Source of the DNA: Streptomyces katrae
Lineage (GTDB): Bacteria > Actinomycetota > Actinomycetes > Streptomycetales > Streptomycetaceae
NCBI RefSeq assembly: GCF_002028425.1
Contig: NZ_CP020042.1
Location: forward strand, 4,191,560-4,255,559
Direction: 5' to 3'
DNA: 64,000 bases
Made by a program: the position numbers and the translations under genes
In this document: piece by piece, positions 1 to 64,000 of the stretch
Layout of the letters: every line of letters starts with the position of its first letter
Position numbering within the stretch: position 1 is the first letter of the stretch
Notes under the pieces: generated by a model
What the model saw: only the letters and a program-made list of their open reading frames with translations
Told to the model about the DNA's origin: nothing
The model's database searches: none

Positions 1-233
1 CTCATGGGTGGAACGTTGATTAGTTGGCACGGTCTTCTGGATGGATCACGAGTACTGCTTCGGCGTGGAAAGTGAGTCACTGAAAGAGATCGTGCTTGGC
101 ACGTTGTTGGGTCCTGAAGGCACGGCCGATTTGGTCAGTCTTCAGTGCCGGCCCCGGTAAAGCTCTGTTTCGGCAGGGTGTGACGGGTGGCTGGTCGTTA
201 TTTGAGAACTACACAGTGGACGCGAGCATCTGT
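1..233 (+). other. 16S-23S internal transcribed spacer (3' part)
   Basis: This is the spacer between 16S (outside the window) and 23S rRNA. No tRNA cloverleaf is visible. The stretch TGAGAACTACACAGTGGA near 203-220 resembles the boxA-type antitermination/processing element found just before 23S in actinomycete rRNA operons. The 5' boundary is outside the window. Confidence 0.85.
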
Positions 234-3308
<3,075 letters not shown>

Positions 3309-3380
3309 AGTTGCTCGCGTCCACTGTGTTAGTTCTGAAGTAACGAACTCGCCTTGCCGGCTTGAGTTCAACTTCATAGT

Positions 3381-3497
3381 GTTTCGGTGGTCATAGCGTT
3401 AGGGAAACGCCCGGTTACATTCCGAACCCGGAAGCTAAGCCTTTCAGCGCCGATGGTACTGCAGGGGACCCTGTGGGAGAGTAGGACGCCGCCGAAC
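3381..3497 (+). rRNA. rrf: 5S ribosomal RNA
   Basis: A 117-nt sequence runs from GTTTCGGTGGTCATAGC to GACGCCGCCGAAC, which pair as helix I. It contains the conserved CCGAACCCGGAAGCTAAG loop. It lies 72 bp after 23S in the standard 16S-23S-5S order. Confidence 0.97.
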
Positions 3498-3510
3498 AAT
3501 CATTGTGGGA

Positions 3511-3543
3511 AAGCCCGCACCAGTCATGGTGCGGGGCTTTTCT
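3511..3543 (+). terminator. rRNA operon terminator
   Basis: Inverted repeat AGCCCGCACC / GGTGCGGGGCT with a 6-nt loop, followed by TTTTCT, 13 bp after 5S rRNA. It is a standard intrinsic terminator closing the rRNA operon. Confidence 0.9.
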
Positions 3544-3617
3544 GCGTTTACGGCCAGAAGGCCGGTCGGGTCGGGATATTGCGTTGACCTGTTGTGAGCG
3601 GCGCGTTTGGATGCGTG

Positions 3618-4191
3618 CATGGAGCAGCAGAAGAAGCAGCAGCAGCACGTGATCCGGGCCGTGCGGGCGACGAGTGCAGAAGGTCAAGGACCTGAGGCTG
3701 GACGCGCTGCGTGATCCCGCCGCGTCGCTGGCCTTCCTCGAGACCTTCGAGCAGGCCGCCGCCAAGCCGACGAGCACTGGCAGGACCGGGCGGCCGGGCG
3801 GCGGAGGGCGTCCACGTCGGGCAGTTCATCGCCGAGGCGCCCGACGGGCAGTGGGACGGGTCCGTGTCCGTGTTCATCGAGGCTGCGGGGACCAGCGACT
3901 TCCTCGGCCAGGCCGTCGACGTCGACCAGGCGCATTCGTCGGCGTGTTCGTACGGCCCGAGCAGCGGGGCAGCGGGCTGACCGACGCACTGTTCGAGGCG
4001 GCGCTGGAGTGGGTGTGGGCCGGGAAGAGCCCGTGCTGGGGCATGTGCGGCTCTTCGTGCACGAGAAGAACGAGCGGGCCGCCGGGTTCTACCGGCGGTT
4101 CGGGTTCCGGCCGAGCGGGCTGGTGATCCCGAAGCCGGACGACCCGTCCCAAGGAGCACGATACCTGTTCACGCGCCCTGAATGTCCTTAG
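3618..4191 (+). pseudogene. GNAT acetyltransferase, multiply frameshifted
   Basis: A GNAT-family N-acetyltransferase can be reassembled only by moving between all three forward frames: LRDPAASLAFLETFEQA (about 3695-3765), then VHVGQFIAEAPDGQWDGSVSVF, then FVGVFVRPEQRGSGLTDALF (the acetyl-CoA-binding R-G-S-G loop), then HVRLFVHEKNERAAGFYRRF and GFRPSG, the usual GNAT C-terminal strand. At least three indels separate these pieces, so no intact protein can be made. Its end overlaps, tail to tail, the end of the decayed coupling-protein gene on the other strand. Family assignment is good; substrate is unknown. Confidence 0.75.
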
Positions 4192-6121
4192 GCGACGGGC
4201 CACTCCGGCCAGCGGGCGCGGGCCTGTTCGCGGCTGCGCACAGGGCCAGGAGGGGGAGCTTCTCGTCCATGAGGAGGTCGGGGAGCTGGGGGACGGGGGC
4301 GACGGCCGCCACGTCCTCCAGGAACCAGCGTCATTGGTGGGTCGAGCCGACCGTCGGATGACCGTGCGGCCATGCGGCGGCCGTGCTCGACCACGTGCGA
4401 GGCGAGTGCGGTGAGCAGGGGCATCACACCCGGCCGGGTGCGCGGGTCCTCCAGGGGCTCACCCACTACGTAGAGGGTGCCCCCTTCGGCTGCGAACGAT
4501 GCCAGGTGAGGGGTCCGTTCGGTTCGGGTTGCAGGCCTCGCGGATGTGGACCGAGGTCAGGCAGGACAGGGCGCGGCCGTCAGGTACTGGGCCTGCTCCC
4601 GGCGTTCGGGTGGGCGATGAGGGCGCTTTCGAGTTCGCCGGCCGCGCCCGGGGCGGCCTGGGGTGGGTGCGCAGGACGCGGACCGGTTCCTGGGAGCCGT
4701 TGCCCTGGGCCCACCGGGCCAGCTGTTTGAACGGGAGGCCTCGAGGGCGGCTGCCTGGAGCCAGCTGCGGACGAGGGTTTCGGCGGTGTCCGCGACGGCC
4801 GCGTCGAGGCGGGCCTGGGGCGTACGGGGGCCAGCAGGGCGATCGCCCGGGCGGCGGCGGTCTCGCGGTCGGCGCAGCCGTCGGCGGGGTTCCAGTGCAG
4901 GCGGGCCGGGGTGTCGCACAGGTGTGAGGGGTCGTAGAGGAGGACCGGGCCGAGCTTGCGCGGGCGTCCTTGGTGTCCTGCCAGAGGGCGGGGGAGGACG
5001 TGACCACCAGGACGGCGCCTTCGGCGGCGGAGACGGCCTGGGCGGCGAGGCGGTGGCGGCCGGCCGGGGGTGCGTAGGCGACGCGGGGGGCCGGTGGCGG
5101 TGCCGTGGGGCGGGCGGCCGGTGCGTAGCCGAAGCCGTAGCGGTAGGCCTCCTGGGCGGGGGCCGCCGCCGCCGGAGCGGTACGGGCCCGGAGATGCGCG
5201 GGGCCGGTGCGGAGACGGGGCGTGCGCGGCGGCGGATACCGGGGTGGGTGCCGGCTGGGCCGGCGCGGGGAGTACGGCCGGGGCGGGGCCTCGTTCCCGT
5301 CGTGGTGGCGGGGTGCGTGCGGGGACGGGGCGGGGTGGGTGCCGGGGTCTGCGGGCGTGGCAGAGGGGGCCGGGTTCGGGCCCGGGGCCCTGGTACGGGC
5401 GGCGGTGGGGGCCGGCACCGGAGCCGGGTGCGGTGCTTGGTGCGTGCCCTGGCCGGAGGTGGGGTCCCAGGCCGGGGCCGGGCCGTCGGTCGTGCCGGGG
5501 GTGGAAGGGCCGGGGTGCGGGCGGGAGGCCGTGCTGGACGGCGAGTCCGTGCGCGGGCCCGTGCCGGGTGCGAGGCGGGAACGCGTGCCGGGCGGGAGGT
5601 CGGATCCGGGCCGTCGTGCGGGGGCGCCGTGGCCGGGGCGCGGCCTGTGGCGGGCGCCGGGTGGGCGCCCGCGTCCGAGGCCTGGGCGGCACCGGGAGCG
5701 GAGAGCGAGTCCGTTGCGGGTGCCGGGGCGGCCGGTGCGGGGGTTTGTGCCTTGGCGCGGGCGCGGCGGGCCTTCGTCCGGGTGAACACGCCCAGGGTGA
5801 AGATCGTCAGGACCAGCAGGACCAGGAGCTGGCTGATGAACAGGCCCCAGAACAGCCCCAGCCGGAGAGTGCCGCCGGGTCGGTGTCGGGCCAGGCGGCC
5901 GGGATGTCGTGCGGTTGCGCTATCAGGGCGCGGACCGCGCCCGGGGTGCGGGTGAAGGTGACCGTGGACGGCCAGGCGCCCTTGGCGAAGAGGGCCGCCA
6001 GGCCGGTGGCCGACCAGACCAGGACGGCGAGGCCGAGGAGGAAGGCCAGGAGGCCGACCAGTGCTCCGTCGGGGATGCCGCCGCCGCGCGGGCGCGGCTC
6101 CCTACCTCTGGCGTCGTGCAT
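4188..6121 (-). pseudogene. TraG/VirD4-like type IV secretion coupling protein, decayed
   Basis: The N-terminus (from ATG at 6121) has one clear membrane segment (GALVGLLAFLLGLAVLVWS) and a second hydrophobic stretch near 5810-5850 reached only after a frameshift, then a Pro/Ala-rich cytoplasmic linker. Fragments of the ATPase domain appear in alternating frames: AEGAVLVVTSSPALWQDTKD, KLGPVLLYDPSHLCDTPARL, LDAAVADTAETLVRSWLQAA, GLPFKQLARWAQGNG, ARALSCLTSVHIREACNP-like pieces and RSREQARARWPEWP at the end. The order matches actinobacterial conjugative DNA-transfer proteins of the TraG type, but I count at least six frame changes. It directly follows the VirB4-like gene, the expected order. The many indels imply it is dead unless the sequence here is of poor quality; the intact neighbours argue against that. 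Confidence 0.7.
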
Positions 6122-6126
6122 GTCGG

Positions 6127-7555
6127 TCAGGCCACCGTGGTCGCGGATCCGGGGCCGCCGCCCCGCTGGCGTTCGATGTACAGGGCGCGTTCCTCCGCTT
6201 CGAGTTCCGCGGCCAGCAGGTCCTCGGGGAGCTGCTGGGGCGCGGAGGACTCCGTCATCGCGCGGTCGGTGTAGACGAGGGGGCGTTCGGTCTCGGTGAT
6301 CAGGTGTTTGACGACCTGCACGTTGCCGTTGACGTCCCAGACGGCGATGCCGGGGGTGAGGGTCGGGATGATCTCCACCGCCCAGCGTGGCAGGCCGAGG
6401 ACGCGGCCCGTGGCGCGGGCCTCGTCGGCCTTCTGGGCGTAGATGGTGCGGGTCGAGGCCATCTTGAGGATGGCCGCGGCCTCGCGGGCGGCGGCTCCGT
6501 CGACGACGTCGGAGAGGTGGTGGACGACGGCGACGAAGGACAGGCCGAGTCGGCGGCCGAACTTCAGCAGGCGCTGGAAGAGCTGGGCCACGAACGGGCT
6601 GTTGATGATGTGCCAGGCCTCTTCGACCAGGAAGATCCGTTTTTTTCCGGTCGGGGCGGATCCAGGTGTGTTCCAGCCACACGCCGACGATCGCCATGAG
6701 GATGGGCATGGCGATGGAGTTGCGGTCGATGTGGGAGAGGTCGAAGACGATCAGGGGGGCGTCGAGGTCGATGCCGACCGTCGTGGGGCCGTCGAACATG
6801 CCGCGCAGGTCGCCGTCCACGAGGCGGTCGAGGACGAGCGCGACGTCGAGGCCCCAGGCCCGTACGTCGTCTATGTCGACGTTCATGGCGAGGGCGGACT
6901 CGGGTTCGGGGTGGCGCAGCTGCTCGACGATGTCGGTGAGGACGGGCTGGCGGTCGCGGATGGTGTCGACGACGTAGGCGTGCGCGACCTTGAGGGCGAA
7001 GCCGGAGCGTTCGTCCAGGCCGTGGCCCATCGCCACCTCGATGATGGTGCGGAGCAGCGCGAGCTGGCCGGTCGTGGTGATCGCCGGGTCGAGGGGGTTG
7101 AGGCGGATCCCGTCGTCGTTGGCGGCGATGGGGTCCAGGCGGATGGGGGTTATCCCCAGGGCTTCCGCGATGAGGTTCCATTCGCCGACGCCGTCTTCGC
7201 CCTGGGCGTCGAGGACGACGACCTGGCGGTCGCGGAAGCGGAGCTGGCGCAGGACGTAGGTCTTCTCCAGGGCGGACTTGCCGTTGCCGGATTCGCCGAG
7301 GACGAGCCAGTGGGGGGCCGGGAGCTGCTGGCCGTAGAGCTGGAAGGGGTCGTAGATGTAGCCCTTGCCGCTGTATACCTCGCGGCCGATGATCACACCG
7401 GAGTCGCCGAGGCCGGGGGCGGCGGTGGGCAGGTAGACGGCCTGGGCCTGGCCGGTGGAGGTGCGGACGGGCAGGCGGGTGGTCTCGACCTTGCCGAAGA
7501 GGAAGCTGGTGAAGGCGTCCGTCAGCGCGGACATGGGATCTCGCATGGCGGCCAT
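6127..7555 (-). pseudogene. VirB4-like conjugation ATPase with one A7 frameshift
   Basis: ATP-binding protein of the VirB4/TraE kind that powers type IV secretion. Walker A is GESGNGKS at residues 87-94; VVVLDAQGEDG and LIVFDLSHID follow, and the Walker B region RIFLVEEAWHIINS appears only after a frame change. The break falls at seven consecutive T on the plus strand (6640-6646, A7 in the coding strand): with six A the frame runs on from RPDRKK into RIFLVEEAWH and continues intact to the stop at 6127. The rest of the protein shows no other damage. It starts 10 bp after the stop of the SCO6880-like gene. It may be a recent pseudogene, a sequencing error in a homopolymer, or a gene read by slippage. 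Confidence 0.75.
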
Positions 7556-7564
7556 TCCTTCCAG

Positions 7565-9124
7565 CTAGCGTCGGATGCCGGTGGCGAACGGCAAGGTGTT
7601 GACGAAGGCGCGGTGGTGCTCGCGGTCGCACCACTCGAGTTTCAGGTAGGACTTGCCGGCGGAGGCGCGGATGGTGCGCTTGTCGCGGGCGAGGGCTTCG
7701 GGGGAACGGGAGGACACCGTGATGTACCCGACGAGGTTGACCCCGGCAGCGCCGCTGGCGAGATCTTCACCCCTCTGGTCGAGCCGGCCGTGGGCGGCGA
7801 TGTCGCGGGGGTCGACCGTGCGGTTCATCTTGGCGGCGCGGGAGGCGTCGGCCTCGTCGTTGGTCTTCTCCGTCAGCATGCGCTCGATGGCGATCTCGGT
7901 GGGTTCGAGGTCCATGGTGACGGCGACGGTGCGGATGACGTCCGGGGTGTGGACGAGGAGGGGGGCCAGGAAGTTCACGCCGACGGGGGTCATCGGCCAT
8001 TCCTTGATCCACGCGGTGGCGTGGCACCAGGGGGCGCGGGTGGAGGATTCGCGGGTCTTGGCCTGGAGGTAGGTGGGCTCCACGGCGTCGAGCTCGGCGG
8101 GCCAGGCGTTGCGCTTGGTCATGGCCTGGATGTGGTCGATCGGGTGGTCCGGATCGTACATGGAGTGCACGAGGGAGGACAGACGTCCCTGGCCGAGGGG
8201 CTGGCGGACGCGGATGTCGGCTTCGGCGAGGCGGGCGCAGATGTCGGTCAGCTCGCGGGCCATGACGATGGCGAGGCCGGCGTCGCGGTCGAGCTTGCGG
8301 CCCTTGGTGCTGCCGGCGCGGGCGATGGTGTTGGCCTCGGCGGCGAGCTCGCGGGTGTAGTGCATGCAGGCGACGAGGTAGGCGCGGTGCTGCTCCGAGG
8401 AGGTGGAGACCATCGACTGGAGCTGGTCGTAGGAGTCGCGCAGCCAGCCGGGGGCGGCGGCGTTGCCGCGCTGGGCGACGTCCTTGGCGTGGGCGTCGGG
8501 GTCGGCGGGGAGGGTGCGGGCGAGCATCTGGAGGCGGGTGACGAAGCCGTCGCCGTTGGCGACGTGCTTGAGGAGGGTGCCGAAGCGGTCGACGAGGGCT
8601 TCCTGGTCCTCGCTGTCGCGCAGGCCGACGCCGGGGCCTTCGATCTCGATGGCGGCGGTGACGGTTCTGCGGTCGGCGTGGAGGAGGACGGCGATCTCGT
8701 CGGGGCCGAAGGGGGCGGCGAGCCAGTTGATGCGGCCGATGCCGGGGGGCGGGCCGACCTCGACCTCGCGGCCGTCGGCGGCGCGGGTGCCGGCTTCCAT
8801 GGCGGCTGAGCGGTAGGTGGTGCCGCGGCGCAGGGTGCGCTTGTAGCTGCGGTTGATCTCGAACCACCGGTAGAAGGTGCGGCCCTTGTAGGGGACGTAC
8901 ACGGCGGCGAGGGCGAGCAGCGGGAAGCCGGCGAGGGCGACGATGCGCAGGGTGAGGTCGGGGACGAGCAGTCCGCTCATCATGCCGAGGAACGCGCCGA
9001 CGATGATCAGGGCGATCTCGCCGGTTTCGCGGTTCTTGCCGACGATCGCGTTCGGCCGGGCCCGGCCGATGAGATACGTGCGGCGGGGCGCGACCGGGTG
9101 GAGCTGGTGGGACTGGGTCGTCAA
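7565..9124 (-). CDS. PrgI/SCO6880-like type IV secretion membrane protein
   Basis: 519-residue protein with two adjacent N-terminal membrane segments (IALIIVGAFLGMMSGLLV and LRIVALAGFPLLALAAVYV, about residues 36-75) followed by a large soluble domain. This plan matches the PrgI-type/SCO6880-family component found beside VirB4 in actinobacterial conjugation-like clusters. The start is a TTG that shares bases with the upstream TGA (TTGA) and has AGGAGGTGA eight bases before it, so translation is probably coupled to the TrbL-like gene. A function in anchoring the ATPase at the membrane is inferred from family and context only. Confidence 0.8.
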   Translation of the reverse strand: MTTQSHQLHPVAPRRTYLIGRARPNAIVGKNRETGEIALIIVGAFLGMMSGLLVPDLTLRIVALAGFPLLALAAVYVPYKGRTFYRWFEINRSYKRTLRRGTTYRSAAMEAGTRAADGREVEVGPPPGIGRINWLAAPFGPDEIAVLLHADRRTVTAAIEIEGPGVGLRDSEDQEALVDRFGTLLKHVANGDGFVTRLQMLARTLPADPDAHAKDVAQRGNAAAPGWLRDSYDQLQSMVSTSSEQHRAYLVACMHYTRELAAEANTIARAGSTKGRKLDRDAGLAIVMARELTDICARLAEADIRVRQPLGQGRLSSLVHSMYDPDHPIDHIQAMTKRNAWPAELDAVEPTYLQAKTRESSTRAPWCHATAWIKEWPMTPVGVNFLAPLLVHTPDVIRTVAVTMDLEPTEIAIERMLTEKTNDEADASRAAKMNRTVDPRDIAAHGRLDQRGEDLASGAAGVNLVGYITVSSRSPEALARDKRTIRASAGKSYLKLEWCDREHHRAFVNTLPFATGIRR

Positions 9125-10461
9125 CGCCCGTCACCTCCTGTGTTCCTCGTACTCGAGCCAGTGCGGGGCGGGGGTGCGGCGGGCGGGACGCTTCCGCTGC
9201 CGGTCCCGCTGCCGGAGCCGCGGCTGCTGTGGGCGGCCATGCCTCCGGAGATCTGGTTGGCGTCGCCGCCGGTGGGGCCGTTGCCGCCGCCGGCGCGGTG
9301 GGCGCCGCCGCGGCTGCTGTGGGTCTTGATGCCCTGGGAGACGAGGGAGGCCGGGGAGCTGATGACGGCGGCTGCCTGGGCTCCGTCGGTGGCCTGCTTG
9401 CGGTTGCTGCGGGCGGAGGCGATCTCGTCGCCGAAGCCGGGGACGAAGCGGTAGATCATGGCGGAGGCGAAGATCGCCAGGAGGATGATGGCGAGGCCGG
9501 AGACGACGGCGGAGAAGGCGCCCGGGCCCTTGTTGCCGGCGAGGGCGCCGGCGAGGCCGAGGACGATGACGATGACCGGCTTCACGAGGATGACGGCGAT
9601 CATGATGCCGGCCCAGCGGCGGACGTGGCCCCACATGTTGCGGTCGACGAGTCCGGCGTAGACGACGGTGCCGAGGAGGGCGCCGACGTAGAGGAGGGCG
9701 GCGCGGATGACGAGCTCGAGCCAGAGGACGCCGGCGGCGAGGACGGTGACGAGGGCGACGACGATGAGCATGATCGGGCCGCCGCCGATGTCGTCGCCCT
9801 TCTTGAGGGCGTCGGTGAAGGAGCCGAAGAAGACGTCGCTCTGGCTGCCGGTGGCGGAGGCGATGACGTCGGTGACGCCGTCGGTGGCGGAGACGACGGT
9901 GTAGAGGATCAGGGGGGTGAAGGCGGAGGCGAGGACGGTCAGCCAGAGGAAGCCGATGGCCTCGGAGAGGGCGGTGGAGAGGGGGACGCCGCGGATGGCG
10001 CGCTTGGCGACGGCCAGGAGCCACAGGACGAGGGTGAGGACGGTGCTGGCGGCGAAGACGACGGCGTACTGCTGGAGGAAGGCGGGGTTGGTGAAGTCGA
10101 CGTTGGCGGTGCCCTTGACGGCTTCGCTGAGCTTCCCGACGATCCAGGCGGCCGCGTCGGCGCAGCCGCGGGCGAGGGAGGCGAGGGGGTTGAGGGCGTC
10201 GGTGGGGTCGTTGGAGAGGCCTGCTTTGCCGCCGCTGCCGCCGGTGCCGCCGTCACCCTTCTCGCAGTAGTCCTTGGCCGAGCCGACGAGGAGCTTGCAG
10301 TCCTCGTTCGCCCGCGCCGTTGCCGTTGCCGAAGGGGAGGGGACGGCAGAGGGAGAGCCAGGCGGTGTGGGCGCGGCGTAGGAACGTGTCGCCAGTGCCA
10401 CGACGGCCAGATGGGCGGACGCGATGACCCCGGCGGTGCGGAGCCGGAGGCTAGCGGGCAT
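9121..10461 (-). CDS. TrbL/VirB6-like conjugation channel membrane protein
   Basis: 446 residues. A signal-like N-terminus ending ATRSYAAP is followed by a Ser/Pro linker, a short region with paired Cys (NEDCKLL, AKDYCEKG), then at least six hydrophobic segments (for example YAVVFAASTVLTLVLWLLAVA, ALVTVLAAGVLWLELVIRAALL, GLAIILLAIFASAMIYRFVPG) and a Gly/Ser-rich cytoplasmic tail. This is typical of TrbL/VirB6-type inner-membrane channel proteins. The start ATG overlaps the stop of the upstream TcpC-like gene by 11 bp and the stop overlaps the next TTG start, so the genes form one operon. Confidence 0.75.
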   Translation of the reverse strand: MPASLRLRTAGVIASAHLAVVALATRSYAAPTPPGSPSAVPSPSATATARANEDCKLLVGSAKDYCEKGDGGTGGSGGKAGLSNDPTDALNPLASLARGCADAAAWIVGKLSEAVKGTANVDFTNPAFLQQYAVVFAASTVLTLVLWLLAVAKRAIRGVPLSTALSEAIGFLWLTVLASAFTPLILYTVVSATDGVTDVIASATGSQSDVFFGSFTDALKKGDDIGGGPIMLIVVALVTVLAAGVLWLELVIRAALLYVGALLGTVVYAGLVDRNMWGHVRRWAGIMIAVILVKPVIVIVLGLAGALAGNKGPGAFSAVVSGLAIILLAIFASAMIYRFVPGFGDEIASARSNRKQATDGAQAAAVISSPASLVSQGIKTHSSRGGAHRAGGGNGPTGGDANQISGGMAAHSSRGSGSGTGSGSVPPAAPPPRTGSSTRNTGGDGR

Positions 10462-11251
10462 AGGTGAACCCTCCGAACTCCTTGGTTGCCTTGCTGATGT
10501 CGTCGGCTGACGATGCGGGTACGTCGCCGGGCACGGGGGCGGGTCCGTCCTGCTGGCTGTCGGCGGCGATCTTCCAGTCGTCGCCGGACCAGACCAGGTC
10601 GAAGACCCAGGTCTTCCAGGTGGTCCGGACGGGGTCGGTGGACTTCTCCCCGGACATGCCGATGAGGCCGGTGGCCCAGACCGAGATCCGGGCGGCGCCC
10701 GGGGCGTAGCTGTCGACCCGGGTGCCCACGGGGACGGTCCGGCTGATGAAGGTGTTGGCCTGGGGCGGGTTGCCGTTCGGGTCGAGTCCGAGTTTGGCGA
10801 GGAACGCCGGTGAGTACGCGGCGTCCTGAGGGGCCTTGAGGCGCGCGGCGGCTTCGACGGTGTAGACACCGTCGGTGATCGCGTGCCGGGTGTCCTTTCT
10901 GAACATGCCGTCGGAACCCAGGGCCACCGCGTAGTTCGCGGCTGCGGACTGGGCGCCCTGTTCGTTGTGGGCGAAGCCCTTGGTGACCGGGGCCGTGCCC
11001 GTGGGGGCGGTGGCGTTGGTGGTGGGGGGTTTGTTCGAGGTGGGGGGTTGGGGGGTGTCCTGGGAGCGGTTCGCGAACGCGATGGCGGAGATGAGCAGGA
11101 CCACGACACCGACCACCGTGATCAGGCCGCGTGAGGCGCGGGGGGTGCGGCGGGGGGTGCCGTAGGGGTCGGAGGGGGAGTCCGGGAGGCGGGTGCGGGT
11201 CTGGCCCGTTCCGCCGACGGCGCCCCCGCCGTACTGGTCGTCGTTGCTCAT
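10451..11251 (-). CDS. TcpC-like conjugal transfer protein
   Basis: 266 residues: an N-terminal cytoplasmic Gly/Pro-rich tail, one membrane segment (GLITVVGVVVLLISAIAFA, residues about 42-60), a Thr/Pro linker and an extracytoplasmic domain with NTF2-like strands (GARISVWATGLIGMSG, WKTWVFDLVWSGDDWKI). This topology resembles conjugal transfer proteins TcpC/VirB8, which assemble the channel periplasm-side. Position first-but-one in the secretion operon supports the call. It shares 11 bp with the TrbL-like gene. Sequence-level family assignment is by pattern only. Confidence 0.65.
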   Translation of the reverse strand: MSNDDQYGGGAVGGTGQTRTRLPDSPSDPYGTPRRTPRASRGLITVVGVVVLLISAIAFANRSQDTPQPPTSNKPPTTNATAPTGTAPVTKGFAHNEQGAQSAAANYAVALGSDGMFRKDTRHAITDGVYTVEAAARLKAPQDAAYSPAFLAKLGLDPNGNPPQANTFISRTVPVGTRVDSYAPGAARISVWATGLIGMSGEKSTDPVRTTWKTWVFDLVWSGDDWKIAADSQQDGPAPVPGDVPASSADDISKATKEFGGFTYAR

Positions 11252-11356
11252 TGCCTGTCGTCCGCCCCCTCCGCGTCGTACGACGGTAGCGCTCGTTTCC
11301 GCGCAGGCGCGGTGTGGTGATTCCTCATCAGGGTGCGGCCGGCCGCGGTGGTTCTG

Positions 11357-11665
11357 CTAGACGGCCATTCCGTAGACGATCGTGAAGAGGGTGCCGAGGG
11401 AGCCGATGATGAAGACTCCGGTGAGCCCGGCCACGATCAGGCCCTTGCCCTGTTCCGCGCTGAACGTGTCGCGCAGTGCGGTGGCGCCGATGCGCTGCTT
11501 GGCGGCGCCCCAGATGGCGATGCCGAGGCAGAGGAGGATCGCCACGGCCATGATGACCTCGATCATGACCTTCGCTTCGTTGCCGAGACTGCCGAACGGC
11601 CCCCAGTTCGGGGCGATTCCGCCGATGATGGTGGTGATGTCGCCCTTTTCGGCTGCCAGGATCAT
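11357..11665 (-). CDS. small two-TM membrane protein, first gene of secretion operon
   Basis: 102 residues with two hydrophobic helices (VMIEVIMAVAILLCLGIAIWGAA at about 33-55 and GLIVAGLTGVFIIGSLGTLFTIVYG at about 75-99) and a short basic loop between. Size and topology resemble the VirB2/TrbC pilin-like or holin-like subunits that lead conjugation operons. ATG at 11665 was chosen because the hydrophobic protein begins there; longer versions upstream run through sequence with no coding character. 105 bp separate it from the TcpC-like gene. Confidence 0.65.
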   Translation of the reverse strand: MILAAEKGDITTIIGGIAPNWGPFGSLGNEAKVMIEVIMAVAILLCLGIAIWGAAKQRIGATALRDTFSAEQGKGLIVAGLTGVFIIGSLGTLFTIVYGMAV

Positions 11666-12044
11666 GTAACTCACCGCCCCTGTATGGGTAGTTCCGGTAG
11701 CCCGTGCCCGATGGCAGGGGTCACGCACTATCTTCGCTGATGAAACGTCGGCCGTCGTCGACTTGGCCGGTCTCTTTACCCGATGTCCCGGGTATCGGGC
11801 CGTGCGTGCGGGTGCATGGGGGTGCGGGCGCGCACGTGTGTGCGCGTGTGTGCGGTCGTACGCATGGCCTGACCTGGTCACTCTGTGTATCACGGGGGGT
11901 GACCTCGGGCAATGACTGGCGGCTCGGGGGGTGGCGCGCCGTGGGTGTGGCACGGTCGTGGCGCCCGGGGGGCGTGCGGGTGCGTGCGGGGCGCACGGGG
12001 GCGGGGCGGGCGCCGGGCGCCGGGCGGGTGTCTGCCGGGCGGGG
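11666..12044. promoter_or_regulatory. 379-bp intergenic region upstream of the secretion operon
   Basis: No credible gene is seen here. It must hold the promoter of the minus-strand secretion operon. Positions 11828-11854 form 27 bp of strictly alternating purine-pyrimidine bases (GCGCGCACGTGTGTGCGCGT...), which favours Z-DNA under negative supercoiling. The part next to 12044 is G-rich on the plus strand. No certain -10/-35 could be picked. Confidence 0.5.
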
Positions 12045-12875
12045 TCAGTTCCAGTGGGCGGGGCGGGTGAGGTGGCCGGGGATGCGGGTGGCGGCGTCGC
12101 CCTGGGCGGCGTTCAGCTGGGGCTGGGTGAGGAAGAGGGTGTCGCGGAGGTCGGCGCCGCGGAGGCTGGTGTCGCGGAGGTCGGCGCCGATCAGGTCGGC
12201 GCCGCGGAGGTCGGCGCGGGTGAGGTCGGCGGCGATCAGGTAGGCGCCGCGCAGGTTGGCGCCGCGGAGGTCGGCTCCGGCGAGGCGGGCGCCCATCAGG
12301 TCGGCGCCGCGGTGGTTCTTCTTGCGGCCCGGGGTCTTGGCGCGGGCCAGTTCGCTGGTCTTGAGGAGGAGGGTGTTGATCTCCTGGCGGAGGGCGGGGA
12401 CGTCGAGGGCGGTGAGGGTGTCCGCGTCCGCCCGGGTGAGGGCTTCGGTCCTGGTGAGGAGCTCGCGCAGGGCGGGGTGGAGCGGGGCGGCCGCCGGGAT
12501 GCCGAGGGCGGCGGAGAGGTAGAAGAGGAGTTCGTGGAGCTGGCGCATGACCGGGAAGGCGTCGAACATCGCCTGCCGGGTCCCGGGGTGGGTGCGCCAG
12601 TCGCGGCCCTCGAAGGTGACCTGGGAGATCTGCTGGCCGGCGCCGAAGCAGTCGAAGACCGTGCAGCCCGGGAAGCCCTGGTCGCGCAGGCCGGTGTGGA
12701 TGCCGCAGCGGAAGTCCTGGCGGAGGTTCTTGCAGGGGCTGCCGGCGGCCTTGTTCACGGCGAAGTCGGCGGACTTGGCGAAGGGCAGGGCGACGCAGCA
12801 GAGCGCGAAGCAGTTCGCGCAGTCGGCCTGGAGGAGGGGGAGCGCGGGAAGGGCGGGGCGAGGAGAGCTGGACAC
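12045..12875 (-). CDS. pentapeptide-repeat protein with N-terminal Cys-rich domain
   Basis: 276 residues. The N-terminus has a Cys cluster ([24 protein letters not shown], then [13 protein letters not shown] and [12 protein letters not shown]) found in Streptomyces proteins of this kind and possibly metal-binding. The C-terminal third is a run of A(D/N)LxX pentapeptides ([21 protein letters not shown] and on), which fold as a right-handed quadrilateral beta helix. The GTG at 12875 was chosen because conserved sequence starts just after it; an ATG at 12929 would add 18 residues. Neither has a strong ribosome-binding site. The biological role is unknown. Confidence 0.75.
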
Positions 12876-12935
12876 CCGTCCATTGTCGCTTGAGAGGGTC
12901 TTGATCCGCGGACGGGGGGAGGTGAGCATCCGTGC

Positions 12936-13544
12936 ATGACAGAAGTGATCGCGGTTGCCGTCATTACGCTGCTGGCCGTCGTGAGTCCGGGGGCGGACTT
13001 CGCGATGGTCGTGCGCAACAGTTATCTGTACGGGAGGTCCACCGGGCTGTTCGCGGCCGCGGGGGTCGCGGCCGGGGTGCTGGTGCACGTCTCGTACACC
13101 ATGCTCGGGGTGGGGCTGCTGATCGCCTCGTCGACGGCCCTGTTCACGGCGATCAAGCTGGCGGGGGCCGCGTACCTGGTGTGGATCGGGATCCGTACCT
13201 TCCGGGCGAGGGCCGAGCTCACCGTGGACCTGGAGTCGAAGCCGGAGCTGACGCGGCTGGGGGCGCTGAGGTCGGGGTTCTTGACCAATGTGCTCAATCC
13301 GAAGACGACGCTGTTCGTCGTTTCCACGTTCACGCAGGTGGTGGGTCCGGACACGGCGGCGTGGCGGCAGGCCGGGTACGGGCTGTTCATGTCGGGGGCG
13401 CACCTGGTGTGGTTCGGGGCGGTGGCGCTGTTCTTCTCCCACTCCGCGCTGCGCGATCGGATGCTCAGGGCGCAGAAGGCGCTGAACCGGGCGATCGGGT
13501 CGGTGCTGGTGGGGCTCGGGGTCGGGCTGGGCCTGGCTCGCTGA
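12936..13544 (+). CDS. LysE/RhtB-family amino-acid exporter
   Basis: 202-residue membrane protein with five to six hydrophobic segments. The N-terminus has the family signature [13 protein letters not shown] (about residues 17-29), and [19 protein letters not shown] matches the conserved NPKxxLFF block. LysE/RhtB proteins export amino acids or derivatives across the membrane; the substrate here cannot be told. Divergent from the pentapeptide gene with only about 60 bp between them, so promoters overlap. Confidence 0.88.
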
Positions 13545-13600
13545 GGCGGGTGCGGTGAGGGGCTGGTGCCGGGGGTTACCTGTGGGTAGCGTGCGGCGGC

Positions 13601-14395
13601 ATGGGTGCTGAGGACGGGTTCTACGAACGGATCGGCGAGGGCCGCTTCCGGGCCACCGAAGCGACGCGCGGGCCGTGGGACCCGGGCGCGCAGCACGCGG
13701 GGCCGCCGGCCGCGCTGCTCGGGCGGGCGGTGGAGGAGCGGGCGGGGGCGCGCGGGGACATGCGGGTCGCGCGGATCACGTACGAGATCCTGCGGCCGGT
13801 GCCGATCGGGGAGCTGGCGGTGGCCACCTCGGTGCTGCGGGCGGGGCGGGGCACGGAGCTGGTCGAGGCGGCGCTCACCCCGGCCGGGGCGGACGCGCCG
13901 GTGATGCTGGCGCGGGCGCTGCGGATCAGGGTGGCGGGGGAGCCGGTGCCCGCGGTGGCCCAGGGGGCGCAGGTGCCGCCGCCGGGGGAGGCGGGGGTGG
14001 CGCCGTTCTTCCCCGTGCCGTGGGAGACGGGGTACCACTCCTCGATGGAGGCCCGGTTCACGGAAGGGGCCTTCACCGAGCCGGGGCCGGGGACCTGCTG
14101 GATGCGGATGCGCGTGCCGCTGGTCGCCGGGGAGGCGGTCCGGCCGCTGGACCGGGTGCTGGTCGCCGCGGATTCGGGGAACGGGATCGCGGCGGTGATG
14201 GACTTCGGGCGGTTCGTCTTCGTGAACGGGGACCTGACGGTCCATCTGCACCGGCATCCCGTGGGGGAGTGGGTGTGCGTCGAGGCGCGGACGAGCGTGG
14301 ACGCGGGCGGCATCGGGCTGGCGGACGCCCGGCTGCACGACGAGAAGGGGCCGATCGGGCGGGGGGTGCAGAGCCTGTTCGTGGCGGCGCGGTGA
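13601..14395 (+). CDS. thioesterase-family (hotdog-fold) protein
   Basis: 264 residues with the layout of double-hotdog acyl-CoA thioesterases: [31 protein letters not shown] in the first half (the [10 protein letters not shown] block resembles the HGG-type active helix), [19 protein letters not shown] strand, and a second domain with [39 protein letters not shown]. It presumably hydrolyses an acyl-thioester; the substrate is unknown. It follows the LysE gene by 56 bp on the same strand. Confidence 0.75.
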
Positions 14396-14477
14396 GCGCG
14401 GCGGGCGGGTGAGGGGTGGTCCGGCAGGGGTCAACCCCCTTGGCTGCCTGGGGAATCCGTATGGCAGGCTCGTGCGG

Positions 14478-16193
14478 ATGGAGCCGTTGAGAGACACCGA
14501 CCCCGCGTACATAGGCACGCACGCACTGCTGGCCCGGCTCGGGGCCGGCGGGATGGGGCAGGTGTACCTAGGGCGGTCACCCGGCGGACGCCTGGTGGCC
14601 GTCAAGGTCGTGCGTGAGGAGATCACCGGGCACCCCGAGGCGCTGGCCCGTTTCCGGCGGGAGGCGCAGACGGTACGGGCGGTCCGCTCGGCCTACACGG
14701 CGAACCTGATTGACGCCTCGTTGGAGTCGGCCCCGTTCTGGCTGGCCACCGAGTACGTTGCGGGACCCACGCTCGGCAACGCGATCGGCGCCCGGGGGGC
14801 GTTGCCCCCGCAGACCTGCCGACGGCTGGGCGCGGCACTGGCCGAGGGTCTGGCGAGTGTGCACGCGTACGGGGTCACGCACCGGGACCTGAAGCCGCAG
14901 AACGTCATCCTGGGCGCGCAGGGACCCCAGCTGATCGACTTCGGCATCGCACGCGGGGTCGGCGCGACGGAGCTCACCCAGGACGGGCAGGCTCCCGGCA
15001 CGCCCGGCTACACGGCTCCGGAGGTGCTGCTGAAGGGTGAGACGGGGGCGGCGGCCGATGTGTTCGCGCTCGGCGCGACGCTGGCGTACGCGGCCACGGG
15101 GCGTCCGCCGTTCGGCACCGGGGTGGCGTCGACGGTGGGTTACCGGGCGGTGCACGAGCCGGTCGACGTGCTCGGGGTGGAGCCGGGGCTGGCGGCTCTG
15201 ATCGAGGCCTGCGTGGCCAAGGACCCCGCCGCGCGCCCGAGTCCGGCGGAGGTGATCCGGCTGTGCGGGGTGCGCGACGCGCTGGTGGACGACCCGGTGT
15301 ACACGGCGCTGGGGGCGCTCGGGGAACCGGTGCCGCTGCACGAGATGCGCACGCAGGGGCCGGGCTACCCGTACGTCCCGACCCAGGCCGGCTCAGCCGC
15401 CGCGGGGCCCGTCCGCCCGGCGAGCCGCCGCACGGCTTGGGCGGTCGCGGCTGTGGCCGTGACCGCAGCACTCGCGCTGGCGGCCTGGCAGCTGCTTCCG
15501 CTCGACGGTGGCGGTGGACGGGACGAGCAGGCGCGGGGTGGGGGCAGGACGCCCTCGCAGAGCCCGGCGGCTCCCGGGCAGGGGCCGGCGGGGGCCCCGC
15601 AGCCTTCGGCGTCCTCTGGCGGCAGCGGCACGGCAACGCCCGTTGCTTCCACGGGCGGAGCCAGGCCCCCGGCACCGTACATCGAGAACAACCAGATCTC
15701 GCACTACTTCTGGAAGCCGTCGGCTGATCCGGAGATGGCCGCCCATGGCGTTGGGCAGTGCAACCAGCCCGCCGAGCAGAAGCCGCCGGGCGCGGACTTC
15801 CAGACCACCGCCAAAGTCTCGGGGAACTCCACGACCATCGAGATGCGGATCAAGTACGCGGAGATGAAGCCGACCAAGCCCGATCCGTATTACGTGTCGG
15901 TGGCTGTCAGGTCCCCGCACGATCTGGACTTGGAGACGGGCAAGCCCTTCAAAATGGACAACAAGAGCGTCGGGTTCACGAGCAAGCCGATCGACATCTA
16001 CGGCAAGTGGCCCTCGGGCGAGTTCCTGAGCCTCAAGTATCCGGACGACTTCGCGGATCACACGGCGGGCAAGACGTACCCCGCTGTGCCCGCCACCAAC
16101 GACCCGGGAGACTGGACGCTGGTCTTCTATCACGTCGAGGATGACCCCACGAAGTACACGAGCATCGGCTGCTCGGGCTTCCGAGTGGGGTAG
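14478..16193 (+). CDS. membrane Ser/Thr protein kinase (PknB type)
   Basis: 571 residues. Kinase domain in residues about 12-270: Gly loop LGAGGMGQVYLG (21-32), catalytic Lys43 in AVKVV, HRDLKPQN at 135-142 with Asp137, DFG at 154-156, and APGTPGYTAPE in the activation segment. A single membrane helix (AWAVAAVAVTAALALAAWQLL, about residue 320) is followed by a Ser/Pro/Gly linker and a C-terminal extracellular domain with two Cys (GVGQCNQPAEQ ... IGCSGFRVG) that likely form a disulphide. The outside domain lacks PASTA repeats and is probably a sensor. ATG at 14478 is 3 bp into a G-rich start region; an in-frame ATG further upstream is unlikely. Confidence 0.9.
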   Translation: MEPLRDTDPAYIGTHALLARLGAGGMGQVYLGRSPGGRLVAVKVVREEITGHPEALARFRREAQTVRAVRSAYTANLIDASLESAPFWLATEYVAGPTLGNAIGARGALPPQTCRRLGAALAEGLASVHAYGVTHRDLKPQNVILGAQGPQLIDFGIARGVGATELTQDGQAPGTPGYTAPEVLLKGETGAAADVFALGATLAYAATGRPPFGTGVASTVGYRAVHEPVDVLGVEPGLAALIEACVAKDPAARPSPAEVIRLCGVRDALVDDPVYTALGALGEPVPLHEMRTQGPGYPYVPTQAGSAAAGPVRPASRRTAWAVAAVAVTAALALAAWQLLPLDGGGGRDEQARGGGRTPSQSPAAPGQGPAGAPQPSASSGGSGTATPVASTGGARPPAPYIENNQISHYFWKPSADPEMAAHGVGQCNQPAEQKPPGADFQTTAKVSGNSTTIEMRIKYAEMKPTKPDPYYVSVAVRSPHDLDLETGKPFKMDNKSVGFTSKPIDIYGKWPSGEFLSLKYPDDFADHTAGKTYPAVPATNDPGDWTLVFYHVEDDPTKYTSIGCSGFRVG

Positions 16194-16254
16194 TAAGCCT
16201 GGCGACACGGGCGATTCGCACGTTAAGGCGACGGGGATGGGGGAGTGTTGACGG

Positions 16255-17277
16255 ATGCGCAGATTCTGGATGGCGGGCGGAATCGGGATCGGTCTCTGTC
16301 TGGGCTTCCTCGTGCTCCTCGTGGTGGGCACCTACTCGGCCGCGGCCGGTCTCGCCGGTGGGGGCGGAGGCCGGCCCCTCGGACTGGTCAAGGGCGCCGT
16401 GCCGGAGAAGTACCAGGCCTTGGTGCAGAAGTGGGGCACCCTCTGCCCGGCGCTGACCCCCGCGCTGCTCGCGGCCCAGCTGTACTCCGAGAGCGGCTGG
16501 GACCCGAAGGCCGTCAGTCCGGCCGACGCGCGGGGGATCGCGCAGTTCATCCCCGGTACGTGGGCGGGTCACGGCATCGACGGGGACGGTGACGGGGACC
16601 GGGACATCTGGGATCCCAACGACGCCATCCCCTCGGCGGCTTCGTACGACTGCGAGCTGGCCAAGGACGTGGCGGGCGTGCCGGGTGACGCCACGTCGAA
16701 CATGTTCGCGGCCTACAACGCGGGTGCGTACGCGGTCATCAAGTACGACGGAGTGCCTCCCTACAAGGAGACGCAGGGGTACGTGAAGGACATCCGCTCC
16801 CTGGCGAAGACCTTCGAACGCCCCGTCGGGCGGGTGTCGCCCTCGCAGCAGGCCGCCGGGGCGGTGTACTTCGCGCAGAAGCAGCTGGGGACGCCGTACT
16901 TGTGGGGTGGCGACGGGACGGCCGCGGACAACGGGCGGTTCGACTGTTCCGGGCTGACCAAGGCGGCGTACGAGTCCGTCGGGGTCGAGCTGCCGCGCGT
17001 GGCCAACGACCAGTACAACGCCGGGTCGCACCCCTCGCGGAACGAACTGCTCCCCGGTGATCTGGTGTTCTTCTCCGACGATCTGACGAACTCTCGGGAG
17101 ATCCGGCACGTCGGGCTGTACGTGGGCGGCGGATACATGATCAACGCCCCGTACACCGGAGCCGTCATCCGGTTCGACAAGATCGACACCCCGGACTACT
17201 TCGGCGCGACCAGGGTGACGAAGGAGGGGGCGGAGGCGCTTCCGGAGCGGTCGCCGGGCGCTCCGAAGCCCTCGTAG
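16255..17277 (+). CDS. bifunctional lytic transglycosylase / NlpC-P60 (C40) peptidase
   Basis: 340-residue secreted or membrane-anchored wall hydrolase. An N-terminal membrane segment (residues about 8-33) leads to an SLT-type transglycosylase domain with catalytic Glu79 in LYSESGW, the RGIAQFIPGTW block and a Ca-type loop DGDGDGDRDIWD. The second domain is NlpC/P60 with Cys in FDCSGLTKAAY and His in IRHVGLYVGGGY. This fusion is the usual VirB1-like wall-opening enzyme of Gram-positive conjugation systems, so it may serve the secretion operon 5 kb upstream, although unrelated genes lie between. It cuts peptidoglycan glycan and peptide bonds. Confidence 0.9.
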   Translation: MRRFWMAGGIGIGLCLGFLVLLVVGTYSAAAGLAGGGGGRPLGLVKGAVPEKYQALVQKWGTLCPALTPALLAAQLYSESGWDPKAVSPADARGIAQFIPGTWAGHGIDGDGDGDRDIWDPNDAIPSAASYDCELAKDVAGVPGDATSNMFAAYNAGAYAVIKYDGVPPYKETQGYVKDIRSLAKTFERPVGRVSPSQQAAGAVYFAQKQLGTPYLWGGDGTAADNGRFDCSGLTKAAYESVGVELPRVANDQYNAGSHPSRNELLPGDLVFFSDDLTNSREIRHVGLYVGGGYMINAPYTGAVIRFDKIDTPDYFGATRVTKEGAEALPERSPGAPKPS

Positions 17278-17355
17278 CTCTCCGTGAAGCACAGGCCCTG
17301 AGCTGCGACGATGGGTCACTCTTGGATAACGTTGACGTGATCATCCGGTGGAGAG

Positions 17356-17385
17356 TGGAACCATGCCCGTAGTACGGGCGTTCCA
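17356..17385. promoter_or_regulatory. nested inverted repeat upstream of PAP2 gene
   Basis: A perfect odd palindrome GCCCGTA-G-TACGGGC (17365-17379) is flanked by TGGAAC (17356-17361) and GTTCCA (17380-17385). It lies 93 bp before the PAP2 start and 78 bp after the NlpC/P60 stop. It may be an operator or a weak hairpin terminator without T-run. Confidence 0.4.
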
Positions 17386-17477
17386 TGGTCACGGGGATTG
17401 ATCGACGGGGGGGGTTTGAGAGGGCGCACGCCGCTGTGCGTCCCCACGGGACCTAGGCAAGCAAGGGGCCGCGTCAC

Positions 17478-18176
17478 ATGGCTGGACTCACGACCGGTGG
17501 GCCGAATGTGGATGTCAGCCTGCTGTACCGGATCAACAGCATCGCCCGGAACGCCCCCGACTGGCTCGACCGGGGCGTCGCCCTCCTCGCCTCCTACGGC
17601 CTGCCGCTGGCCATGGTCCTGCTCGTGCTGTGGTGTTGGCGCGGAGCGCGCCGGCAGGACGAGGCGGCCGCCGCCGAGTCGTTCGCCGCGCTGGTGTGGG
17701 CCCCGCTGGCCGCCGCGCTCGCGCTCCTGGTGAACGTGCCGCTGCGCGGGTTCGTGGCGCGGCCGCGGCCGTTCGTCGCGCACGAGGGCCTCGAAGTGCT
17801 CGGCGGTGTGAACGTCGGGCCGGACGCCGGGTTCTCCTTCGTCAGCGACCACGCCACCCTCGCGATGGCGCTCGGCATCGGGGTGTTCCTCGCCAACCGC
17901 CGGCTCGGCCTCGTCGGGATCGGGCTCGCGCTCGCCGAAGGGCTGTGCCGGGTCTACCTCGGCGTGCACTACCCGACCGACGTCATCGGGGGCTTCGCGC
18001 TCGGCACCGCCGTCGTCCTCATCCTCGCCCCGCTCGCCATGGCCGGGCTGACCCCGCTGGCACGGGCCCTCGCACGGGCGCCGCGCCTGGGGCGGCTCGT
18101 CCGTGCCGAGGAACGGGTGGTGGCCCGGCCGGTGGAACTGGCGCAGCGGCCGGCCGAGAGCGACCTCGCCGCCTGA
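17478..18176 (+). CDS. PAP2-family membrane phosphatase
   Basis: 232 residues, about six membrane helices. The three PAP2 phosphatase motifs are visible: RGFVARPRPF (KX6RP type), FVSDHA in place of the usual PSGH, and CRVYLGVHYPTDVIGG (SRX5HX3D type). The GH to DH change in motif 2 keeps the His. Such enzymes dephosphorylate undecaprenyl diphosphate or phosphatidate-like lipids in the membrane. The ATG at 17478 follows a region with no clear Shine-Dalgarno. Confidence 0.85.
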   Translation: MAGLTTGGPNVDVSLLYRINSIARNAPDWLDRGVALLASYGLPLAMVLLVLWCWRGARRQDEAAAAESFAALVWAPLAAALALLVNVPLRGFVARPRPFVAHEGLEVLGGVNVGPDAGFSFVSDHATLAMALGIGVFLANRRLGLVGIGLALAEGLCRVYLGVHYPTDVIGGFALGTAVVLILAPLAMAGLTPLARALARAPRLGRLVRAEERVVARPVELAQRPAESDLAA

Positions 18177-18251
18177 CGCGCGGCGGGGTGCGGGGCGTGC
18201 GGATCCGGTCGCGCGGTTCCCCGCCTCCATGTCGGGTGCGGGGCAGGCAGT

Positions 18252-18350
18252 TCACGGGTTCCAGAGCGCGAGCAGGAGCGCCAGCACCAGGCACACGCCC
18301 GCCGCGCCGAAGCACAGGCGGACCGCCGTCGGGCGGGAGCGGGGCGTCAC
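18252..18350 (-). CDS. 32-residue membrane peptide
   Basis: GTG start at 18350 overlaps the TGA of the 78-residue gene before it (GTGA), which argues for translational coupling and a real gene. The peptide is basic at its N-terminus (TPRSRPTAVR) and then one hydrophobic helix (LCFGAAGVCLVLALLLALW). Function unknown. Confidence 0.5.
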   Translation of the reverse strand: MTPRSRPTAVRLCFGAAGVCLVLALLLALWNP

Positions 18351-18583
18351 GGCTCGCCGTCCTCGCCGCTGCCGCCCGGGTGCTCCGCTTCCTCGCGGCG
18401 GTAGCGGGAGCGCAGCCACAGGCCGGTGACCGTCGCCGCGGCGGTGGTGAGCCCGATGGCCAGCGCCACGTCGGCCGGGCCGTCCGCCGAGCCCACGGGG
18501 CGGGCCCAGGCCGCCGCGGCCGGGGTGAACGCGAGCAGCAGGGCCCAGAGGAGGGCCGCAAGGCGGGGTGCGGTTCCTGGCAT
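18347..18583 (-). CDS. 78-residue two-helix membrane protein
   Basis: An N-terminal hydrophobic stretch (RLAALLWALLLAFTPAAAAWA) could be a signal or first helix; a second helix (VALAIGLTTAAATVTGLWL) is followed by a charged Arg/Glu tail. GGAGG sits directly before the ATG, which is too close for an ideal site. It overlaps the next small membrane gene by 4 bp. Not recognised; the arrangement suggests a two-gene membrane unit. Confidence 0.55.
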   Translation of the reverse strand: MPGTAPRLAALLWALLLAFTPAAAAWARPVGSADGPADVALAIGLTTAAATVTGLWLRSRYRREEAEHPGGSGEDGEP

Positions 18584-18701
18584 GCCTCCAGCGCAACCGG
18601 TCCCGCCGCCCCCGGCCAGCTGGGAAGGCCGAACGGGCGACACGCCCGGCCGCGGGGGGTGCCCCGACGCTGCGGGCCCGGGTGGGACGTGGGCCCCGGG
18701 G

Positions 18702-18923
18702 TCAGTCGGCCGAGGTGTGTCTGGTGGCGTCCCTGCGGGCCAGGTCGCGGGAGCGGCGGGCCGGGCCCGTCCAGCCGCAGCTGCACACGGCCAGGCAGAA
18801 GGATCCCCGCTCGGCGGTGCTCGTCGTGTGTCCGGAGGGTGGCTGCGCGGCGGCCGCGGGGTGACGCGGGCCGGGCACAGCGGTAAACGGAGCGACCTGG
18901 GTCGCCTTGGTGTGCGGGTCCAC
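18702..18923 (-). CDS. 73-residue small protein with CSCGWTG motif
   Basis: GTG start at 18923. The C-terminal half CLAVCSCGWTGPARRSRDLA followed by RRDATRH carries three close Cys and a trailing His, a layout seen in small zinc-ribbon-like Streptomyces proteins. The N-terminal half is low complexity. Not identified further; coding is supported by the conserved-looking C-terminal block. Confidence 0.5.
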   Translation of the reverse strand: MDPHTKATQVAPFTAVPGPRHPAAAAQPPSGHTTSTAERGSFCLAVCSCGWTGPARRSRDLARRDATRHTSAD

Positions 18924-19065
18924 CTCTCCACGGTACCGGGGGCGGCCCGGTGCCGGTACGGCCCCTGGCCACTTCCGGACCGTTACGGGAAACCCCGGAC
19001 CTCGTTAACCGGAGCGGGTGGGGGCCTCGGGCAAACAGCGGTCATGCGTTGGGGGTTGGCAGGCG

Positions 19066-19920
19066 ATGGTGGTGCACCAGCACAGGCGGTGGCGGCGGCG
19101 CGCGGGCGAGGCGGTGCGCGCGGTCTGTGTGGCCGCCACCGTGGCCGCGCTGGGCGGCTGCGGCGCCGCGAGCGGCACGGTGGCCGGCGGTGGTCCGGCC
19201 GACGCCCGTCCCCCGGGCGACCCCGCGGCGGCGGTCCGCGGGGCGGCCGACGCGCTCGCCGCCACCGGGAGCGCGCAGGCCCGTACGGCGATGGAGATGG
19301 CCACCGGCGGGACCCGGGTGACCATCCGGGGCGAGGGCGGGGTCGACTTCCGCAAGCGGATGGGCCAGCTGCTGGTGATGCTGCCCGCCGACGTGAAGGG
19401 ACAGCCCGAGCACCGGCCGATCACCGAGCTGCTCGTCCCCGGCGCGCTCTACATGAAGAACCGGGGCGCGGGAGTCCCCGACGACAAGTGGGTCCGCCTG
19501 GACACGGCGGCCCTCCCCGACGGGAACCTCGTCACGGGCGGGGCCACCGACCCGCTGGCCGCCGCCGAGCTGCTGCGCGGCGCGCAAGAGGTGACGTACG
19601 TCGGCGAGACCGATGTGGCGGGGACCAAGGTGCGGCACTACCGGGGGACGACGGACATCCGGCGGGCCGCGCAGAGCGCCTCCTCCGGGGTCAAGGAGGC
19701 ACTGCAGGCCGCGGCGAAAGGGTTCAGCGAGGACAGCGTGCCCTTCGACGCGTATCTGGACGAGCAGGGACGTCTGCGGAAGGTCCGCCACCGTTTCACC
19801 TACGTCAAGAATGGCGTGATCGATGTCTCCTCGACGACGCTGCTGTACGGGTTCGGTACCCCGGTGACCGTCGTATTGCCCGCAGAAGGGGACATTTACG
19901 CCGGGAAGATCGCCGAGTAG
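19066..19920 (+). CDS. lipoprotein, LppX/LprG-like
   Basis: 284 residues. N-terminus MVVHQHRRWRRRAGEAVRAV, then a hydrophobic stretch and the lipobox ALGGC, so it should be lipid-anchored outside the membrane. The mature part has beta-rich sequence (VTIRGEGGVDFRKRMGQLLVMLP, LLVPGALYMKNRG, KWVRLDTAAL, FDAYLDEQGRLRKVRHRF) like the LppX/LprAFG lipoprotein fold, which binds lipids in a half-barrel. ATG at 19066 was chosen because it gives a normal signal peptide; an upstream ATG at 19018 adds 16 residues. Confidence 0.8.
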   Translation: MVVHQHRRWRRRAGEAVRAVCVAATVAALGGCGAASGTVAGGGPADARPPGDPAAAVRGAADALAATGSAQARTAMEMATGGTRVTIRGEGGVDFRKRMGQLLVMLPADVKGQPEHRPITELLVPGALYMKNRGAGVPDDKWVRLDTAALPDGNLVTGGATDPLAAAELLRGAQEVTYVGETDVAGTKVRHYRGTTDIRRAAQSASSGVKEALQAAAKGFSEDSVPFDAYLDEQGRLRKVRHRFTYVKNGVIDVSSTTLLYGFGTPVTVVLPAEGDIYAGKIAE

Positions 19921-20068
19921 TCGGCCGGAGCGGCCCGGGCGGTACGTCCGGGCCATGGCCCCACTATCCGGAAATGGTCCATCCGTGTCATGCGCGGCAC
20001 GAGCGTCGGTCCCTACGCTGGGAAGCCGGGTGCCGGACGGGCGATGGCGGCAGAAAGAGGTGACACGC

Positions 20069-20221
20069 GTGACTCCCGCAGGCGGTACGACGGTGCAGGA
20101 CCACGTGGCGCTCGCCGAGATCGAGCTCTGCGGGGAGCTGATCATCGCGGCGTCGGCCGCGGCCGAGGATCGGCTCAGTCAGGACCGGATCGACGAGGTG
20201 CTGATGGGGATCGGGCCGTAG
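20069..20221 (+). CDS. 50-residue conserved-type small protein
   Basis: GTG at 20069 has AAAGAGG about nine bases before it; a second GTG at 20060 is possible. The peptide is amphipathic and acidic (DHVALAEIELCGELIIAASA, then DRLSQDRIDEVLMGIG) and looks like a short two-helix protein. I recall similar small ORFs in Streptomyces but no function. A promoter is likely in the 148 bp upstream. Confidence 0.6.
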   Translation: MTPAGGTTVQDHVALAEIELCGELIIAASAAAEDRLSQDRIDEVLMGIGP

Positions 20222-20246
20222 TCCTTGTCCGCGGCGGTGCTCCGGG

Positions 20247-20298
20247 ACCGTTCTCCGAAACCGTTCTGCGAAACCGTTCTCCGAAACCGTTCTGCGTG
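20247..20298. repeat. 13-bp tandem repeat, four copies
   Basis: Four head-to-tail units of ACCGTTCTSCGAA at 20247, 20260, 20273 and 20286; the S base alternates C, G, C, G. It fills the gap between two convergent genes and ends 8 bp from the csoR stop. Confidence 0.9.
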
Positions 20299-20305
20299 GC
20301 CGGAA

Positions 20306-20626
20306 CTAGCTGCGCAGCAGGCGGGCGATGGCCTTCGTGGCCTCCTCCACCTTCGCGTCGATCTCGGTGCCGCCCTTGACCGCGGCGTCCGCCACGCAGT
20401 GGCGCAGGTGCTCCTCCAGGAGCTGGAGGGCGAAGGACTGGAGGGCCTTCGTGCTCGCGGACACCTGGGTGAGTATGTCGATGCAGTACACGTCCTCGTC
20501 GACGAGCCGCTGGAGGCCCCGGATCTGGCCCTCGATCCGGCGCAGCCGCTTGAGGTGCTCGTCCTTCTGGTGGTGATAGCCGTGGACGGGAACGGCCCCG
20601 GAGCCCTCCGCCTCGATGGTCGTCAT
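20306..20626 (-). CDS. csoR: CsoR-family copper-sensing repressor
   Basis: 106-residue all-alpha regulator. It has the Cu(I) ligands of CsoR in the expected spacing: Cys48, His73 and Cys77 (VYCIDIL ... EEHLRHC), plus the N-terminal helix with RLRRIEGQIRGLQR. CsoR tetramers bind GC-rich palindromes and release DNA on Cu(I) binding. A matching operator lies just upstream. No copper ATPase or chaperone gene is adjacent; the next gene, DUF47/pit, diverges from it. It could in principle sense another stress, but the ligand set fits copper. Confidence 0.9.
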   Translation of the reverse strand: MTTIEAEGSGAVPVHGYHHQKDEHLKRLRRIEGQIRGLQRLVDEDVYCIDILTQVSASTKALQSFALQLLEEHLRHCVADAAVKGGTEIDAKVEEATKAIARLLRS

Positions 20627-20657
20627 GAGTCCTCCCGTGGTCCGGAACGAGGGGGTA

Positions 20658-20676
20658 TATACCCCTCATGGGTATA
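20658..20676. promoter_or_regulatory. CsoR operator
   Basis: TATACCCCTCATGGGTATA is a near-perfect 19-bp palindrome of the TATACCC...GGGTATA type bound by CsoR proteins. It lies 32 bp upstream of the csoR start codon, so it should allow autoregulation. Confidence 0.8.
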
Positions 20677-20829
20677 GGTTACTTCGCCCGGGCCGCAGGG
20701 GCAGGGATCCGCGGAGCCCACTCTGCCCCCTCTGCCTGATGGAGGACACCCTGGGACGCCGGTTAGCCGTGGCCGGGGGATACGCCTAGCATCAGCCTGA
20801 CCGAATCCAATGCACCCCGAGGACCCCAC

Positions 20830-21450
20830 GTGCGATTTCGTCTGACCCCCAGGGAGACGAGCTTCTACGACATGTTCGCCGCATCCGCGGACAACATCGT
20901 CACGGGCTCGAAGCTCCTGATGGAACTGCTCGGAGCGGATCCCTCCGCCCGGGCCGAGATCGCGGAGCGGATGCGTGCCGCCGAGCACGCCGGGGACGAC
21001 GCCACCCACGCGATCTTCCACCAGCTGAACTCCTCCTTCATCACGCCGTTCGACCGCGAGGACATCTACAGCCTGGCCTCGTCGCTCGACGACATCATGG
21101 ACTTCATGGAGGAGGCCGTCGACCTCGTCGTCCTCTACAACGTCGAGGAGCTGCCCAAGGGCGTCGAGCAGCAGATCGAGGTCCTGGCGCGGGCGGCCGA
21201 GCTCACCGCCGAGGCCATGCCGCACCTGCGGACCATGGACAACCTGACCGAGTACTGGATCGAGGTCAACCGGCTGGAGAACCAGGCCGACCAGATCCAC
21301 CGCAAGCTGCTCGCCCAGCTCTTCAACGGCAAGTACGACGCCATCGAGGTGCTGAAGCTCAAGCAGATCGTCGATGTGCTCGAAGAGGCCGCCGACGCGT
21401 TCGAGCACGTCGCGAACACGGTGGAGACCATCGCGGTCAAGGAGTCCTGA
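20830..21450 (+). CDS. DUF47 PhoU-like phosphate transport accessory protein
   Basis: 206-residue all-helical protein of the DUF47/PhoU-like family. Recognisable blocks are FYDMFAASADNIVTG near the start, FITPFDREDIYSLASSLDDIMDF in the middle and LKQIVDVLEEAADAFEHVAN near the end; acidic clusters of this kind bind metals. Such proteins pair with Pit transporters and modulate phosphate uptake. GTG start at 20830. Pit follows 5 bp after its stop, so they are an operon. Confidence 0.88.
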   Translation: MRFRLTPRETSFYDMFAASADNIVTGSKLLMELLGADPSARAEIAERMRAAEHAGDDATHAIFHQLNSSFITPFDREDIYSLASSLDDIMDFMEEAVDLVVLYNVEELPKGVEQQIEVLARAAELTAEAMPHLRTMDNLTEYWIEVNRLENQADQIHRKLLAQLFNGKYDAIEVLKLKQIVDVLEEAADAFEHVANTVETIAVKES

Positions 21451-21455
21451 ACCTC

Positions 21456-22457
21456 GTGGACACCTTCGCTCTGGTCGTGACCATCGGTGTCGCGCTCGGC
21501 TTCACGTATACGAACGGTTTCCACGACTCCGCGAACGCCATCGCGACCTCCGTCTCGACGCGGGCCCTGACCCCGCGCGCGGCGCTCGCGATGGCCGCGG
21601 TGATGAACCTCGCCGGTGCCTTCCTCGGCAGCGGTGTCGCCCACACGGTCAGCAAGGGCCTGATCGAGACGCCCCAGGGCAACCGGGGCATGTGGATCCT
21701 CTTCTCCGCCCTGGTCGGGGCGATCGTCTGGAACCTGATCACCTGGTACTTCGGCCTGCCCTCGTCCTCCTCCCACGCGCTGTTCGGCGGCATGGTGGGC
21801 GCGGCGCTGGCCGGCGGGATCGACGTCCTGTGGGACGGGGTGGTCGAGAAGGTCGTCATCCCGATGTTCCTGTCGCCGATCGTCGGCCTGGTCGTCGGGT
21901 ACCTGGTGATGGTCGCCATCCTGTGGATGTTCCGGCGCGCCAACCCGCACAAGGCCAAGCGCGGCTTCCGCATCGCGCAGACGGTGTCCGCGGCGGGCAT
22001 GGCCCTCGGCCACGGTCTCCAGGACGCCCAGAAGACCATGGGCATCGTCGTGATGGCCCTGGTCATCGCCGACGTGCAGGGCGCCGACGACCCGATCCCG
22101 GTCTGGGTGAAGATCGCGTGCGCGGTGATGCTGTCGCTGGGTACGTACGCGGGCGGCTGGCGCATCATGCGCACCCTCGGCCGCAAGATCATCGAGCTGG
22201 ACCCGCCGCAGGGCTTCGCGGCGGAGACCACCGGCGCCTCGATCATGTTCGCCACCGCCTTCCTCTTCAAGGCGCCGATCTCCACCACCCACGTGATCAC
22301 CTCGGCGATCATGGGTGTGGGCGCGACCAAGCGGGTCAACGCGGTCCGCTGGGGCGTGGCGAAGAACATCATCCTCGGCTGGTTCATCACCATGCCGGCG
22401 GCGGCCCTGGTCGCCGCGCTCTGCTTCTGGCTCGCCGACCTGGCCTTCGTCGGCTGA
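21456..22457 (+). CDS. pit: Pit low-affinity phosphate transporter
   Basis: 333-residue PiT-family permease with about eight to ten membrane segments. The two inverted PiT signature repeats are visible: GFTYTNGFHDSANAIATSVS near the N-terminus and FLFKAPISTTHVITSAIMGVG near the C-terminus, with GLPSSSSHALFGGMVGAAL between. It moves metal-phosphate complexes using the proton gradient. GTG start at 21456 directly after the DUF47 stop. A strong terminator follows. Confidence 0.92.
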   Translation: MDTFALVVTIGVALGFTYTNGFHDSANAIATSVSTRALTPRAALAMAAVMNLAGAFLGSGVAHTVSKGLIETPQGNRGMWILFSALVGAIVWNLITWYFGLPSSSSHALFGGMVGAALAGGIDVLWDGVVEKVVIPMFLSPIVGLVVGYLVMVAILWMFRRANPHKAKRGFRIAQTVSAAGMALGHGLQDAQKTMGIVVMALVIADVQGADDPIPVWVKIACAVMLSLGTYAGGWRIMRTLGRKIIELDPPQGFAAETTGASIMFATAFLFKAPISTTHVITSAIMGVGATKRVNAVRWGVAKNIILGWFITMPAAALVAALCFWLADLAFVG

Positions 22458-22489
22458 GACGGCGGCCCGGCCGCACGCGGTACGGAAAC

Positions 22490-22535
22490 GGGCCGGCTCC
22501 CCCCACCCAGGGGGAGCCGGCCCTCTTTCTTTCTT
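22490..22535 (+). terminator. terminator after pit
   Basis: GGGCCGGCTCCCCC / GGGGGAGCCGGCCC arms with a short loop are followed by TCTTTCTTTCTTTCC on the plus strand. It lies between convergent pit and pstB and may also slow transcription coming from pstB. Confidence 0.85.
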
Positions 22536-22598
22536 TCCATCCTGCGGTGGCACCGCCATGCAGCACCGCAGGACGACCGCGCGAGCGGCCCCGGCTGT

Positions 22599-23375
22599 TT
22601 AGCCGAAGCGGCCCGAGATGTAGTCCTCGGTCGCCTGGACGGACGGGTTGGAGAAGATCCGGTCCGTGTCGTCGATCTCGACCAGCTTTCCGGGCTGGCC
22701 GACGGCGGCGAGGTTGAAGAAGGCGGTGCGGTCGGAGACGCGGGCCGCCTGCTGCATGTTGTGGGTCACGATGACGATCGTGAACCGCTCCTTGAGCTCG
22801 CCGATCAGGTCCTCGATGGCGAGGGTGGAGATCGGGTCGAGGGCGGAGCAGGGCTCGTCCATCAGCAGGACCTGCGGCTCGACCGCGATGGCGCGGGCGA
22901 TGCACAGACGCTGCTGCTGGCCGCCGGAGAGGCCGGAGCCGGGCTTGTTCAGGCGGTCCTTGACCTCGTTCCAGAGGTTGGCGCCCTGGAGCGACCGCTC
23001 GACGATGTCCGTGAGCTCGGACTTCTTGTAGCTGCCGTTCAGGCGCAGGCCCGCCGCCACGTTGTCGAAGATCGACATGGTGGGGAAGGGGTTCGGGCGC
23101 TGGAAGACCATGCCGACGGTGCGGCGCACCGCGACGGGGTCCACGTTCGAGCCGTACAGGTTCTCGTCGTCCAGCAGCACCTTGCCCTCGACGCGGCCGC
23201 CGGGGGTGACCTCGTGCATCCGGTTCAGGGTGCGCAGGAAGGTGGACTTACCGCAGCCGGAGGGGCCGATGAAGGCCGTCACGGAGCGGGGTTCCACGGT
23301 CATCGAGATGTCGTCGATGGCCTTGTGGGTGCCGTAGAAGGCGGAGAGGCCGCTGACGTCGATTCGCTTGGCCAT
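22599..23375 (-). CDS. pstB: phosphate ABC transporter ATPase PstB
   Basis: 258 residues, usual PstB length. Walker [10 protein letters not shown] at 37-45, [13 protein letters not shown]-loop typical of PstB, signature LSGGQQQR, Walker [14 protein letters not shown] and switch THNMQQ. It energises high-affinity phosphate import with PstA/PstC and PstS. Last gene of pstSCAB, 30 bp after pstA. Confidence 0.96.
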
Positions 23376-23405
23376 GAGGGGTCACTTCGCTTTCATGTAG
23401 TCGCG

Positions 23406-24488
23406 TCAGCGACCGGTCTTCGGGGCCTTCCAGCGGGCGATGCCGCGGGCCACCAGATTCAGGATCATGACGAAGGCGATCAGGACGAGCGCCGCGGCCC
23501 AGGCACGGTCGTAGGAGGCTTCACTGCCGACCTTGTACTGCTCCCAGATGTACAGCGGGAGGGAGGACTGGGCACCTTCGAAGGGGTTGCCGTTGATCAG
23601 CTGCGATCCGAAGACCAGCAGCATGATCGGCGCGGTCTCGCCGGCGATGCGGGCGACGGCCAGCATGACGCCGGTGGAGATGCCGCCGATGGCCGTGGGC
23701 AGGACGACCTTGAGGATCGTGCGCCACTTCGGCACACCGAGGGCCAGGGCCGCCTCGCGCAGCTCGTTCGGGACGAGCTTGAGCATCTCCTCCGTGGAGC
23801 GGACGACGACCGGCATCATCAGGATCGACAGGGCCATCGCACCGCCGAAGCCCGAGGGGCCGAAGCCGAGCATCAGGTTCCAGGTCGTCAGGATGAACAG
23901 GCCGGCGACGATGGAGGGGATGCCGGTCATGACGTCGACGAAGAAGGTGACGGCGCGGGCGAGCCGGCCCCTGCCGTACTCGACCAGGTAGACGGCGGTC
24001 AGCAGGCCGACGGGCGCCGCGATCAGGGTGGCGAGGCCGACCTGCTCCAGGGTGCCGAGCAGGGCGTGGTAGACGCCGCCGCCCTTCTCGAAGCTGGTCA
24101 CGCCGTTCATGGAGTGGCTGAGGAAGTCCCCGTCGAGGGCCTTCATGCCGCGGCTGATCGTCGTCCACATCAGGGAGAGCAGCGGGACGACCGCGAGGAC
24201 GAAGCAGACCCAGACGACGGAGGTCGCGACGCGGTCCTTGGCCTGGCGGCGGTTCTCGACGACCGAGCTGGCGGTGTACGTGATCACGACGAACAGCAGG
24301 GCGGCGATCAGGCCCCACTGCACCTTGCTGCTCAGGCCGAAGACCAGGCCGATGACGATGCCGAGGGCGGCGGAGGCCGCGGCGATGCCGGCGGGGGCCC
24401 AGCGGGGCAGGCCGCCGCGGGTCAGGCCGGCGGGGGCGGCGGACTTGCGGGCCGGAGCGGGCCGGTGGTCCTGGAGTGCGTGGCTCAT
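23406..24488 (-). CDS. pstA: phosphate ABC transporter permease PstA
   Basis: 360 residues, a little longer than PstA of other bacteria because of an N-terminal extension with two extra hydrophobic segments. The permease motif EAALALGVPKWRTILKVVLPTAIGGI is present, as are GVTSFEKGGGVYHALLGTLEQV and PLYIWEQYKVGSEASYDRAWAAAL near the end. The ATG overlaps the pstC stop (ATGA). Confidence 0.95.
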   Translation of the reverse strand: MSHALQDHRPAPARKSAAPAGLTRGGLPRWAPAGIAAASAALGIVIGLVFGLSSKVQWGLIAALLFVVITYTASSVVENRRQAKDRVATSVVWVCFVLAVVPLLSLMWTTISRGMKALDGDFLSHSMNGVTSFEKGGGVYHALLGTLEQVGLATLIAAPVGLLTAVYLVEYGRGRLARAVTFFVDVMTGIPSIVAGLFILTTWNLMLGFGPSGFGGAMALSILMMPVVVRSTEEMLKLVPNELREAALALGVPKWRTILKVVLPTAIGGISTGVMLAVARIAGETAPIMLLVFGSQLINGNPFEGAQSSLPLYIWEQYKVGSEASYDRAWAAALVLIAFVMILNLVARGIARWKAPKTGR

Positions 24489-25477
24489 CAGGCGTTCGCC
24501 CCCGAGAAGTCCTTGCGACGGGCGATGATCAGGCGCGCGGCGCCGTTGACCAGCAGGGTGAGCAGGAAGAGGACGAGACCGGAGGCGATCAGCGCGTCAC
24601 GGCCGAACTCGTTGGCCTCGTCGAACTTCGCGGCGATGTTCTGCGCGAAGGTGCCGCCGCCCGGGTCGAGGATGTGCCCGGAGATCAGGAAGCTCGGGGA
24701 GAGGACGGTGGCCACGGCCATGGTCTCGCCGAGCGCACGGCCGAGGCCGAGCATGGATGCGGAGATGACGCCGGAGCGGCCGAAGGGCAGCACCGACATG
24801 CGGATGACCTCCCAGCGGGTCGCGCCGAGGGCCAGGGCGGCCTCCTCGTTCATGCGCGGGACCTGGAGGAAGACCTCGCGGCTGACGCTCGTCACGATCG
24901 GCAGGATCATGATCGCGAGGAGGATGCCGACGGTGAACAGCGAGCGGGCGACGCCGACCTGCGTCTTGTCGAAGACGTAGGTCCAGCCGAGGTACTGGTC
25001 GAGCCAGAGGTTCAGCCCGTTCAGCTGCGGCACGAGGAAGAGGGCGCCCCAGATGCCGTAGATGATCGACGGCACGGCGGCCAGCAGGTCGACCACGTAG
25101 GCGAGGGGCGCGGCCAGCTTGCGCGGCGCGTAGTGCGAGATGAACAGAGCGATGCCGACGGCGATCGGGACCGCGATGGCCATCGCGATGATCGAGCTGA
25201 CGACGGTGCCGAAGAGCAGGACGGCGATGCCGAAGACGGGGGGCCGGGCGGAGGCGTTCCAGTCGAAGGTGGTGAGGAAGTTCCCCTCGTTCTTCGACAG
25301 GGCGATGCTGGCCCGGTAGGTGAGGAAGGCGGCGATCGACGCCATGATCACCAGGAGCAGGATGCCGGAGCCCTTGGAGAGCCCCGAGAAGATCTTGTCA
25401 CCGGCCCGGCCGGTGGACCTTCCGCTCTTGGGGACAGGCGGAGCCGTGTCTATGTGGGTGCTTGTGCTGGAAGCCAT
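24488..25477 (-). CDS. pstC: phosphate ABC transporter permease PstC
   Basis: 329 residues with about six membrane segments. The ABC permease EAA block is EEAALALGATRWEVIRMSVLPFGRSG, and the PstC-typical AVPSIIYGIWGALFLVPQLN is upstream of it. It forms the membrane channel with PstA. It is 205 bp downstream of pstS across a hairpin and microsatellite. Confidence 0.95.
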   Translation of the reverse strand: MASSTSTHIDTAPPVPKSGRSTGRAGDKIFSGLSKGSGILLLVIMASIAAFLTYRASIALSKNEGNFLTTFDWNASARPPVFGIAVLLFGTVVSSIIAMAIAVPIAVGIALFISHYAPRKLAAPLAYVVDLLAAVPSIIYGIWGALFLVPQLNGLNLWLDQYLGWTYVFDKTQVGVARSLFTVGILLAIMILPIVTSVSREVFLQVPRMNEEAALALGATRWEVIRMSVLPFGRSGVISASMLGLGRALGETMAVATVLSPSFLISGHILDPGGGTFAQNIAAKFDEANEFGRDALIASGLVLFLLTLLVNGAARLIIARRKDFSGANA

Positions 25478-25560
25478 GGTCTTTCCGGTCTGTGTGGGGG
25501 GCGAGCCCCCTGGCGGCGGTGCACCGGATTCCCCCGGGGTGGAGGGGGAGGGTCCCCGGG

Positions 25561-25588
25561 CCGGCCCGCCCGGACGGGGGCGGGCCGG
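25561..25588 (-). other. 11-bp perfect stem-loop in the pstS-pstC gap
   Basis: CCGGCCCGCCC (25561-25571) and GGGCGGGCCGG (25578-25588) pair perfectly around a 6-nt loop. No T-run follows on the minus strand, so it looks like an mRNA-stabilising or processing hairpin that would favour pstS over pstCAB, as is common after binding-protein genes. Confidence 0.55.
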
Positions 25589-25604
25589 ACCTCGGGGGTC
25601 AGGA

Positions 25605-25644
25605 TGGAGCTGTGGAGCTGTGGAGCTGTGGAGCTGTGGAGCTG
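25605..25644. repeat. 8-bp microsatellite TGGAGCTG, five copies
   Basis: Five exact head-to-tail TGGAGCTG units followed by decayed copies (TGGCGCTTCGGAGCTTCGGAGCTG), ending about 15 bp from the pstS stop codon. Likely to vary by slippage. Confidence 0.9.
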
Positions 25645-25682
25645 TGGCGCTTCGGAGCTTCGGAGCTGCGGGCTTCGAAGTC

Positions 25683-26825
25683 CTAGGCGAGGGACTTGAT
25701 GACCTCGCGGACCTTGGTGTTGATCTCGGCCGGGATCGGGGCGTAGCCGTTCTCGGTGAGGGCCTTCTGGCCGGCGTCCGAGGCGGTGTACTCCAGGAAG
25801 GACTTCACGGTGCCGAGCGTCTCGGGCTTGTTGCCCTTGTCGCAGACGACCTCGTAGGTGACCAGGACGATCGGGTACGCGCCCTCGGCCTTGGTGGCGT
25901 AGTCGAGCTTGAGGGCCAGGTCCGAGCCGGTGCCGGTGACCTTGGCGGCGGAGATGGCCTTGGAGGCGTTGTCCGGGGTGGCCTTGACGGGGGCGGAGGC
26001 GCCGGTGTTCACGTCGACCGTCTTGATGCTCTGCGAGGTGGCGTACGAGAGCTCGAAGTAGCCGATCGCGCCGTCGACGGCCTTGACCTGGGAGGCGACA
26101 CCGGCGGAGCCGGACGCGGCCTGGCCACCCGGGGCCGGCCACTTCTTGGAGGCCTCGTAGGACCAGGCGTCAGGGGCGGCGGCCTTGAGGTACTTGCCCA
26201 GGTTCTCGGTGGTGCCCGAGTCCTCGGAGCGGTGGAAGGCCTGGATGGCGGTGGAGGGGAGGCTGACGCCGGGGTTCAGCTTCTTGATCGCCTCGTCGTC
26301 CCACTTCTTGATCTTGTCGTTGAAGATGTTGGCGATCGTGGCGGCGTCGAGGTTCAGCTTGTCCACGCCGGCGACGTTGAAGCCGAGGGCGATGGGGCCG
26401 CCGACCATCGGCAGGTTGATGCCCTGGCCGCCGCCGGTGCAGATCTTCTTCGAGTCCTCGACCTGCTCGGGCTTCAGCGCGGAGTCCGAACCGGCGAAAC
26501 CGACGGTGCCCTGGTTGAACGCGACGATGCCCTCACCGGAGGAGGAGGACTTGTAGTTCACCTCGACGCCGGAGCAGGCGGCCATGTAGTTCTTGACCCA
26601 CAGGTCGACGGCGTTCTTCTGGGCGGAGGAGCCGGAGGCGAGCAGCTTGCCCTTGGCGCCGTCGCACTTGATGTCGCCCGGGGCGGGGGCCGAGGCCTTG
26701 GTGGTGCCGTCGGCGCCGGTCTTCGTGTTGTCGTCCGAGCCGCACGCCGTGAGGACCAGGGCGCCGGACACGACGAGGGCCCCGAGGGCGGAGGCACGAA
26801 GCCGGTTCTTGCGCTGAAGCTTCAC
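25683..26825 (-). CDS. pstS: phosphate-binding lipoprotein PstS
   Basis: 380 residues from GTG at 26825; this start gives a normal lipoprotein signal peptide (KLQRKNRLRASALGALVVSG) ending in lipobox LTAC. Phosphate-binding blocks are visible: LASGSSAQKNAVDLW, FAGSDSALKPEQ, FHRSEDSGTTENLGKYL. It captures phosphate outside the membrane and passes it to PstCA. First gene of pstSCAB; PHO-box repeats lie upstream, so PhoP control under phosphate limitation is expected. Confidence 0.96.
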   Translation of the reverse strand: MKLQRKNRLRASALGALVVSGALVLTACGSDDNTKTGADGTTKASAPAPGDIKCDGAKGKLLASGSSAQKNAVDLWVKNYMAACSGVEVNYKSSSSGEGIVAFNQGTVGFAGSDSALKPEQVEDSKKICTGGGQGINLPMVGGPIALGFNVAGVDKLNLDAATIANIFNDKIKKWDDEAIKKLNPGVSLPSTAIQAFHRSEDSGTTENLGKYLKAAAPDAWSYEASKKWPAPGGQAASGSAGVASQVKAVDGAIGYFELSYATSQSIKTVDVNTGASAPVKATPDNASKAISAAKVTGTGSDLALKLDYATKAEGAYPIVLVTYEVVCDKGNKPETLGTVKSFLEYTASDAGQKALTENGYAPIPAEINTKVREVIKSLA

Positions 26826-26966
26826 TGTTCGGGTGTTCCTTCCGGGGGGCCGCCGGCCGCTTTCTGTATCGGGGCGGCGTGCGAAGAGGACTACGTGATG
26901 GGTGGGGCGCGGGGCCGCTCTTTCCTGTTCGGCTCGCACCGTGCGCTACCGAAATTAGGCAGAACA

Positions 26967-27007
26967 GGTGACGGGGTCGACGGGGGTTGGTGAACGGATG
27001 GTGAACC
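26967..27007 (-). promoter_or_regulatory. PHO box upstream of pstS
   Basis: On the minus strand the core reads GGTTCACCATCCGTTCACC: two GTTCACC half-sites (plus-strand 26989-26995 and 27000-27006) exactly 11 bp apart, the PhoP direct-repeat unit of Streptomyces. A weaker half-site (GGTGACG at 26967) keeps the 11-bp phase two units away. About 165 bp upstream of the pstS GTG. Confidence 0.88.
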
Positions 27008-27303
27008 GTGGCGGACGGGCGGGTGCGGATGGGGGGGTTTGTACCTGGGATTAAGCGGGCGTTATCCGCCCGTTATGGTGCCGTGACCTTCCCTGGGCGG
27101 GGGCGCGGGGGAGGGGAGCGCGGCGGGGAGTGCGGTCGGGCGGGGGTGGCTGGATCTGGCCGGTGGCGGGGGCGGCGGTGGCCCCGGGGGGCGGGTCTGG
27201 GGGCCGGGCGGCCGGGGGCCGGGCGGGGCCGGGCGGGGCGGGGTCCCGGTGGGGCGGGAGCGGCCGGGCGGGCGGGACCTGGGGTGGGACCGGGTTCCGG
27301 CGG
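27008..27303. other. G-rich gene-free tract before the palindromic array
   Basis: No gene is seen. From about 27095 the plus strand is extremely G-rich with many runs of four or more G, able to form quadruplexes. A C-rich mirror of it lies outside the other end of the palindrome (28942-29095) and outside the third copy (35165-35300), so it appears to be part of the repeated element's flank. Confidence 0.6.
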
Positions 27304-27323
27304 GGCGGTCTCAGGGACGGGTT

Positions 27324-27468
27324 GGGGCTTTCCCGTCAGTCTCATCGTCCTTCCGCGTCGGGCCGCCCTGTCAAGGGCGCTCCTTCGTCGCGTCGCTTCG
27401 CGATCGCCTGCGGCGACCCTTGACAGGCCGTCCCGCCGCGAAATGCCGAAGACTGCCGGGAAACCCCC
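27324..27468 (+). repeat. 145-bp cap hairpin, copy 1
   Basis: Outer arms GGGGCTTTCCCGTCAGTC (27324-27341) and GACTGCCGGGAAACCCCC (27451-27468) pair with two mismatches. Inner arms CCTGTCAAGGG (27367-27377) and CCCTTGACAGG (27417-27427) are perfect. The apex contains small GAA-like triloop hairpins. Same length and spacing as the two other copies. Confidence 0.85.
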
Positions 27469-27590
27469 AAAGGAACGGGACGGACGTTCATAGGACATAC
27501 GGCGGACTCAGCGACCAGCCGGGCGGTCGGGGGCCGCCACGCCAAGCGTCCGGGCCGACAGGATTGCCATCCGGGGCCGCGATCCGCGAC

Positions 27591-28123
27591 AGATCGCTAC
27601 GCGCTCCTCCCGTCTCAGCGTCCGCCGCCTGTCTGGGGTCGTTGCCCGCACCCAAGGGCGACGGAATCGGTATCGGGGCCCGGCAGGCGCGGCAAATCGC
27701 TACGCGCTCCTCTCTCCTCGGCGTCCGGCGGCCGTCCGGGGTCTCTGCCCGCAGGAAAGGGCGACAGATTCGTCATCCAGGACTGGTGGGCGCGGCAGAT
27801 CGCTACGCGCTCCTCGAATTCCGGCGTCCGCGACCCGTCTGGGGCTGATGCCTGCACCCAAGGGCGACGGGATCGGCATCGGGGCACGGCAGGCGCCCCA
27901 GATCGCTACGCGCGCCTCGAATTCCGGCGTCCGACGACCGCCCGGGGCCGTTGCCCGCACGAAATGCCAACTGGGCCGTCATCCGGGGCCGATGGGCGCG
28001 GCAGATCGCTACGCGCTCCTCCCGTCCCGGCGTCCGACGGCCGTCGGGGCTGATACCTGCACCAAATGCCAACCAGAGGAACATCCGGAAGCAATAGGCG
28101 CGCCAGATCGCTACGCGCTGCCG
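27591..28123 (+). repeat. array A: six 103-bp repeats
   Basis: Core AGATCGCTACGCGCTCCTC starts at 27591, 27694, 27797, 27900, 28003 and 28105, a period of 103, 103, 103, 103 and 102 bp. Between cores a second block (GGCGTCCG...GTC..GGG and CTGCACCAAATGCC-like) is also conserved, so the whole unit is repeated and not only the core. In the reverse complement the core extends to GCGCGTAGCGATCTGTCGCG with 5-bp inverted ends. Confidence 0.92.
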
Positions 28124-28221
28124 AGATCTCGGCGTCCGGGCGCCGTCTTGGGCCGGTGGCGGCACCAAATGCCGGACCGCAGGGCATCCCGGCCCAAGAC
28201 GGCCGCCGGACGCCGAGGAAA

Positions 28222-28653
28222 CAGAAGCGCGTAGCGATCTTGGGCGCCTGGGGTGCCCGGATGGGCCTCTCATCGGCATTTGGTGCAGGCAGCGACCCCA
28301 GACGGGCAGCGGACGCCGGGACGGGAGGAGCCCGTAGCGATCTGGCGCGCCCTGCCGGACTCCGATGCCGATGCCATCGCCCTTTGCTGCGGGTATCAGC
28401 CCAATACGGCCGCCGGACGCCGAGATCTCGGCAGCGCGTAGCGATTTGACGCGCCCGGCGGTCCCGGATGCCCCTCCGGTCGTCATTTGGTGCGGGTACC
28501 AGCCCAGGGCGGTCGTCGGACGCCGAAATTTGAGGAGCGCGTAGCGATCTGTCGCGCCTCCCGGTCCCGGATGCCGATTCTGTCGGCCTTTCCTGCGGGC
28601 AGCGGCCCCAGGCGGGCGGCGGACGCTGAGACGGCGGGAGCGCGTAGCGATCT
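28222..28653 (-). repeat. array B: five 103-bp repeats, opposite orientation
   Basis: The core, here GAGGAGCGCGTAGCGATCT, ends at 28240, 28343, 28447, 28550 and 28653 (period 103-104). Pairwise midpoints with the array A cores 2-6 all fall at 28173, giving the palindrome centre. Confidence 0.92.
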
Positions 28654-28775
28654 GTCGCGAATTGCGGCCCCGCATGGCAATCCTGTCGGCCCGGATGCCC
28701 GGCGAGGCGGCCCCCGACCTACCCGCCTGGTCGCTGATCCCGCGTATGTCCATCGATGGACCGTGCCGTCCTTTT

Positions 28776-28920
28776 GGGGGTTTCCCGGCAGTCCTTGTCT
28801 TTCCGGTTCGGGCTGTTCTGTCAAGGGTCGCCGAAGGCGATCGCGAAGCGACGCGACGAAGGAGCGCCCTTGACAGGGCGGCCCGGGCCGGAAGGACAGT
28901 GGGACTGACGGGAAAGCCCC
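28776..28920 (+). repeat. 145-bp cap hairpin, copy 2
   Basis: Outer arms GGGGGTTTCCCGGCAGTCC (28776-28794) and GGACTGACGGGAAAGCCCC (28902-28920). Inner arms CTGTCAAGGG (28818-28827) and CCCTTGACAG (28867-28876). The 39-nt apex holds TCGCC-GAA-GGCGA (28828-28840) and TCGC-GAA-GCGA (28841-28851), two very stable GAA triloops. The last array B core ends 122 bp before it. Confidence 0.9.
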
Positions 28921-28941
28921 AAGGCTTCTCTGAGACCGCCC

Positions 28942-29095
28942 GGGGCAGACCCTGCCCTCCACCCGTCCCGGCCGGCTTGTCGCTCCAGCCCCGCCGGAGT
29001 CCCCTGCCCCCCCGCCCACCCGCACCCGGGAGACGAGGGGGGCAGACACCCATCCGCCCCCCCGCCCCCACCCCCCACCCCCCACCCCCCAGGCC
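28942..29095. other. C-rich gene-free flank of the palindrome
   Basis: No gene is seen. The plus strand is C-rich with long C runs (from about 29058 to 29093), the mirror of the G-rich tract at 27095-27300. It separates the palindrome from the end of the CHAD gene. Confidence 0.6.
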
Positions 29096-30058
29096 TCACG
29101 GCCCCGCCGGGACCGCCGCCGGTTCCCACAGGGTGTGGAAGGTCAGGCGGCTGGCTTCCACCGCGTGGCGTTGGTCGGCGTGGAGGACGCCCAGGGCGTA
29201 GGCCGTCGCCGGGGCGATGCGGGGGGTGCGGGCGGCCGTTGCCGAGGCGGTGGCCGCCTCCGCGGCGTCGCGGTGCTGGTTCAGGGCCTCGCTCGCCGCC
29301 GCCAGGCGCGGGGCTTCCTCCCCCAGGGCCTCACGGGCGTAGCGGTGCACGCGCAGCAGGCGGCGTACCTCGTGCCAGGCGGCGTCCGCGTGCGCCGAGT
29401 ACGGGGCGGAGGTATCCGTGGCGGGGAGGGCTCCGACCGCCGCCTCCAGGCGGGTGCGGGCCACCGCCGCGAGCGGGGTGAGGACGTCGTCCACCCGGCC
29501 GCCCGCCGCCACCGGGTCCAGCGGGACCTCCGAGGCCAGGACCGCCACCGCGTCCGCCACCGCGTGGAACCGGGCCGAGCCCAGCGCCTGGAGGGTCGCC
29601 GAGTGGGCCCGGGTACGGGCCAGCGTGAGCTGGCGTTCCAGCAGGGCGCCCGCGCGCGCCGAGCCGACGGTCAGTGCGCCCGCGGCGCTGCCGCGCGGGG
29701 CCGGGACCTCCGGGGAGGCCGAGAGCCGTTGCAGTGCCTCCATCAGGCGGGACAGCCGGGCGGCGTACGCGTGCTCGTCCGCCAGGGTGGAGGACAGCCA
29801 GACCAGCTCGGCGCGCAGCGGGTCCGCCCAGCTCGGCTGCGTGACGACCCGGAAGGTGCTCAGGGAGGCGGCGATGCGGCGCGCGGCCCCCCGCAGGCCG
29901 TGCGCCGCCTCTGCCGCCTCCGCGGCGTCGGGGCCGCCCCCCGCGCCCGCCGCGCCTGCGTCATGCAGGCGCAGCGCGCGCAGGAAAGCGGTGGCCTGGG
30001 AACGCAGGTAGACGCCGAGCACGTCACCTGCGGTCGGGTCATGGTTTGGCTGAGCCAC
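29096..30058 (-). CDS. CHAD-domain protein (polyphosphate-binding)
   Basis: 320-residue helical protein. CHAD features are visible: paired Arg/His-rich helices such as [32 protein letters not shown], and [24 protein letters not shown] domains bind polyphosphate through conserved His and basic residues, which fits its overlap (20 bp) with the end of the polyphosphate kinase gene. GTG start at 30058. The usual N-terminal CYTH domain is absent; this is a CHAD-only form. Confidence 0.85.
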
Positions 30059-32321
30059 GCCGGCGCCTCCGGGCGTCTATGAGCATCTCCTGTACGTGCC
30101 GCAGCGGCTGGCCCTCGGCGTCGGTGCTGTGCCGGGTCCATTCGCCGTCCGGGCCCAGGTGCCAGGAGGAGGTGGCGTCGGACATGCCGGTCTCCAGCAT
30201 CCGGTCCAGTGCCGCGCGGTGGCCGGGGTCGGTGACCCTGACCAGTGCCTCGATGCGGCGGTCGAGGTTGCGGTGCATCATGTCGGCGCTGCCGATCCAC
30301 ACCTCGGGTTCGCCGCCGTTGCCGAAGGCGAAGACCCGGGAGTGTTCCAGGAAGCGGCCGAGGATCGAGCGGACGCGTATGTTCTCCGACAGCCCCGGGA
30401 CCCCCGGGCGTACGGCGCAGATGCCGCGCACCCAGATGTCGATCGGGACTCCCACCTGGGAGGCCCGGTAGAGGGCGTCGATCAGGGCCTCGTCGACGAT
30501 CGAGTTCATCTTCAGCCGGACGGACGCCGGGCGGCCGGACCGGTGGTGGTCGGCCTCCTTGTCGATGCGCGCTATGAGCCCGTCGCGCAGGGACTTGGGG
30601 GCGGTCAGCAGCCGGCGGTAGGTCTCGCGCCGGGAGTAGCCGGAGAGCCGGTTGAAGAGGTCGGAGAGGTCCGCGCCGACCTGCGGGTCGGCGGTGAGCA
30701 GGCCGAGGTCCTCGTACAGGCGGGCGGTCTTGGGGTGGTAGTTGCCCGTGCCGACGTGGCTGTAGCGGCGCAGGGTCTCGCCCTCCTGGCGGACGACGAG
30801 CGACAGCTTGCAGTGGGTCTTGAGGCCGACGAGGCCGTAGACCACGTGGCAGCCGGACTCCTCGAGCTTGCGCGCCCACTTGATGTTGGCCTGCTCGTCG
30901 AAGCGGGCCTTGATCTCGACGAGGACGAGGACCTGCTTGCCGGACTCGGCGGCGTCGATCAGGGCGTCGACGATGGGGGAGTCGCCGGAGGTGCGGTACA
31001 GCGTCTGCTTGATCGCGAGGACGTCGGGATCGGCCGCGGCCTGCTCTAGGAAGGCCTGTACGGACGTGGAGAAGGAGTCGTACGGGTGGTGGAGCAGGAC
31101 GTCGCGCTCGCGCAGCGCGGCGAAGATGTCGGGCGCGGAGGCCGATTCCACCTCGGCGAGGTCGCGGTGGGTGCCGGCGACGAACTTGGGGTACTTCAGC
31201 TCGGGCCGGTCGAGGGAGGAGATCCCGAAGAGGGCCGTCAGGTCGAGGGGGCCGGGCAGCGGGTACACCTCGGCGGCGGAGACCTTCAGCTCCTGGACGA
31301 GGAGGTCCAGGACGCCCGGGTCGATGGACTCCTCGACCTCCAGGCGCACGGGCGGGCCGAAGCGGCGCCGCATGAGTTCCTTCTCCAGGGCCTGGAGGAG
31401 GTTCTCGGCGTCGTCCTCCTCGACCTCCAGGTCCTCGTTGCGGGTCACGCGGAACATGTGGTGCGCGAGCACCTCCATGCCGGGGAACAGCTCCTCCAGG
31501 TGCGCTGCGATGACGTCCTCCAGCGGGACGTAGCGCTGCGGGGAGGCCTCCAGGAAGCGGCTGAGCAGCGGCGGCACCTTGACCCGGGCGAAGTGCCGGT
31601 GCCCGCTGACGGGGTTGCGCACGACGACGGCCAGGTTCAGCGACAGGCCGGAGATGTACGGGAAGGGGTGCGCGGGGTCCACGGCCAGCGGGGTGAGCAC
31701 CGGGAAGATCTGGTTGCGGAACAGGGTGAAGAGGCGCGCCTGCTCCTTCTCGGTGAGGTCGGGCCACCGGATGAGGTGGATGCCCTCCTCGGCGAGCTGG
31801 GGGGCGATGTCGTGCTGGTAGCAGGCGGCGTGCCGGGCCATGAGCTCGCGGGAGCGGGTCCAGATGAGGTCGAGGACCTCGCGGGGCTGGAGGCCGGAGG
31901 CCGAGCGGGTGGCGACGCCGGTCGCGATGCGGCGCTTGAGGCCGGCGACGCGGACCATGAAGAACTCGTCGAGGTTGCTGGCGAAGATCGCCAGGAAGTT
32001 CGCGCGTTCGAGGAGCGGGGTGGTGGGATCCTCGGCCAGCTCGAGGACGCGTTCGTTGAAGGCCAGCCAACTGCGTTCGCGGTCGAGGAAACGGTCGGCG
32101 GGCAGCTGCCCGTCGTCGTCCTTGTCCTCGTAGGCGTCGAGGTCGGCGTCGAGATCGGGGTCGAGGGGGCGGTGGACGGCTATGGAGCCGAGGCGCGACT
32201 TCGCCGGTGCCTTTTCCTCTCCCTTGGTCCGCGTTTTGGAGGCGGAGGAGACCGCGGCGGAGGTGTGAGACGGGTGCTGGGCGGGGACCTCGGTGGGGCC
32301 TGCGCTGGGCTGGTGGCTCAT
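30039..32321 (-). CDS. ppk: polyphosphate kinase 1
   Basis: 760 residues. Makes long-chain polyphosphate from ATP at the inner membrane surface. Family blocks: [23 protein letters not shown] near residue 80, [39 protein letters not shown], and [20 protein letters not shown] containing the autophosphorylated His. ATG at 32321 was chosen; about 70 residues before the first conserved block are low complexity, as usual in Streptomyces. Phosphate genes and the CHAD gene next to it form a phosphate-storage module. Confidence 0.95.
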
Positions 32322-32623
32322 GACTCCATTCTTCCGCGCACGGGGGAGGACAGGCGCGTCGGAAGTGTCCGCGGTCAGGCGGAGTCGGGGCTGCATGCTG
32401 GGAGGCTCGCAAGCGTGTCTGAATGCCCGGTTAATGGCGAATGGCTTCCAGACTCCGCCTGCGGCAGGATTCCCGCCGACCCCCACCCATACGGCCGTGT
32501 GGGTGTCCCCCCCTGCCCCGGGCCGCGCCCGACCCGCGGCGGCGGGGCACCCTGACCGCCGGGCCGGTCAGCCTGTCCTGATTCAGGCTGCCGGCCGTGG
32601 CCTGGGCGGTGAAGTATGCGGGC
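32322..32623. promoter_or_regulatory. 302-bp divergent intergenic region upstream of ppk
   Basis: It must hold the ppk promoter (minus) and that of the small membrane gene (plus). No clear 11-bp-spaced PHO repeats are seen; the relatively AT-rich stretch near 32405-32445 is the best promoter candidate. Otherwise nothing recognisable. Confidence 0.4.
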
Positions 32624-32896
32624 ATGCTGCTTCTTGCTGGTCAGAGTGGTCCTGCCCCCGGTTTGTTCCTCTTGATTTGGGGATTGCTGGCGATCGTCAT
32701 GGGCGGGGTGTTCGCGAGGAAAAGGGGAGCCGCGGCGATGCGCGAGCTCGTAGCGAGCAGACTGGAGCGCAGTCCGGGGCAGCAGGCCAAGGCACGTACG
32801 GCGCCTGAGGGCCTTGTGCGTTTGATCGGCGGGTTCGTGGCCGTATGCGGGCTGGTGACAGTGCCGGTTTCGCTGGTCATGATGGCCCGCGGTTGA
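32624..32896 (+). CDS. 90-residue two-helix membrane protein
   Basis: Two hydrophobic helices (APGLFLLIWGLLAIVMGGVFA and LIGGFVAVCGLVTVPVSLVMMA) flank a basic cytoplasmic loop (RKRGAAAMRELVASRLERSP). ATG at 32624 fits the first helix; a GTG at 32597 would add nine residues. Function unknown. Confidence 0.6.
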   Translation: MLLLAGQSGPAPGLFLLIWGLLAIVMGGVFARKRGAAAMRELVASRLERSPGQQAKARTAPEGLVRLIGGFVAVCGLVTVPVSLVMMARG

Positions 32897-33008
32897 CCTT
32901 CCGCACCCGCTTCCGGGAGCGCCCCAGATGAGCCTTTGGGGGTCGGCGTCGGCACCCCGGTCCGGCAGTAGTCACGAATCACCGAGCCCCGCCCTCCGGG
33001 CGCGGATA

Positions 33009-33293
33009 TCAGCGGCTGGCACCCTCAGGCCAGAAGATCCGGGCGGGGACTCCCATGCGCTCGGCGTACGCCACCACGCCCGCCGTGCCTCCGTATCCCC
33101 AGGCGGGCTCCCCGTCCCAGACAGCCACCAGCTCGCCGACCAGTCCGACGAGTACCCCACTGCCGGCCATGTGCGCCGGCGCGTCCCAGGCCGACATTCC
33201 GGTGCGCTGGACCTCGGCGGCGGCCCGGCTCAGCAGCCGGTCGTACGTCGGCCAGTACTCCCACGGCAGGCCCTCGCGGTACCACCGTTCGCC
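33009..33293 (-). pseudogene. 5'-truncated SLOG/Rossmann-like protein remnant
   Basis: Reading directly on from the TGA of the XRE/TPR gene, in the same frame, gives GERWYREGLPWEYWPTYDRL then AEVQRTGMSAWDAPAHMAGS and GELVAVWDGEPAWGYGGTAG, ending RIFWPEGASR. This looks like the C-terminal half of a nucleotide-binding (SLOG-like) protein that I associate with such regulators in Streptomyces. No start codon exists before ATG 33197 in the middle of the domain, so the N-terminal half is missing. A 62-residue product from 33197 is possible but would lack most of the fold. Confidence 0.55.
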
Positions 33294-34514
33294 TCAGTCG
33301 AGCTCCGCGAGCGCGTCCACCAGCGTCCGGCCCTCACACGCCCCCCGCCGGAGCAGCAGCCCGCCGACCCTGTGCAGCTCGGCCCAGGCGTGCGGGCGGC
33401 CGACCTCCGAGGCGTCGCCGATCACGCCGAGTGCCACGCTCAGGGCGGCTTCGGCCTCCCCCGCGCCCGCATGAGCATGGGCCAGGCAGGCCCCGTACCA
33501 GGCCCGGTCCCGGCGGAACGCCGGGGCGAACCCGGCCAGCCCCGAGGTCAGGTGCCCGACAGCCCCCTCCCAGTCCCTCAGGTGCAGGTCGGCCATCCCC
33601 CGCTGAGCCGCGAACCACGACTCCCCGTAGAAGTACAGCCAAGGCGGCGCGTCGACGGCGTCGGCGATGATCCGCTGTGCCTCATCCAGCCGTGCGTACG
33701 CCGCACCGCGCTCACCCTCCAGCGCGTATCCCCGTCCGGCCATCTGCACGGCCATGGCCCGCGTGGCCGCACTCGCCCCCGCCGTCGCCGCAGCGGCCTC
33801 ACCCAGCCGCACACAACGCCGCCCCTCACTCCCCGACCACGCCAGATGCGCCTTCATGCTCATGGTGGTGGCGGCCATATCGCCGTACCCCGACTCAAGC
33901 GCCCAGTCATAGGACCGGTCGAACCACCCCAGCGCCACCGGGGCGTTGTCCTGGTCCTGCGCCACCCAGGCCAGGAACTGCGCGTACTCGGCGAGCAGCT
34001 TCACCACCCGGTCCGCGAGTGCCCCCCGAGCCTGCCCGTAGAGCCCTGCCACCTCCCTGAACTGGGCGATGACGAGCGGTGCAATGGTCCGCGACCCCAC
34101 AGTGTCCTCGGCCCGGCGGTGCGCGGCCAACAGGGCATCCATCGCATCCACCGAGGCGACATCCAGCCGCAGCCCACCCGCCTTCACCCGGCCCAGCCGC
34201 TCACCGTCGGCCTCCGACACCACCCCAGGCAGCACGAGCGAGGGCAATGGCATCCCTTCCTGCCGGACCCCGAGGAGTTCCACGGGCACGCCGAGCCCGT
34301 GGATGATCCGCTGCCGCACTTTGACCGAGGTCACCGCACGCGGCCGGTTCTCGATGGCGGAGACATCGGGCTGCGCCAGGCCCACCAGCGCACCAACCCG
34401 ACTCTGGCTGCTGCGCGTCAACCTCCGCCACGCCTTCAACAGACCGCCCCAGTCCTCGGCCGCCGCAGCCGCCCGCAGTTCGGGGTGCACCCACACGTCC
34501 AGCTCGGGCTCCAC
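33294..34514 (-). CDS. XRE-type regulator with TPR-like C-terminus
   Basis: 406 residues. N-terminal helix-turn-helix of the Cro/XRE kind (GGLLKAWRRLTRSSQSRVGALVGLAQPDVSAIENRPRAVTSVKV, about residues 24-68) followed by about 300 residues of alpha-helical repeats with TPR-like pairs (YDWALESGYGDMAATTMSMKAHLAW, AYARLDEAQRIIADAVDAPP, AQRGMADLHLRDWEGAVGHL). Such regulators often sense peptides or partner proteins. GTG at 34514 gives a normal N-terminus and overlaps the operator-like repeats just upstream. A related truncated gene follows in the same frame after its stop. Confidence 0.8.
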   Translation of the reverse strand: MEPELDVWVHPELRAAAAAEDWGGLLKAWRRLTRSSQSRVGALVGLAQPDVSAIENRPRAVTSVKVRQRIIHGLGVPVELLGVRQEGMPLPSLVLPGVVSEADGERLGRVKAGGLRLDVASVDAMDALLAAHRRAEDTVGSRTIAPLVIAQFREVAGLYGQARGALADRVVKLLAEYAQFLAWVAQDQDNAPVALGWFDRSYDWALESGYGDMAATTMSMKAHLAWSGSEGRRCVRLGEAAAATAGASAATRAMAVQMAGRGYALEGERGAAYARLDEAQRIIADAVDAPPWLYFYGESWFAAQRGMADLHLRDWEGAVGHLTSGLAGFAPAFRRDRAWYGACLAHAHAGAGEAEAALSVALGVIGDASEVGRPHAWAELHRVGGLLLRRGACEGRTLVDALAELD

Positions 34515-34522
34515 CCTCGAAA

Positions 34523-34543
34523 TATAGGACGGCCCTATAGGAC
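34523..34543. promoter_or_regulatory. operator-like repeat at the XRE gene start
   Basis: TATAGG-N5-CCTATA (34523-34539) is a perfect inverted repeat, and TATAGGAC occurs twice as a direct repeat (34523-34530 and 34536-34543). It ends 8 bp from the GTG of the regulator, so it should overlap the -10 region and could mediate autoregulation. Confidence 0.6.
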
Positions 34544-34630
34544 GCGGCTGAGCCCAACGCCGAGCTGCTCGACCCGCGTCCGGCCGGGAGTTCACCACCG
34601 CCGTCGCCAACGTCCAGCCCGCCTATGACC

Positions 34631-34886
34631 AGCCCAAGACGGCCGCCGGTCGCCGAGACCTGGGCAGCGCGTAGCGATCTGTCGCGCCCGGCGGTCCCGA
34701 ATGCCCCTCCGGTCGTCATTTGGTGCGGGTATCAGCCCAGGACGGTCGTCGGACGCCAAATTTCGAGGAGCGCGTAGCGATCTGTCGCGCCCCCCGGCCC
34801 TGGATGACGATCTCCTCGTCCTTTCCTGCGGGCAGCGGCCACAGGCGGGCGGCGGACGCTGGGACGGCAGGAGCGCGTAGCGATCT
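34631..34886 (-). repeat. array C: three 103-bp repeats (third copy of the element)
   Basis: Cores (GCGCGTAGCGATCT) end at 34680, 34783 and 34886, exactly 103 bp apart. The inter-core sequence of units 1-2 is about 90% identical to that between cores 3 and 4 of array B (CGGCGGTCCCG.ATGCCCC, GTCGTCATTTGGTGCGGGTA), and units 2-3 match cores 4-5, so units correspond by position from the hairpin. The array stops abruptly near 34631, 20 bp from the leftmost frame of the XRE region. Confidence 0.92.
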
Positions 34887-35009
34887 GTCGCGGATCGCGG
34901 CCCCGATGCACTGTCTCGTCGGCCCGGACGCTTGGCGGGGCGGCCCCCGCCGCCCCCGAAGGGTCCCTGATCCCGCCGGATGCCTCAGGTACGACCGTGC
35001 CGTCCTTTT

Positions 35010-35154
35010 GGGGGTTTCCCGTCAGTCCTTGTCTTTCCGGGGCGGGGCGGGCTGTCAAGGGTCGCCGAAGGCGATCGCGAAGCGACGCGACGAAGGAGCG
35101 CCCTTGACTGACCGGCCCGAACCGGAAGGACAGTGGGACTGACGGGAAACCCCC
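35010..35154 (+). repeat. 145-bp cap hairpin, copy 3
   Basis: Outer arms GGGGGTTTCCCGTCAGTCC (35010-35028) and GGACTGACGGGAAACCCCC (35136-35154) are perfect over 19 bp. Inner TGTCAAGGG / CCCTTGACT arms and the same GAA-triloop apex as copy 2. It lies 123 bp after the last core of array C and is followed by CTCTGAGACC and a C-rich tract, as in copy 2. The 35155-35372 stretch up to the mycothiol synthase gene holds no gene. Confidence 0.92.
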
Positions 35155-35372
35155 AGCCCTTCTCTGAGACCGGCCCGCCGGGACCCCGATGACCACCGGC
35201 CCCGGTCAGCCGCTCACCCCCCGCCCGGCGGCAGACCGCCCCCCACCCCCCGCCCCGCACCCGGGGAGGCGGGTGGGCAAACACCGGCCGGGCCCGACCC
35301 CTCGAGGGGGAGATGGCGGGCCCCAGCCGGGGGAGCACCCGCAGCCGCGGCGGCCCCCCGCCGCGAGACCCC

Positions 35373-36308
35373 TCAGCTCTCCGTGCGGTACATCAGGTCC
35401 ACCTCGTGCGTCGTGAACCCCAGCCCCTCGTACACCGCCAGTGCCGCCGGGTTGTCGGCGTCGACGTACAGCATCGCCGTCGGCAGTCCCGCCGCCGCCA
35501 GGTGGTGGAGGCCGATCGCGGTCAGGGCCTTGCCGAGGCCGCCGCCCTGGGCGCCCGGGCGGACGCCGACCACGTAGACCTCGCCGAGCTGTTCCTCGGC
35601 GTGGACCTTCGTCCAGTGGAAGCCGACCAGTTCGCCCTCCCGCTCCGCCAGGAAGAACCCCTTCGGGTCGAACCACGGCTGCGCCATGCGGTCGTCGAGG
35701 TCGCGCTGCGTCAGGGAGCCCTGCTCCGGGTGGTGGGCGAAGGCGGCGGCGTTGGCGGCGAGCCAGGCCGCGTCGTCCTGTCCGGGGACGAAGGTGCGGA
35801 CGGTCACCCCGGCCGGGAGCGTCGGGTCGGGCAGCGGGGCCGAGCCCGGGCCCAGGGGGCGGCGCAGCTGGCGGAGTTCGCGGAACAGGGTCAGGCCGAG
35901 CACCTGGGCGAGGTGCCGGGCGGCGGACTTGCCGCCGTGCGCCCACACCCGGATCCGCTTGCCGGAGGCGCCCAGCAGGGCGGTGCCCAGGGCGCGGCCG
36001 TGGCCGCGGCCGCGCAGGGCGGGGTGGACGACGAGCTCGGCGGCGGGGGCCTCCACCGGGTCGGTGTCCTCCAGTTGCCCGTACGCGACGAGCCGGCCTT
36101 CGGCGGTGGCCAGGAAGTGGCGGATGCCCTCGCGGGGGCCGCCGCGCAGCTGGAGGCGGCCCTGCTCGGAGACGGCGGTGGTGCCGTCGGTGCGGGCCGC
36201 TTCGTGGATCAGGTCGAGGACCGCCCCGGCCTGCTCCTCCGTCAGTTCGTCGAGGATCTCGATGTGCCGTCCCGGCTCGACGGCCGTCGCTGCGTCTGCG
36301 TCAGTCAT
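35373..36308 (-). CDS. mshD: mycothiol synthase (MshD)
   Basis: 311 residues with two GNAT domains. The second, active domain carries LGEVYVVGVRPGAQGGGLGKALTAIGL (acetyl-CoA loop) and AMLYVDADNPAALAVYEGLGFTTHEVDLMY, the MshD hallmark ending. The first has AELVVHPALRGRGHGRALGTALL. It acetylates Cys-GlcN-inositol in the last step of mycothiol synthesis in the cytoplasm. ATG at 36308. Confidence 0.92.
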   Translation of the reverse strand: MTDADAATAVEPGRHIEILDELTEEQAGAVLDLIHEAARTDGTTAVSEQGRLQLRGGPREGIRHFLATAEGRLVAYGQLEDTDPVEAPAAELVVHPALRGRGHGRALGTALLGASGKRIRVWAHGGKSAARHLAQVLGLTLFRELRQLRRPLGPGSAPLPDPTLPAGVTVRTFVPGQDDAAWLAANAAAFAHHPEQGSLTQRDLDDRMAQPWFDPKGFFLAEREGELVGFHWTKVHAEEQLGEVYVVGVRPGAQGGGLGKALTAIGLHHLAAAGLPTAMLYVDADNPAALAVYEGLGFTTHEVDLMYRTES

Positions 36309-36447
36309 GTTCCGAGCCTACGACCGACACCGCCCGACAGCCGCGCGTAACCAGCTCGCAACCCGGACCCCCCTGTTGGCGCTACGCGCGTTGACCATAG
36401 GCTGCGGGTCACCTCCCAGTTGTCTCGCTGTCCAAAAAGGGGAACAG

Positions 36448-38265
36448 ATGTCAGCGAAGCCACAACGGCACCGCACGGCGCGCCGGTTGACCTTCGGCGC
36501 CCTCGCCCTCACCGCGGGCGCCGGTGCGATGATCGCCGCAGCGCTGCCCGCCGGTGCCGCGAGTGGCGGCGTTCCGGTCGCCAAGGGCCGGACCGTCGAC
36601 GTACAGATGCTGTCGTTCAACGACTTCCACGGCACGCTGGAGCCCCCGCAGGGTTCCTCGGGCACGGTCGCCGAACTGCAGGCTGACGGCACCACCAAGT
36701 CCATACCCGCGGGCGGCGTCGAGTACCTGGCGTCCGGTCTGCGCGAGGCCCGCAAGGGCCACGAGTACTCCGTCACGGCCGCGGCCGGCGACATGATCGG
36801 CGGCAGCCCGATGCTGTCCGGTCTCTTCCACGACGAGCCGACCGTCGAGGCCCTGAACAAGCTGAAGCTCGACGTGACGAGCGTGGGCAACCATGAGTTC
36901 GACGAGGGCAAGAACGAGCTCCGCCGGATGCAGTACGGCGGCTGCCACCCGGTTGAAGGCTGCTTCGAGTACGGCAAGACCTACACGGGAGCGGAGTTCA
37001 AGTACCTCGCCGCGAACGTGACGGACGAGAAGACCAAGCGTCCGCTGATGTCGCCCACCTTCATCTGGAAGAAGGGGGACGTGAAGATCGGCTTCATCGG
37101 CGTCACCCTGGAGGGCACCCCGGACGTCGTCACGGCCGACGGCGTGAAGGGCCTGAAGTTCGGCGACGAGGTCGAGACGATCAACAAGTACGCCGCCGAG
37201 CTGGACAAGCAGGGCGTGAAGTCGATCGTGGCGCTGATCCACGAGGGCGGTCTGCCGGCGAGCGGCGCGTACAACTACGACTGCAACGTGCCGGGCGCCG
37301 GCGCGGGCATCTCGGGTGCGATCGTCGACATCGCGAAGAACGTGAGCCCGAAGGTCGACGCGCTGGTGACGGGCCACACCCACCAGGCGTACTCGTGCAA
37401 CATCCCGGACCCGGCGGGCAACCCGCGCACGGTCACCTCGGCCGCCTCGTACGGCCGGCTGTTCACGGACACCACGCTGACGTACGACCGCGCGACCAAG
37501 GACATCGTCCGTACGCCGGTGCAGTCGCCGAAGCCGGTGAACAAGGTCGTCAGCCGGGACCTGCCGAAGGCCCCGGACATGACCGAGCTGATCGGCCGCT
37601 GGAAGAAGCTGGCGGACCCGGTCGCCAACCGTCCGATGGGCTACATCTCCGCCGACATCGCGGGCCGTGGCTCGGAGGCGCCGGAGAAGCCCCTCGGCGA
37701 CCTGATCGCCGACGCCCAGCTGGACGCGACCTCCGCGGCCGACAGGGGCGGGGCGCAGCTGGCCATCATGAACCCGGGCGGCATCCGTGCCGACCTGGCG
37801 TACAAGGCGGCGGGCAACGAGGGCGACGGGGTCGTCACGTACGGCGAGTCGTACACGGTGCAGCCGTTCAACAACCTGCTGAACGTGGTGGACCTGACGG
37901 GCGCACAGCTGATCACCGCGCTCCAGCAGCAGGTCAGCGGCCCGGTCAACGGCCCGAACCCGAAGATCCTGCAGATCTCGAAGGGTCTGACCTACACCCT
38001 GGACATGACGAAGTCGGGCGCGGACCGGATCGTCGTGGACTCGGTGAAGCTGAACGGGGCGGCGATCGACCCGGCGAAGACCTACCGGGTCGTGATGAAC
38101 GAGTTCCTGGCGGGCGGCGGTGACGGGTTCACCGTCCTGAAGGACCACAAGAACAAGCTGGTCGGCGTGCCGGACCTGGAGGCCTTCAACGCCCTCCTGG
38201 CGAAGTCGACGGCGGCGACGCCGATCGCCCCGCCGGCGGCGGACCGGATCACGGTCGTCAAGTAA
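36448..38265 (+). CDS. secreted 5'-nucleotidase / 2',3'-cyclic phosphodiesterase
   Basis: 605 residues. Signal peptide (RRLTFGALALTAGAGAMIAAALPAGAAS) then a metallophosphatase domain with metal-binding blocks QMLSFNDFHG, AAGDMIGGSP, SVGNHEFDEG, ALIHEGG and VTGHTHQAY, and a C-terminal nucleotidase domain with MNPGGIRADL, YGESYTVQPFNNLL and NEFLAGGGDGF. It releases phosphate from extracellular nucleotides, which fits phosphate scavenging. ATG at 36448 after AAAAAGGGGAAC. Confidence 0.93.
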   Translation: MSAKPQRHRTARRLTFGALALTAGAGAMIAAALPAGAASGGVPVAKGRTVDVQMLSFNDFHGTLEPPQGSSGTVAELQADGTTKSIPAGGVEYLASGLREARKGHEYSVTAAAGDMIGGSPMLSGLFHDEPTVEALNKLKLDVTSVGNHEFDEGKNELRRMQYGGCHPVEGCFEYGKTYTGAEFKYLAANVTDEKTKRPLMSPTFIWKKGDVKIGFIGVTLEGTPDVVTADGVKGLKFGDEVETINKYAAELDKQGVKSIVALIHEGGLPASGAYNYDCNVPGAGAGISGAIVDIAKNVSPKVDALVTGHTHQAYSCNIPDPAGNPRTVTSAASYGRLFTDTTLTYDRATKDIVRTPVQSPKPVNKVVSRDLPKAPDMTELIGRWKKLADPVANRPMGYISADIAGRGSEAPEKPLGDLIADAQLDATSAADRGGAQLAIMNPGGIRADLAYKAAGNEGDGVVTYGESYTVQPFNNLLNVVDLTGAQLITALQQQVSGPVNGPNPKILQISKGLTYTLDMTKSGADRIVVDSVKLNGAAIDPAKTYRVVMNEFLAGGGDGFTVLKDHKNKLVGVPDLEAFNALLAKSTAATPIAPPAADRITVVK

Positions 38266-38288
38266 CACCTGAGCAAGTAACACCTGAG
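38259..38288. repeat. 15-bp tandem duplication across the stop codon
   Basis: CAAGTAACACCTGAG occurs twice head to tail; the first copy contains the TAA stop of the 5'-nucleotidase gene (38263-38265), and the second adds another TAA. Confidence 0.9.
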
Positions 38289-38292
38289 CGGA

Positions 38293-38332
38293 CGAGAGGG
38301 GCGGCGGGCCGAAAGGCCCGCCGCCCCTCTCG
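38293..38332. terminator. bidirectional terminator hairpin
   Basis: An 18-bp perfect stem (CGAGAGGGGCGGCGGGCC and its complement) with GAAA loop, 27 bp after the 5'-nucleotidase stop and just before the convergent hydrolase stop. No long T-run, as is common in Streptomyces. Confidence 0.85.
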
Positions 38333-38354
38333 CGCATTCGGGCCCGTCTACCCC

Positions 38355-39143
38355 TCAGGCGGCCTGGGCCAGGTACTTCGCCACGGCCGCGTGGAAGCCC
38401 TCCGGGTCGGTGAAGGGCGCGAAGTGGTCCCCTTCGAGGGCGGTGTACGCGGTGCCGGGGCGGCGGGTGACCATCGCGTCGGCGGTGGCCTGGCTGAGGG
38501 CCTGGCTGTGGGTGGCGCGGATCAGCAGGGTGGGGCAGGTGATCGCGAGCCAGGTGTCCCAGTGGTCGCCGTTGCAGGCGCGGATGGAGTCGAGCATGTC
38601 CTGGCCGTGGAAGGCGAGCCGCCAGCCCTCCCCGCCGGGCAGCGGGCGTACGCCGTCGGCGACGAAGGGCAGGGCGGCCGGTTCGACGGAGGCGAGGAGT
38701 TCCTCGCGGGTGGGGGCGGTGTAGGGGAGCGAGCCCAGGAAGTCGAACCAGTTGGGGCCGTCGGGGACGTTGACGTCCACGGTGGCGTCGACGCCGATGA
38801 GGAGGCCGATCCGGTCGGGGTGGGCGGCGGCCAGGTGGTAGGCGTTGAGGCCGCCGAGGGAGTAGCCGAGGAGGGCGACCGGCTCGGTGAGGCCGAGGTG
38901 GTCGAGGAGGGCGACGGCGTCGGCGACGTAGCCCTCGCGGCGGTAGTGCGGGGCCCGGTCGGAGTCGCCGTGGCCGCGCTGGTCGGGGGCGATGACCCGC
39001 CATGCGTCGCCGAGGGCGGCGGCCAGGCCGGTGAAGGCGTAGGCCTCGGACATCCCGCCATGCAGGGCGAGCAGCGGGCGGCCGGTGCCGCCGAAGTCCA
39101 GGTACGACAGCGTGCGTCCGTCGATGTCCAGCGTGTGGCGCAT
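38355..39143 (-). CDS. alpha/beta hydrolase
   Basis: 262 residues. Oxyanion region LALHGGMSEAYAF, nucleophile elbow GYSLGG (Ser), acid Asp region PTLLIRATHSQAL and catalytic His in EGDHFAPF. Substrate cannot be told. It is divergent from the TetR gene with 149 bp between them, so TetR probably controls it. Confidence 0.88.
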   Translation of the reverse strand: MRHTLDIDGRTLSYLDFGGTGRPLLALHGGMSEAYAFTGLAAALGDAWRVIAPDQRGHGDSDRAPHYRREGYVADAVALLDHLGLTEPVALLGYSLGGLNAYHLAAAHPDRIGLLIGVDATVDVNVPDGPNWFDFLGSLPYTAPTREELLASVEPAALPFVADGVRPLPGGEGWRLAFHGQDMLDSIRACNGDHWDTWLAITCPTLLIRATHSQALSQATADAMVTRRPGTAYTALEGDHFAPFTDPEGFHAAVAKYLAQAA

Positions 39144-39205
39144 GGTTCGGCTCTCCCCGTTCGTGGCTGGGTGTGGTGCTCGGGTACGGCTTCAGCCTGC
39201 CAGTG

Positions 39206-39249
39206 TTTGGGCAAGCGTGCAAGACGTTCGTATAAGGCAACCGCCCAAA
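39206..39249. promoter_or_regulatory. possible TetR operator between hydrolase and tetR
   Basis: TTTGGGC (39206-39212) and GCCCAAA (39243-39249) form an inverted repeat spaced by 30 bp in the divergent promoter region. The spacing is wide for one TetR dimer, so this is tentative. Confidence 0.3.
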
Positions 39250-39292
39250 ATCCTGTCCCGGGCCCCGGCCGTGCCCCGGCTACGATCCCGGC

Positions 39293-39880
39293 ATGGGAAA
39301 TCGCGAGGACCTGCTGGCCGGCGCGCGCCGCTGCCTGGAGGAGAAGGGCTACCTGCGCACGACCGTGCGCGACATCGCCTCGGCGGCGCAGGTGAGCATG
39401 GCCGCGATCGGCTACCACTTCGGCTCCCGCGAGGTGCTTCTTAACCAGGCCCTGTTCGCCGCCATGGAGGAGTGGGCGGCCGGGGCCGGCCGGCTCGCCG
39501 GCCAGGGGGAGACCGCCGAGGAGCGTTACGCCGACACCTGGGACCGCAAGATCCGCGACTTCGGCGAGATGAGCTGGCTGTGGACCGCCTCCGTCGAGGC
39601 CTTCGTCCACGCGCAGTCCTCGCCGGAACTCCTCGCGATCCTCGCGGAGGGCCAGCGCCGCAACCGGCGCATGGTCGCCGCGGCCCTGCGCGGGGTGCCG
39701 GAGGACGCGGTCACGGAGGAGGACGTCCGCTCCCTGGGCTCCCTGCACATCGCCCTGCTGAGCGGGGTCATGGTGCAGGTCCTCACCGACCCCGAGGGCG
39801 CCCCGACGGGCGCGGAACTCGCCCAAGGGCTGCGCACGATGGTCGAGTTGCTCGGAAAACCCGTCCGTACCGACGGGTAG
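39293..39880 (+). CDS. TetR-family repressor
   Basis: 195 residues. N-terminal helix-turn-helix: LAGARRCLEEKGYLRTTVRDIASAAQVSMAAIGYHFGSREVL (residues about 6-47) fits the TetR consensus with YHFGS recognition helix end. The C-terminal ligand domain is helical. Divergent from the hydrolase gene it likely regulates. ATG at 39293. Confidence 0.88.
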   Translation: MGNREDLLAGARRCLEEKGYLRTTVRDIASAAQVSMAAIGYHFGSREVLLNQALFAAMEEWAAGAGRLAGQGETAEERYADTWDRKIRDFGEMSWLWTASVEAFVHAQSSPELLAILAEGQRRNRRMVAAALRGVPEDAVTEEDVRSLGSLHIALLSGVMVQVLTDPEGAPTGAELAQGLRTMVELLGKPVRTDG

Positions 39881-39940
39881 TAAGCGCGCGCCCCGCACGC
39901 CATAATCCGGTCCGGCCACGGTGGCCGGAGCACACCGGAT

Positions 39941-40010
39941 CGCGGACCATCGCGGAATTTCGCGGACCATCGCGGACCATCGCGGACCATCGCGGACCAT
40001 CGCGGAATTT
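39941..40010. repeat. seven exact 10-bp direct repeats before PI-PLC gene
   Basis: Units start at every tenth base: CGCGGACCAT at 39941, 39961, 39971, 39981 and 39991, and the variant CGCGGAATTT at 39951 and 40001. The pattern is A-B-A-A-A-A-B. Ten base pairs is one helical turn. The array ends 28 bp before the PI-PLC ATG. Confidence 0.95.
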
Positions 40011-40038
40011 TCCGGCTTCAGCGGACTAAGGGGCGGGC

Positions 40039-40995
40039 ATGGCACTGGACCGACGGACCTTCCTGACCGGCGCACTCGCGGCGGGCGCCGCAACGGCCCT
40101 CGGCACCACGGCCACGGCGCCCCCCGCGCACGCAGCCACCAGCACCCTCGGCACTACCAGACCCCACGGCACCCTCGGCCCCCTCGGCACCCCCGGCACC
40201 CCCGGCACCCTCCGCACCCTCGGCACCCAGGACTGGATGGCCGGCCTCGCCGACTCCACCGCCCTCCAGCGCATGACCATCCCCGGCACCCACGACTCCG
40301 GAGCCCGCCAGGGCGGCCTCTACGTCGCCTGCCAGAACACCTCGATCGCAGAGCAGCTCGACTCCGGCATCCGCTTCCTCGACGTCCGCTGCCGGGTGAC
40401 GGGCGGCTCGTTCGCCATCCACCACGCCGCGTTCTTCCAGAACCTGATGTTCGGCGACGTCCTCGTCGCCTGCGCGGACTTCCTCGCCGCCCACCCCTCC
40501 GAGACCGTCCTGATGCGCGTGAAGCAGGAGTACTCCACCGAGAGCGACGCCACCTTCCGCGCCGTCTTCGACAACTACCTCGACCACCGCGGCTGGCGCC
40601 CGCTCTTCCGGATCGCCGACACCCTGCCCACCCTCGGCCAGGCCCGCGGCAGGGTCGTCCTCCTCGCCGACAACGCCGGCCTGCCGGGCCTGCGCTACGG
40701 CGACGGCGGGGTCTTCGACATCCAGGACGACTACAACACCGAGCCCTTCGCCAAGCGCGGCCGGATCGAGGACCAGTTCCGCAAGGCCGTCCAGCAGCCC
40801 GGCAAGCTCTTCGTGAACTACACCAGCACCGCCGCCTACATGCCCCCGCGCTGGAACTCCGACCGGCTCAACCCGCAGGTCCACGCCTTCGTCGACGGCT
40901 CCGAACTGGCCGGCCGGACCGGGCTGGGCATCGTCCCGATGGACTTCCCCAACACCCGCTCCGGCCTGGTCGCCTCACTGATCCGGCACAACTGA
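40039..40995 (+). CDS. Tat-secreted phosphatidylinositol-specific phospholipase C
   Basis: 318 residues. Twin-arginine signal DRRTFLTGALAAGAATALG ending near AHA. A low-complexity Gly-Thr-Leu-Pro stretch (residues about 35-63) precedes the PI-PLC X domain: IPGTHDSGA with catalytic His85, SGIRFLDVRCR, and FAIHHAAFF with the second His (128/129). Such enzymes cleave phosphatidylinositol to inositol phosphates and diacylglycerol outside the cell. Its 3' end overlaps the convergent histidine-kinase gene by 21 bp. Confidence 0.9.
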   Translation: MALDRRTFLTGALAAGAATALGTTATAPPAHAATSTLGTTRPHGTLGPLGTPGTPGTLRTLGTQDWMAGLADSTALQRMTIPGTHDSGARQGGLYVACQNTSIAEQLDSGIRFLDVRCRVTGGSFAIHHAAFFQNLMFGDVLVACADFLAAHPSETVLMRVKQEYSTESDATFRAVFDNYLDHRGWRPLFRIADTLPTLGQARGRVVLLADNAGLPGLRYGDGGVFDIQDDYNTEPFAKRGRIEDQFRKAVQQPGKLFVNYTSTAAYMPPRWNSDRLNPQVHAFVDGSELAGRTGLGIVPMDFPNTRSGLVASLIRHN

Positions 40996-42453
40996 CGGCC
41001 GCGGCCCCGCCTGGGGGTCCACCGCGGGCGGCTCCATCGACGAGGGCGGCGGCGTCGGCGCGCCCGGGATGCGCAGCACCGCCTCCGTGCCACCCGCCCC
41101 GTCCGCCGCCGCCCGCAGCTCGGCGGTACCGCCCGAGCGGGCGGCCGTACGGGCCACGATGGACAGGCCCAGCCCGCTGCCGGGCAGGGCCCGGGCGGAC
41201 TCGGAGCGCCAGAACCGCTCGAAGACGTACGGGAGGTCCTCGGCCGGGATGCCCGGCCCGTGGTCGCGCACCGTCAGCTCGCCCGCGCGCAGCACGACCT
41301 CGACCGCGCCGCCGGGCGGACTGAACTTCACGGCGTTGTCCAGCAGGTTGACCACCGCCCGCTCCAGCGCGGCCGCCTCGCCCCGCACGTACCAGGGCTC
41401 CAGCTCCGCGGCGAACCGCAGCTCGGGCCCGCGCAGCCGGGCCCGGGACAGGGCCGTCCCGGCGATCTCGTGCAGGGCCACCACCCCGAGGGGCGCGTGC
41501 GGGGCGGCGTCGGGGCGGGACAGCTCCTGGAGGTCCCCGATGAGCGACGCCAGCTCCCTCATCTGCGCCTTCACCGAGGCCAGCAGCTCCCGGCGGTCCT
41601 CGGGCGGGATGGCCCGGCCGGTCTCCTCGCTGCGCGCGAGGAGCTCGATGTTGGTACGCAGCGAGGTGAGCGGGGTCCGCAGCTCGTGCCCGGCGTCCGC
41701 GATCAGCTGGGCCTGGCGTTCCTGGGAGGAGGCCAGGGCCGCCGTCATGGAGTTGAAGGACCGCGACAGGCGGGCGATCTCGTCGTCGCCCTCCTCCGGG
41801 ATGCGGACGGTGAGGTCCTCGGTGCGGGCGATGTGCTCGACCACCCCGGTGAGCTCGTCCACCGGCCGCAGCCCGGTCCGGGCCACCCACAGTCCGGCCG
41901 CGCCCGCACCGATCACGCCGACGCCGGAGACCAGGAGCAGGACCCAGGCGAGGGTGGACAGGGGCTGTTCGACGTCGGCGAGGGGTTTGGCGATGGAGAC
42001 CCCGAAGGACGCGCCGTTGGTGAGGTGCTTGTTGATCGTGTAGACGCGCATCTTCGTGCCGTCGCCGGTCGTCGCGTCGTGCAGGCTCTTGGCGCTCAGG
42101 CCCGCGGCGACGGCCTTGTCGGCCGCCGAGACCGGCAGGTCGCTGCGTCCGCTCACCAGGCAGCGGGCGCCGTCCGCGGTGACGATCTGCACGGTCGGGC
42201 CGAGCTCCTCGGCGATGTTCGGCGTACCCACGGCCGGGCGGGTCACGCAGCCCTCGCGCAGGGTGCGCACCACCTGCTCGTCGGGCTGGGTGGACAGCAG
42301 CGACTGGTTCAGCTGGTTGTTCAGCTGCGCCCGCACCATCACCCACGACACCCCCGCCACCGCCGCGACCGCGACCGCGACCGCGACCGTCACCAGCAGC
42401 GCCAGCCGCGAGCGCAGCGGCAGGCTGCGGAACCTGGCGGTGGGACCGGTCAT
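40975..42453 (-). CDS. sensor histidine kinase
   Basis: 492 residues. Helix 1 at about 17-40, an extracellular sensor of about 130 residues with three Cys, helix 2 at 168-190, HAMP, then HisKA with phospho-acceptor His256 in [17 protein letters not shown]-box [10 protein letters not shown] and G-boxes DHGPGIP and GSGLGLSIV. The ATG overlaps the TGA of the response regulator, so they form an operon. Confidence 0.93.
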
Positions 42454-43184
42454 TCGGGCCCGCCCTCACCGGCGCGCAGCACGTACCCGACCCCGCGCAC
42501 GGTGTGGACCAGGCGCGCCTCGCCGCCCGCCTCGGTCTTGCGGCGCAGGTACATCACGTACACGTCCAGGGAGTTGGAGCTGGGCTCGAAGTCGAAGCCC
42601 CAGACCGTCTTGAGGATCTGCTCGCGGGTCAGGACCTGGCGCGGGTGCGCGAGGAACATCTCCAGCAGGGTGAACTCGGTACGCGTCAGCTCCACGGGCC
42701 GTTCGCCGCGGACGACCTCACGGGTGGCGAGGTCCATGCGCAGGTCGCCGAAGGTCAGCACGTCCGCGGGCTGCGCCGGGCCGGCCGCGGGGGCGGCGTA
42801 GGAGCTGCGGCGCAGCAGGGCGCGGACGCGGGCGAACAGCTCGTCGAGCTCGAAGGGCTTGACGAGGTAGTCGTCGGCGCCCGCGTCGAGGCCGGTGACG
42901 CGGTCGCCGACGGTGTCGCGGGCGGTCAGCATGAGGATCGGGGTGACGCTGCCGCCGGCGCGCAGCCGGCGGGCCGCCGTCAGGCCGTCCATGCGGGGCA
43001 TCTGGATGTCGAGGACGATCAGGTCGGGGGCGTACGAGGCCGCCTGGTCGAGGGCGTCGATGCCGTCGACGGCGGTCCGCACGTCGTATCCCTCGAAGGC
43101 GAGGCTCCGGCGCAGGGCCTCGCGCACGGCCGGCTCGTCGTCGACGACGAGGATCCGCTGCGGGTCGCCTTCGGCGGGATTCAT
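42450..43184 (-). CDS. OmpR-family response regulator
   Basis: 244 residues. Receiver with acidic pair DDE (15-17), phospho-acceptor Asp59 in VLDIQMP and Thr/Lys (MLTARD, LVKPF); winged-helix C-terminus ([35 protein letters not shown]). Partner of the kinase that follows. Three 11-bp direct repeats before the htrA-like gene are a plausible target. Confidence 0.94.
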
Positions 43185-43271
43185 TCGTGGCCCCCAGGGG
43201 TGGTGGTCTTTCGCGTGGGCGGGACGGGCCCGGCCGGTCCGGCCCGGTCCCGTCCCAGGGTGTCAGAAGGA

Positions 43272-44546
43272 TCAGAGGGAGATGCCGAACCCGTTGCCGT
43301 TGCCGGTGCTGCCGTTCGCGTTCCCGTCGGAGCTGCCGCCGGATCCGCTGCCGCCCTTGCGGAGGCCGGCGAGGTCGCCCTTGATGGTGTTCACGGGGAT
43401 GGCGAAGCCGAGGCCGACGCTGCCGGCGCTGGAGCTGTCGTTGGCCGGGGAGAAGATCGCGGACGGCATTCCGACGATCTCGCCGTTCATGTTGACGAGG
43501 GCGCCGCCGGAGTTGCCGGGGTTGAGGGAGGCGTCGGTCTGGATGGCCTTGTAGGAGGTGGTGTCCGACCCGGTGTTGCCGTTGAACTGCCGGCCGTCGT
43601 ACGAGAACGGCCAGCCGCCGCCCGCGCCGCCGCCCTGGCGGCGCTGCGGCTGCTGCTCCTCGGACTTGGGCACGTTCACGTCGCGGTCGAGCGCGGAGAC
43701 GATGCCGCTGGTGACGGTGCCGGTGAGGCGGTCGGGGGAGCCGATGGCGACGACCTGGTCGCCGACCTTGAGGTTGTCGGAGTTGCCGAGCTTGGCGGCC
43801 TTGAGGCCGCTCGCGCCCTGGAGCTTGATCAGGGCGAGGTCCTTGGCGGGGTCGGTGCCGACCGTCCGGGCGTTGTACTTCTTGCCGTCGCTCATCGTCA
43901 CCTGGATCTCGGAGGCGCCGCTGACGACGTGGTTGTTGGTGACGATCTCGCCGTCGGCGGTGAGGACGATGCCGGAGCCGGTGCCCTGGCCGGAGCCGGT
44001 GCGGGTGTCGATGCGGACGACGGAGGGGCTGACCTGTTCGGCCACGCCGGAGACGGTGCCGTTGCTGGACTGGGAGACGTTGGTGCCGGTGAAGCCGGCT
44101 CCGCCGGTCCCGTTCTGCCCGAGGAACTGCTGCACGGCGGCGGCCGTCCCGCCGCCGACCACGGCCGCCGCGAGGGCGACGGCGGCGAGGAGCGCGACGG
44201 GGCGCTTGGCGCGGGGTGCCGGGGCGGGGGCGGCGGGGGCCGCGCCGCCCCAGTGGGCCCAGCCGTCGGCGTTGCCGCCGTGGCCGCCGTGGTGGCCGTC
44301 GTTGCCGTCCCCGGAGGGAACGGTCTCGCCGGGGACGACCGTCGCCGCCGGTGGCTGGTGGGCTTCGTGCCATCCCGGGGCGGGGGCGGCCGGGGGGTAC
44401 GCGGGCGGGGGCGGGTAGGACCCGCCGCCCATCGCGTCCTGAGCCAGCCGGTCACGACCGCGCTGCCACTGCTCGCCGAAGGGCGAGTGCGGGGCCGGGC
44501 GGTTCTCCTGCGGGTACTCGCCTTCGCGGCGGAAGCTGTCGGTCAT
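43272..44546 (-). CDS. HtrA/DegP-like membrane serine protease (S1C)
   Basis: 424 residues. A long Pro/Gly-rich cytoplasmic N-terminus (about 115 residues), one membrane helix (ALLAAVALAAAVVGGGTAAAV), then a trypsin-like domain with His in IVTNNHVV, Asp in KDLALIKL and Ser in GNSGGALVN. A Gly/Ser-rich tail follows; there is no PDZ domain, unlike classical HtrA. It probably handles misfolded envelope proteins and is paired with the adjacent two-component system. Confidence 0.9.
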   Translation of the reverse strand: MTDSFRREGEYPQENRPAPHSPFGEQWQRGRDRLAQDAMGGGSYPPPPAYPPAAPAPGWHEAHQPPAATVVPGETVPSGDGNDGHHGGHGGNADGWAHWGGAAPAAPAPAPRAKRPVALLAAVALAAAVVGGGTAAAVQQFLGQNGTGGAGFTGTNVSQSSNGTVSGVAEQVSPSVVRIDTRTGSGQGTGSGIVLTADGEIVTNNHVVSGASEIQVTMSDGKKYNARTVGTDPAKDLALIKLQGASGLKAAKLGNSDNLKVGDQVVAIGSPDRLTGTVTSGIVSALDRDVNVPKSEEQQPQRRQGGGAGGGWPFSYDGRQFNGNTGSDTTSYKAIQTDASLNPGNSGGALVNMNGEIVGMPSAIFSPANDSSSAGSVGLGFAIPVNTIKGDLAGLRKGGSGSGGSSDGNANGSTGNGNGFGISL

Positions 44547-44564
44547 GTCTATGACTCTGTCCGC

Positions 44565-44597
44565 GGATCATGAGAGCTTCCTGAGTCCCGGCTGAGA
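44565..44597 (-). promoter_or_regulatory. three 11-bp direct repeats upstream of htrA-like gene
   Basis: On the minus strand TCTCAGCCGGG, ACTCAGGAAGC and TCTCATGATCC follow one another in 11-bp steps, each with CTCA at the same place. Eleven-base spacing is the half-site spacing of OmpR/PhoB-type regulators. They lie 19-51 bp before the ATG. Confidence 0.55.
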
Positions 44598-44681
44598 AGC
44601 CCGACAGAACCGTGTATGCCCGATATAAGGCGAGCCCCGGACCCGGCTCCCGGGGCCCCGCCCCAGGAGCCCCGCGGCGGG

Positions 44682-45704
44682 CTAGCGGCAGCCGCAGCTG
44701 CGGCGGATGACCAGGGCCGAGGGGAACTGCTTCAGGCGTTCCCGGCGCGACCCCGCCACCCGCAGGGCGTCGTCCAGGACCAGGTCCACCGCCGCGCGGG
44801 CCATCGCCGGGCGGTCGGAGGACACCGTCGTCAGCGGCGGGTCCGTCAGCGCCGCCTCCTTCACGTCGTCGAAGCCGGCCACCGCCAGCTCCCCGGGCAC
44901 GTCGATCCGCAGCTCCCGCGCGGCCCGCAGCACACCGATCGCCTGGTCGTCCGTCGCGCAGAAGATCGCCGTCGGCCGGTCCGGCCGGGCCAGGACCTCC
45001 AGGGCGACCCGGTACGCGTCGTAGCGGTTGTAGGGGGCCTCGATGACCCGGCCCTCGACCGACCGTCCGGCCTCCAGCATGGCCCGGCGCCAGCCCTCGA
45101 CGTGGTCGGCGACCGGGTCGCCGACGGACGGGGTGTTCTCGATGCCGCCGATGCAGGCCACGTACTCGTGCCCGTGCTCCAGCAGGTGCCGGGTCGCGAG
45201 CTGGGCGCCGCCGATGTCGTCCGTGACGACGGCCACGTCGTCGATGGCCTCGGGACGCTCGTGCAGCAGCACGATCCGTGCGTCCCAGGCCTCGATCTCC
45301 GACGCCGCCCGCTCGCTCATGCCCTGGCTGACCAGGATCAGCCCGGACACCCGCATCCCGAGGAACGCCCGCAGGTAGTGGACCTCGCGCTCGTCGCGGT
45401 AGTCGGAGTTCCCGACCAGGACCATCTTTCCGCGCTCGGCGGCGGCCTGCTCGACCGCGTGCGCCATCTCCGCGAAGAACGGCTGGCGCGCGTCCGGGAC
45501 GATCATGCCTATGAGGTCGGTACGCCGCGACGCCATCGCCTGGGCGACCCGGTCCGGGCGGTAGCCCAGGTCCTTGATCGCGGCGAGGACACGCTCGCGC
45601 GTGGCCGGGGCGACCGGCCGGGGTCCGTTGTTGATGACGTAGCTCACGACGGCGGTAGACGTACCCGCAAGTCGTGCAACGTCATCCCGCGTCACCTTGG
45701 CCAC
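44682..45704 (-). CDS. LacI-family transcriptional regulator
   Basis: 340 residues. N-terminal Lac[31 protein letters not shown] with hinge region [13 protein letters not shown], then a periplasmic-binding-protein fold ([39 protein letters not shown]). The tail ends SCGCR with two Cys. GTG start at 45704. Ligand unknown; no sugar genes are adjacent. Confidence 0.9.
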
Positions 45705-45778
45705 GCGCGGAAGTCTACGCGGGGTGACCTACCTCTGGGCAGGGCGTCCTGGAGAGTGGATGGTCACAGCGCCTCCTC

Positions 45779-46570
45779 CTAATGGGGGACGGCCGTCGGG
45801 GTCTCGGCCGGCGCTTCGGCGGGCGCCTCGGCGGGAGCCTCGGCCGGGGCCTTCTTCCGCTCGGCCTTGGCCGCCGCCTCCGCCGCCGCCCGCTCGACCT
45901 TCTCGGGGGTGACGAAGCGGTAGCCGACGTTGCGGACGGTACCGATCAGCGACTCGTGCTCGGGTCCGAGCTTGGCGCGCAGCCGCCGGACGTGGACGTC
46001 CACCGTCCGGGTGCCGCCGAAGTAGTCGTAGCCCCAGACCTCCTGGAGGAGCTGGGCGCGGGTGAAGACCCGCCCCGGGTGCTGGGCGAGGTACTTCAGG
46101 AGCTCGAACTCCTTGAAGGTCAGGTCCAGGACCCGGCCCTTGAGCTTGGCGGAGTACGTCGCCTCGTCGACCGAAAGGTCGCCGTTGCGGATCTCCATGG
46201 GGGAGTCGTCGGAGCCGAGCTGCTGGCGGCCGGTGGCCAGCCGCAGCCGCGCCTCGACCTCGGCCGGGCCGGCGGTGTCGAGGAGTACGTCGTCGATGCC
46301 CCAGTCGGCGGTGACGGCGGCGAGGCCGCCCTCCGTGACGACGAGGATCAGCGGGCAGCCGGGTCCGGTGGACCGCAGCAGCTGGCACAGCGACCGCACC
46401 TGCGGCAGGTCGCGGCGGCCGTCGACGAGGATCACGTCGGCCCCGGGCGTGTCCACCAGGGCCGGTCCCTCGGCCGGGGCGACCCGGACGTTGTGCAGCA
46501 GCAGTCCGAGTGCGGGCAGCACCTCGGCGGACGGCTGCAGGGCGTTGGTCAGCAGCAGGAGAGAGCTCAC
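45779..46570 (-). CDS. glnR: nitrogen regulator GlnR
   Basis: 263 residues from GTG at 46570 (GGCAGGTGG upstream). Orphan OmpR-type regulator: receiver-like domain with Asp50 in VILVDGRRD but without the acidic pocket pair expected of a phosphorylated receiver, then winged helix [20 protein letters not shown] and [15 protein letters not shown]. It controls glutamine synthetase and ammonium transport genes in Streptomyces. The end is a repetitive Ala-Pro-Glu tail ([15 protein letters not shown]). The next gene and flanking order agree with glnR loci. Confidence 0.93.
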
Positions 46571-47040
46571 GCCCGACCACCTGCCCGGGTCGGATGGTCG
46601 TGCTCCTGTTTGCTTCGCTGGTCCATCACGTCGGTTCCTCCTCGGTCCCGTCGAGGACGTGCGTGGTACGGCTTCGTACGACTTGCCTGGCATGCCGTCC
46701 GGTCCCCGCGCCCTGAGGTCCGGATGGATACCACTGTTCTCGGTCCGTTCAACGTACTGAAAGCACAAAAGGACCCGGGGGCTACGTTGCCCGGATCCTC
46801 TACGCCGCCAGAATAGCCCACCCGCCCTTTCGGGGCCGAGGGCCGCCATGCACCGCATTCTGTGGTTCGCGCCACGCCTTCCTCCTGCGTATGCCCTGGT
46901 TTCACCGGATCGGTGGAACCCCAGCGGGCCGCCCGGGCGCACGGACGGCGCGCGGAGGCACGCCGGGGTGACGAGCCAGAGGCGTCATCATGGAGGCCGA
47001 CGGTAGAGATCTGACGGAGTCCGACACGATAGGAGCTGCA
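46571..47040. promoter_or_regulatory. 470-bp divergent region between glnR and the MoaD-like gene
   Basis: No gene is seen. On the minus strand TATTCT (46810-46815) could be a -10 and is followed at once by the hairpin at 46767-46798. The plus strand carries AGGAG six bases before the GTG at 47041. Confidence 0.5.
46767..46798 (-). terminator. attenuator-like hairpin in the glnR leader
   Basis: On the minus strand GGATCCGGG and CCCGGGTCC pair over nine positions (one G-T), with a 10-nt loop, followed by TTTTGTG. It lies about 200 nt before the glnR start codon, where an intrinsic terminator would act as an attenuator. Confidence 0.5.
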
Positions 47041-47295
47041 GTGGCAACCGGAACCATCCGCTACTGGGCGGCGGCCAAGGCCGCGGCCGGGACGGCGGAG
47101 GAGCCGTACTCGGCACGCACACTGGCCGAGGCGCTCGACGCAGTGCGGGAACGCCACCCGGGGGAACTGACCCGGGTCCTGCAGCGCTGCTCCTTCCTCG
47201 TGAACGACGATCCCGTGGGCAAGCGCCCGCACGACGGCGTCCTGCTGACCGAGGGGGGCACCGTCGAGGTGCTCCCGCCGTTCGCGGGCGGGTGA
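47041..47295 (+). CDS. MoaD/ThiS-family ubiquitin-like sulfur carrier
   Basis: 84 residues from GTG at 47041 with AGGAG before it. Beta-grasp fold pattern (GTIRYWAAAKAAAGT, TLAEALDAV, CSFLVNDDPV, TVEVLPPFAGG) and the obligatory C-terminal Gly-Gly that becomes a thiocarboxylate. It donates sulfur in molybdopterin or thiamin-type synthesis; which one cannot be told. Its stop overlaps the start of the next gene by 4 bp. Confidence 0.88.
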   Translation: MATGTIRYWAAAKAAAGTAEEPYSARTLAEALDAVRERHPGELTRVLQRCSFLVNDDPVGKRPHDGVLLTEGGTVEVLPPFAGG

Positions 47296-49289
47296 GCGCG
47301 GCGATGAGCACTCCCGAGGAGGAGCAGCGCCGGCAGCAGCAGGCCGCCGCCGCGCAGCAGGACCCGTACAGCACGCAGACCTGGCAGGCCGACACCTGGG
47401 AGACCGGGTACCAGCCGGTGCAGCCGCCGCTCGGCTCGGTGCCGGGGCAGGCGGCCCCGCCGGTTGCTCCGCAGGGACAGCCGGTTGCTCCGCAGGGGCA
47501 GCAGGATTGGCAGCAGCAGGCCGGGGGTAGTGGTGCCGGCGGTGGTGTGCCGTGGCACGACGCCTCCGCCGGGGGCGGTGCCGCGTACCCGGGGCAGCAG
47601 GCGCAGCCGCAGGCCGCCGCCGTGCCCGAGTCCTGGTTCCGCGAGCCGCAGCCGCAGCCGCCGACGCCCCAGGCGACCGGTGGCGGTGGTGTGCCGTGGC
47701 CGGACGCCTCGTCCGGCGGTGGCGCCGGGTATCCGGGGCAGCAGGCGCAGCCGCAGGCCGGGGCCCTGCCCGATGCGTGGTTCCGCGACGCCCGGCCGCA
47801 GGCTCAGGCAGCGCCGGACGCCGTGGCCGAGACGGCGTACCTGCCGCCGGTGCGGGAGTCCGAGCCGTCGCAGTCGGCCGGCGGGGGTTCGCCCTGGCCG
47901 GGCGCCGCGGACGCCGTGGCCGAGACCGCGTACCTGCCGCCCGTGCGGGAGCCCGCCGACGCGGCCGAGACCGCGTACCTGCCGCCGTACCCGGGTCCCG
48001 CGCAGCCGCAGGGGGCCGCAGTGCCCGAGTCGTGGTTCCGCGACCCCCAGCCGCAGCCCCCGGCGGCGGCTGACGCCGCCGCGGAGACGGCGTACCTGCC
48101 TCCGGTGCGGGGTGCGCAGCCTCCCGTCGACGTGGCGGCCGCCGAGACCGCGTACTTGCCGCCCGTGCGTGGGCAGCAGCCTCCGGTCGACGTGGCGGCC
48201 GCCGAGACCGCCTACCTGCCGCCCGTGCGCGATGCGCAGCCTTCGGTCGACGTGGCGGCTGCGGAGACCGCGTACCTGCCGCCCGTGCGCGATGCGCAGC
48301 CTTCGGTCGACGTGGCGGCTGCGGAGACCGCGTACCTGCCGCCCGTGCGCGATGCGCAGCCTTCGGTCGACGTGGCGGCCGCCGAGACCGCGTACCTGCC
48401 GCCCGTGCGGGAGCCGCAGGCCGATGCCGCCGCGCAGACCGCCTACCTGCCGCCCGTGCGGGAGGCCGGGCCGCACGTGGCGGGCGGTGGGGCGGAGTGG
48501 TCGCCGCCGACGCTCGGCGGGAACACCCTGCGCGCCGTGGACCCGGCCCAGGCCCGGGCCGAGGGGCGGTCGCCGATCATCGACCCCGGGCCGCAGTCGG
48601 CCATACTGACCGCCGCCCTGGGGCTGGTGCTGGCCGCCGCGGCGGCGCTGGGCCAGTACGCGCTGCTGGCGCCGCTGGTCGCCCTCCAGGGCCTCACCGC
48701 GGCCGGCTGGTTCCGGCTCAACGGCATGTGGCCGGCCCGCCAGGGCATCGCCCTCGCCTTCGCCGGAGCGCTCGTCGCCGACGCCGCGGTGCTCGCGGTG
48801 GACGGTACGTACGGTCCCGGCGCGATCATCGGCACCCTCGGGGTGTGGGTGCTGCTCACGCTGGTCCTCCAGCTGCGCAGCCACGCCGACCCCGACGAGC
48901 GGATGTACGGGCTGATGGCCTCGGTGGCCTCGGCCGCGCTGGCCATCGCCTGTGCCGGGTTCCTCGCGGCCGACCGGCCCGCGGTGAGCGCCGGGGCGGC
49001 CGCCGTGGCCGTCGCCGTGTTCGCCCGGGCCCTGCCGCTGCCGACCGCGCCCTCCGTGGGCGTCTCCCTGGCCGCCGCGGCCGGTGCGGGCATCGCGGTC
49101 GGCGGGCTGGTCGGGCTGGGCGCCGGCGGTGCGCTGGTCGGCCTGGTGGCCGGCGTGTGCGCGCTCGTCGGGCTGCGCGTGGCGGCGTACGACTACCCGT
49201 CGAAGTTCGTGCACATGACGGCCGGTGTCGCGCTGCCGCTGGCGGTGGCCGCCCCTGCCGTCTACCTGCTCGGCCGGGTCGTGGGCTGA
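47292..49289 (+). CDS. membrane protein with ten ETAYLPP(V/Y) repeats
   Basis: 665 residues from GTG at 47292. Residues 1-130 are Gln/Pro/Gly-rich with two to three copies of a PESWFR(E/D)PQPQPP-like element. Residues about 175-390 contain ten copies of ETAYLPPVR, the central six on a 20-residue period (xxPSVDVAAAETAYLPPVRD). The last 230 residues hold about eight membrane segments (AILTAALGLVLAAAAALGQYAL, FAGALVADAAVLAVDG and others). Short Thr/Tyr-containing Pro motifs on a cytoplasmic tail suggest phosphorylated or FHA/SH3-like docking sites, but that is inference. Overlaps the MoaD-like gene. Confidence 0.85.
   Translation: MSAAMSTPEEEQRRQQQAAAAQQDPYSTQTWQADTWETGYQPVQPPLGSVPGQAAPPVAPQGQPVAPQGQQDWQQQAGGSGAGGGVPWHDASAGGGAAYPGQQAQPQAAAVPESWFREPQPQPPTPQATGGGGVPWPDASSGGGAGYPGQQAQPQAGALPDAWFRDARPQAQAAPDAVAETAYLPPVRESEPSQSAGGGSPWPGAADAVAETAYLPPVREPADAAETAYLPPYPGPAQPQGAAVPESWFRDPQPQPPAAADAAAETAYLPPVRGAQPPVDVAAAETAYLPPVRGQQPPVDVAAAETAYLPPVRDAQPSVDVAAAETAYLPPVRDAQPSVDVAAAETAYLPPVRDAQPSVDVAAAETAYLPPVREPQADAAAQTAYLPPVREAGPHVAGGGAEWSPPTLGGNTLRAVDPAQARAEGRSPIIDPGPQSAILTAALGLVLAAAAALGQYALLAPLVALQGLTAAGWFRLNGMWPARQGIALAFAGALVADAAVLAVDGTYGPGAIIGTLGVWVLLTLVLQLRSHADPDERMYGLMASVASAALAIACAGFLAADRPAVSAGAAAVAVAVFARALPLPTAPSVGVSLAAAAGAGIAVGGLVGLGAGGALVGLVAGVCALVGLRVAAYDYPSKFVHMTAGVALPLAVAAPAVYLLGRVVG
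48118..48415 (+). repeat. 60-bp in-frame tandem repeat encoding ETAYLPPVR units
   Basis: Five consecutive 60-bp units (20 codons) with few differences; the three central units are almost identical at the DNA level, including the DAQPSVDVAA codons. This homogeneity suggests recent expansion or conversion. Confidence 0.92.
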
Positions 49290-49442
49290 GGCACCGCGCA
49301 GGACGCCAGGGACGGGCGGGGCGGGTGAGACGGGCGGGACGGGTGGGCGCCGGGGAGACGGTGCTCACAAGTCCCGCTCACGGCGCTCCGACCACGATCA
49401 TGGTCCACTAGAACGCACGTACCGATGAGGAGGGGGAGGCAC

Positions 49443-50162
49443 GTGCGTTTCCTGCGTTTCGTGGTGATCGTCGCAGTGGTGTTGGGGGGTCTGTTCGTCG
49501 GCGCCGACCGGTGGGCGGTCGACTACGCCGAGAACCGGCTCGCCGAGCGCGTCCAGGCCCGCCAGGGCCTGGCCGGCAGCGCCGAGGTCGACATCCACGG
49601 CTTCCCGTTCCTGACCCAGGCCCTCAGCCACGAGCTCGACCAGGTCGACCTCCGGCTGAAGGACGTCGACGCCACCGCCGACGGCCGCAAGACGCGCCTG
49701 TCCCAGCTGGACGCCAGCTTCCGCGACGTGAAGCTGAACTCGAACTACACCGGCGGCACCGCCAAGCGGGCCGAAGGCACCGCGCTGATCTCCTACGCGG
49801 ACCTCACCAAGGCCTCCCAGACGGGCGCGACCCTGACCTACGGCGGCCGGCCCGGCAAGCTGAAGGTCACCGCGTCGGTGGACTTCCTGGGCCGGACGAT
49901 CACCCGCAGCGTGATCTCCACCGTCGAGCTCGTCGACGGCAAGCAGGGGCCGGGCGGCGGCAAGACGGTCCGGGTCCACGCGGACTCCGTACCGGGCGAG
50001 GGCATACCGGGGATCGAGAGCGCGATCCGCAAGCGGACGGACTTCGACCGCCGCATTGACGACGGCCTCCCGGCCGGTCTGAAGCTCTCCGCCCTGACCT
50101 CGGACGAGGCCGGCGTCCACCTCACGCTGACCGGCACGGACGTGAGCCTGGCCGGATCGTGA
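49443..50162 (+). CDS. LmeA-like (DUF2993) phospholipid-binding protein
   Basis: 239 residues. GTG at 49443 is preceded by GAGGAGGGGGAGG; the N-terminus is a membrane anchor (LRFVVIVAVVLGGLFVGAD). The rest is beta-rich with the family features AENRLAERVQ, VDIHGFPFLTQAL and LSHELDQVDLRLKDV. DUF2993/LmeA proteins bind lipids outside the membrane and help envelope lipoglycan assembly in related actinobacteria. A terminator follows. Confidence 0.85.
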   Translation: MRFLRFVVIVAVVLGGLFVGADRWAVDYAENRLAERVQARQGLAGSAEVDIHGFPFLTQALSHELDQVDLRLKDVDATADGRKTRLSQLDASFRDVKLNSNYTGGTAKRAEGTALISYADLTKASQTGATLTYGGRPGKLKVTASVDFLGRTITRSVISTVELVDGKQGPGGGKTVRVHADSVPGEGIPGIESAIRKRTDFDRRIDDGLPAGLKLSALTSDEAGVHLTLTGTDVSLAGS

Positions 50163-50203
50163 GACAGTGCGGTCCGATCCGCAGAAGGACGGGCCGCACG
50201 AGC

Positions 50204-50243
50204 AGCCCCGGAAGGCCTGAGGGTCGCCTCCCGGGGCTTTCTC
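50204..50243 (+). terminator. terminator after LmeA-like gene
   Basis: AGCCCCGG(A) and (C)CCGGGGCT arms, internal AGG/CCT pairing, then TTTCTC, 42 bp after the stop. It isolates the leader-peptide promoter downstream. Confidence 0.75.
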
Positions 50244-50286
50244 ATCCCGCCATTCGGACGATCCTGTCTCGCCATATGACACGCCG

Positions 50287-50316
50287 GTGACAGGGCGGCC
50301 GGTTGCTCCCTACGAT
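50287..50316 (+). promoter_or_regulatory. promoter of leader-peptide/sulfurtransferase operon
   Basis: GTGACA (50287-50292) and TACGAT (50311-50316) with an 18-bp spacer. Transcription would start about seven bases later, at the ATG of the leader peptide (50324), making a leaderless message. Confidence 0.65.
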
Positions 50317-50323
50317 CCTGGCT

Positions 50324-50407
50324 ATGAAGCATCAGCAGGCGGACCTCACGAAGCGGCGGGCAGTAGACCTGTGTCGCGTCGCCGCCATGCTCTGTCGCTC
50401 CAAGTGA
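50324..50407 (+). CDS. cysteine-containing leader peptide (putative attenuator)
   Basis: 27-residue ORF with the pattern KRRAVDLCRVAAMLCR near its end (Cys17 and Cys24). It belongs to the actinobacterial family of small leader peptides of the VDL.RV...C type that precede sulfur-metabolism genes; in mycobacteria, Cys-rich leaderless sORFs are known cysteine-responsive attenuators. It appears leaderless, and sits 197 bp before the sulfurtransferase gene. The gap offers room for attenuator structures, though I could not fold a certain one. Confidence 0.75.
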   Translation: MKHQQADLTKRRAVDLCRVAAMLCRSK

Positions 50408-50604
50408 GGCGTGAGCCTTCCCGCTCCGCCGGCCGGACCGACGGCCCTTCGTCCCGCGTGACCGCACCGCACTGCCTCCTGCCCCCTGACCGCCTCCCCG
50501 CGCAGGGCAGGAGAGCGACAGCCGGCAGCGGCGCACGCACAGCAACGCCAGCCCCACCGCAGCACAGCACAGCCCCGCCGCACACTGCCCCGGAGGAGAT
50601 CACC

Positions 50605-51450
50605 ATGAGCCGCAGCGACGTCCTCGTAGACGCCGACTGGGTCGAGGCCCACCTGAACGACGCCAACGTCGTGATCGTCGAGGTGGACGAGGACACGTCC
50701 GCGTACGACAAGAACCACATCACGAACGCCGTCCGGATCGACTGGAAGAAGGACCTCCAGGACCCGGTCCGCCGTGACTTCGTGGACCAGGAGGGCTTCG
50801 AGAAGCTCCTGTCCGCCAAGGGCATCTCCAACGACGACACGGTCGTCCTCTACGGCGGCAACAACAACTGGTTCGCGTCCTACGCCTACTGGTACTTCAA
50901 GCTCTACGGCCACCAGGACGTCCGCCTCCTCGACGGAGGCCGCAAGAAGTGGGAGCTCGACTCCCGCGACCTGGTCGACGGCAAGGACGTCCCGAACCGC
51001 CCGGCCACCGAGTACAAGGCCAAGCCGCAGGACACCTCCATCCGCGCCTTCCGTGACGACGTCGTGGCCGCGATCGGCTCCCTGAACCTGGTCGACGTCC
51101 GCTCGCCCGACGAGTTCTCCGGCAAGCTGCTCGCCCCGGCGCACCTCCCGCAGGAGCAGTCGCAGCGCCCCGGCCACGTGCCGAGCGCCCGCAACATCCC
51201 GTGGTCGAAGAACGCCAACGACGACGGCACCTTCAAGTCCGACGAGGAGCTGACCGCCCTCTACGAGGCCGAGCAGGTCGACCTCGCGAAGGACACCATC
51301 GCCTACTGCCGCATCGGTGAGCGCTCCGCGCTCACGTGGTTCGTGCTGCACGAGCTCCTGGGCCAGGAGAACGTCAAGAACTACGACGGCTCCTGGACCG
51401 AGTACGGCTCGCTGGTCGGCGTGCCGATCGAGCTCGGCGCCAACAAGTAG
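50605..51450 (+). CDS. thiosulfate/3-mercaptopyruvate sulfurtransferase (rhodanese)
   Basis: 281 residues, two rhodanese domains. The C-terminal one has the catalytic Cys235 in YCRIGERSALTWF and CRIGERS loop; in the N-terminal domain the equivalent site lacks Cys (LYGGNNNWFAS). Blocks VDVRSPDEFSG and GHVPSARNIPW are typical. GGAGGAG precedes the ATG. It transfers sulfane sulfur to cyanide or thiols and forms an operon with the DUF1416 gene. Confidence 0.93.
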   Translation: MSRSDVLVDADWVEAHLNDANVVIVEVDEDTSAYDKNHITNAVRIDWKKDLQDPVRRDFVDQEGFEKLLSAKGISNDDTVVLYGGNNNWFASYAYWYFKLYGHQDVRLLDGGRKKWELDSRDLVDGKDVPNRPATEYKAKPQDTSIRAFRDDVVAAIGSLNLVDVRSPDEFSGKLLAPAHLPQEQSQRPGHVPSARNIPWSKNANDDGTFKSDEELTALYEAEQVDLAKDTIAYCRIGERSALTWFVLHELLGQENVKNYDGSWTEYGSLVGVPIELGANK

Positions 51451-51532
51451 TCCCCGCGGCGGGGCGGGCACGCGACGCCCGCCCGTCCGCCCTCTCGCAG
51501 CAGCAGAACCTCTCCAGGACAGGACAGAGAAC

Positions 51533-51823
51533 ATGTGTGGAGCACAGATCGGCGGGCCCGACCTCGCGACGCTCAAGCCCGGTGAGACCGCGATCCAGGG
51601 CCAGGTGACCAAGGACGGCGAGCCCGTCAGCGGCTACGTGCGGCTGCTGGACTCGACCGGCGAGTTCACCGCCGAGGTCCCGACCTCCGCGACCGGCCAG
51701 TTCCGCTTCTACGCGGCCACCGGCTCGTGGACGCTGCGGGCGCTGGTGCCCGGCGGCCAGGCCGACCGCGCCGTCGTGGTCGCCGAGGCCGGCGGCGTGA
51801 CGGACGTCGCCATCGCGGTCTGA
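51533..51823 (+). CDS. DUF1416 small protein
   Basis: 96 residues: MCGAQIGGPDLATLKPGETA then an Ig-like/carboxypeptidase-regulatory-like beta domain (VTKDGEPVSGYVRLLDSTGEFTAEVPTSATGQFRFYAA). The N-terminal Cys2 could accept sulfur from the rhodanese encoded 82 bp upstream. This pair is conserved in actinobacteria to my knowledge; exact function unknown. Confidence 0.85.
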   Translation: MCGAQIGGPDLATLKPGETAIQGQVTKDGEPVSGYVRLLDSTGEFTAEVPTSATGQFRFYAATGSWTLRALVPGGQADRAVVVAEAGGVTDVAIAV

Positions 51824-51848
51824 CGCACGACCGCACCGCTGTACCGGC

Positions 51849-51903
51849 CGAAGGGCCGCACCCCAGGGGGTTGGACGCCACTGGAACGGGGTGCGGCCCT
51901 TCG
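51849..51903 (+). terminator. long-stem terminator-like hairpin after DUF1416
   Basis: CGAAGGGCCGCACCCC (51849-51864) and GGGGTGCGGCCCTTCG (51888-51903) form a perfect 16-bp stem with a 23-nt loop and no T-run. Confidence 0.75.
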
Positions 51904-51951
51904 CGCCGTCCGCGCCCTTGTGTTCGCGGGGTCCGGTCCTACGCTGGAGGT

Positions 51952-52218
51952 ATGTACGCCCGGCGTCGGCGCGCCTACTTCCTGCTCATGGGCGGATGCC
52001 TGTTCCTCTTCGTCTCCGCCTGGTCCTTCGTACGCCTCTTCTCGGTCCCGGCGGCGGTCGCGCTGTGCGTGGTCGCGATGCTCATCCCGCCGGTCGCGGC
52101 GATGATCGCGAACCGGCGCGGGCCGGACGACCGCTGGTGGGACGACCCGTCGGGGGATCCGAAGTCCGACGAATGGTGGGACGAACTGGACGGAAAGCGG
52201 CGCCCGCCCGAGGATTGA
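51952..52218 (+). CDS. DUF3099-type small membrane protein
   Basis: 88 residues with two helices (YFLLMGGCLFLFVSAWSFV and VPAAVALCVVAMLIPPVAAMIA) and a Trp/Asp-rich C-terminal tail (RWWDDPSGDPKSDEWWDEL), the DUF3099 layout. ATG at 51952 follows TACGCTGGAGG, which could be both a -10 and a ribosome site. Function unknown. Confidence 0.8.
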   Translation: MYARRRRAYFLLMGGCLFLFVSAWSFVRLFSVPAAVALCVVAMLIPPVAAMIANRRGPDDRWWDDPSGDPKSDEWWDELDGKRRPPED

Positions 52219-52332
52219 ACGCGTTCGAGATAAAAGCGTAATAAGGATGCGTACAACGTCCTTGAGCCCCATGGTGTCTTGGATGTGCGCGGGCGAACGC
52301 TCCCGCGCCTCCAGGTCTGTGGGGGGACCCCT

Positions 52333-53127
52333 TTGGAACACGAACAGCAGGAATCCGGTGCGCCGGAACTTCCTCCGGCCGATCCGGGACATCCGGACAC
52401 GCCGCCTGCGGCTCCGCGCCGCCGTGGCCGCACGACGGCCCTGATCGCCGCCGCCCTCGTCCTCGGCGCCGTCGCCGGCACGGTCACGGGCTACGCGATC
52501 CAGTACCACCGCGAGCCCACGCCCCTGCCGCCGCTGGCCCAGCAGAAGCCGGCCACGCCGAAGGCGCAGGCGCCGAACGACGCCACGACGGTCAAGTCGA
52601 TCAACGCCAACCGCTGGTACAAGACGGACGACGACCTCACGAAGCTGCTGATCGACGCGCCCTCGGGGGCGAAGGTCGAGGCCGACGGCTACGAGACGAT
52701 CGACGCCTTCTCGACGGGATTCCGCGAGGCGGACCACGCGCTGCGCGGCCACCTGCAGGACGGGATCCGCCGCGTCGCCACGCGGGTGTGGAAGCAGGGC
52801 GACGTGGTCGTGGAGGTCCGGCTCGTGCAGTTCCGCGACTTCTCCGGCGCGGACGGCTACCAGCGGGGCCAGGCCGTGTACATGCCCGACAAGGAGTACG
52901 CCGGCAACGGCGGGGCCGTCGTCCCCGGCGTGGGCCCAGGGCTCGGGCACGTCTGGGTCGATTCGGAGGCCGAGGAGAAGCCCGGGTACTACCCGGTCCG
53001 GTCGGGTCGCGCCCTCGTCCGCCGGGGCGACATCGTCCTGGACCTCCACTACTTCGACACGCACGGCGGCGGGATCGACGAGGGTTCCGTCCTCGACCTG
53101 GCCAAGCGACAGCTGGAGCGACTGTGA
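52333..53127 (+). CDS. membrane-anchored hypothetical protein (paralogue 1 of 3)
   Basis: 264 residues from TTG at 52333 (GGGGGGAC upstream); an ATG at 52279 would add 18 residues unlike the paralogues. Pro/Glu-rich cytoplasmic tail, one helix (TTALIAAALVLGAVAGTVTGYAI), then an outside domain (AFSTGFREADHALRGHLQDG, RRVATRVWKQGDVVVEVRLVQFRD) ending LDLAKRQLERL. Its stop overlaps the next GTG (GTGA). Not recognised. Confidence 0.75.
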   Translation: MEHEQQESGAPELPPADPGHPDTPPAAPRRRGRTTALIAAALVLGAVAGTVTGYAIQYHREPTPLPPLAQQKPATPKAQAPNDATTVKSINANRWYKTDDDLTKLLIDAPSGAKVEADGYETIDAFSTGFREADHALRGHLQDGIRRVATRVWKQGDVVVEVRLVQFRDFSGADGYQRGQAVYMPDKEYAGNGGAVVPGVGPGLGHVWVDSEAEEKPGYYPVRSGRALVRRGDIVLDLHYFDTHGGGIDEGSVLDLAKRQLERL

Positions 53128-53966
53128 CCGAGCCGCAGACCGAGGCCCGGACCGAGGCCCAGCCCGAGCCGCAGGCCGGTACCGCCGACCCGGCTCCCGA
53201 AACCCCCGCCCCCGCCGGGCCCGCACCGGTGGTGAACCGCCGCAAGCGGGCCGCCGTCATCGCCGCGGCAGTGGCCGGGGCAGTCCTCCTCGGCGGCGGG
53301 ATCTGGGCGGCCTCCGCCCTCGCCGACGCCGACCGGACCGCGCCGACCGCCTACTGGGTCGAGGCCGGCGGCAAGCTGCCCTCGGCCGAGAACGCCCCGC
53401 CGGTGCCGGCCAACGACCTCACCGGCAAGCTCCTGCCGGTCCCGTCCGGTTTCGGACCGGGACCCGACCAAGGTGCCGACGGGAACGACTACTTCGCCTC
53501 CGGGGAGAAGGCGGTCGAGACCTTCAAGGAGGCCCGCAAAGGGCTGTCCGGCACCGAGCGCAAGAAGCGCGACGACATGCTGGCCGACCTGAGGCTCAAG
53601 GGCCTGGCCGCCCGGACCTACGCCGCCGCCGGCGGCAGCATGGTCGTCGAGATCCGCCTCATGCAGGCCGACCCGAAGGCGGTGGGGGCGTTCTCGGAGG
53701 TCACCAAGAAGCTCCTGGACCTCACGGGCGACGACCGCGACGCGCCGAAGGTCGACGGCTATCCCGACGCCAAGTGCTCCCTGCTGGCCGTGGGCGAGCA
53801 GAACAAGGAGAAGATCGACTCCCTGTACTGCGTGGCCGTCCAGGGCGACGTGCTGGTCAGCCTCCGCGCCTACGGCCCCAAGGAGCAGGGGTTCTCCAAG
53901 CTCGAGGCCGCCGGCTTCCTCAAGAACCAGCTGTCCCGCCTGAAGTCCCCCGGGGAGTCCGTGTGA
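53124..53966 (+). CDS. membrane-anchored hypothetical protein (paralogue 2 of 3)
   Basis: 280 residues. TEPQTEARTEAQPEP-rich N-terminus, one helix (AAVIAAAVAGAVLLGGGIWAAS), outside domain with two Cys (DAKCSLLAV, SLYCVAV), and an end FLKNQLSRL that resembles paralogues 1 and 3. GTG start in GTGA overlap with paralogue 1; the stop overlaps the next start. One operon, probably one complex. Function unknown. Confidence 0.75.
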   Translation: MTEPQTEARTEAQPEPQAGTADPAPETPAPAGPAPVVNRRKRAAVIAAAVAGAVLLGGGIWAASALADADRTAPTAYWVEAGGKLPSAENAPPVPANDLTGKLLPVPSGFGPGPDQGADGNDYFASGEKAVETFKEARKGLSGTERKKRDDMLADLRLKGLAARTYAAAGGSMVVEIRLMQADPKAVGAFSEVTKKLLDLTGDDRDAPKVDGYPDAKCSLLAVGEQNKEKIDSLYCVAVQGDVLVSLRAYGPKEQGFSKLEAAGFLKNQLSRLKSPGESV

Positions 53967-55021
53967 CCGAGCAGAACACCGCCACGGACCCGGCGGCGGC
54001 GCCCCCGTCGGCCACCACCCCGGCGGAGCCGGCCCCCGAGGCGCCTGCGGCCGCCGCCACCACGCCGGCCCAGGAGGGTCCCGAGCCCGCCGGCCTTCCG
54101 ACGGCTCCCGAAGGCCCCGCGGTCCCCGAAGACCCCGCGGCCCCCGCGGCTCCCGCGGCCCCGGAGGCCCCCGCGGTCCCCGCAGCTCCCGCGGCCCCTG
54201 CGGCCCCGGAGGCCCCCGCGGCCCCGGAGGCCCCCGCGGCTCCCGAGGCCGCGGCCTCCGGAGCCGCCCCCAAGGACCGCCGCAAGCTGCACGCGGCGCT
54301 GCGCTGGACCGCCGCCGTCCTCGTCTTCGCCGCCGCCGGCGCGGGGACCGCGTACGGGATCAGCCGGGCCGAGCGGACCGACGTCCCCGGCCTGTCCACG
54401 AAGAGCGACGGCCGCTGGACCTACCCGGCCCTGGCCAAGCCGGCCCTGCCGCCCGGCGCGCCGGTGCCGTTCGCCGTGGACAACCTGGACGGCATCCACT
54501 ACGCCGACCTCACCCAGCTGACCCTGCCCGCCCCCGTCGGCTCCGCCCCGGACCCCGGGCTGAAGCTGGAGAAGGACTCGGCGGTCACCGTCGACACCTT
54601 CCTGGAGGAGTACGACGCCTCCGCGCGAGAGAAGATGAAGCAGGGGTTCGCCGACAACGGGCTGCGCCAGATCGTCGCCCGCGGCTGGACCACGCCGGAC
54701 GGCACCCGCACCCGGGTCTACCTGCTGCGCTTCCACGCCTCCGGGTTCGCGGACACCTTCACGGGCTGCGGGACCGATCTCAACGGGGTCAAGGGCATCG
54801 AGCCGGACAGCGTCTGGGAGCAGGCCCTTACCCAGCCCGCCCCCGACCCCAGCGGCATCTCCGTGTTCCGGGAATCCGTCCCCTTCGGCGACGAGCAGAC
54901 CAGGGTCGGGTGCGTCCAGTCGGGAGACGTCCAGGCGCTGATCCTCCAGAACCGCAAGGGCGGCGCCGGAGCCGTCCCGATGCACCAGGCGGTGATCCTC
55001 CAGCGGCAGCTGCTGAGCTGA
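53963..55021 (+). CDS. membrane-anchored hypothetical protein (paralogue 3 of 3)
   Basis: 352 residues. A long Ala-Pro-Glu-rich tail (EAPAAPEAPAAPEA repeats, residues about 10-100), helix (TAAVLVFAAAGAGTAYGI), then an outside domain (DSAVTVDTFLEEYDASAREKMKQGF, IVARGWTTPDGTRTRVYLLRF) with two Cys (FTGCGTDL, RVGCVQS) and ending HQAVILQRQLL. Similar plan and C-terminus to the two genes before it. Function unknown. Confidence 0.75.
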   Translation: MTEQNTATDPAAAPPSATTPAEPAPEAPAAAATTPAQEGPEPAGLPTAPEGPAVPEDPAAPAAPAAPEAPAVPAAPAAPAAPEAPAAPEAPAAPEAAASGAAPKDRRKLHAALRWTAAVLVFAAAGAGTAYGISRAERTDVPGLSTKSDGRWTYPALAKPALPPGAPVPFAVDNLDGIHYADLTQLTLPAPVGSAPDPGLKLEKDSAVTVDTFLEEYDASAREKMKQGFADNGLRQIVARGWTTPDGTRTRVYLLRFHASGFADTFTGCGTDLNGVKGIEPDSVWEQALTQPAPDPSGISVFRESVPFGDEQTRVGCVQSGDVQALILQNRKGGAGAVPMHQAVILQRQLLS

Positions 55022-55140
55022 CCCGGCGGCCACCCCCGGAGGGCCCGGTTCGGCCCACCTCACACCGTGCGCCGGTCCCCGGGCCAGTAGGCTTGGGGAC
55101 CGGCCCGTCCACCCGAACCGAATCCTCCGAGGAGCACCCC

Positions 55141-55242
55141 GTGCTTGAGGCCTTCTTCACCTCCCTGCTGGTCCTGGTCTGCGTCGGCGTCCTGGCCTTC
55201 ACCGGCCTGGCCGTCAAGAAGCTCTACCAGGGTCAGCGCTAA
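55141..55242 (+). CDS. 33-residue membrane peptide
   Basis: GTG at 55141 with CGAGGAG eight bases before it. LEAFFTSLLVLVCVGVLAF then TGLAVKKLYQGQR: one helix and a basic tail. The good ribosome site and clean position between genes support it. Function unknown. Confidence 0.7.
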   Translation: MLEAFFTSLLVLVCVGVLAFTGLAVKKLYQGQR

Positions 55243-55298
55243 CAGCGACCGGCCGACCGCCCCGGAACCCCTCCCACAGATCGCCTGAGCAGCCAACC

Positions 55299-55871
55299 AT
55301 GATCCAGATCCCGTCCGACCTGAACCCGGGTCTCGTCCCCCTCGCCTTCCTCCTCGGCACCTGGGAAGGCGCCGGCGTGTTCGACTTCCCCGGCGAGGAG
55401 AAGTGCAACTTCGGCCAGGAAGTCGTCTTCAGCCACGACGGCCGGGACTTCCTGGAGTACACCTCCCGCTCCTGGGTGCTCGACGCCGAGGGCGAGAAGG
55501 TGCGCCCGCTGGAGTCCGAGTCGGGCTACTGGCGCATCGACAAGGACCGCAAGGTCGAGATCGTCATGGTCCGCGACCAGGGCGTGGTCGAGGTCTGGTA
55601 CGGCGAGCTCGCCGACCAGAAGCCGCAGATCGACCTCGTCACCGACGCGGTGGCCCGCACCGCCGCCTCCGGCCCGTACAGCGGCGGCAAGCGCCTCTAC
55701 GGGTACGTGAAGAGCGACCTGATGTGGGTCGGCGAGAAGGCGACCCCCGAGGTCGAGCTGCGCCCCTACATGTCCGCGCAGCTGAAGAAGGTCGTCACCC
55801 CGGAGGAGATCGCCGACATGGCGCGCAACCTCCCCGAGCTCCCGGAAGACGGCATCGCCTTCTTCCGCTGA
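55299..55871 (+). CDS. nitrobindin-like heme-binding beta-barrel protein (FABP/DUF1794)
   Basis: 190 residues. The family motif LLGTWEGAGVFDFPG (GxWxGxG) lies near residue 20, followed by EKCNFGQEVVFSHDGRDFLEYTSRSW. Such beta-barrels bind ferric heme near a C-terminal His, but here no clear His is at the end, so heme binding is uncertain. ATG at 55299. A terminator follows. Confidence 0.85.
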   Translation: MIQIPSDLNPGLVPLAFLLGTWEGAGVFDFPGEEKCNFGQEVVFSHDGRDFLEYTSRSWVLDAEGEKVRPLESESGYWRIDKDRKVEIVMVRDQGVVEVWYGELADQKPQIDLVTDAVARTAASGPYSGGKRLYGYVKSDLMWVGEKATPEVELRPYMSAQLKKVVTPEEIADMARNLPELPEDGIAFFR

Positions 55872-55893
55872 GCCCAGCGACCGCGTACGTGTA

Positions 55894-55928
55894 CGAAGGG
55901 GCCCACGGCAGGGCCGTGGGCCCCTTCG
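55894..55928. terminator. terminator between FABP-like gene and nur
   Basis: CGAAGGGGCCCACGGC and GCCGTGGGCCCCTTCG pair perfectly around a 3-nt loop, 22 bp after the stop and 18 bp before the nur start. Confidence 0.85.
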
Positions 55929-55946
55929 CGCGCTTACACTGGCCGG

Positions 55947-56384
55947 GTGGTGACCACCGACTGGAAGAGCGACCTGCGGCAGCGCGGATACCGGCTGACA
56001 CCGCAGCGCCAGCTCGTGCTGGAAGCGGTCGACGCCCTGGAGCACGCGACCCCCGACGAAATCCTCGTCGAGGTGCGCAAGACGGCCTCCGGCGTCAACA
56101 TCTCCACCGTCTACCGCACGCTGGAGCTCCTGGAAGAGCTCGGCCTCGTCTCCCACGCCCACCTCGGGCACGGGGCCCCCACCTACCACCTCGCCGACCG
56201 GCACCACCACATCCACCTGGTCTGCCGCGACTGCACCGAGGTGATCGAGGCCGACCTCGACATCGCCGCCGACTTCACGGCGAAACTGCGCACCACCTTC
56301 GGCTTCGAGACCGACATGAAGCACTTCGCCATCTTCGGCCTCTGCAAGGAGTGCGCCGCCCGGCGCCGCGACGAGAAGCCCTAG
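55947..56384 (+). CDS. nur: nickel-responsive Fur-family regulator Nur
   Basis: 145 residues. N-terminal winged helix (DLRQRGYRLTPQRQLVLEAV ... VNISTVYRTLELLEELGLV). The metal ligands of Nur are present: His70, His72 and His126 (nickel site) and His33, His86, His88, His90 (M-site). CRDC and CKEC could bind structural zinc. It represses nickel uptake genes and indirectly controls the two superoxide dismutases in Streptomyces. The GTG at 55947 follows TTACACT by six bases, so the message may be leaderless. Confidence 0.93.
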   Translation: MVTTDWKSDLRQRGYRLTPQRQLVLEAVDALEHATPDEILVEVRKTASGVNISTVYRTLELLEELGLVSHAHLGHGAPTYHLADRHHHIHLVCRDCTEVIEADLDIAADFTAKLRTTFGFETDMKHFAIFGLCKECAARRRDEKP

Positions 56385-56455
56385 ACACCACCGGCACCGC
56401 CCAGCGCCCCCGGTGCGCCCTGGGACCGTCCGTACGGGGTCGTAGGCTTGGTGGC

Positions 56456-57424
56456 ATGACCAGCAGCCCCTTGCTCCATCTTCCCGGCGCCGTAGCGGCC
56501 GAAGGCCGTGACGAGGGCGTCGCCGCCCACTACGGAGAGCTCTACGGCGAACAGCGCGCCCTCGCCGACGGCCGAGGCTTCGTCGACCTCTCCCACCGCG
56601 GTGTCGTCACCGTCGCCGGCCAGGACCGGCTCAGCTGGCTGCACCTGCTGATCACCCAGCACGTCACGGACCTCCCGCCCGGGCAGGCCACCGAGGCGCT
56701 GATCCTCTCCGCCAACGGGCACATCGAGCACCAGCTCCACATCGTCGACGACGGCGAGACCACGTGGGCGCACGTCGAGCCCGGCACCCAGGAGGCGCTG
56801 ATCGCCTACCTGGAGTCCATGAAGTTCTTCTACCGGGTCGAAGTCGCCGACCGCACCGCCGACTTCGCCGTCGTCCACCTGCCGGCCGGCTCCATCGCCG
56901 AGACCGACAAGGAGCTCGTCGTCCGGGAGACCCCGTACGGCCGGGACGTGTTCCTCCCGCGTGAGCGGCTGGAGGAGTTCGCCGCCGCGCACGGCCCCGC
57001 CGCCGGGCTCCTCGCCTACGAGGCCCTGCGCGTCGAGGCCCACCGCCCCCGCCTGGGCCTGGAGACCGACCACCGCACCATCCCGCACGAGATCGGCCTC
57101 ATCGGCACCGCCGTGCACCTCCAGAAGGGCTGCTACCGCGGCCAGGAGACCGTCGCCCGCGTCCACAACCTGGGGAAGCCGCCGCGCCGCCTGGTCTTCC
57201 TGCACCTGGACGGCTCCGAGGTGCTGCTCCCCGCGCACGGGACGCCCGTACGGCTCGCCGCCGACGGGGAGGACGGCCGCCAGCTCGGCTTCGTCACCAC
57301 CGCCGTGCGCCACCATGAGCTCGGGCCCATCGCCCTCGCGCTGGTCAAGCGGAACGTTCCGGTGGACGCCCCGCTGCTGGCCGGGACCACGCCGGCCGCG
57401 CAGGAGGTCGTCGTCGCCCCGTAG
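56456..57424 (+). CDS. ygfZ: YgfZ/GcvT-like folate-binding Fe-S repair protein
   Basis: 322 residues. The signature KGCYRGQE is at 224-231 with its essential Cys. Folate-binding GcvT-like fold (LLITQHVTDLPPGQATEALILSANGHI). It supports repair or synthesis of Fe-S enzymes such as MiaB. TAGGCT about eight bases before the ATG suggests a leaderless transcript. Confidence 0.92.
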   Translation: MTSSPLLHLPGAVAAEGRDEGVAAHYGELYGEQRALADGRGFVDLSHRGVVTVAGQDRLSWLHLLITQHVTDLPPGQATEALILSANGHIEHQLHIVDDGETTWAHVEPGTQEALIAYLESMKFFYRVEVADRTADFAVVHLPAGSIAETDKELVVRETPYGRDVFLPRERLEEFAAAHGPAAGLLAYEALRVEAHRPRLGLETDHRTIPHEIGLIGTAVHLQKGCYRGQETVARVHNLGKPPRRLVFLHLDGSEVLLPAHGTPVRLAADGEDGRQLGFVTTAVRHHELGPIALALVKRNVPVDAPLLAGTTPAAQEVVVAP

Positions 57425-57448
57425 GGGCCCGCGCCCCTACACGTCGCC

Positions 57449-57874
57449 CTACACGTCGATGACGATGGTGAACGGGCCGTGGTTCGTCAGCGAGACCCGC
57501 ATGTCCGCGCCGAACCGGCCCGTCGCCACCGTCGCGCCCAGCGCCCGCAGCTGCGCCACGACCTCGTCCACCAGCGGCTCGGCCACCGGCCCGGGCGCGG
57601 CCGCGTTCCAGGTGGGGCGGCGGCCCTTGCGGGCGTCCCCGTACAGCGTGAACTGGGAGATCACCAGCAGCGGCGCGTCCACGTCGCTGCAGGACTTCTC
57701 CGCCTCCAGGATCCGCACCGACCACAGCTTGCGGGCCAGCACCGCCGCCTTCTCCGGGGTGTCGTCGTGGGTCACCCCCACCAGCACGCACAGCCCCTCG
57801 CCGACGATCTCGCCGACCGTCTCGCCGGCCACGACGACGCTCGCGCCGTCCACCCTCTGCACCACTGCTCGCAT
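57449..57874 (-). CDS. dtd: D-aminoacyl-tRNA deacylase
   Basis: 141 residues, usual Dtd length. Active-site blocks SQFTLYGD (73-80) and NHGPFTIV (131-138) for the NxGPxT loop. It removes D-amino acids (or glycine) from mischarged tRNA. Convergent with YgfZ and divergent from rsiG. Confidence 0.95.
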
Positions 57875-58007
57875 ACCACCTGTGTACCAGGCGTGCACCC
57901 GTCCGGGGCCGATCGGGTGGCGTGAGACTGCGTCCGCACCACGGAGAGTGGCACCATGCCTGCAGGCGGTGCCTCCAGCACCGGTCGAGGGGATGGACGA
58001 CGAAACG

Positions 58008-58607
58008 ATGAACACCTCTGCTACCTCCGCACCCGCACCCGCAGCACCCGACGACGCGGCCGCCGCCGCGCCCCAGGTGCGGCCGCCCGCACAGCGCACC
58101 GGCGACCCCGAGGGGCTGACCACCCCCGCCGGCACCCCCGCCGCCGCGCTCGGGCTGCCGGAGCTGAGAGCCCTGCGCCGCGACGCCCAGCGCGACGAGG
58201 CCGACCTCAGCTACGTCCGCAGACTCCTGCAGGGCCGCATCGACATCCTGCGCGCCGAGCTCGCCCGCCGGACGGACCCCGAGGTGCCGGTGGTGGACCG
58301 GCTCTCGGAGATCCTCGCCGACGCCCCGTCCAGCCGCAGCGCCTCCGCCCGGCACGTCACGCTCGGCACCCCGCACAACGAGGAGTTCCGGCTGCTGGCG
58401 GCCGAGATGCTCTCGGACGTGGAGCTGTCGGACCTGGACGCGCGCACGGACGCCGAACTGCACGAGGCGATGGCCCGGCTGGTCCGCTACGAGCAGCAGG
58501 TCTCGCGGCGCCGCCAGCAGCTCCAGCGGACGGCGGACGACTCCAGCGCGGAGATCACCCGGCGCTACCGGGAGGGCGAGGCGCAGGTGGACGACCTGCT
58601 GGCGTAG
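58008..58607 (+). CDS. rsiG: RsiG, c-di-GMP-dependent anti-sigma factor for WhiG
   Basis: 199 residues. Two copies of the RsiG c-di-GMP signature E-x3-S-x2-R-x3-Q-x3-[17 protein letters not shown] in the first helix and [16 protein letters not shown] in the second. RsiG binds c-di-GMP and holds the sporulation sigma factor WhiG in check. N-terminus is a Pro/Ala-rich tail. ATG 58008 was chosen; ATG 57993 adds five residues and neither has ideal spacing. Confidence 0.9.
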
Positions 58608-58678
58608 CCGCGGCAGCGGAGGCGGCCGGGCGGAAATTCGGGCGACTCGGCTCGGTGCGGCCGTTAGCGTGACCGGAT

Positions 58679-59923
58679 ATGAGTGCTGACATCCGGCCGA
58701 TCGCCGAATCCGAACTCCCCGAGTGGATGCGGGCCCTGAACACGGGCTTCCTGATGCCGGCCCCGGTTCCCGAGTCCGACGTGGCGCTGCGCAGCAAGCA
58801 CTGGGACCTCACCCGTACGCAGGGCGCCTTCGACACCGACACCGGCCGCTGCGTGGCCACCTTCCGCTCCTTCGCCCAGGAACTGACCGTCCCCGGCGGG
58901 GCGAGCGTGCCCTCCAGTGCCGTCACCAACGTCAGCGTGACGGCCACGCACCGCCGTCAGGGCCTGCTGACCCGGATGATGGCGGCCGAGCTGACGGCGG
59001 CCAAGGAGCGCGGCGACGTCGTCTCCACCCTGATCGCCGCCGAGTACCCGATCTACGGCCGGTACGGGTACGGGCCCGCCACCGGCATCGTCGAATGGGA
59101 GATAGACGTCGCCCGCAGCGGCCTCGACCCCAGCGCCGCCGTCCCCGGCGACGGCGGCCGCATCGACCTGATCGACGCCTCCGAGCTCCGCGAGACCGGT
59201 CCCCGGATCCACGAGCGGCTGCGGGCGGCCGGGCATGGCACGGTCAGCCGCAGCGCCCGCTGGTGGGACATCGCCTGTGGGATCGAGCCGGCCCAGGGCC
59301 GGCCCTACAAGCCCAAGTTCCACGCCCTCTACCGGGACCCGGCGGGCGAGCCGGCCGGTTTCGCGGTGTACTCGGCCGACGAGACCTGGACGGACGAGAA
59401 GCGCCCGCTCAACACCCTCCAGGTCAAGGACCTGATCGCCCTGACCCCGGCCGCCGAGCGCGCCCTGTGGCGGTACCTGTGCTCCATCGACTGGGTGCTG
59501 AAGGTCCGCACCGCCTACCGCGCCCCCGACGACCTCCTCCCGCTGCTGCTGCCCGACCCGCGTGCGGCCCGGCCGGTGACCTCGGCCGACTTCGTGTGGC
59601 TGCGGCTGCTCGATGTCGAACGGGCCCTGGCCGCCCGGACGTACGCCGTGCCCGGGGTCCTGGTCCTGGAGGTGGCGGACGCGGCCGGGCTCGCGGAGGG
59701 CCGCTACCGGCTGGACGCGGCGGCCGGCACCTGCGTCCGTACGCAGGACCCGGCCGACCTGGCCCTCGACGTGTCCGTGCTCGGCTCGCTCTACCTCGGC
59801 GACGAATCCGCCGCGCGGCTGGCGGCGCTGGGGCGGGTGGCGGAGGAGCGGGCCGGGGCGGTGGCGCTGGCCGACGCGGTGTTCCGCACGGCCCGGCGGC
59901 CGTGGTGCCCGGACGTCTTCTGA
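58679..59923 (+). CDS. Eis-like GNAT acetyltransferase
   Basis: 414 residues, the size of Eis. N-terminal GNAT domain with [20 protein letters not shown] (acetyl-CoA loop RRQG), [16 protein letters not shown], a second GNAT-like part and a sterol-carrier-like C-terminus ending PDVF; in Eis the C-terminal Phe carboxylate is catalytic. Eis enzymes acetylate amines including aminoglycosides and proteins. Substrate here unknown. Confidence 0.9.
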
Positions 59924-59966
59924 CCCGGGCCGCGGGTCGTCGCCGTTGTCGTACCGGAAGCCGAGG

Positions 59967-60782
59967 ATGGGTCACGTGACATCGATCGTCGAGCAGCTGC
60001 GCGCCGCGGGCTGCGTCTTCGCGGAGGAGGAGGCCGGGCTGCTGATCGCGGCCGCCTCCGGCGACGACCGCCGGCTGGCGGGCCTGGTGGCCCGGCGGGC
60101 GGCGGGGGAGCCGCTGGAGCACGTCGTCGGCTGGGCGGAGTTCTGCGGGCTGCGTGTGGAGGTCGGCGCGGGGGCCTTCGTGCCGCGCCGGCGCAGCGAG
60201 TTCCTTGCCGAGGAGGCCGTGGCGCTGGCCCGGCCCGGCGCCGTGGTGCTGGACCTGTGCTGCGGGGTCGGCGCCCTCGGCGCGGCGGTGGCCGCCCAGG
60301 TGCCGGGCGGGGTCGAGCTGCACGCCGCCGACATCGACCCGGCGGCGCTGGCGTACGCCCGGCGCAACGTGGCCCCGTACGGGGGAGCGGTCTGGGAGGG
60401 CGACCTGTACGGGGCGCTGCCGGCGGAGCTGCGCGGGCGGGTGGACGTCCTGGTGGTCAACGCCCCGTACGTGCCGACGGGGGAGATCGGGCTGATGCCG
60501 CCGGAGGCCCGGGTGCACGAGCCGCTGGTCTCCCTCGACGGGGGCGAGGACGGCCTGGACGTCCACCGCAGGATCGCGGCGCAGGCCCTGCGCTGGCTGG
60601 CCCCGGGCGGCCACCTGCTGATCGAGACCAGCGCCCGGCAGGCGCCGCTGACGGCGTCCGCGCTGACGGCGGGGGGTCTCGCGGTGCGGGCGGCCACCTC
60701 GGAGGAACTGCACGCGACCGTCGTGGTCGGCCGCGCGCCGGCCGGGCAGGGCGCCGGGCAGGGTGGCGGGCAGGGCCGCTAG
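59967..60782 (+). CDS. PrmC-like N5-glutamine methyltransferase
   Basis: 271 residues. SAM-binding VVLDLCCGVGALGAAVA, ADIDPAALAYARRN, and catalytic NAPYVP (variant of NPPY). N-terminal part is short of the full PrmC helical domain. A Gln/Gly-rich tail (GQGAGQGGGQGR) ends the protein. Target unknown. A GTG at 59976 is an alternative start. Confidence 0.85.
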   Translation: MGHVTSIVEQLRAAGCVFAEEEAGLLIAAASGDDRRLAGLVARRAAGEPLEHVVGWAEFCGLRVEVGAGAFVPRRRSEFLAEEAVALARPGAVVLDLCCGVGALGAAVAAQVPGGVELHAADIDPAALAYARRNVAPYGGAVWEGDLYGALPAELRGRVDVLVVNAPYVPTGEIGLMPPEARVHEPLVSLDGGEDGLDVHRRIAAQALRWLAPGGHLLIETSARQAPLTASALTAGGLAVRAATSEELHATVVVGRAPAGQGAGQGGGQGR

Positions 60783-61573
60783 GAGGCGAGGCGTTCGGCG
60801 AGGAAGGCCTCCCAGGAGCGCTCGCCCACTACCGCGCCGTCGAGGGAGAGGTTTTCCCCGGCGCGGTAGGCGCGGCCGGCCTTCCCGGGCATCCGGACGG
60901 GCATCATCAGGCGCCGCTTGCCGCGCGCCCGCAGGTAGTCGCGGCTCAGGTCGCCGAGGGTGCGGACGTCGGGCCCGGCGATGTCGGCGACCAGCCCGGC
61001 GGGCTTGCCGAGGGCCAGTTCGACGAGCCGGGCCGCGACCTCCCGGGAGTCGACGGGCTGCCAGCGCACCCCGCCGGGGACCGGGACGACGGGCAGCTTG
61101 GCGAGCTTTTCGGCGACGGTGAGGGCCAGTTCGTGGAACTGGGCGGCGCGCAGGGTGGTCCAGGGCAGCCCGGACCCGGAGACGGCCCGTTCCGCTTCGA
61201 GCTTGGTCCGGAACCAGCCCAGGGGGACGGTGTCGGCGCCGATGACGGAGATCAGGACGAGGTGGCGCACCCCGGCGGCCTTCGCGGCGCGCACGAGGTG
61301 GCGGGCGGCGACGTCGTCGCCCTTGGGGCCGCCGGCCAGGTGCAGGACCGTTTCGACGCCGTCGAGGGCGGCGTCGAGGCCCGCGTCCTCGATCAGGTCG
61401 CCGCGTACGTAGGTGACGCCGTCGGCGGCGGCGGGGCGGGCGCTGCGGCTGAGGACCCGTACGGGGACACCGGCCGCGCGCAGGAGCGGTACGACGAGGC
61501 TGCCGAGGGTTCCGGTGCCGCCGGTGACGAGGAAGGGGCGGGGGGATCCGGTCGTGTCCGTCATCTGGGTCAT
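60779..61573 (-). CDS. NAD(P)-binding oxidoreductase (NmrA/epimerase type)
   Basis: 264 residues. Rossmann motif LVTGGTGTLGSLVVPLL at the start, ETVLHLAGG, and HLVLISVIGAD with a Ser-x-I... active area. It is divergent from the ECF sigma gene and has an ECF-like promoter upstream. In ECF41-type loci such an oxidoreductase/epimerase/CMD gene is the usual target of the sigma factor. Substrate unknown. Confidence 0.88.
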   Translation of the reverse strand: MTQMTDTTGSPRPFLVTGGTGTLGSLVVPLLRAAGVPVRVLSRSARPAAADGVTYVRGDLIEDAGLDAALDGVETVLHLAGGPKGDDVAARHLVRAAKAAGVRHLVLISVIGADTVPLGWFRTKLEAERAVSGSGLPWTTLRAAQFHELALTVAEKLAKLPVVPVPGGVRWQPVDSREVAARLVELALGKPAGLVADIAGPDVRTLGDLSRDYLRARGKRRLMMPVRMPGKAGRAYRAGENLSLDGAVVGERSWEAFLAERLAS

Positions 61574-61651
61574 CTCCGATCGATGGGACGGAAGTTGACG
61601 TCCCGGGCTTGAACCCGTTCGGTTTCACGGGGGTGTGCGGTCTACTGCTCT

Positions 61652-61678
61652 GACCCGCAGTGAGGAAGGAATGTGACA
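61652..61678 (-). promoter_or_regulatory. ECF41-type promoter of the oxidoreductase gene
   Basis: On the minus strand TGTCACA (61672-61678) and GGTC (61652-61655) are separated by exactly 16 bp and followed by AGAG. The -35 lies two bases from the GTG of the divergent sigma gene. Confidence 0.75.
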
Positions 61679-61679
61679 G

Positions 61680-62633
61680 GTGGACGAGAACTCGTCGTCG
61701 AACAATCCGACGGGCGTGACGGGCGTGACGGGCGTGAGCGACCTGACGGACCTGACGGAGCTGACGGCGCGCTTCGAGGAGCACCGCAGTCATCTGAGGG
61801 CGGTGTCCTACCGGATGCTCGGCTCGCTGAGCGAGGCCGACGACGCCATCCAGGAGACGTGGCTGCGGCTGGAGCGCACCGATGTGAGCGGGGTCGAGAA
61901 CCTCGGCGGGTGGCTGACGACCGTGATCTCGCGGATCTGCCTGAACATGCTGCGCTCGCGCGAGCAGCGGCGTGAGGATCCGATGGAGCGGCTGGAGACG
62001 CGGATCCCGGATCCGCTGATCCGCTCCGAGCGCCGGATCGACCCGGAGCAGGAGGTGATACTGGCCGACTCGGTGGGGCTGGCGCTGATGGTGGTGATGG
62101 AGTCGCTGTCGCCGGCGGAGCGGCTGGCGTTCGTCCTGCACGACATGTTCGCGGTGCCGTTCGAGGAGATCGCCCCGCTGGTCGAGAAGACCTCGGCGGC
62201 GACCCGTCAGCTGGCGAGTCGGGCCCGCCGCAAGGTGCAGGGCCAGGCCCCGGCTCCGGACAAGGACCTCGCGCGCCAGCGGGAGGCGGTGGACGCGTTC
62301 TTCGCGGCCGCGCGGGACGGGCAGTTCGAGGCGCTGCTGTCGGTGCTCGACCCGGACGTGGTGCTGCGTTCGGACGGCGGGGCCGCAGGTGCGCTCACCG
62401 TGGTGCTCACCGGTGCGCGGACGGTGGCGGGCCAGGCGGTCACGTACAGCTCGCTGGTGCCGTTCGTCCGCCCGGCGCTGATCAACGGCGCCGCGGGGGT
62501 CGTGGTGGTCCGCAAGGACCGGGCCGTGTCGGTCATGGCCTTCACGGTCGTGGAGGGGCGGATCGTCGCGATCGACGTCCTGTCGGACCCGGAGCGCCTG
62601 GGCGCCCTGGACCTGACGGCCCTGGAGGACTGA
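61680..62633 (+). CDS. ECF41/SigJ-type sigma factor with SnoaL-like C-terminus
   Basis: 317 residues. Sigma-70 region 2 (HRSHLRAVSYRMLGSLSEADDAIQETWLRL) and region 4 (LSPAERLAFVLHDMFAVPFEEIAPLVEKTSAATRQLASRARRKVQ), then a NTF2/SnoaL-like extension of about 110 residues (FFAAARDGQFEALLSVLDPDVVLRSDGG) that in ECF41 factors controls activity. No anti-sigma gene is adjacent, as expected for this group. N-terminus carries VTGVTGVSDLTDLTEL low-complexity. GTG at 61680. Confidence 0.92.
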   Translation: MDENSSSNNPTGVTGVTGVSDLTDLTELTARFEEHRSHLRAVSYRMLGSLSEADDAIQETWLRLERTDVSGVENLGGWLTTVISRICLNMLRSREQRREDPMERLETRIPDPLIRSERRIDPEQEVILADSVGLALMVVMESLSPAERLAFVLHDMFAVPFEEIAPLVEKTSAATRQLASRARRKVQGQAPAPDKDLARQREAVDAFFAAARDGQFEALLSVLDPDVVLRSDGGAAGALTVVLTGARTVAGQAVTYSSLVPFVRPALINGAAGVVVVRKDRAVSVMAFTVVEGRIVAIDVLSDPERLGALDLTALED

Positions 62634-62682
62634 GGTCCCGCTGTTTCCGGGGCCCGGGCCGCCGCCGGCCCCGGCCCCGGTC

Positions 62683-63021
62683 TCAGACCAGGGCCAGAAC
62701 GGCGGCGGCGGGGGCGGCGTAGATCAGCGGGAAGGCGACGTGCGCGTACGAGCGGGCCCGCAGGACGGTGATGACGGCGCCGGTGAAGTAGAGGACCAGA
62801 CCGATCGCGGCGGCGATCCCGATGGCGGGGACGGCGAAGCCGGCGAGGAGACCGAGGGCTCCGGCGACCTTGGCGGTACCGAGGAAGGTCCACATCCCCT
62901 TCGGGACGCCGTACTCGACGAGCGGCTCGGTGACGAACGTGGCGCCGCGGAAGATCGAGATTCCGGAGAACCCGGCCATGAAGGCGGCGACGAGGGTGAT
63001 GACGGTGGCGGTGGTGGACAT
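62683..63021 (-). CDS. DoxX-family membrane protein
   Basis: 112 residues with four helices (VITLVAAFMAGFSGISIF, FLGTAKVAGALGLLAGF, IGIAAAIGLVLYFTGAVI, HVAFPLIYAAPAAAVLAL), the DoxX plan. A promoter identical in form to that of the oxidoreductase lies upstream, so it probably belongs to the same sigma regulon. Redox or thiol-stress role inferred from family. Confidence 0.88.
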   Translation of the reverse strand: MSTTATVITLVAAFMAGFSGISIFRGATFVTEPLVEYGVPKGMWTFLGTAKVAGALGLLAGFAVPAIGIAAAIGLVLYFTGAVITVLRARSYAHVAFPLIYAAPAAAVLALV

Positions 63022-63080
63022 CGGGGGCTCCTTCGGTTCGGTCTGCGTCGTCGTCGCTCTCTCGCGTCCGACACCCCTCT

Positions 63081-63107
63081 GACCCGCGCCCGCCCCCGGG
63101 TGTGACA
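63081..63107 (-). promoter_or_regulatory. ECF41-type promoter of doxX
   Basis: On the minus strand TGTCACA (63101-63107), 16-bp spacer, GGTC (63081-63084), then AGAG: the same form and spacing as the promoter at 61652-61678. Confidence 0.75.
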
Positions 63108-63147
63108 GCCCGCCGAAAAGCTTTTCCCGGGCCAGCTGTGACTGAGC

Positions 63148-64000
63148 ATGGTGGAGATCGCCGTCCGAACAGGGCTTGTCGAGCCGACCCCCGTTCGAAA
63201 TCGCACCCCCGTTCGCCTTCTGCGCGACCTAGACGAGCAGCGGTTCGACGCGTTCGCCCGCGCCACTCGCCTCACGCATGACGAGGTCCAGGGGTTGCTG
63301 ACTGCGCCGCTGGGCGAGCGCTACGGCCCGCTGAACGCACGTCTGCTGGCTGAGTTCCGTACGCCCACGAGAATGGTCCACAACAACCGCTGGGCTCTCA
63401 CCAAGGCGACCCGGTACTGCCCGCGATGCCTCTCCGGCGACGGAACCGAGATCGAACAGCGCCACGGTGGGCGCTGGCGCCGGTCTTGGAGAATGCCTCT
63501 CGTCTTCGCCTGCCTACGACATCAGCGCCTGCTGCTGTCCGGCTACCCTCGCTGCGGCCAGGACATCTACGCAGCCCGGGCGGCAGCCTGATCGCCCGAG
63601 CATCCGAGGGCGGGGCTCCACCCCACCCAGTGCAGAGCCATCCTGCCCGGCACACGAGCGATCTTCGGGGCCAACCTGGCCGGAGGCGAGGCGGACCGAC
63701 ATCCACACGCTCCCTCCACTGTCGCCGCGATGCTGAGACTTCAGCACTACTTCGACGGGCTCTTGGACCCCGATGGCCCTAAGGAAGTGGGCAGTTTCGG
63801 CTGGCTGATTCCTGCGGCCCAGTACTTCGTCGACCTCCGCGCCGTGAGCGCGCTGATCTTCATGACGTGGCCCCGCGCCAGGGAATTCGCCGACGTGGAG
63901 GCTCTGGCCGTGCTGGTCGACCAGACGCCAGTTTTCGTTCCGATGCTCGAACCGCCGCCCCCGGGCGCGCGGCGGGTGCTGCCGGACCCGGTCGAGCGAA
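63148..64000 (+). pseudogene. TniQ-like gene, interrupted, runs off the window end
   Basis: The first ORF (147 residues to the TGA at 63589-63591) has the TniQ zinc-finger pattern YCPRCL, WRRSWRMPLVFACLRHQRLLL and PRCGQDIYAA. After the TGA the same frame stays open to the window end with protein-like sequence (LHPTQCRAILPGTRAIFG, MLRLQHYFDGLLDPDG, FGWLIPAAQYFVDL). Between the two parts the neighbouring frame reads PGGSLIARASEGGAPP, so a pair of compensating indels could also explain the break. The N-terminal part of usual TniQ proteins seems short. TniQ proteins guide Tn7-like transposition; no transposase is visible here. Confidence 0.6.

Follow-up and report, generated by a model that had tools for sequence, protein, structure and literature searches.

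The window analyzed here, a stretch of 64,000 nucleotides of Streptomyces katrae DNA, contains two members of a seemingly undescribed inverted-repeat element family, the arms of which consist of a hairpin and an array of repeated sites. The family is probably one of non-autonomous, foldback-like cassettes, in which cargo and arms would be exchanged by recombination between copies. Among three interpretations offered in the original prediction, a non-autonomous mobile element is the one best supported, on account of dispersed copies and of empty sites in relatives. The accompanying statement that no described family with this build is known agrees with our literature search (outside of which lay preprints and most subscription journals), in which likewise no published description of these elements was found.

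Anatomy of the two copies in the window

Two convergent arrays of six and five units with a period of about 103 bp, each capped by a hairpin, had been predicted at positions 27304–28941, and the positions of the core motif and the folding analysis confirmed this structure (Table 1). The units of this copy are spaced by 102–104 bp and a gap separates each hairpin from its array. Folded as single-stranded DNA, the hairpins had z values of -3.06 and -4.23, and the longest inverted blocks measure 376 and 239 nt and are 79% complementary. The predicted limits, however, were too tight, as the outer blocks lie further out and the insertion extends from about 27090 to 29095. Such an outer block beyond the hairpin is common to related copies and ends 56–147 nt past the hairpin.

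Table 1. Features of the two element copies in the window (positions within the 64,000 nucleotides; core motif CAGATCGCTACGCGCTCC with ≤5 mismatches)
Feature	Position	Strand	Remarks
Left outer G-rich block outside hairpin	27090–27303	+	inserted relative to G012; left limit set by eye
Left arm end motif GGCGGTCTCAG and capping hairpin	27304–27470	+	hairpin ~27323–27470
Left gap, hairpin to array	27471–27584	+	kept between copies
Left array, six units of ~103 bp	27585–28173	+	cores at 27590, 27693, 27796, 27899, 28002, 28104
Centre, where the arms meet	28140–28205	.	no cargo in this copy; place of the genes in cargo copies
Right array, five units, innermost partial	28190–28660	-	cores at 28224, 28327, 28431, 28534, 28637
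Right gap, array to hairpin	28661–28765	-	
Right capping hairpin and end motif	28766–28941	-	hairpin ~28772–28921
Right outer block	28942–29095	-	reaches the stop of the CHAD gene
Second copy: cargo candidate, 438-aa ORF	33294–34610	-	no Pfam family at E 0.001
Second copy: 3' remnant of the recurring small protein of the cargo (GREFTTAVANVQPAYDQP), at the inner end of the arm	34585–34640	+	by reading of the sequence
Second copy: array, three units	34632–34892	-	cores at 34664, 34767, 34870
Second copy: hairpin	35001–35172	-	
Second copy: outer block	35173–35325	-	terminus TCGAGGGGGAGATGGC at 35302–35317

Misassembly of the window copy is unlikely, because the same build recurs in independent genomes. 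With respect to a reading as coding repeats, the ORFs that cross the arrays occupy several frames, and a period of 103 bp is not divisible by three. A CRISPR array was rejected, since the repeats match over whole 103-bp units and beyond with 66–80% identity and are not short repeats with unique spacers.

A second copy with a single arm, located at about 34632–35325, had been overlooked in the original prediction. No second arm was found on its ppk side, and the 438-aa ORF adjoining the arm is its probable cargo. Two further repeats occur in the window, namely an 8-bp unit (TGGAGCTG) present eight times at 25605–25668 between pstS and the next pst gene, and a short tandem repeat with the 13-bp unit ACCGTTCTCCGAA at 20247–20296.

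The hairpin is under selection as a structure. In an alignment of 40 chosen sequences, from which the structure itself was derived, 96.8% of the cells were paired and both sides had changed in 10 of 34 pairs. The covariation score of this alignment was 0.129 compared to 0.056 for shuffled ones and was reached by none of 500 shuffles, slid versions scored at most 0.047, and 45 of 500 shuffles attained the value of this alignment in a measure of further pair types. For the 103-bp unit, by contrast, mean z values of +0.39 and +0.19 were obtained on the two strands (40 of 159 units per strand) and an alignment of 60 units showed no covariation. An array of structured RNAs, another of the predicted interpretations, could account for regular tandem units and for the covarying hairpin, but the units fold no better than shuffles and Rfam matched only 23S and 5S rRNA at gathering score in the whole window, which leaves this interpretation with hardly any credibility. 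The core of the unit is strongly conserved in the 159 units, which were picked by that same motif, and may be a protein-binding site repeated about ten helical turns apart.

Distribution and insertion sites of the element family

A search of this genome and of other Streptomyces, as suggested along with the original prediction, revealed about 30 places here and relatives in other Streptomyces. In the own-genome search 107 matches were grouped into 32 places, of which two lie in the window and 30 elsewhere; as 40 of 184 first-look candidates were scored, the copy number is a lower bound. With a hairpin profile, 31 hairpin-bearing copies were identified in S. katrae, comprising 20 pairs and 11 single arms, and one further place (L016) has unit remnants without a hairpin. 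From the outside to the inside, a full arm comprises the terminus GGGCCCGCCATCTCCCCCTCGAGGGG, the end motif GGCGGTCTCAG, the hairpin of about 145 nt, the gap and one to six units of about 103 bp, and its length is about 450–900 bp. Where the terminus was found (this genome, G173, G038), it is located 56–147 nt outside the hairpin. The inner arm end is kept across species (GATCGCTACRCRCT...CGGCCGTCTGTGGCTGGWCATARGC) and, by our reading of the sequence, cargo starts at or just behind it. Adjacent hairpins were oriented +- in all 65 pairs of the fetched genomes and in 22 of 22 further pairs from 44 named loci, a set which leaves out nine NBC_00249 loci and counts at least one locus twice (L249 repeats L074). 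The arms at L026 and L027 form a hairpin subfamily of their own that lacks the GGCGGTCTCAG end; one L026 arm and one L027 arm, located between divergent genes, are 97% alike over 595 bp.

BLAST (E 1e-3) gave matches in 53 of the 199 Streptomyces genomes searched, this one among them, with two candidates scored per genome and many of the matches weak. An exact hairpin-loop pattern, which misses the carrier G054, occurred in 19 of the 199, again including this genome, and phylum-wide in one of 346, which is this genome itself. With a second exact pattern, 53 of 53 named stretches belonged to Streptomyces, and named carriers include S. lavendulae, S. goshikiensis, S. katrae, S. virginiae and S. 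xanthophaeus. There was no match to the element in a phage collection. In a plasmid collection six records matched (five Streptomyces, one Nocardia), the matches covering only 3–5% of the query in three of the Streptomyces records and in the Nocardia record.

Comparison with related genomes revealed empty sites. The gap between pstS and the CHAD gene is 2157 bp in S. katrae but about 180 bp in the relative G012, in which the neighbors are 80% (pstS) and 77% (CHAD) identical. BLAST aligns the two genomes up to 27025 and again from 29135, which places the inserted DNA between 27026 and 29134; on the left, the similarity can be followed by eye to about 27088, and the limits set by eye are about 27090–29095. 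Judged from this alignment, the window copy is an insertion of about 2 kb between pstS and the CHAD gene relative to G012. The other 29 loci fetched in this search gave no hairpin match and one 33-bp unit match; pstS was within reach in 13 fetched loci, G012 included, besides a weak match in L126.

At a second site, the gap between otsA and otsB is 2462 bp in S. katrae and contains arms and a 245-aa gene. The otsA gene was present in 14 of 15 chosen genomes, and in 11 of these 14 otsB is adjacent without a hairpin (gap of 50–461 bp in the ten genomes that were called clearly; G041 is rearranged and G012 has one 20-bp unit match). Two of the 14 had no otsB within reach, and G173 carries a one-armed copy without called cargo. 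For the L026 site, the only informative genome, G038, has both neighbors with another gene and no arms between them.

The conserved, covarying hairpin and the regularly repeated core motif would also be in line with a fixed structural or regulatory repeat, functioning in chromosome condensation or termination, which has no part in gene movement and encloses genes by chance. Given the insertion and cargo differences between species and the presence of the exact pattern in a minority of Streptomyces, such a repeat is a very unlikely explanation.

Cargo genes and shared sites

A heuristic, GC3-based gene call, which misses some cargo such as a glycosyltransferase at L090 and accepted some doubtful small ORFs, found small accessory genes as cargo in 33 of 65 pairs; a cargo-bearing copy encloses one to four unrelated genes. 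In total, 77 proteins were scanned one at a time. Alignment A1 supplied 63 of them, of which 51 belong to a set of 74 ORFs and 12 do not, some of the latter being located next to a single arm; a further 10 came from named loci, and four others were included. Pfam domains identified regulators of the HTH/TPR, GntR, MerR, MarR, TetR and AraC types, as well as NUDIX, glyoxalase-like, SDR, aldo-keto reductase, GNAT, HAD, CYTH, CutA1, glycosyltransferase, class IV aminotransferase and other proteins. The NCBIfam model NsdA_fam_reg matched five of the 63. A small protein (SEQYEYVPHRLL...) without a Pfam family recurs at the inner arm end, and the 120 listed of its 467 homologues all carry Streptomyces names. 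This family of about 70–100 aa has several copies per genome, e.g., at L079, L171, L172, L177 and L178 in G173 and at L015, L022 and L030 in the genome of the window.

Proteins of transposase type were found in only two of the 77, namely an IS701-like one at L179:6507–7955 of G173 (PF13546) and an IS5-like one at L035:3890–4384 (PF13340). Both are located inside elements and are probably nested IS. No transposase or recombinase as a regular part of the element and no integrase domain were found among the 77 proteins, nor was a Foldback/Galileo (P-type) transposase domain among the cargo proteins scanned. The family shares with MITEs and mobile insertion cassettes (MICs) the combination of terminal inverted repeats, present in 65 of 65 pairs, with this scarcity of transposase-type proteins, and with foldback-type elements the long inverted repeats composed of tandem sub-repeats.

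Some cargo genes recur in different copies. An HTH regulator is 76% identical in L010 and L178 and lies between arms in both, and a GntR regulator (82.5%, L016/L079) and a NUDIX protein (78.5%, L018/L078) have copies in this genome that adjoin a remnant or a single arm. Several individual cargoes may be mentioned. At L241:5285–5964 of Streptomyces lavendulae CCM 3239 the cargo resembles an antitoxin and a PIN-domain toxin, with a weak PIN match below the cut-off. The cargo at L255:5664–6971 and L173:6181–7299 encodes proteins with the Pfam domains Beta-lactamase and APH (phosphotransferase). A regulator at L182:5095–5958 of G134 matches Pfam Cass2, an 'integron-associated effector binding protein', and also has AraC-type and GyrI-like domains.

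Shared sites were mapped in six genomes, i.e., this one, G173, G134, G054, G083 and G074, which yielded 24 cross-genome element pairs with both flanks in common at 17 sites. Five of these pairs have cargo on both sides, five on one side (with doubtful ORFs at L084 and L197), two are empty on both sides and 12 include a single arm. The cargo was homologous in none of the five pairs with cargo on both sides; as homology was detected in nine of 420 cross-genome cargo pairs as background, this is the expectation for unrelated cargo, although five cases are few. In these five cases, having the site in common did not mean having the cargo in common. A counter-example to cargo exchange is the pair L091 (G074) and L198 (G083), which shares the neighbors on one side and has 77% identical cargo.

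This genome (31 copies) and G173 (15 copies) have nine sites in common, compared to about 0.07 expected under the assumption of 6500 equal sites. The outer flanks at shared sites were weakly more alike than random ones (mean score 48 versus 37, sd 23, nine pairs); because this likeness is weak, common descent of the insertions is not proven, and repeated insertion and inheritance cannot be distinguished from the flank scores.

Probable arm exchange and relation to known systems

The arms resemble others of their own genome rather than those of their own site. Among 139 hairpins (with one G012 place counted twice and left and right arms mixed among the nearest matches), the nearest match was in the same genome for 123, in the same element for 14 and in another genome for two. 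Arm identity at 11 orthologous site pairs, some of them matched by one flank only, averaged 0.852, while the value over all pairs between the two genomes was 0.857. Within elements it was 0.905, which is not higher than the 0.87–0.95 observed for unrelated copies in some genomes. Furthermore, L022 is a mosaic relative to the window copy, with 95.7% identity over 1082 bp followed by 80% over query positions 1196–1638, a pattern that fits what a conversion tract or recombination would leave. For the third predicted interpretation, a recombination or condensation site, the data point to the part concerning recombination between arms.

These data suggest the following scheme. A complete copy consists of two inverted arms, with the hairpin outermost and the units directed inward, either empty or enclosing one to four accessory genes. 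A trans-acting enzyme, which we propose here, would first have placed the elements. Subsequently, the long and similar arms may recombine or convert with arms elsewhere, which would homogenize them and allow cargo to be lost, acquired or replaced at a site that itself persists. Since no target duplication, partner enzyme or excised or moving form was found, we infer both dispersal and exchange from the copies as they stand. A further-reaching version, which we put forward only tentatively, is a genome-wide docking system of dozens of fixed hairpin-capped sites with common arms, at any of which any arm-bearing cassette could replace the cargo. If so, swaps could take place within a cell or after conjugation, and Streptomyces species would keep the sites and turn over the genes.

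Alternatively, the elements could be the MICs or MITEs of an ordinary IS family, with a specific transposase encoded elsewhere in the genome recognizing the ends and cutting and pasting arms and cargo as a unit, and with shared sites reflecting target preference. MICs carry passenger genes. Both MICs and MITEs are IS-related and do not encode their own transposase (PMC3129680), a feature shared by the present family, to which MICs are the closest bacterial kind. The empty sites in relatives, the conserved outer terminus GGGCCCGCCATCTCCCCCTCGAGGGG and four G054 copies without cargo, about 1.05 kb long and located in different places, which are 92–95.5% alike over nearly their full length in five of six pairings, are in agreement with this explanation. 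It is nevertheless rather unlikely in view of the mosaic copies and the nine sites common to two species. No cognate transposase was found in the elements and no target duplication was detected, the longest direct matches at the true ends not exceeding those of mismatched partners (64 pairs with uncertain outer boundaries). Unlike MICs and MITEs, the present elements have arms of hairpin and tandem units, and their cargo differs at shared sites. To our knowledge, arms of about 450–900 bp with 145-nt hairpins are unlike the ends of IS elements.

The preferred reading as recombining cassettes also has to be weighed against hotspots of horizontal gene transfer in which the arms are passive. Ordinary homologous recombination in core genes on either side would then change the cargo, and the arms would ride along as structural repeats, e.g., as bidirectional terminators or as insulators of the accessory genes. 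Gene-exchange hotspots without a visible mobile element have been attributed to recombination in flanking conserved genes (PMC8627663). In our data the flanking genes are conserved around changed cargo, and the hairpin ends are more often directed toward the 3' than toward the 5' end of a gene (82 versus 53, p = 0.016; the copies are not independent). This explanation does not account for cargo located between two inverted arms, for the many empty pairs or for the likeness of arms by genome instead of by site, and we regard it as improbable.

The gene cassettes of integrons are small genes that can be exchanged and are flanked by sites folded into hairpins. They differ from the cassettes described here, which have two inverted arms each, dispersed single sites and no integrase among the scanned cargo proteins. 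The closest described build is that of Galileo, a foldback-like transposon of Drosophila with two-arm, solo-arm and chimeric copies, for which the tandem repeats of the arms were proposed as secondary transposase sites and the long repetitive arms were proposed to attract recombination and conversion (PMC3573991). Galileo differs in being eukaryotic and in having a known P-superfamily transposase, and the passages of this source considered here describe neither a hairpin cap nor turnover of diverse intact cargo genes (PMC3573991). BrickBuilt of Porphyromonas gingivalis, an intergenic MITE with 19 copies in one genome (PMC4596501), resembles the present family in its internal tandem repeat and its many copies per genome. 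It differs by a 23-nt repeat and small inverted-repeat ends, and its abstract does not mention cargo genes (PMC4596501).

Compared to the hotspots that lack a visible mobile element, many of the cargo changes observed here sit between recognizable, conserved arms. If the arms drive the exchange, gene turnover in this drug-producing genus would become tied to a concrete sequence feature, open to tracking in strain collections and to tests at the bench, and the foldback architecture would gain a bacterial, cargo-carrying counterpart.
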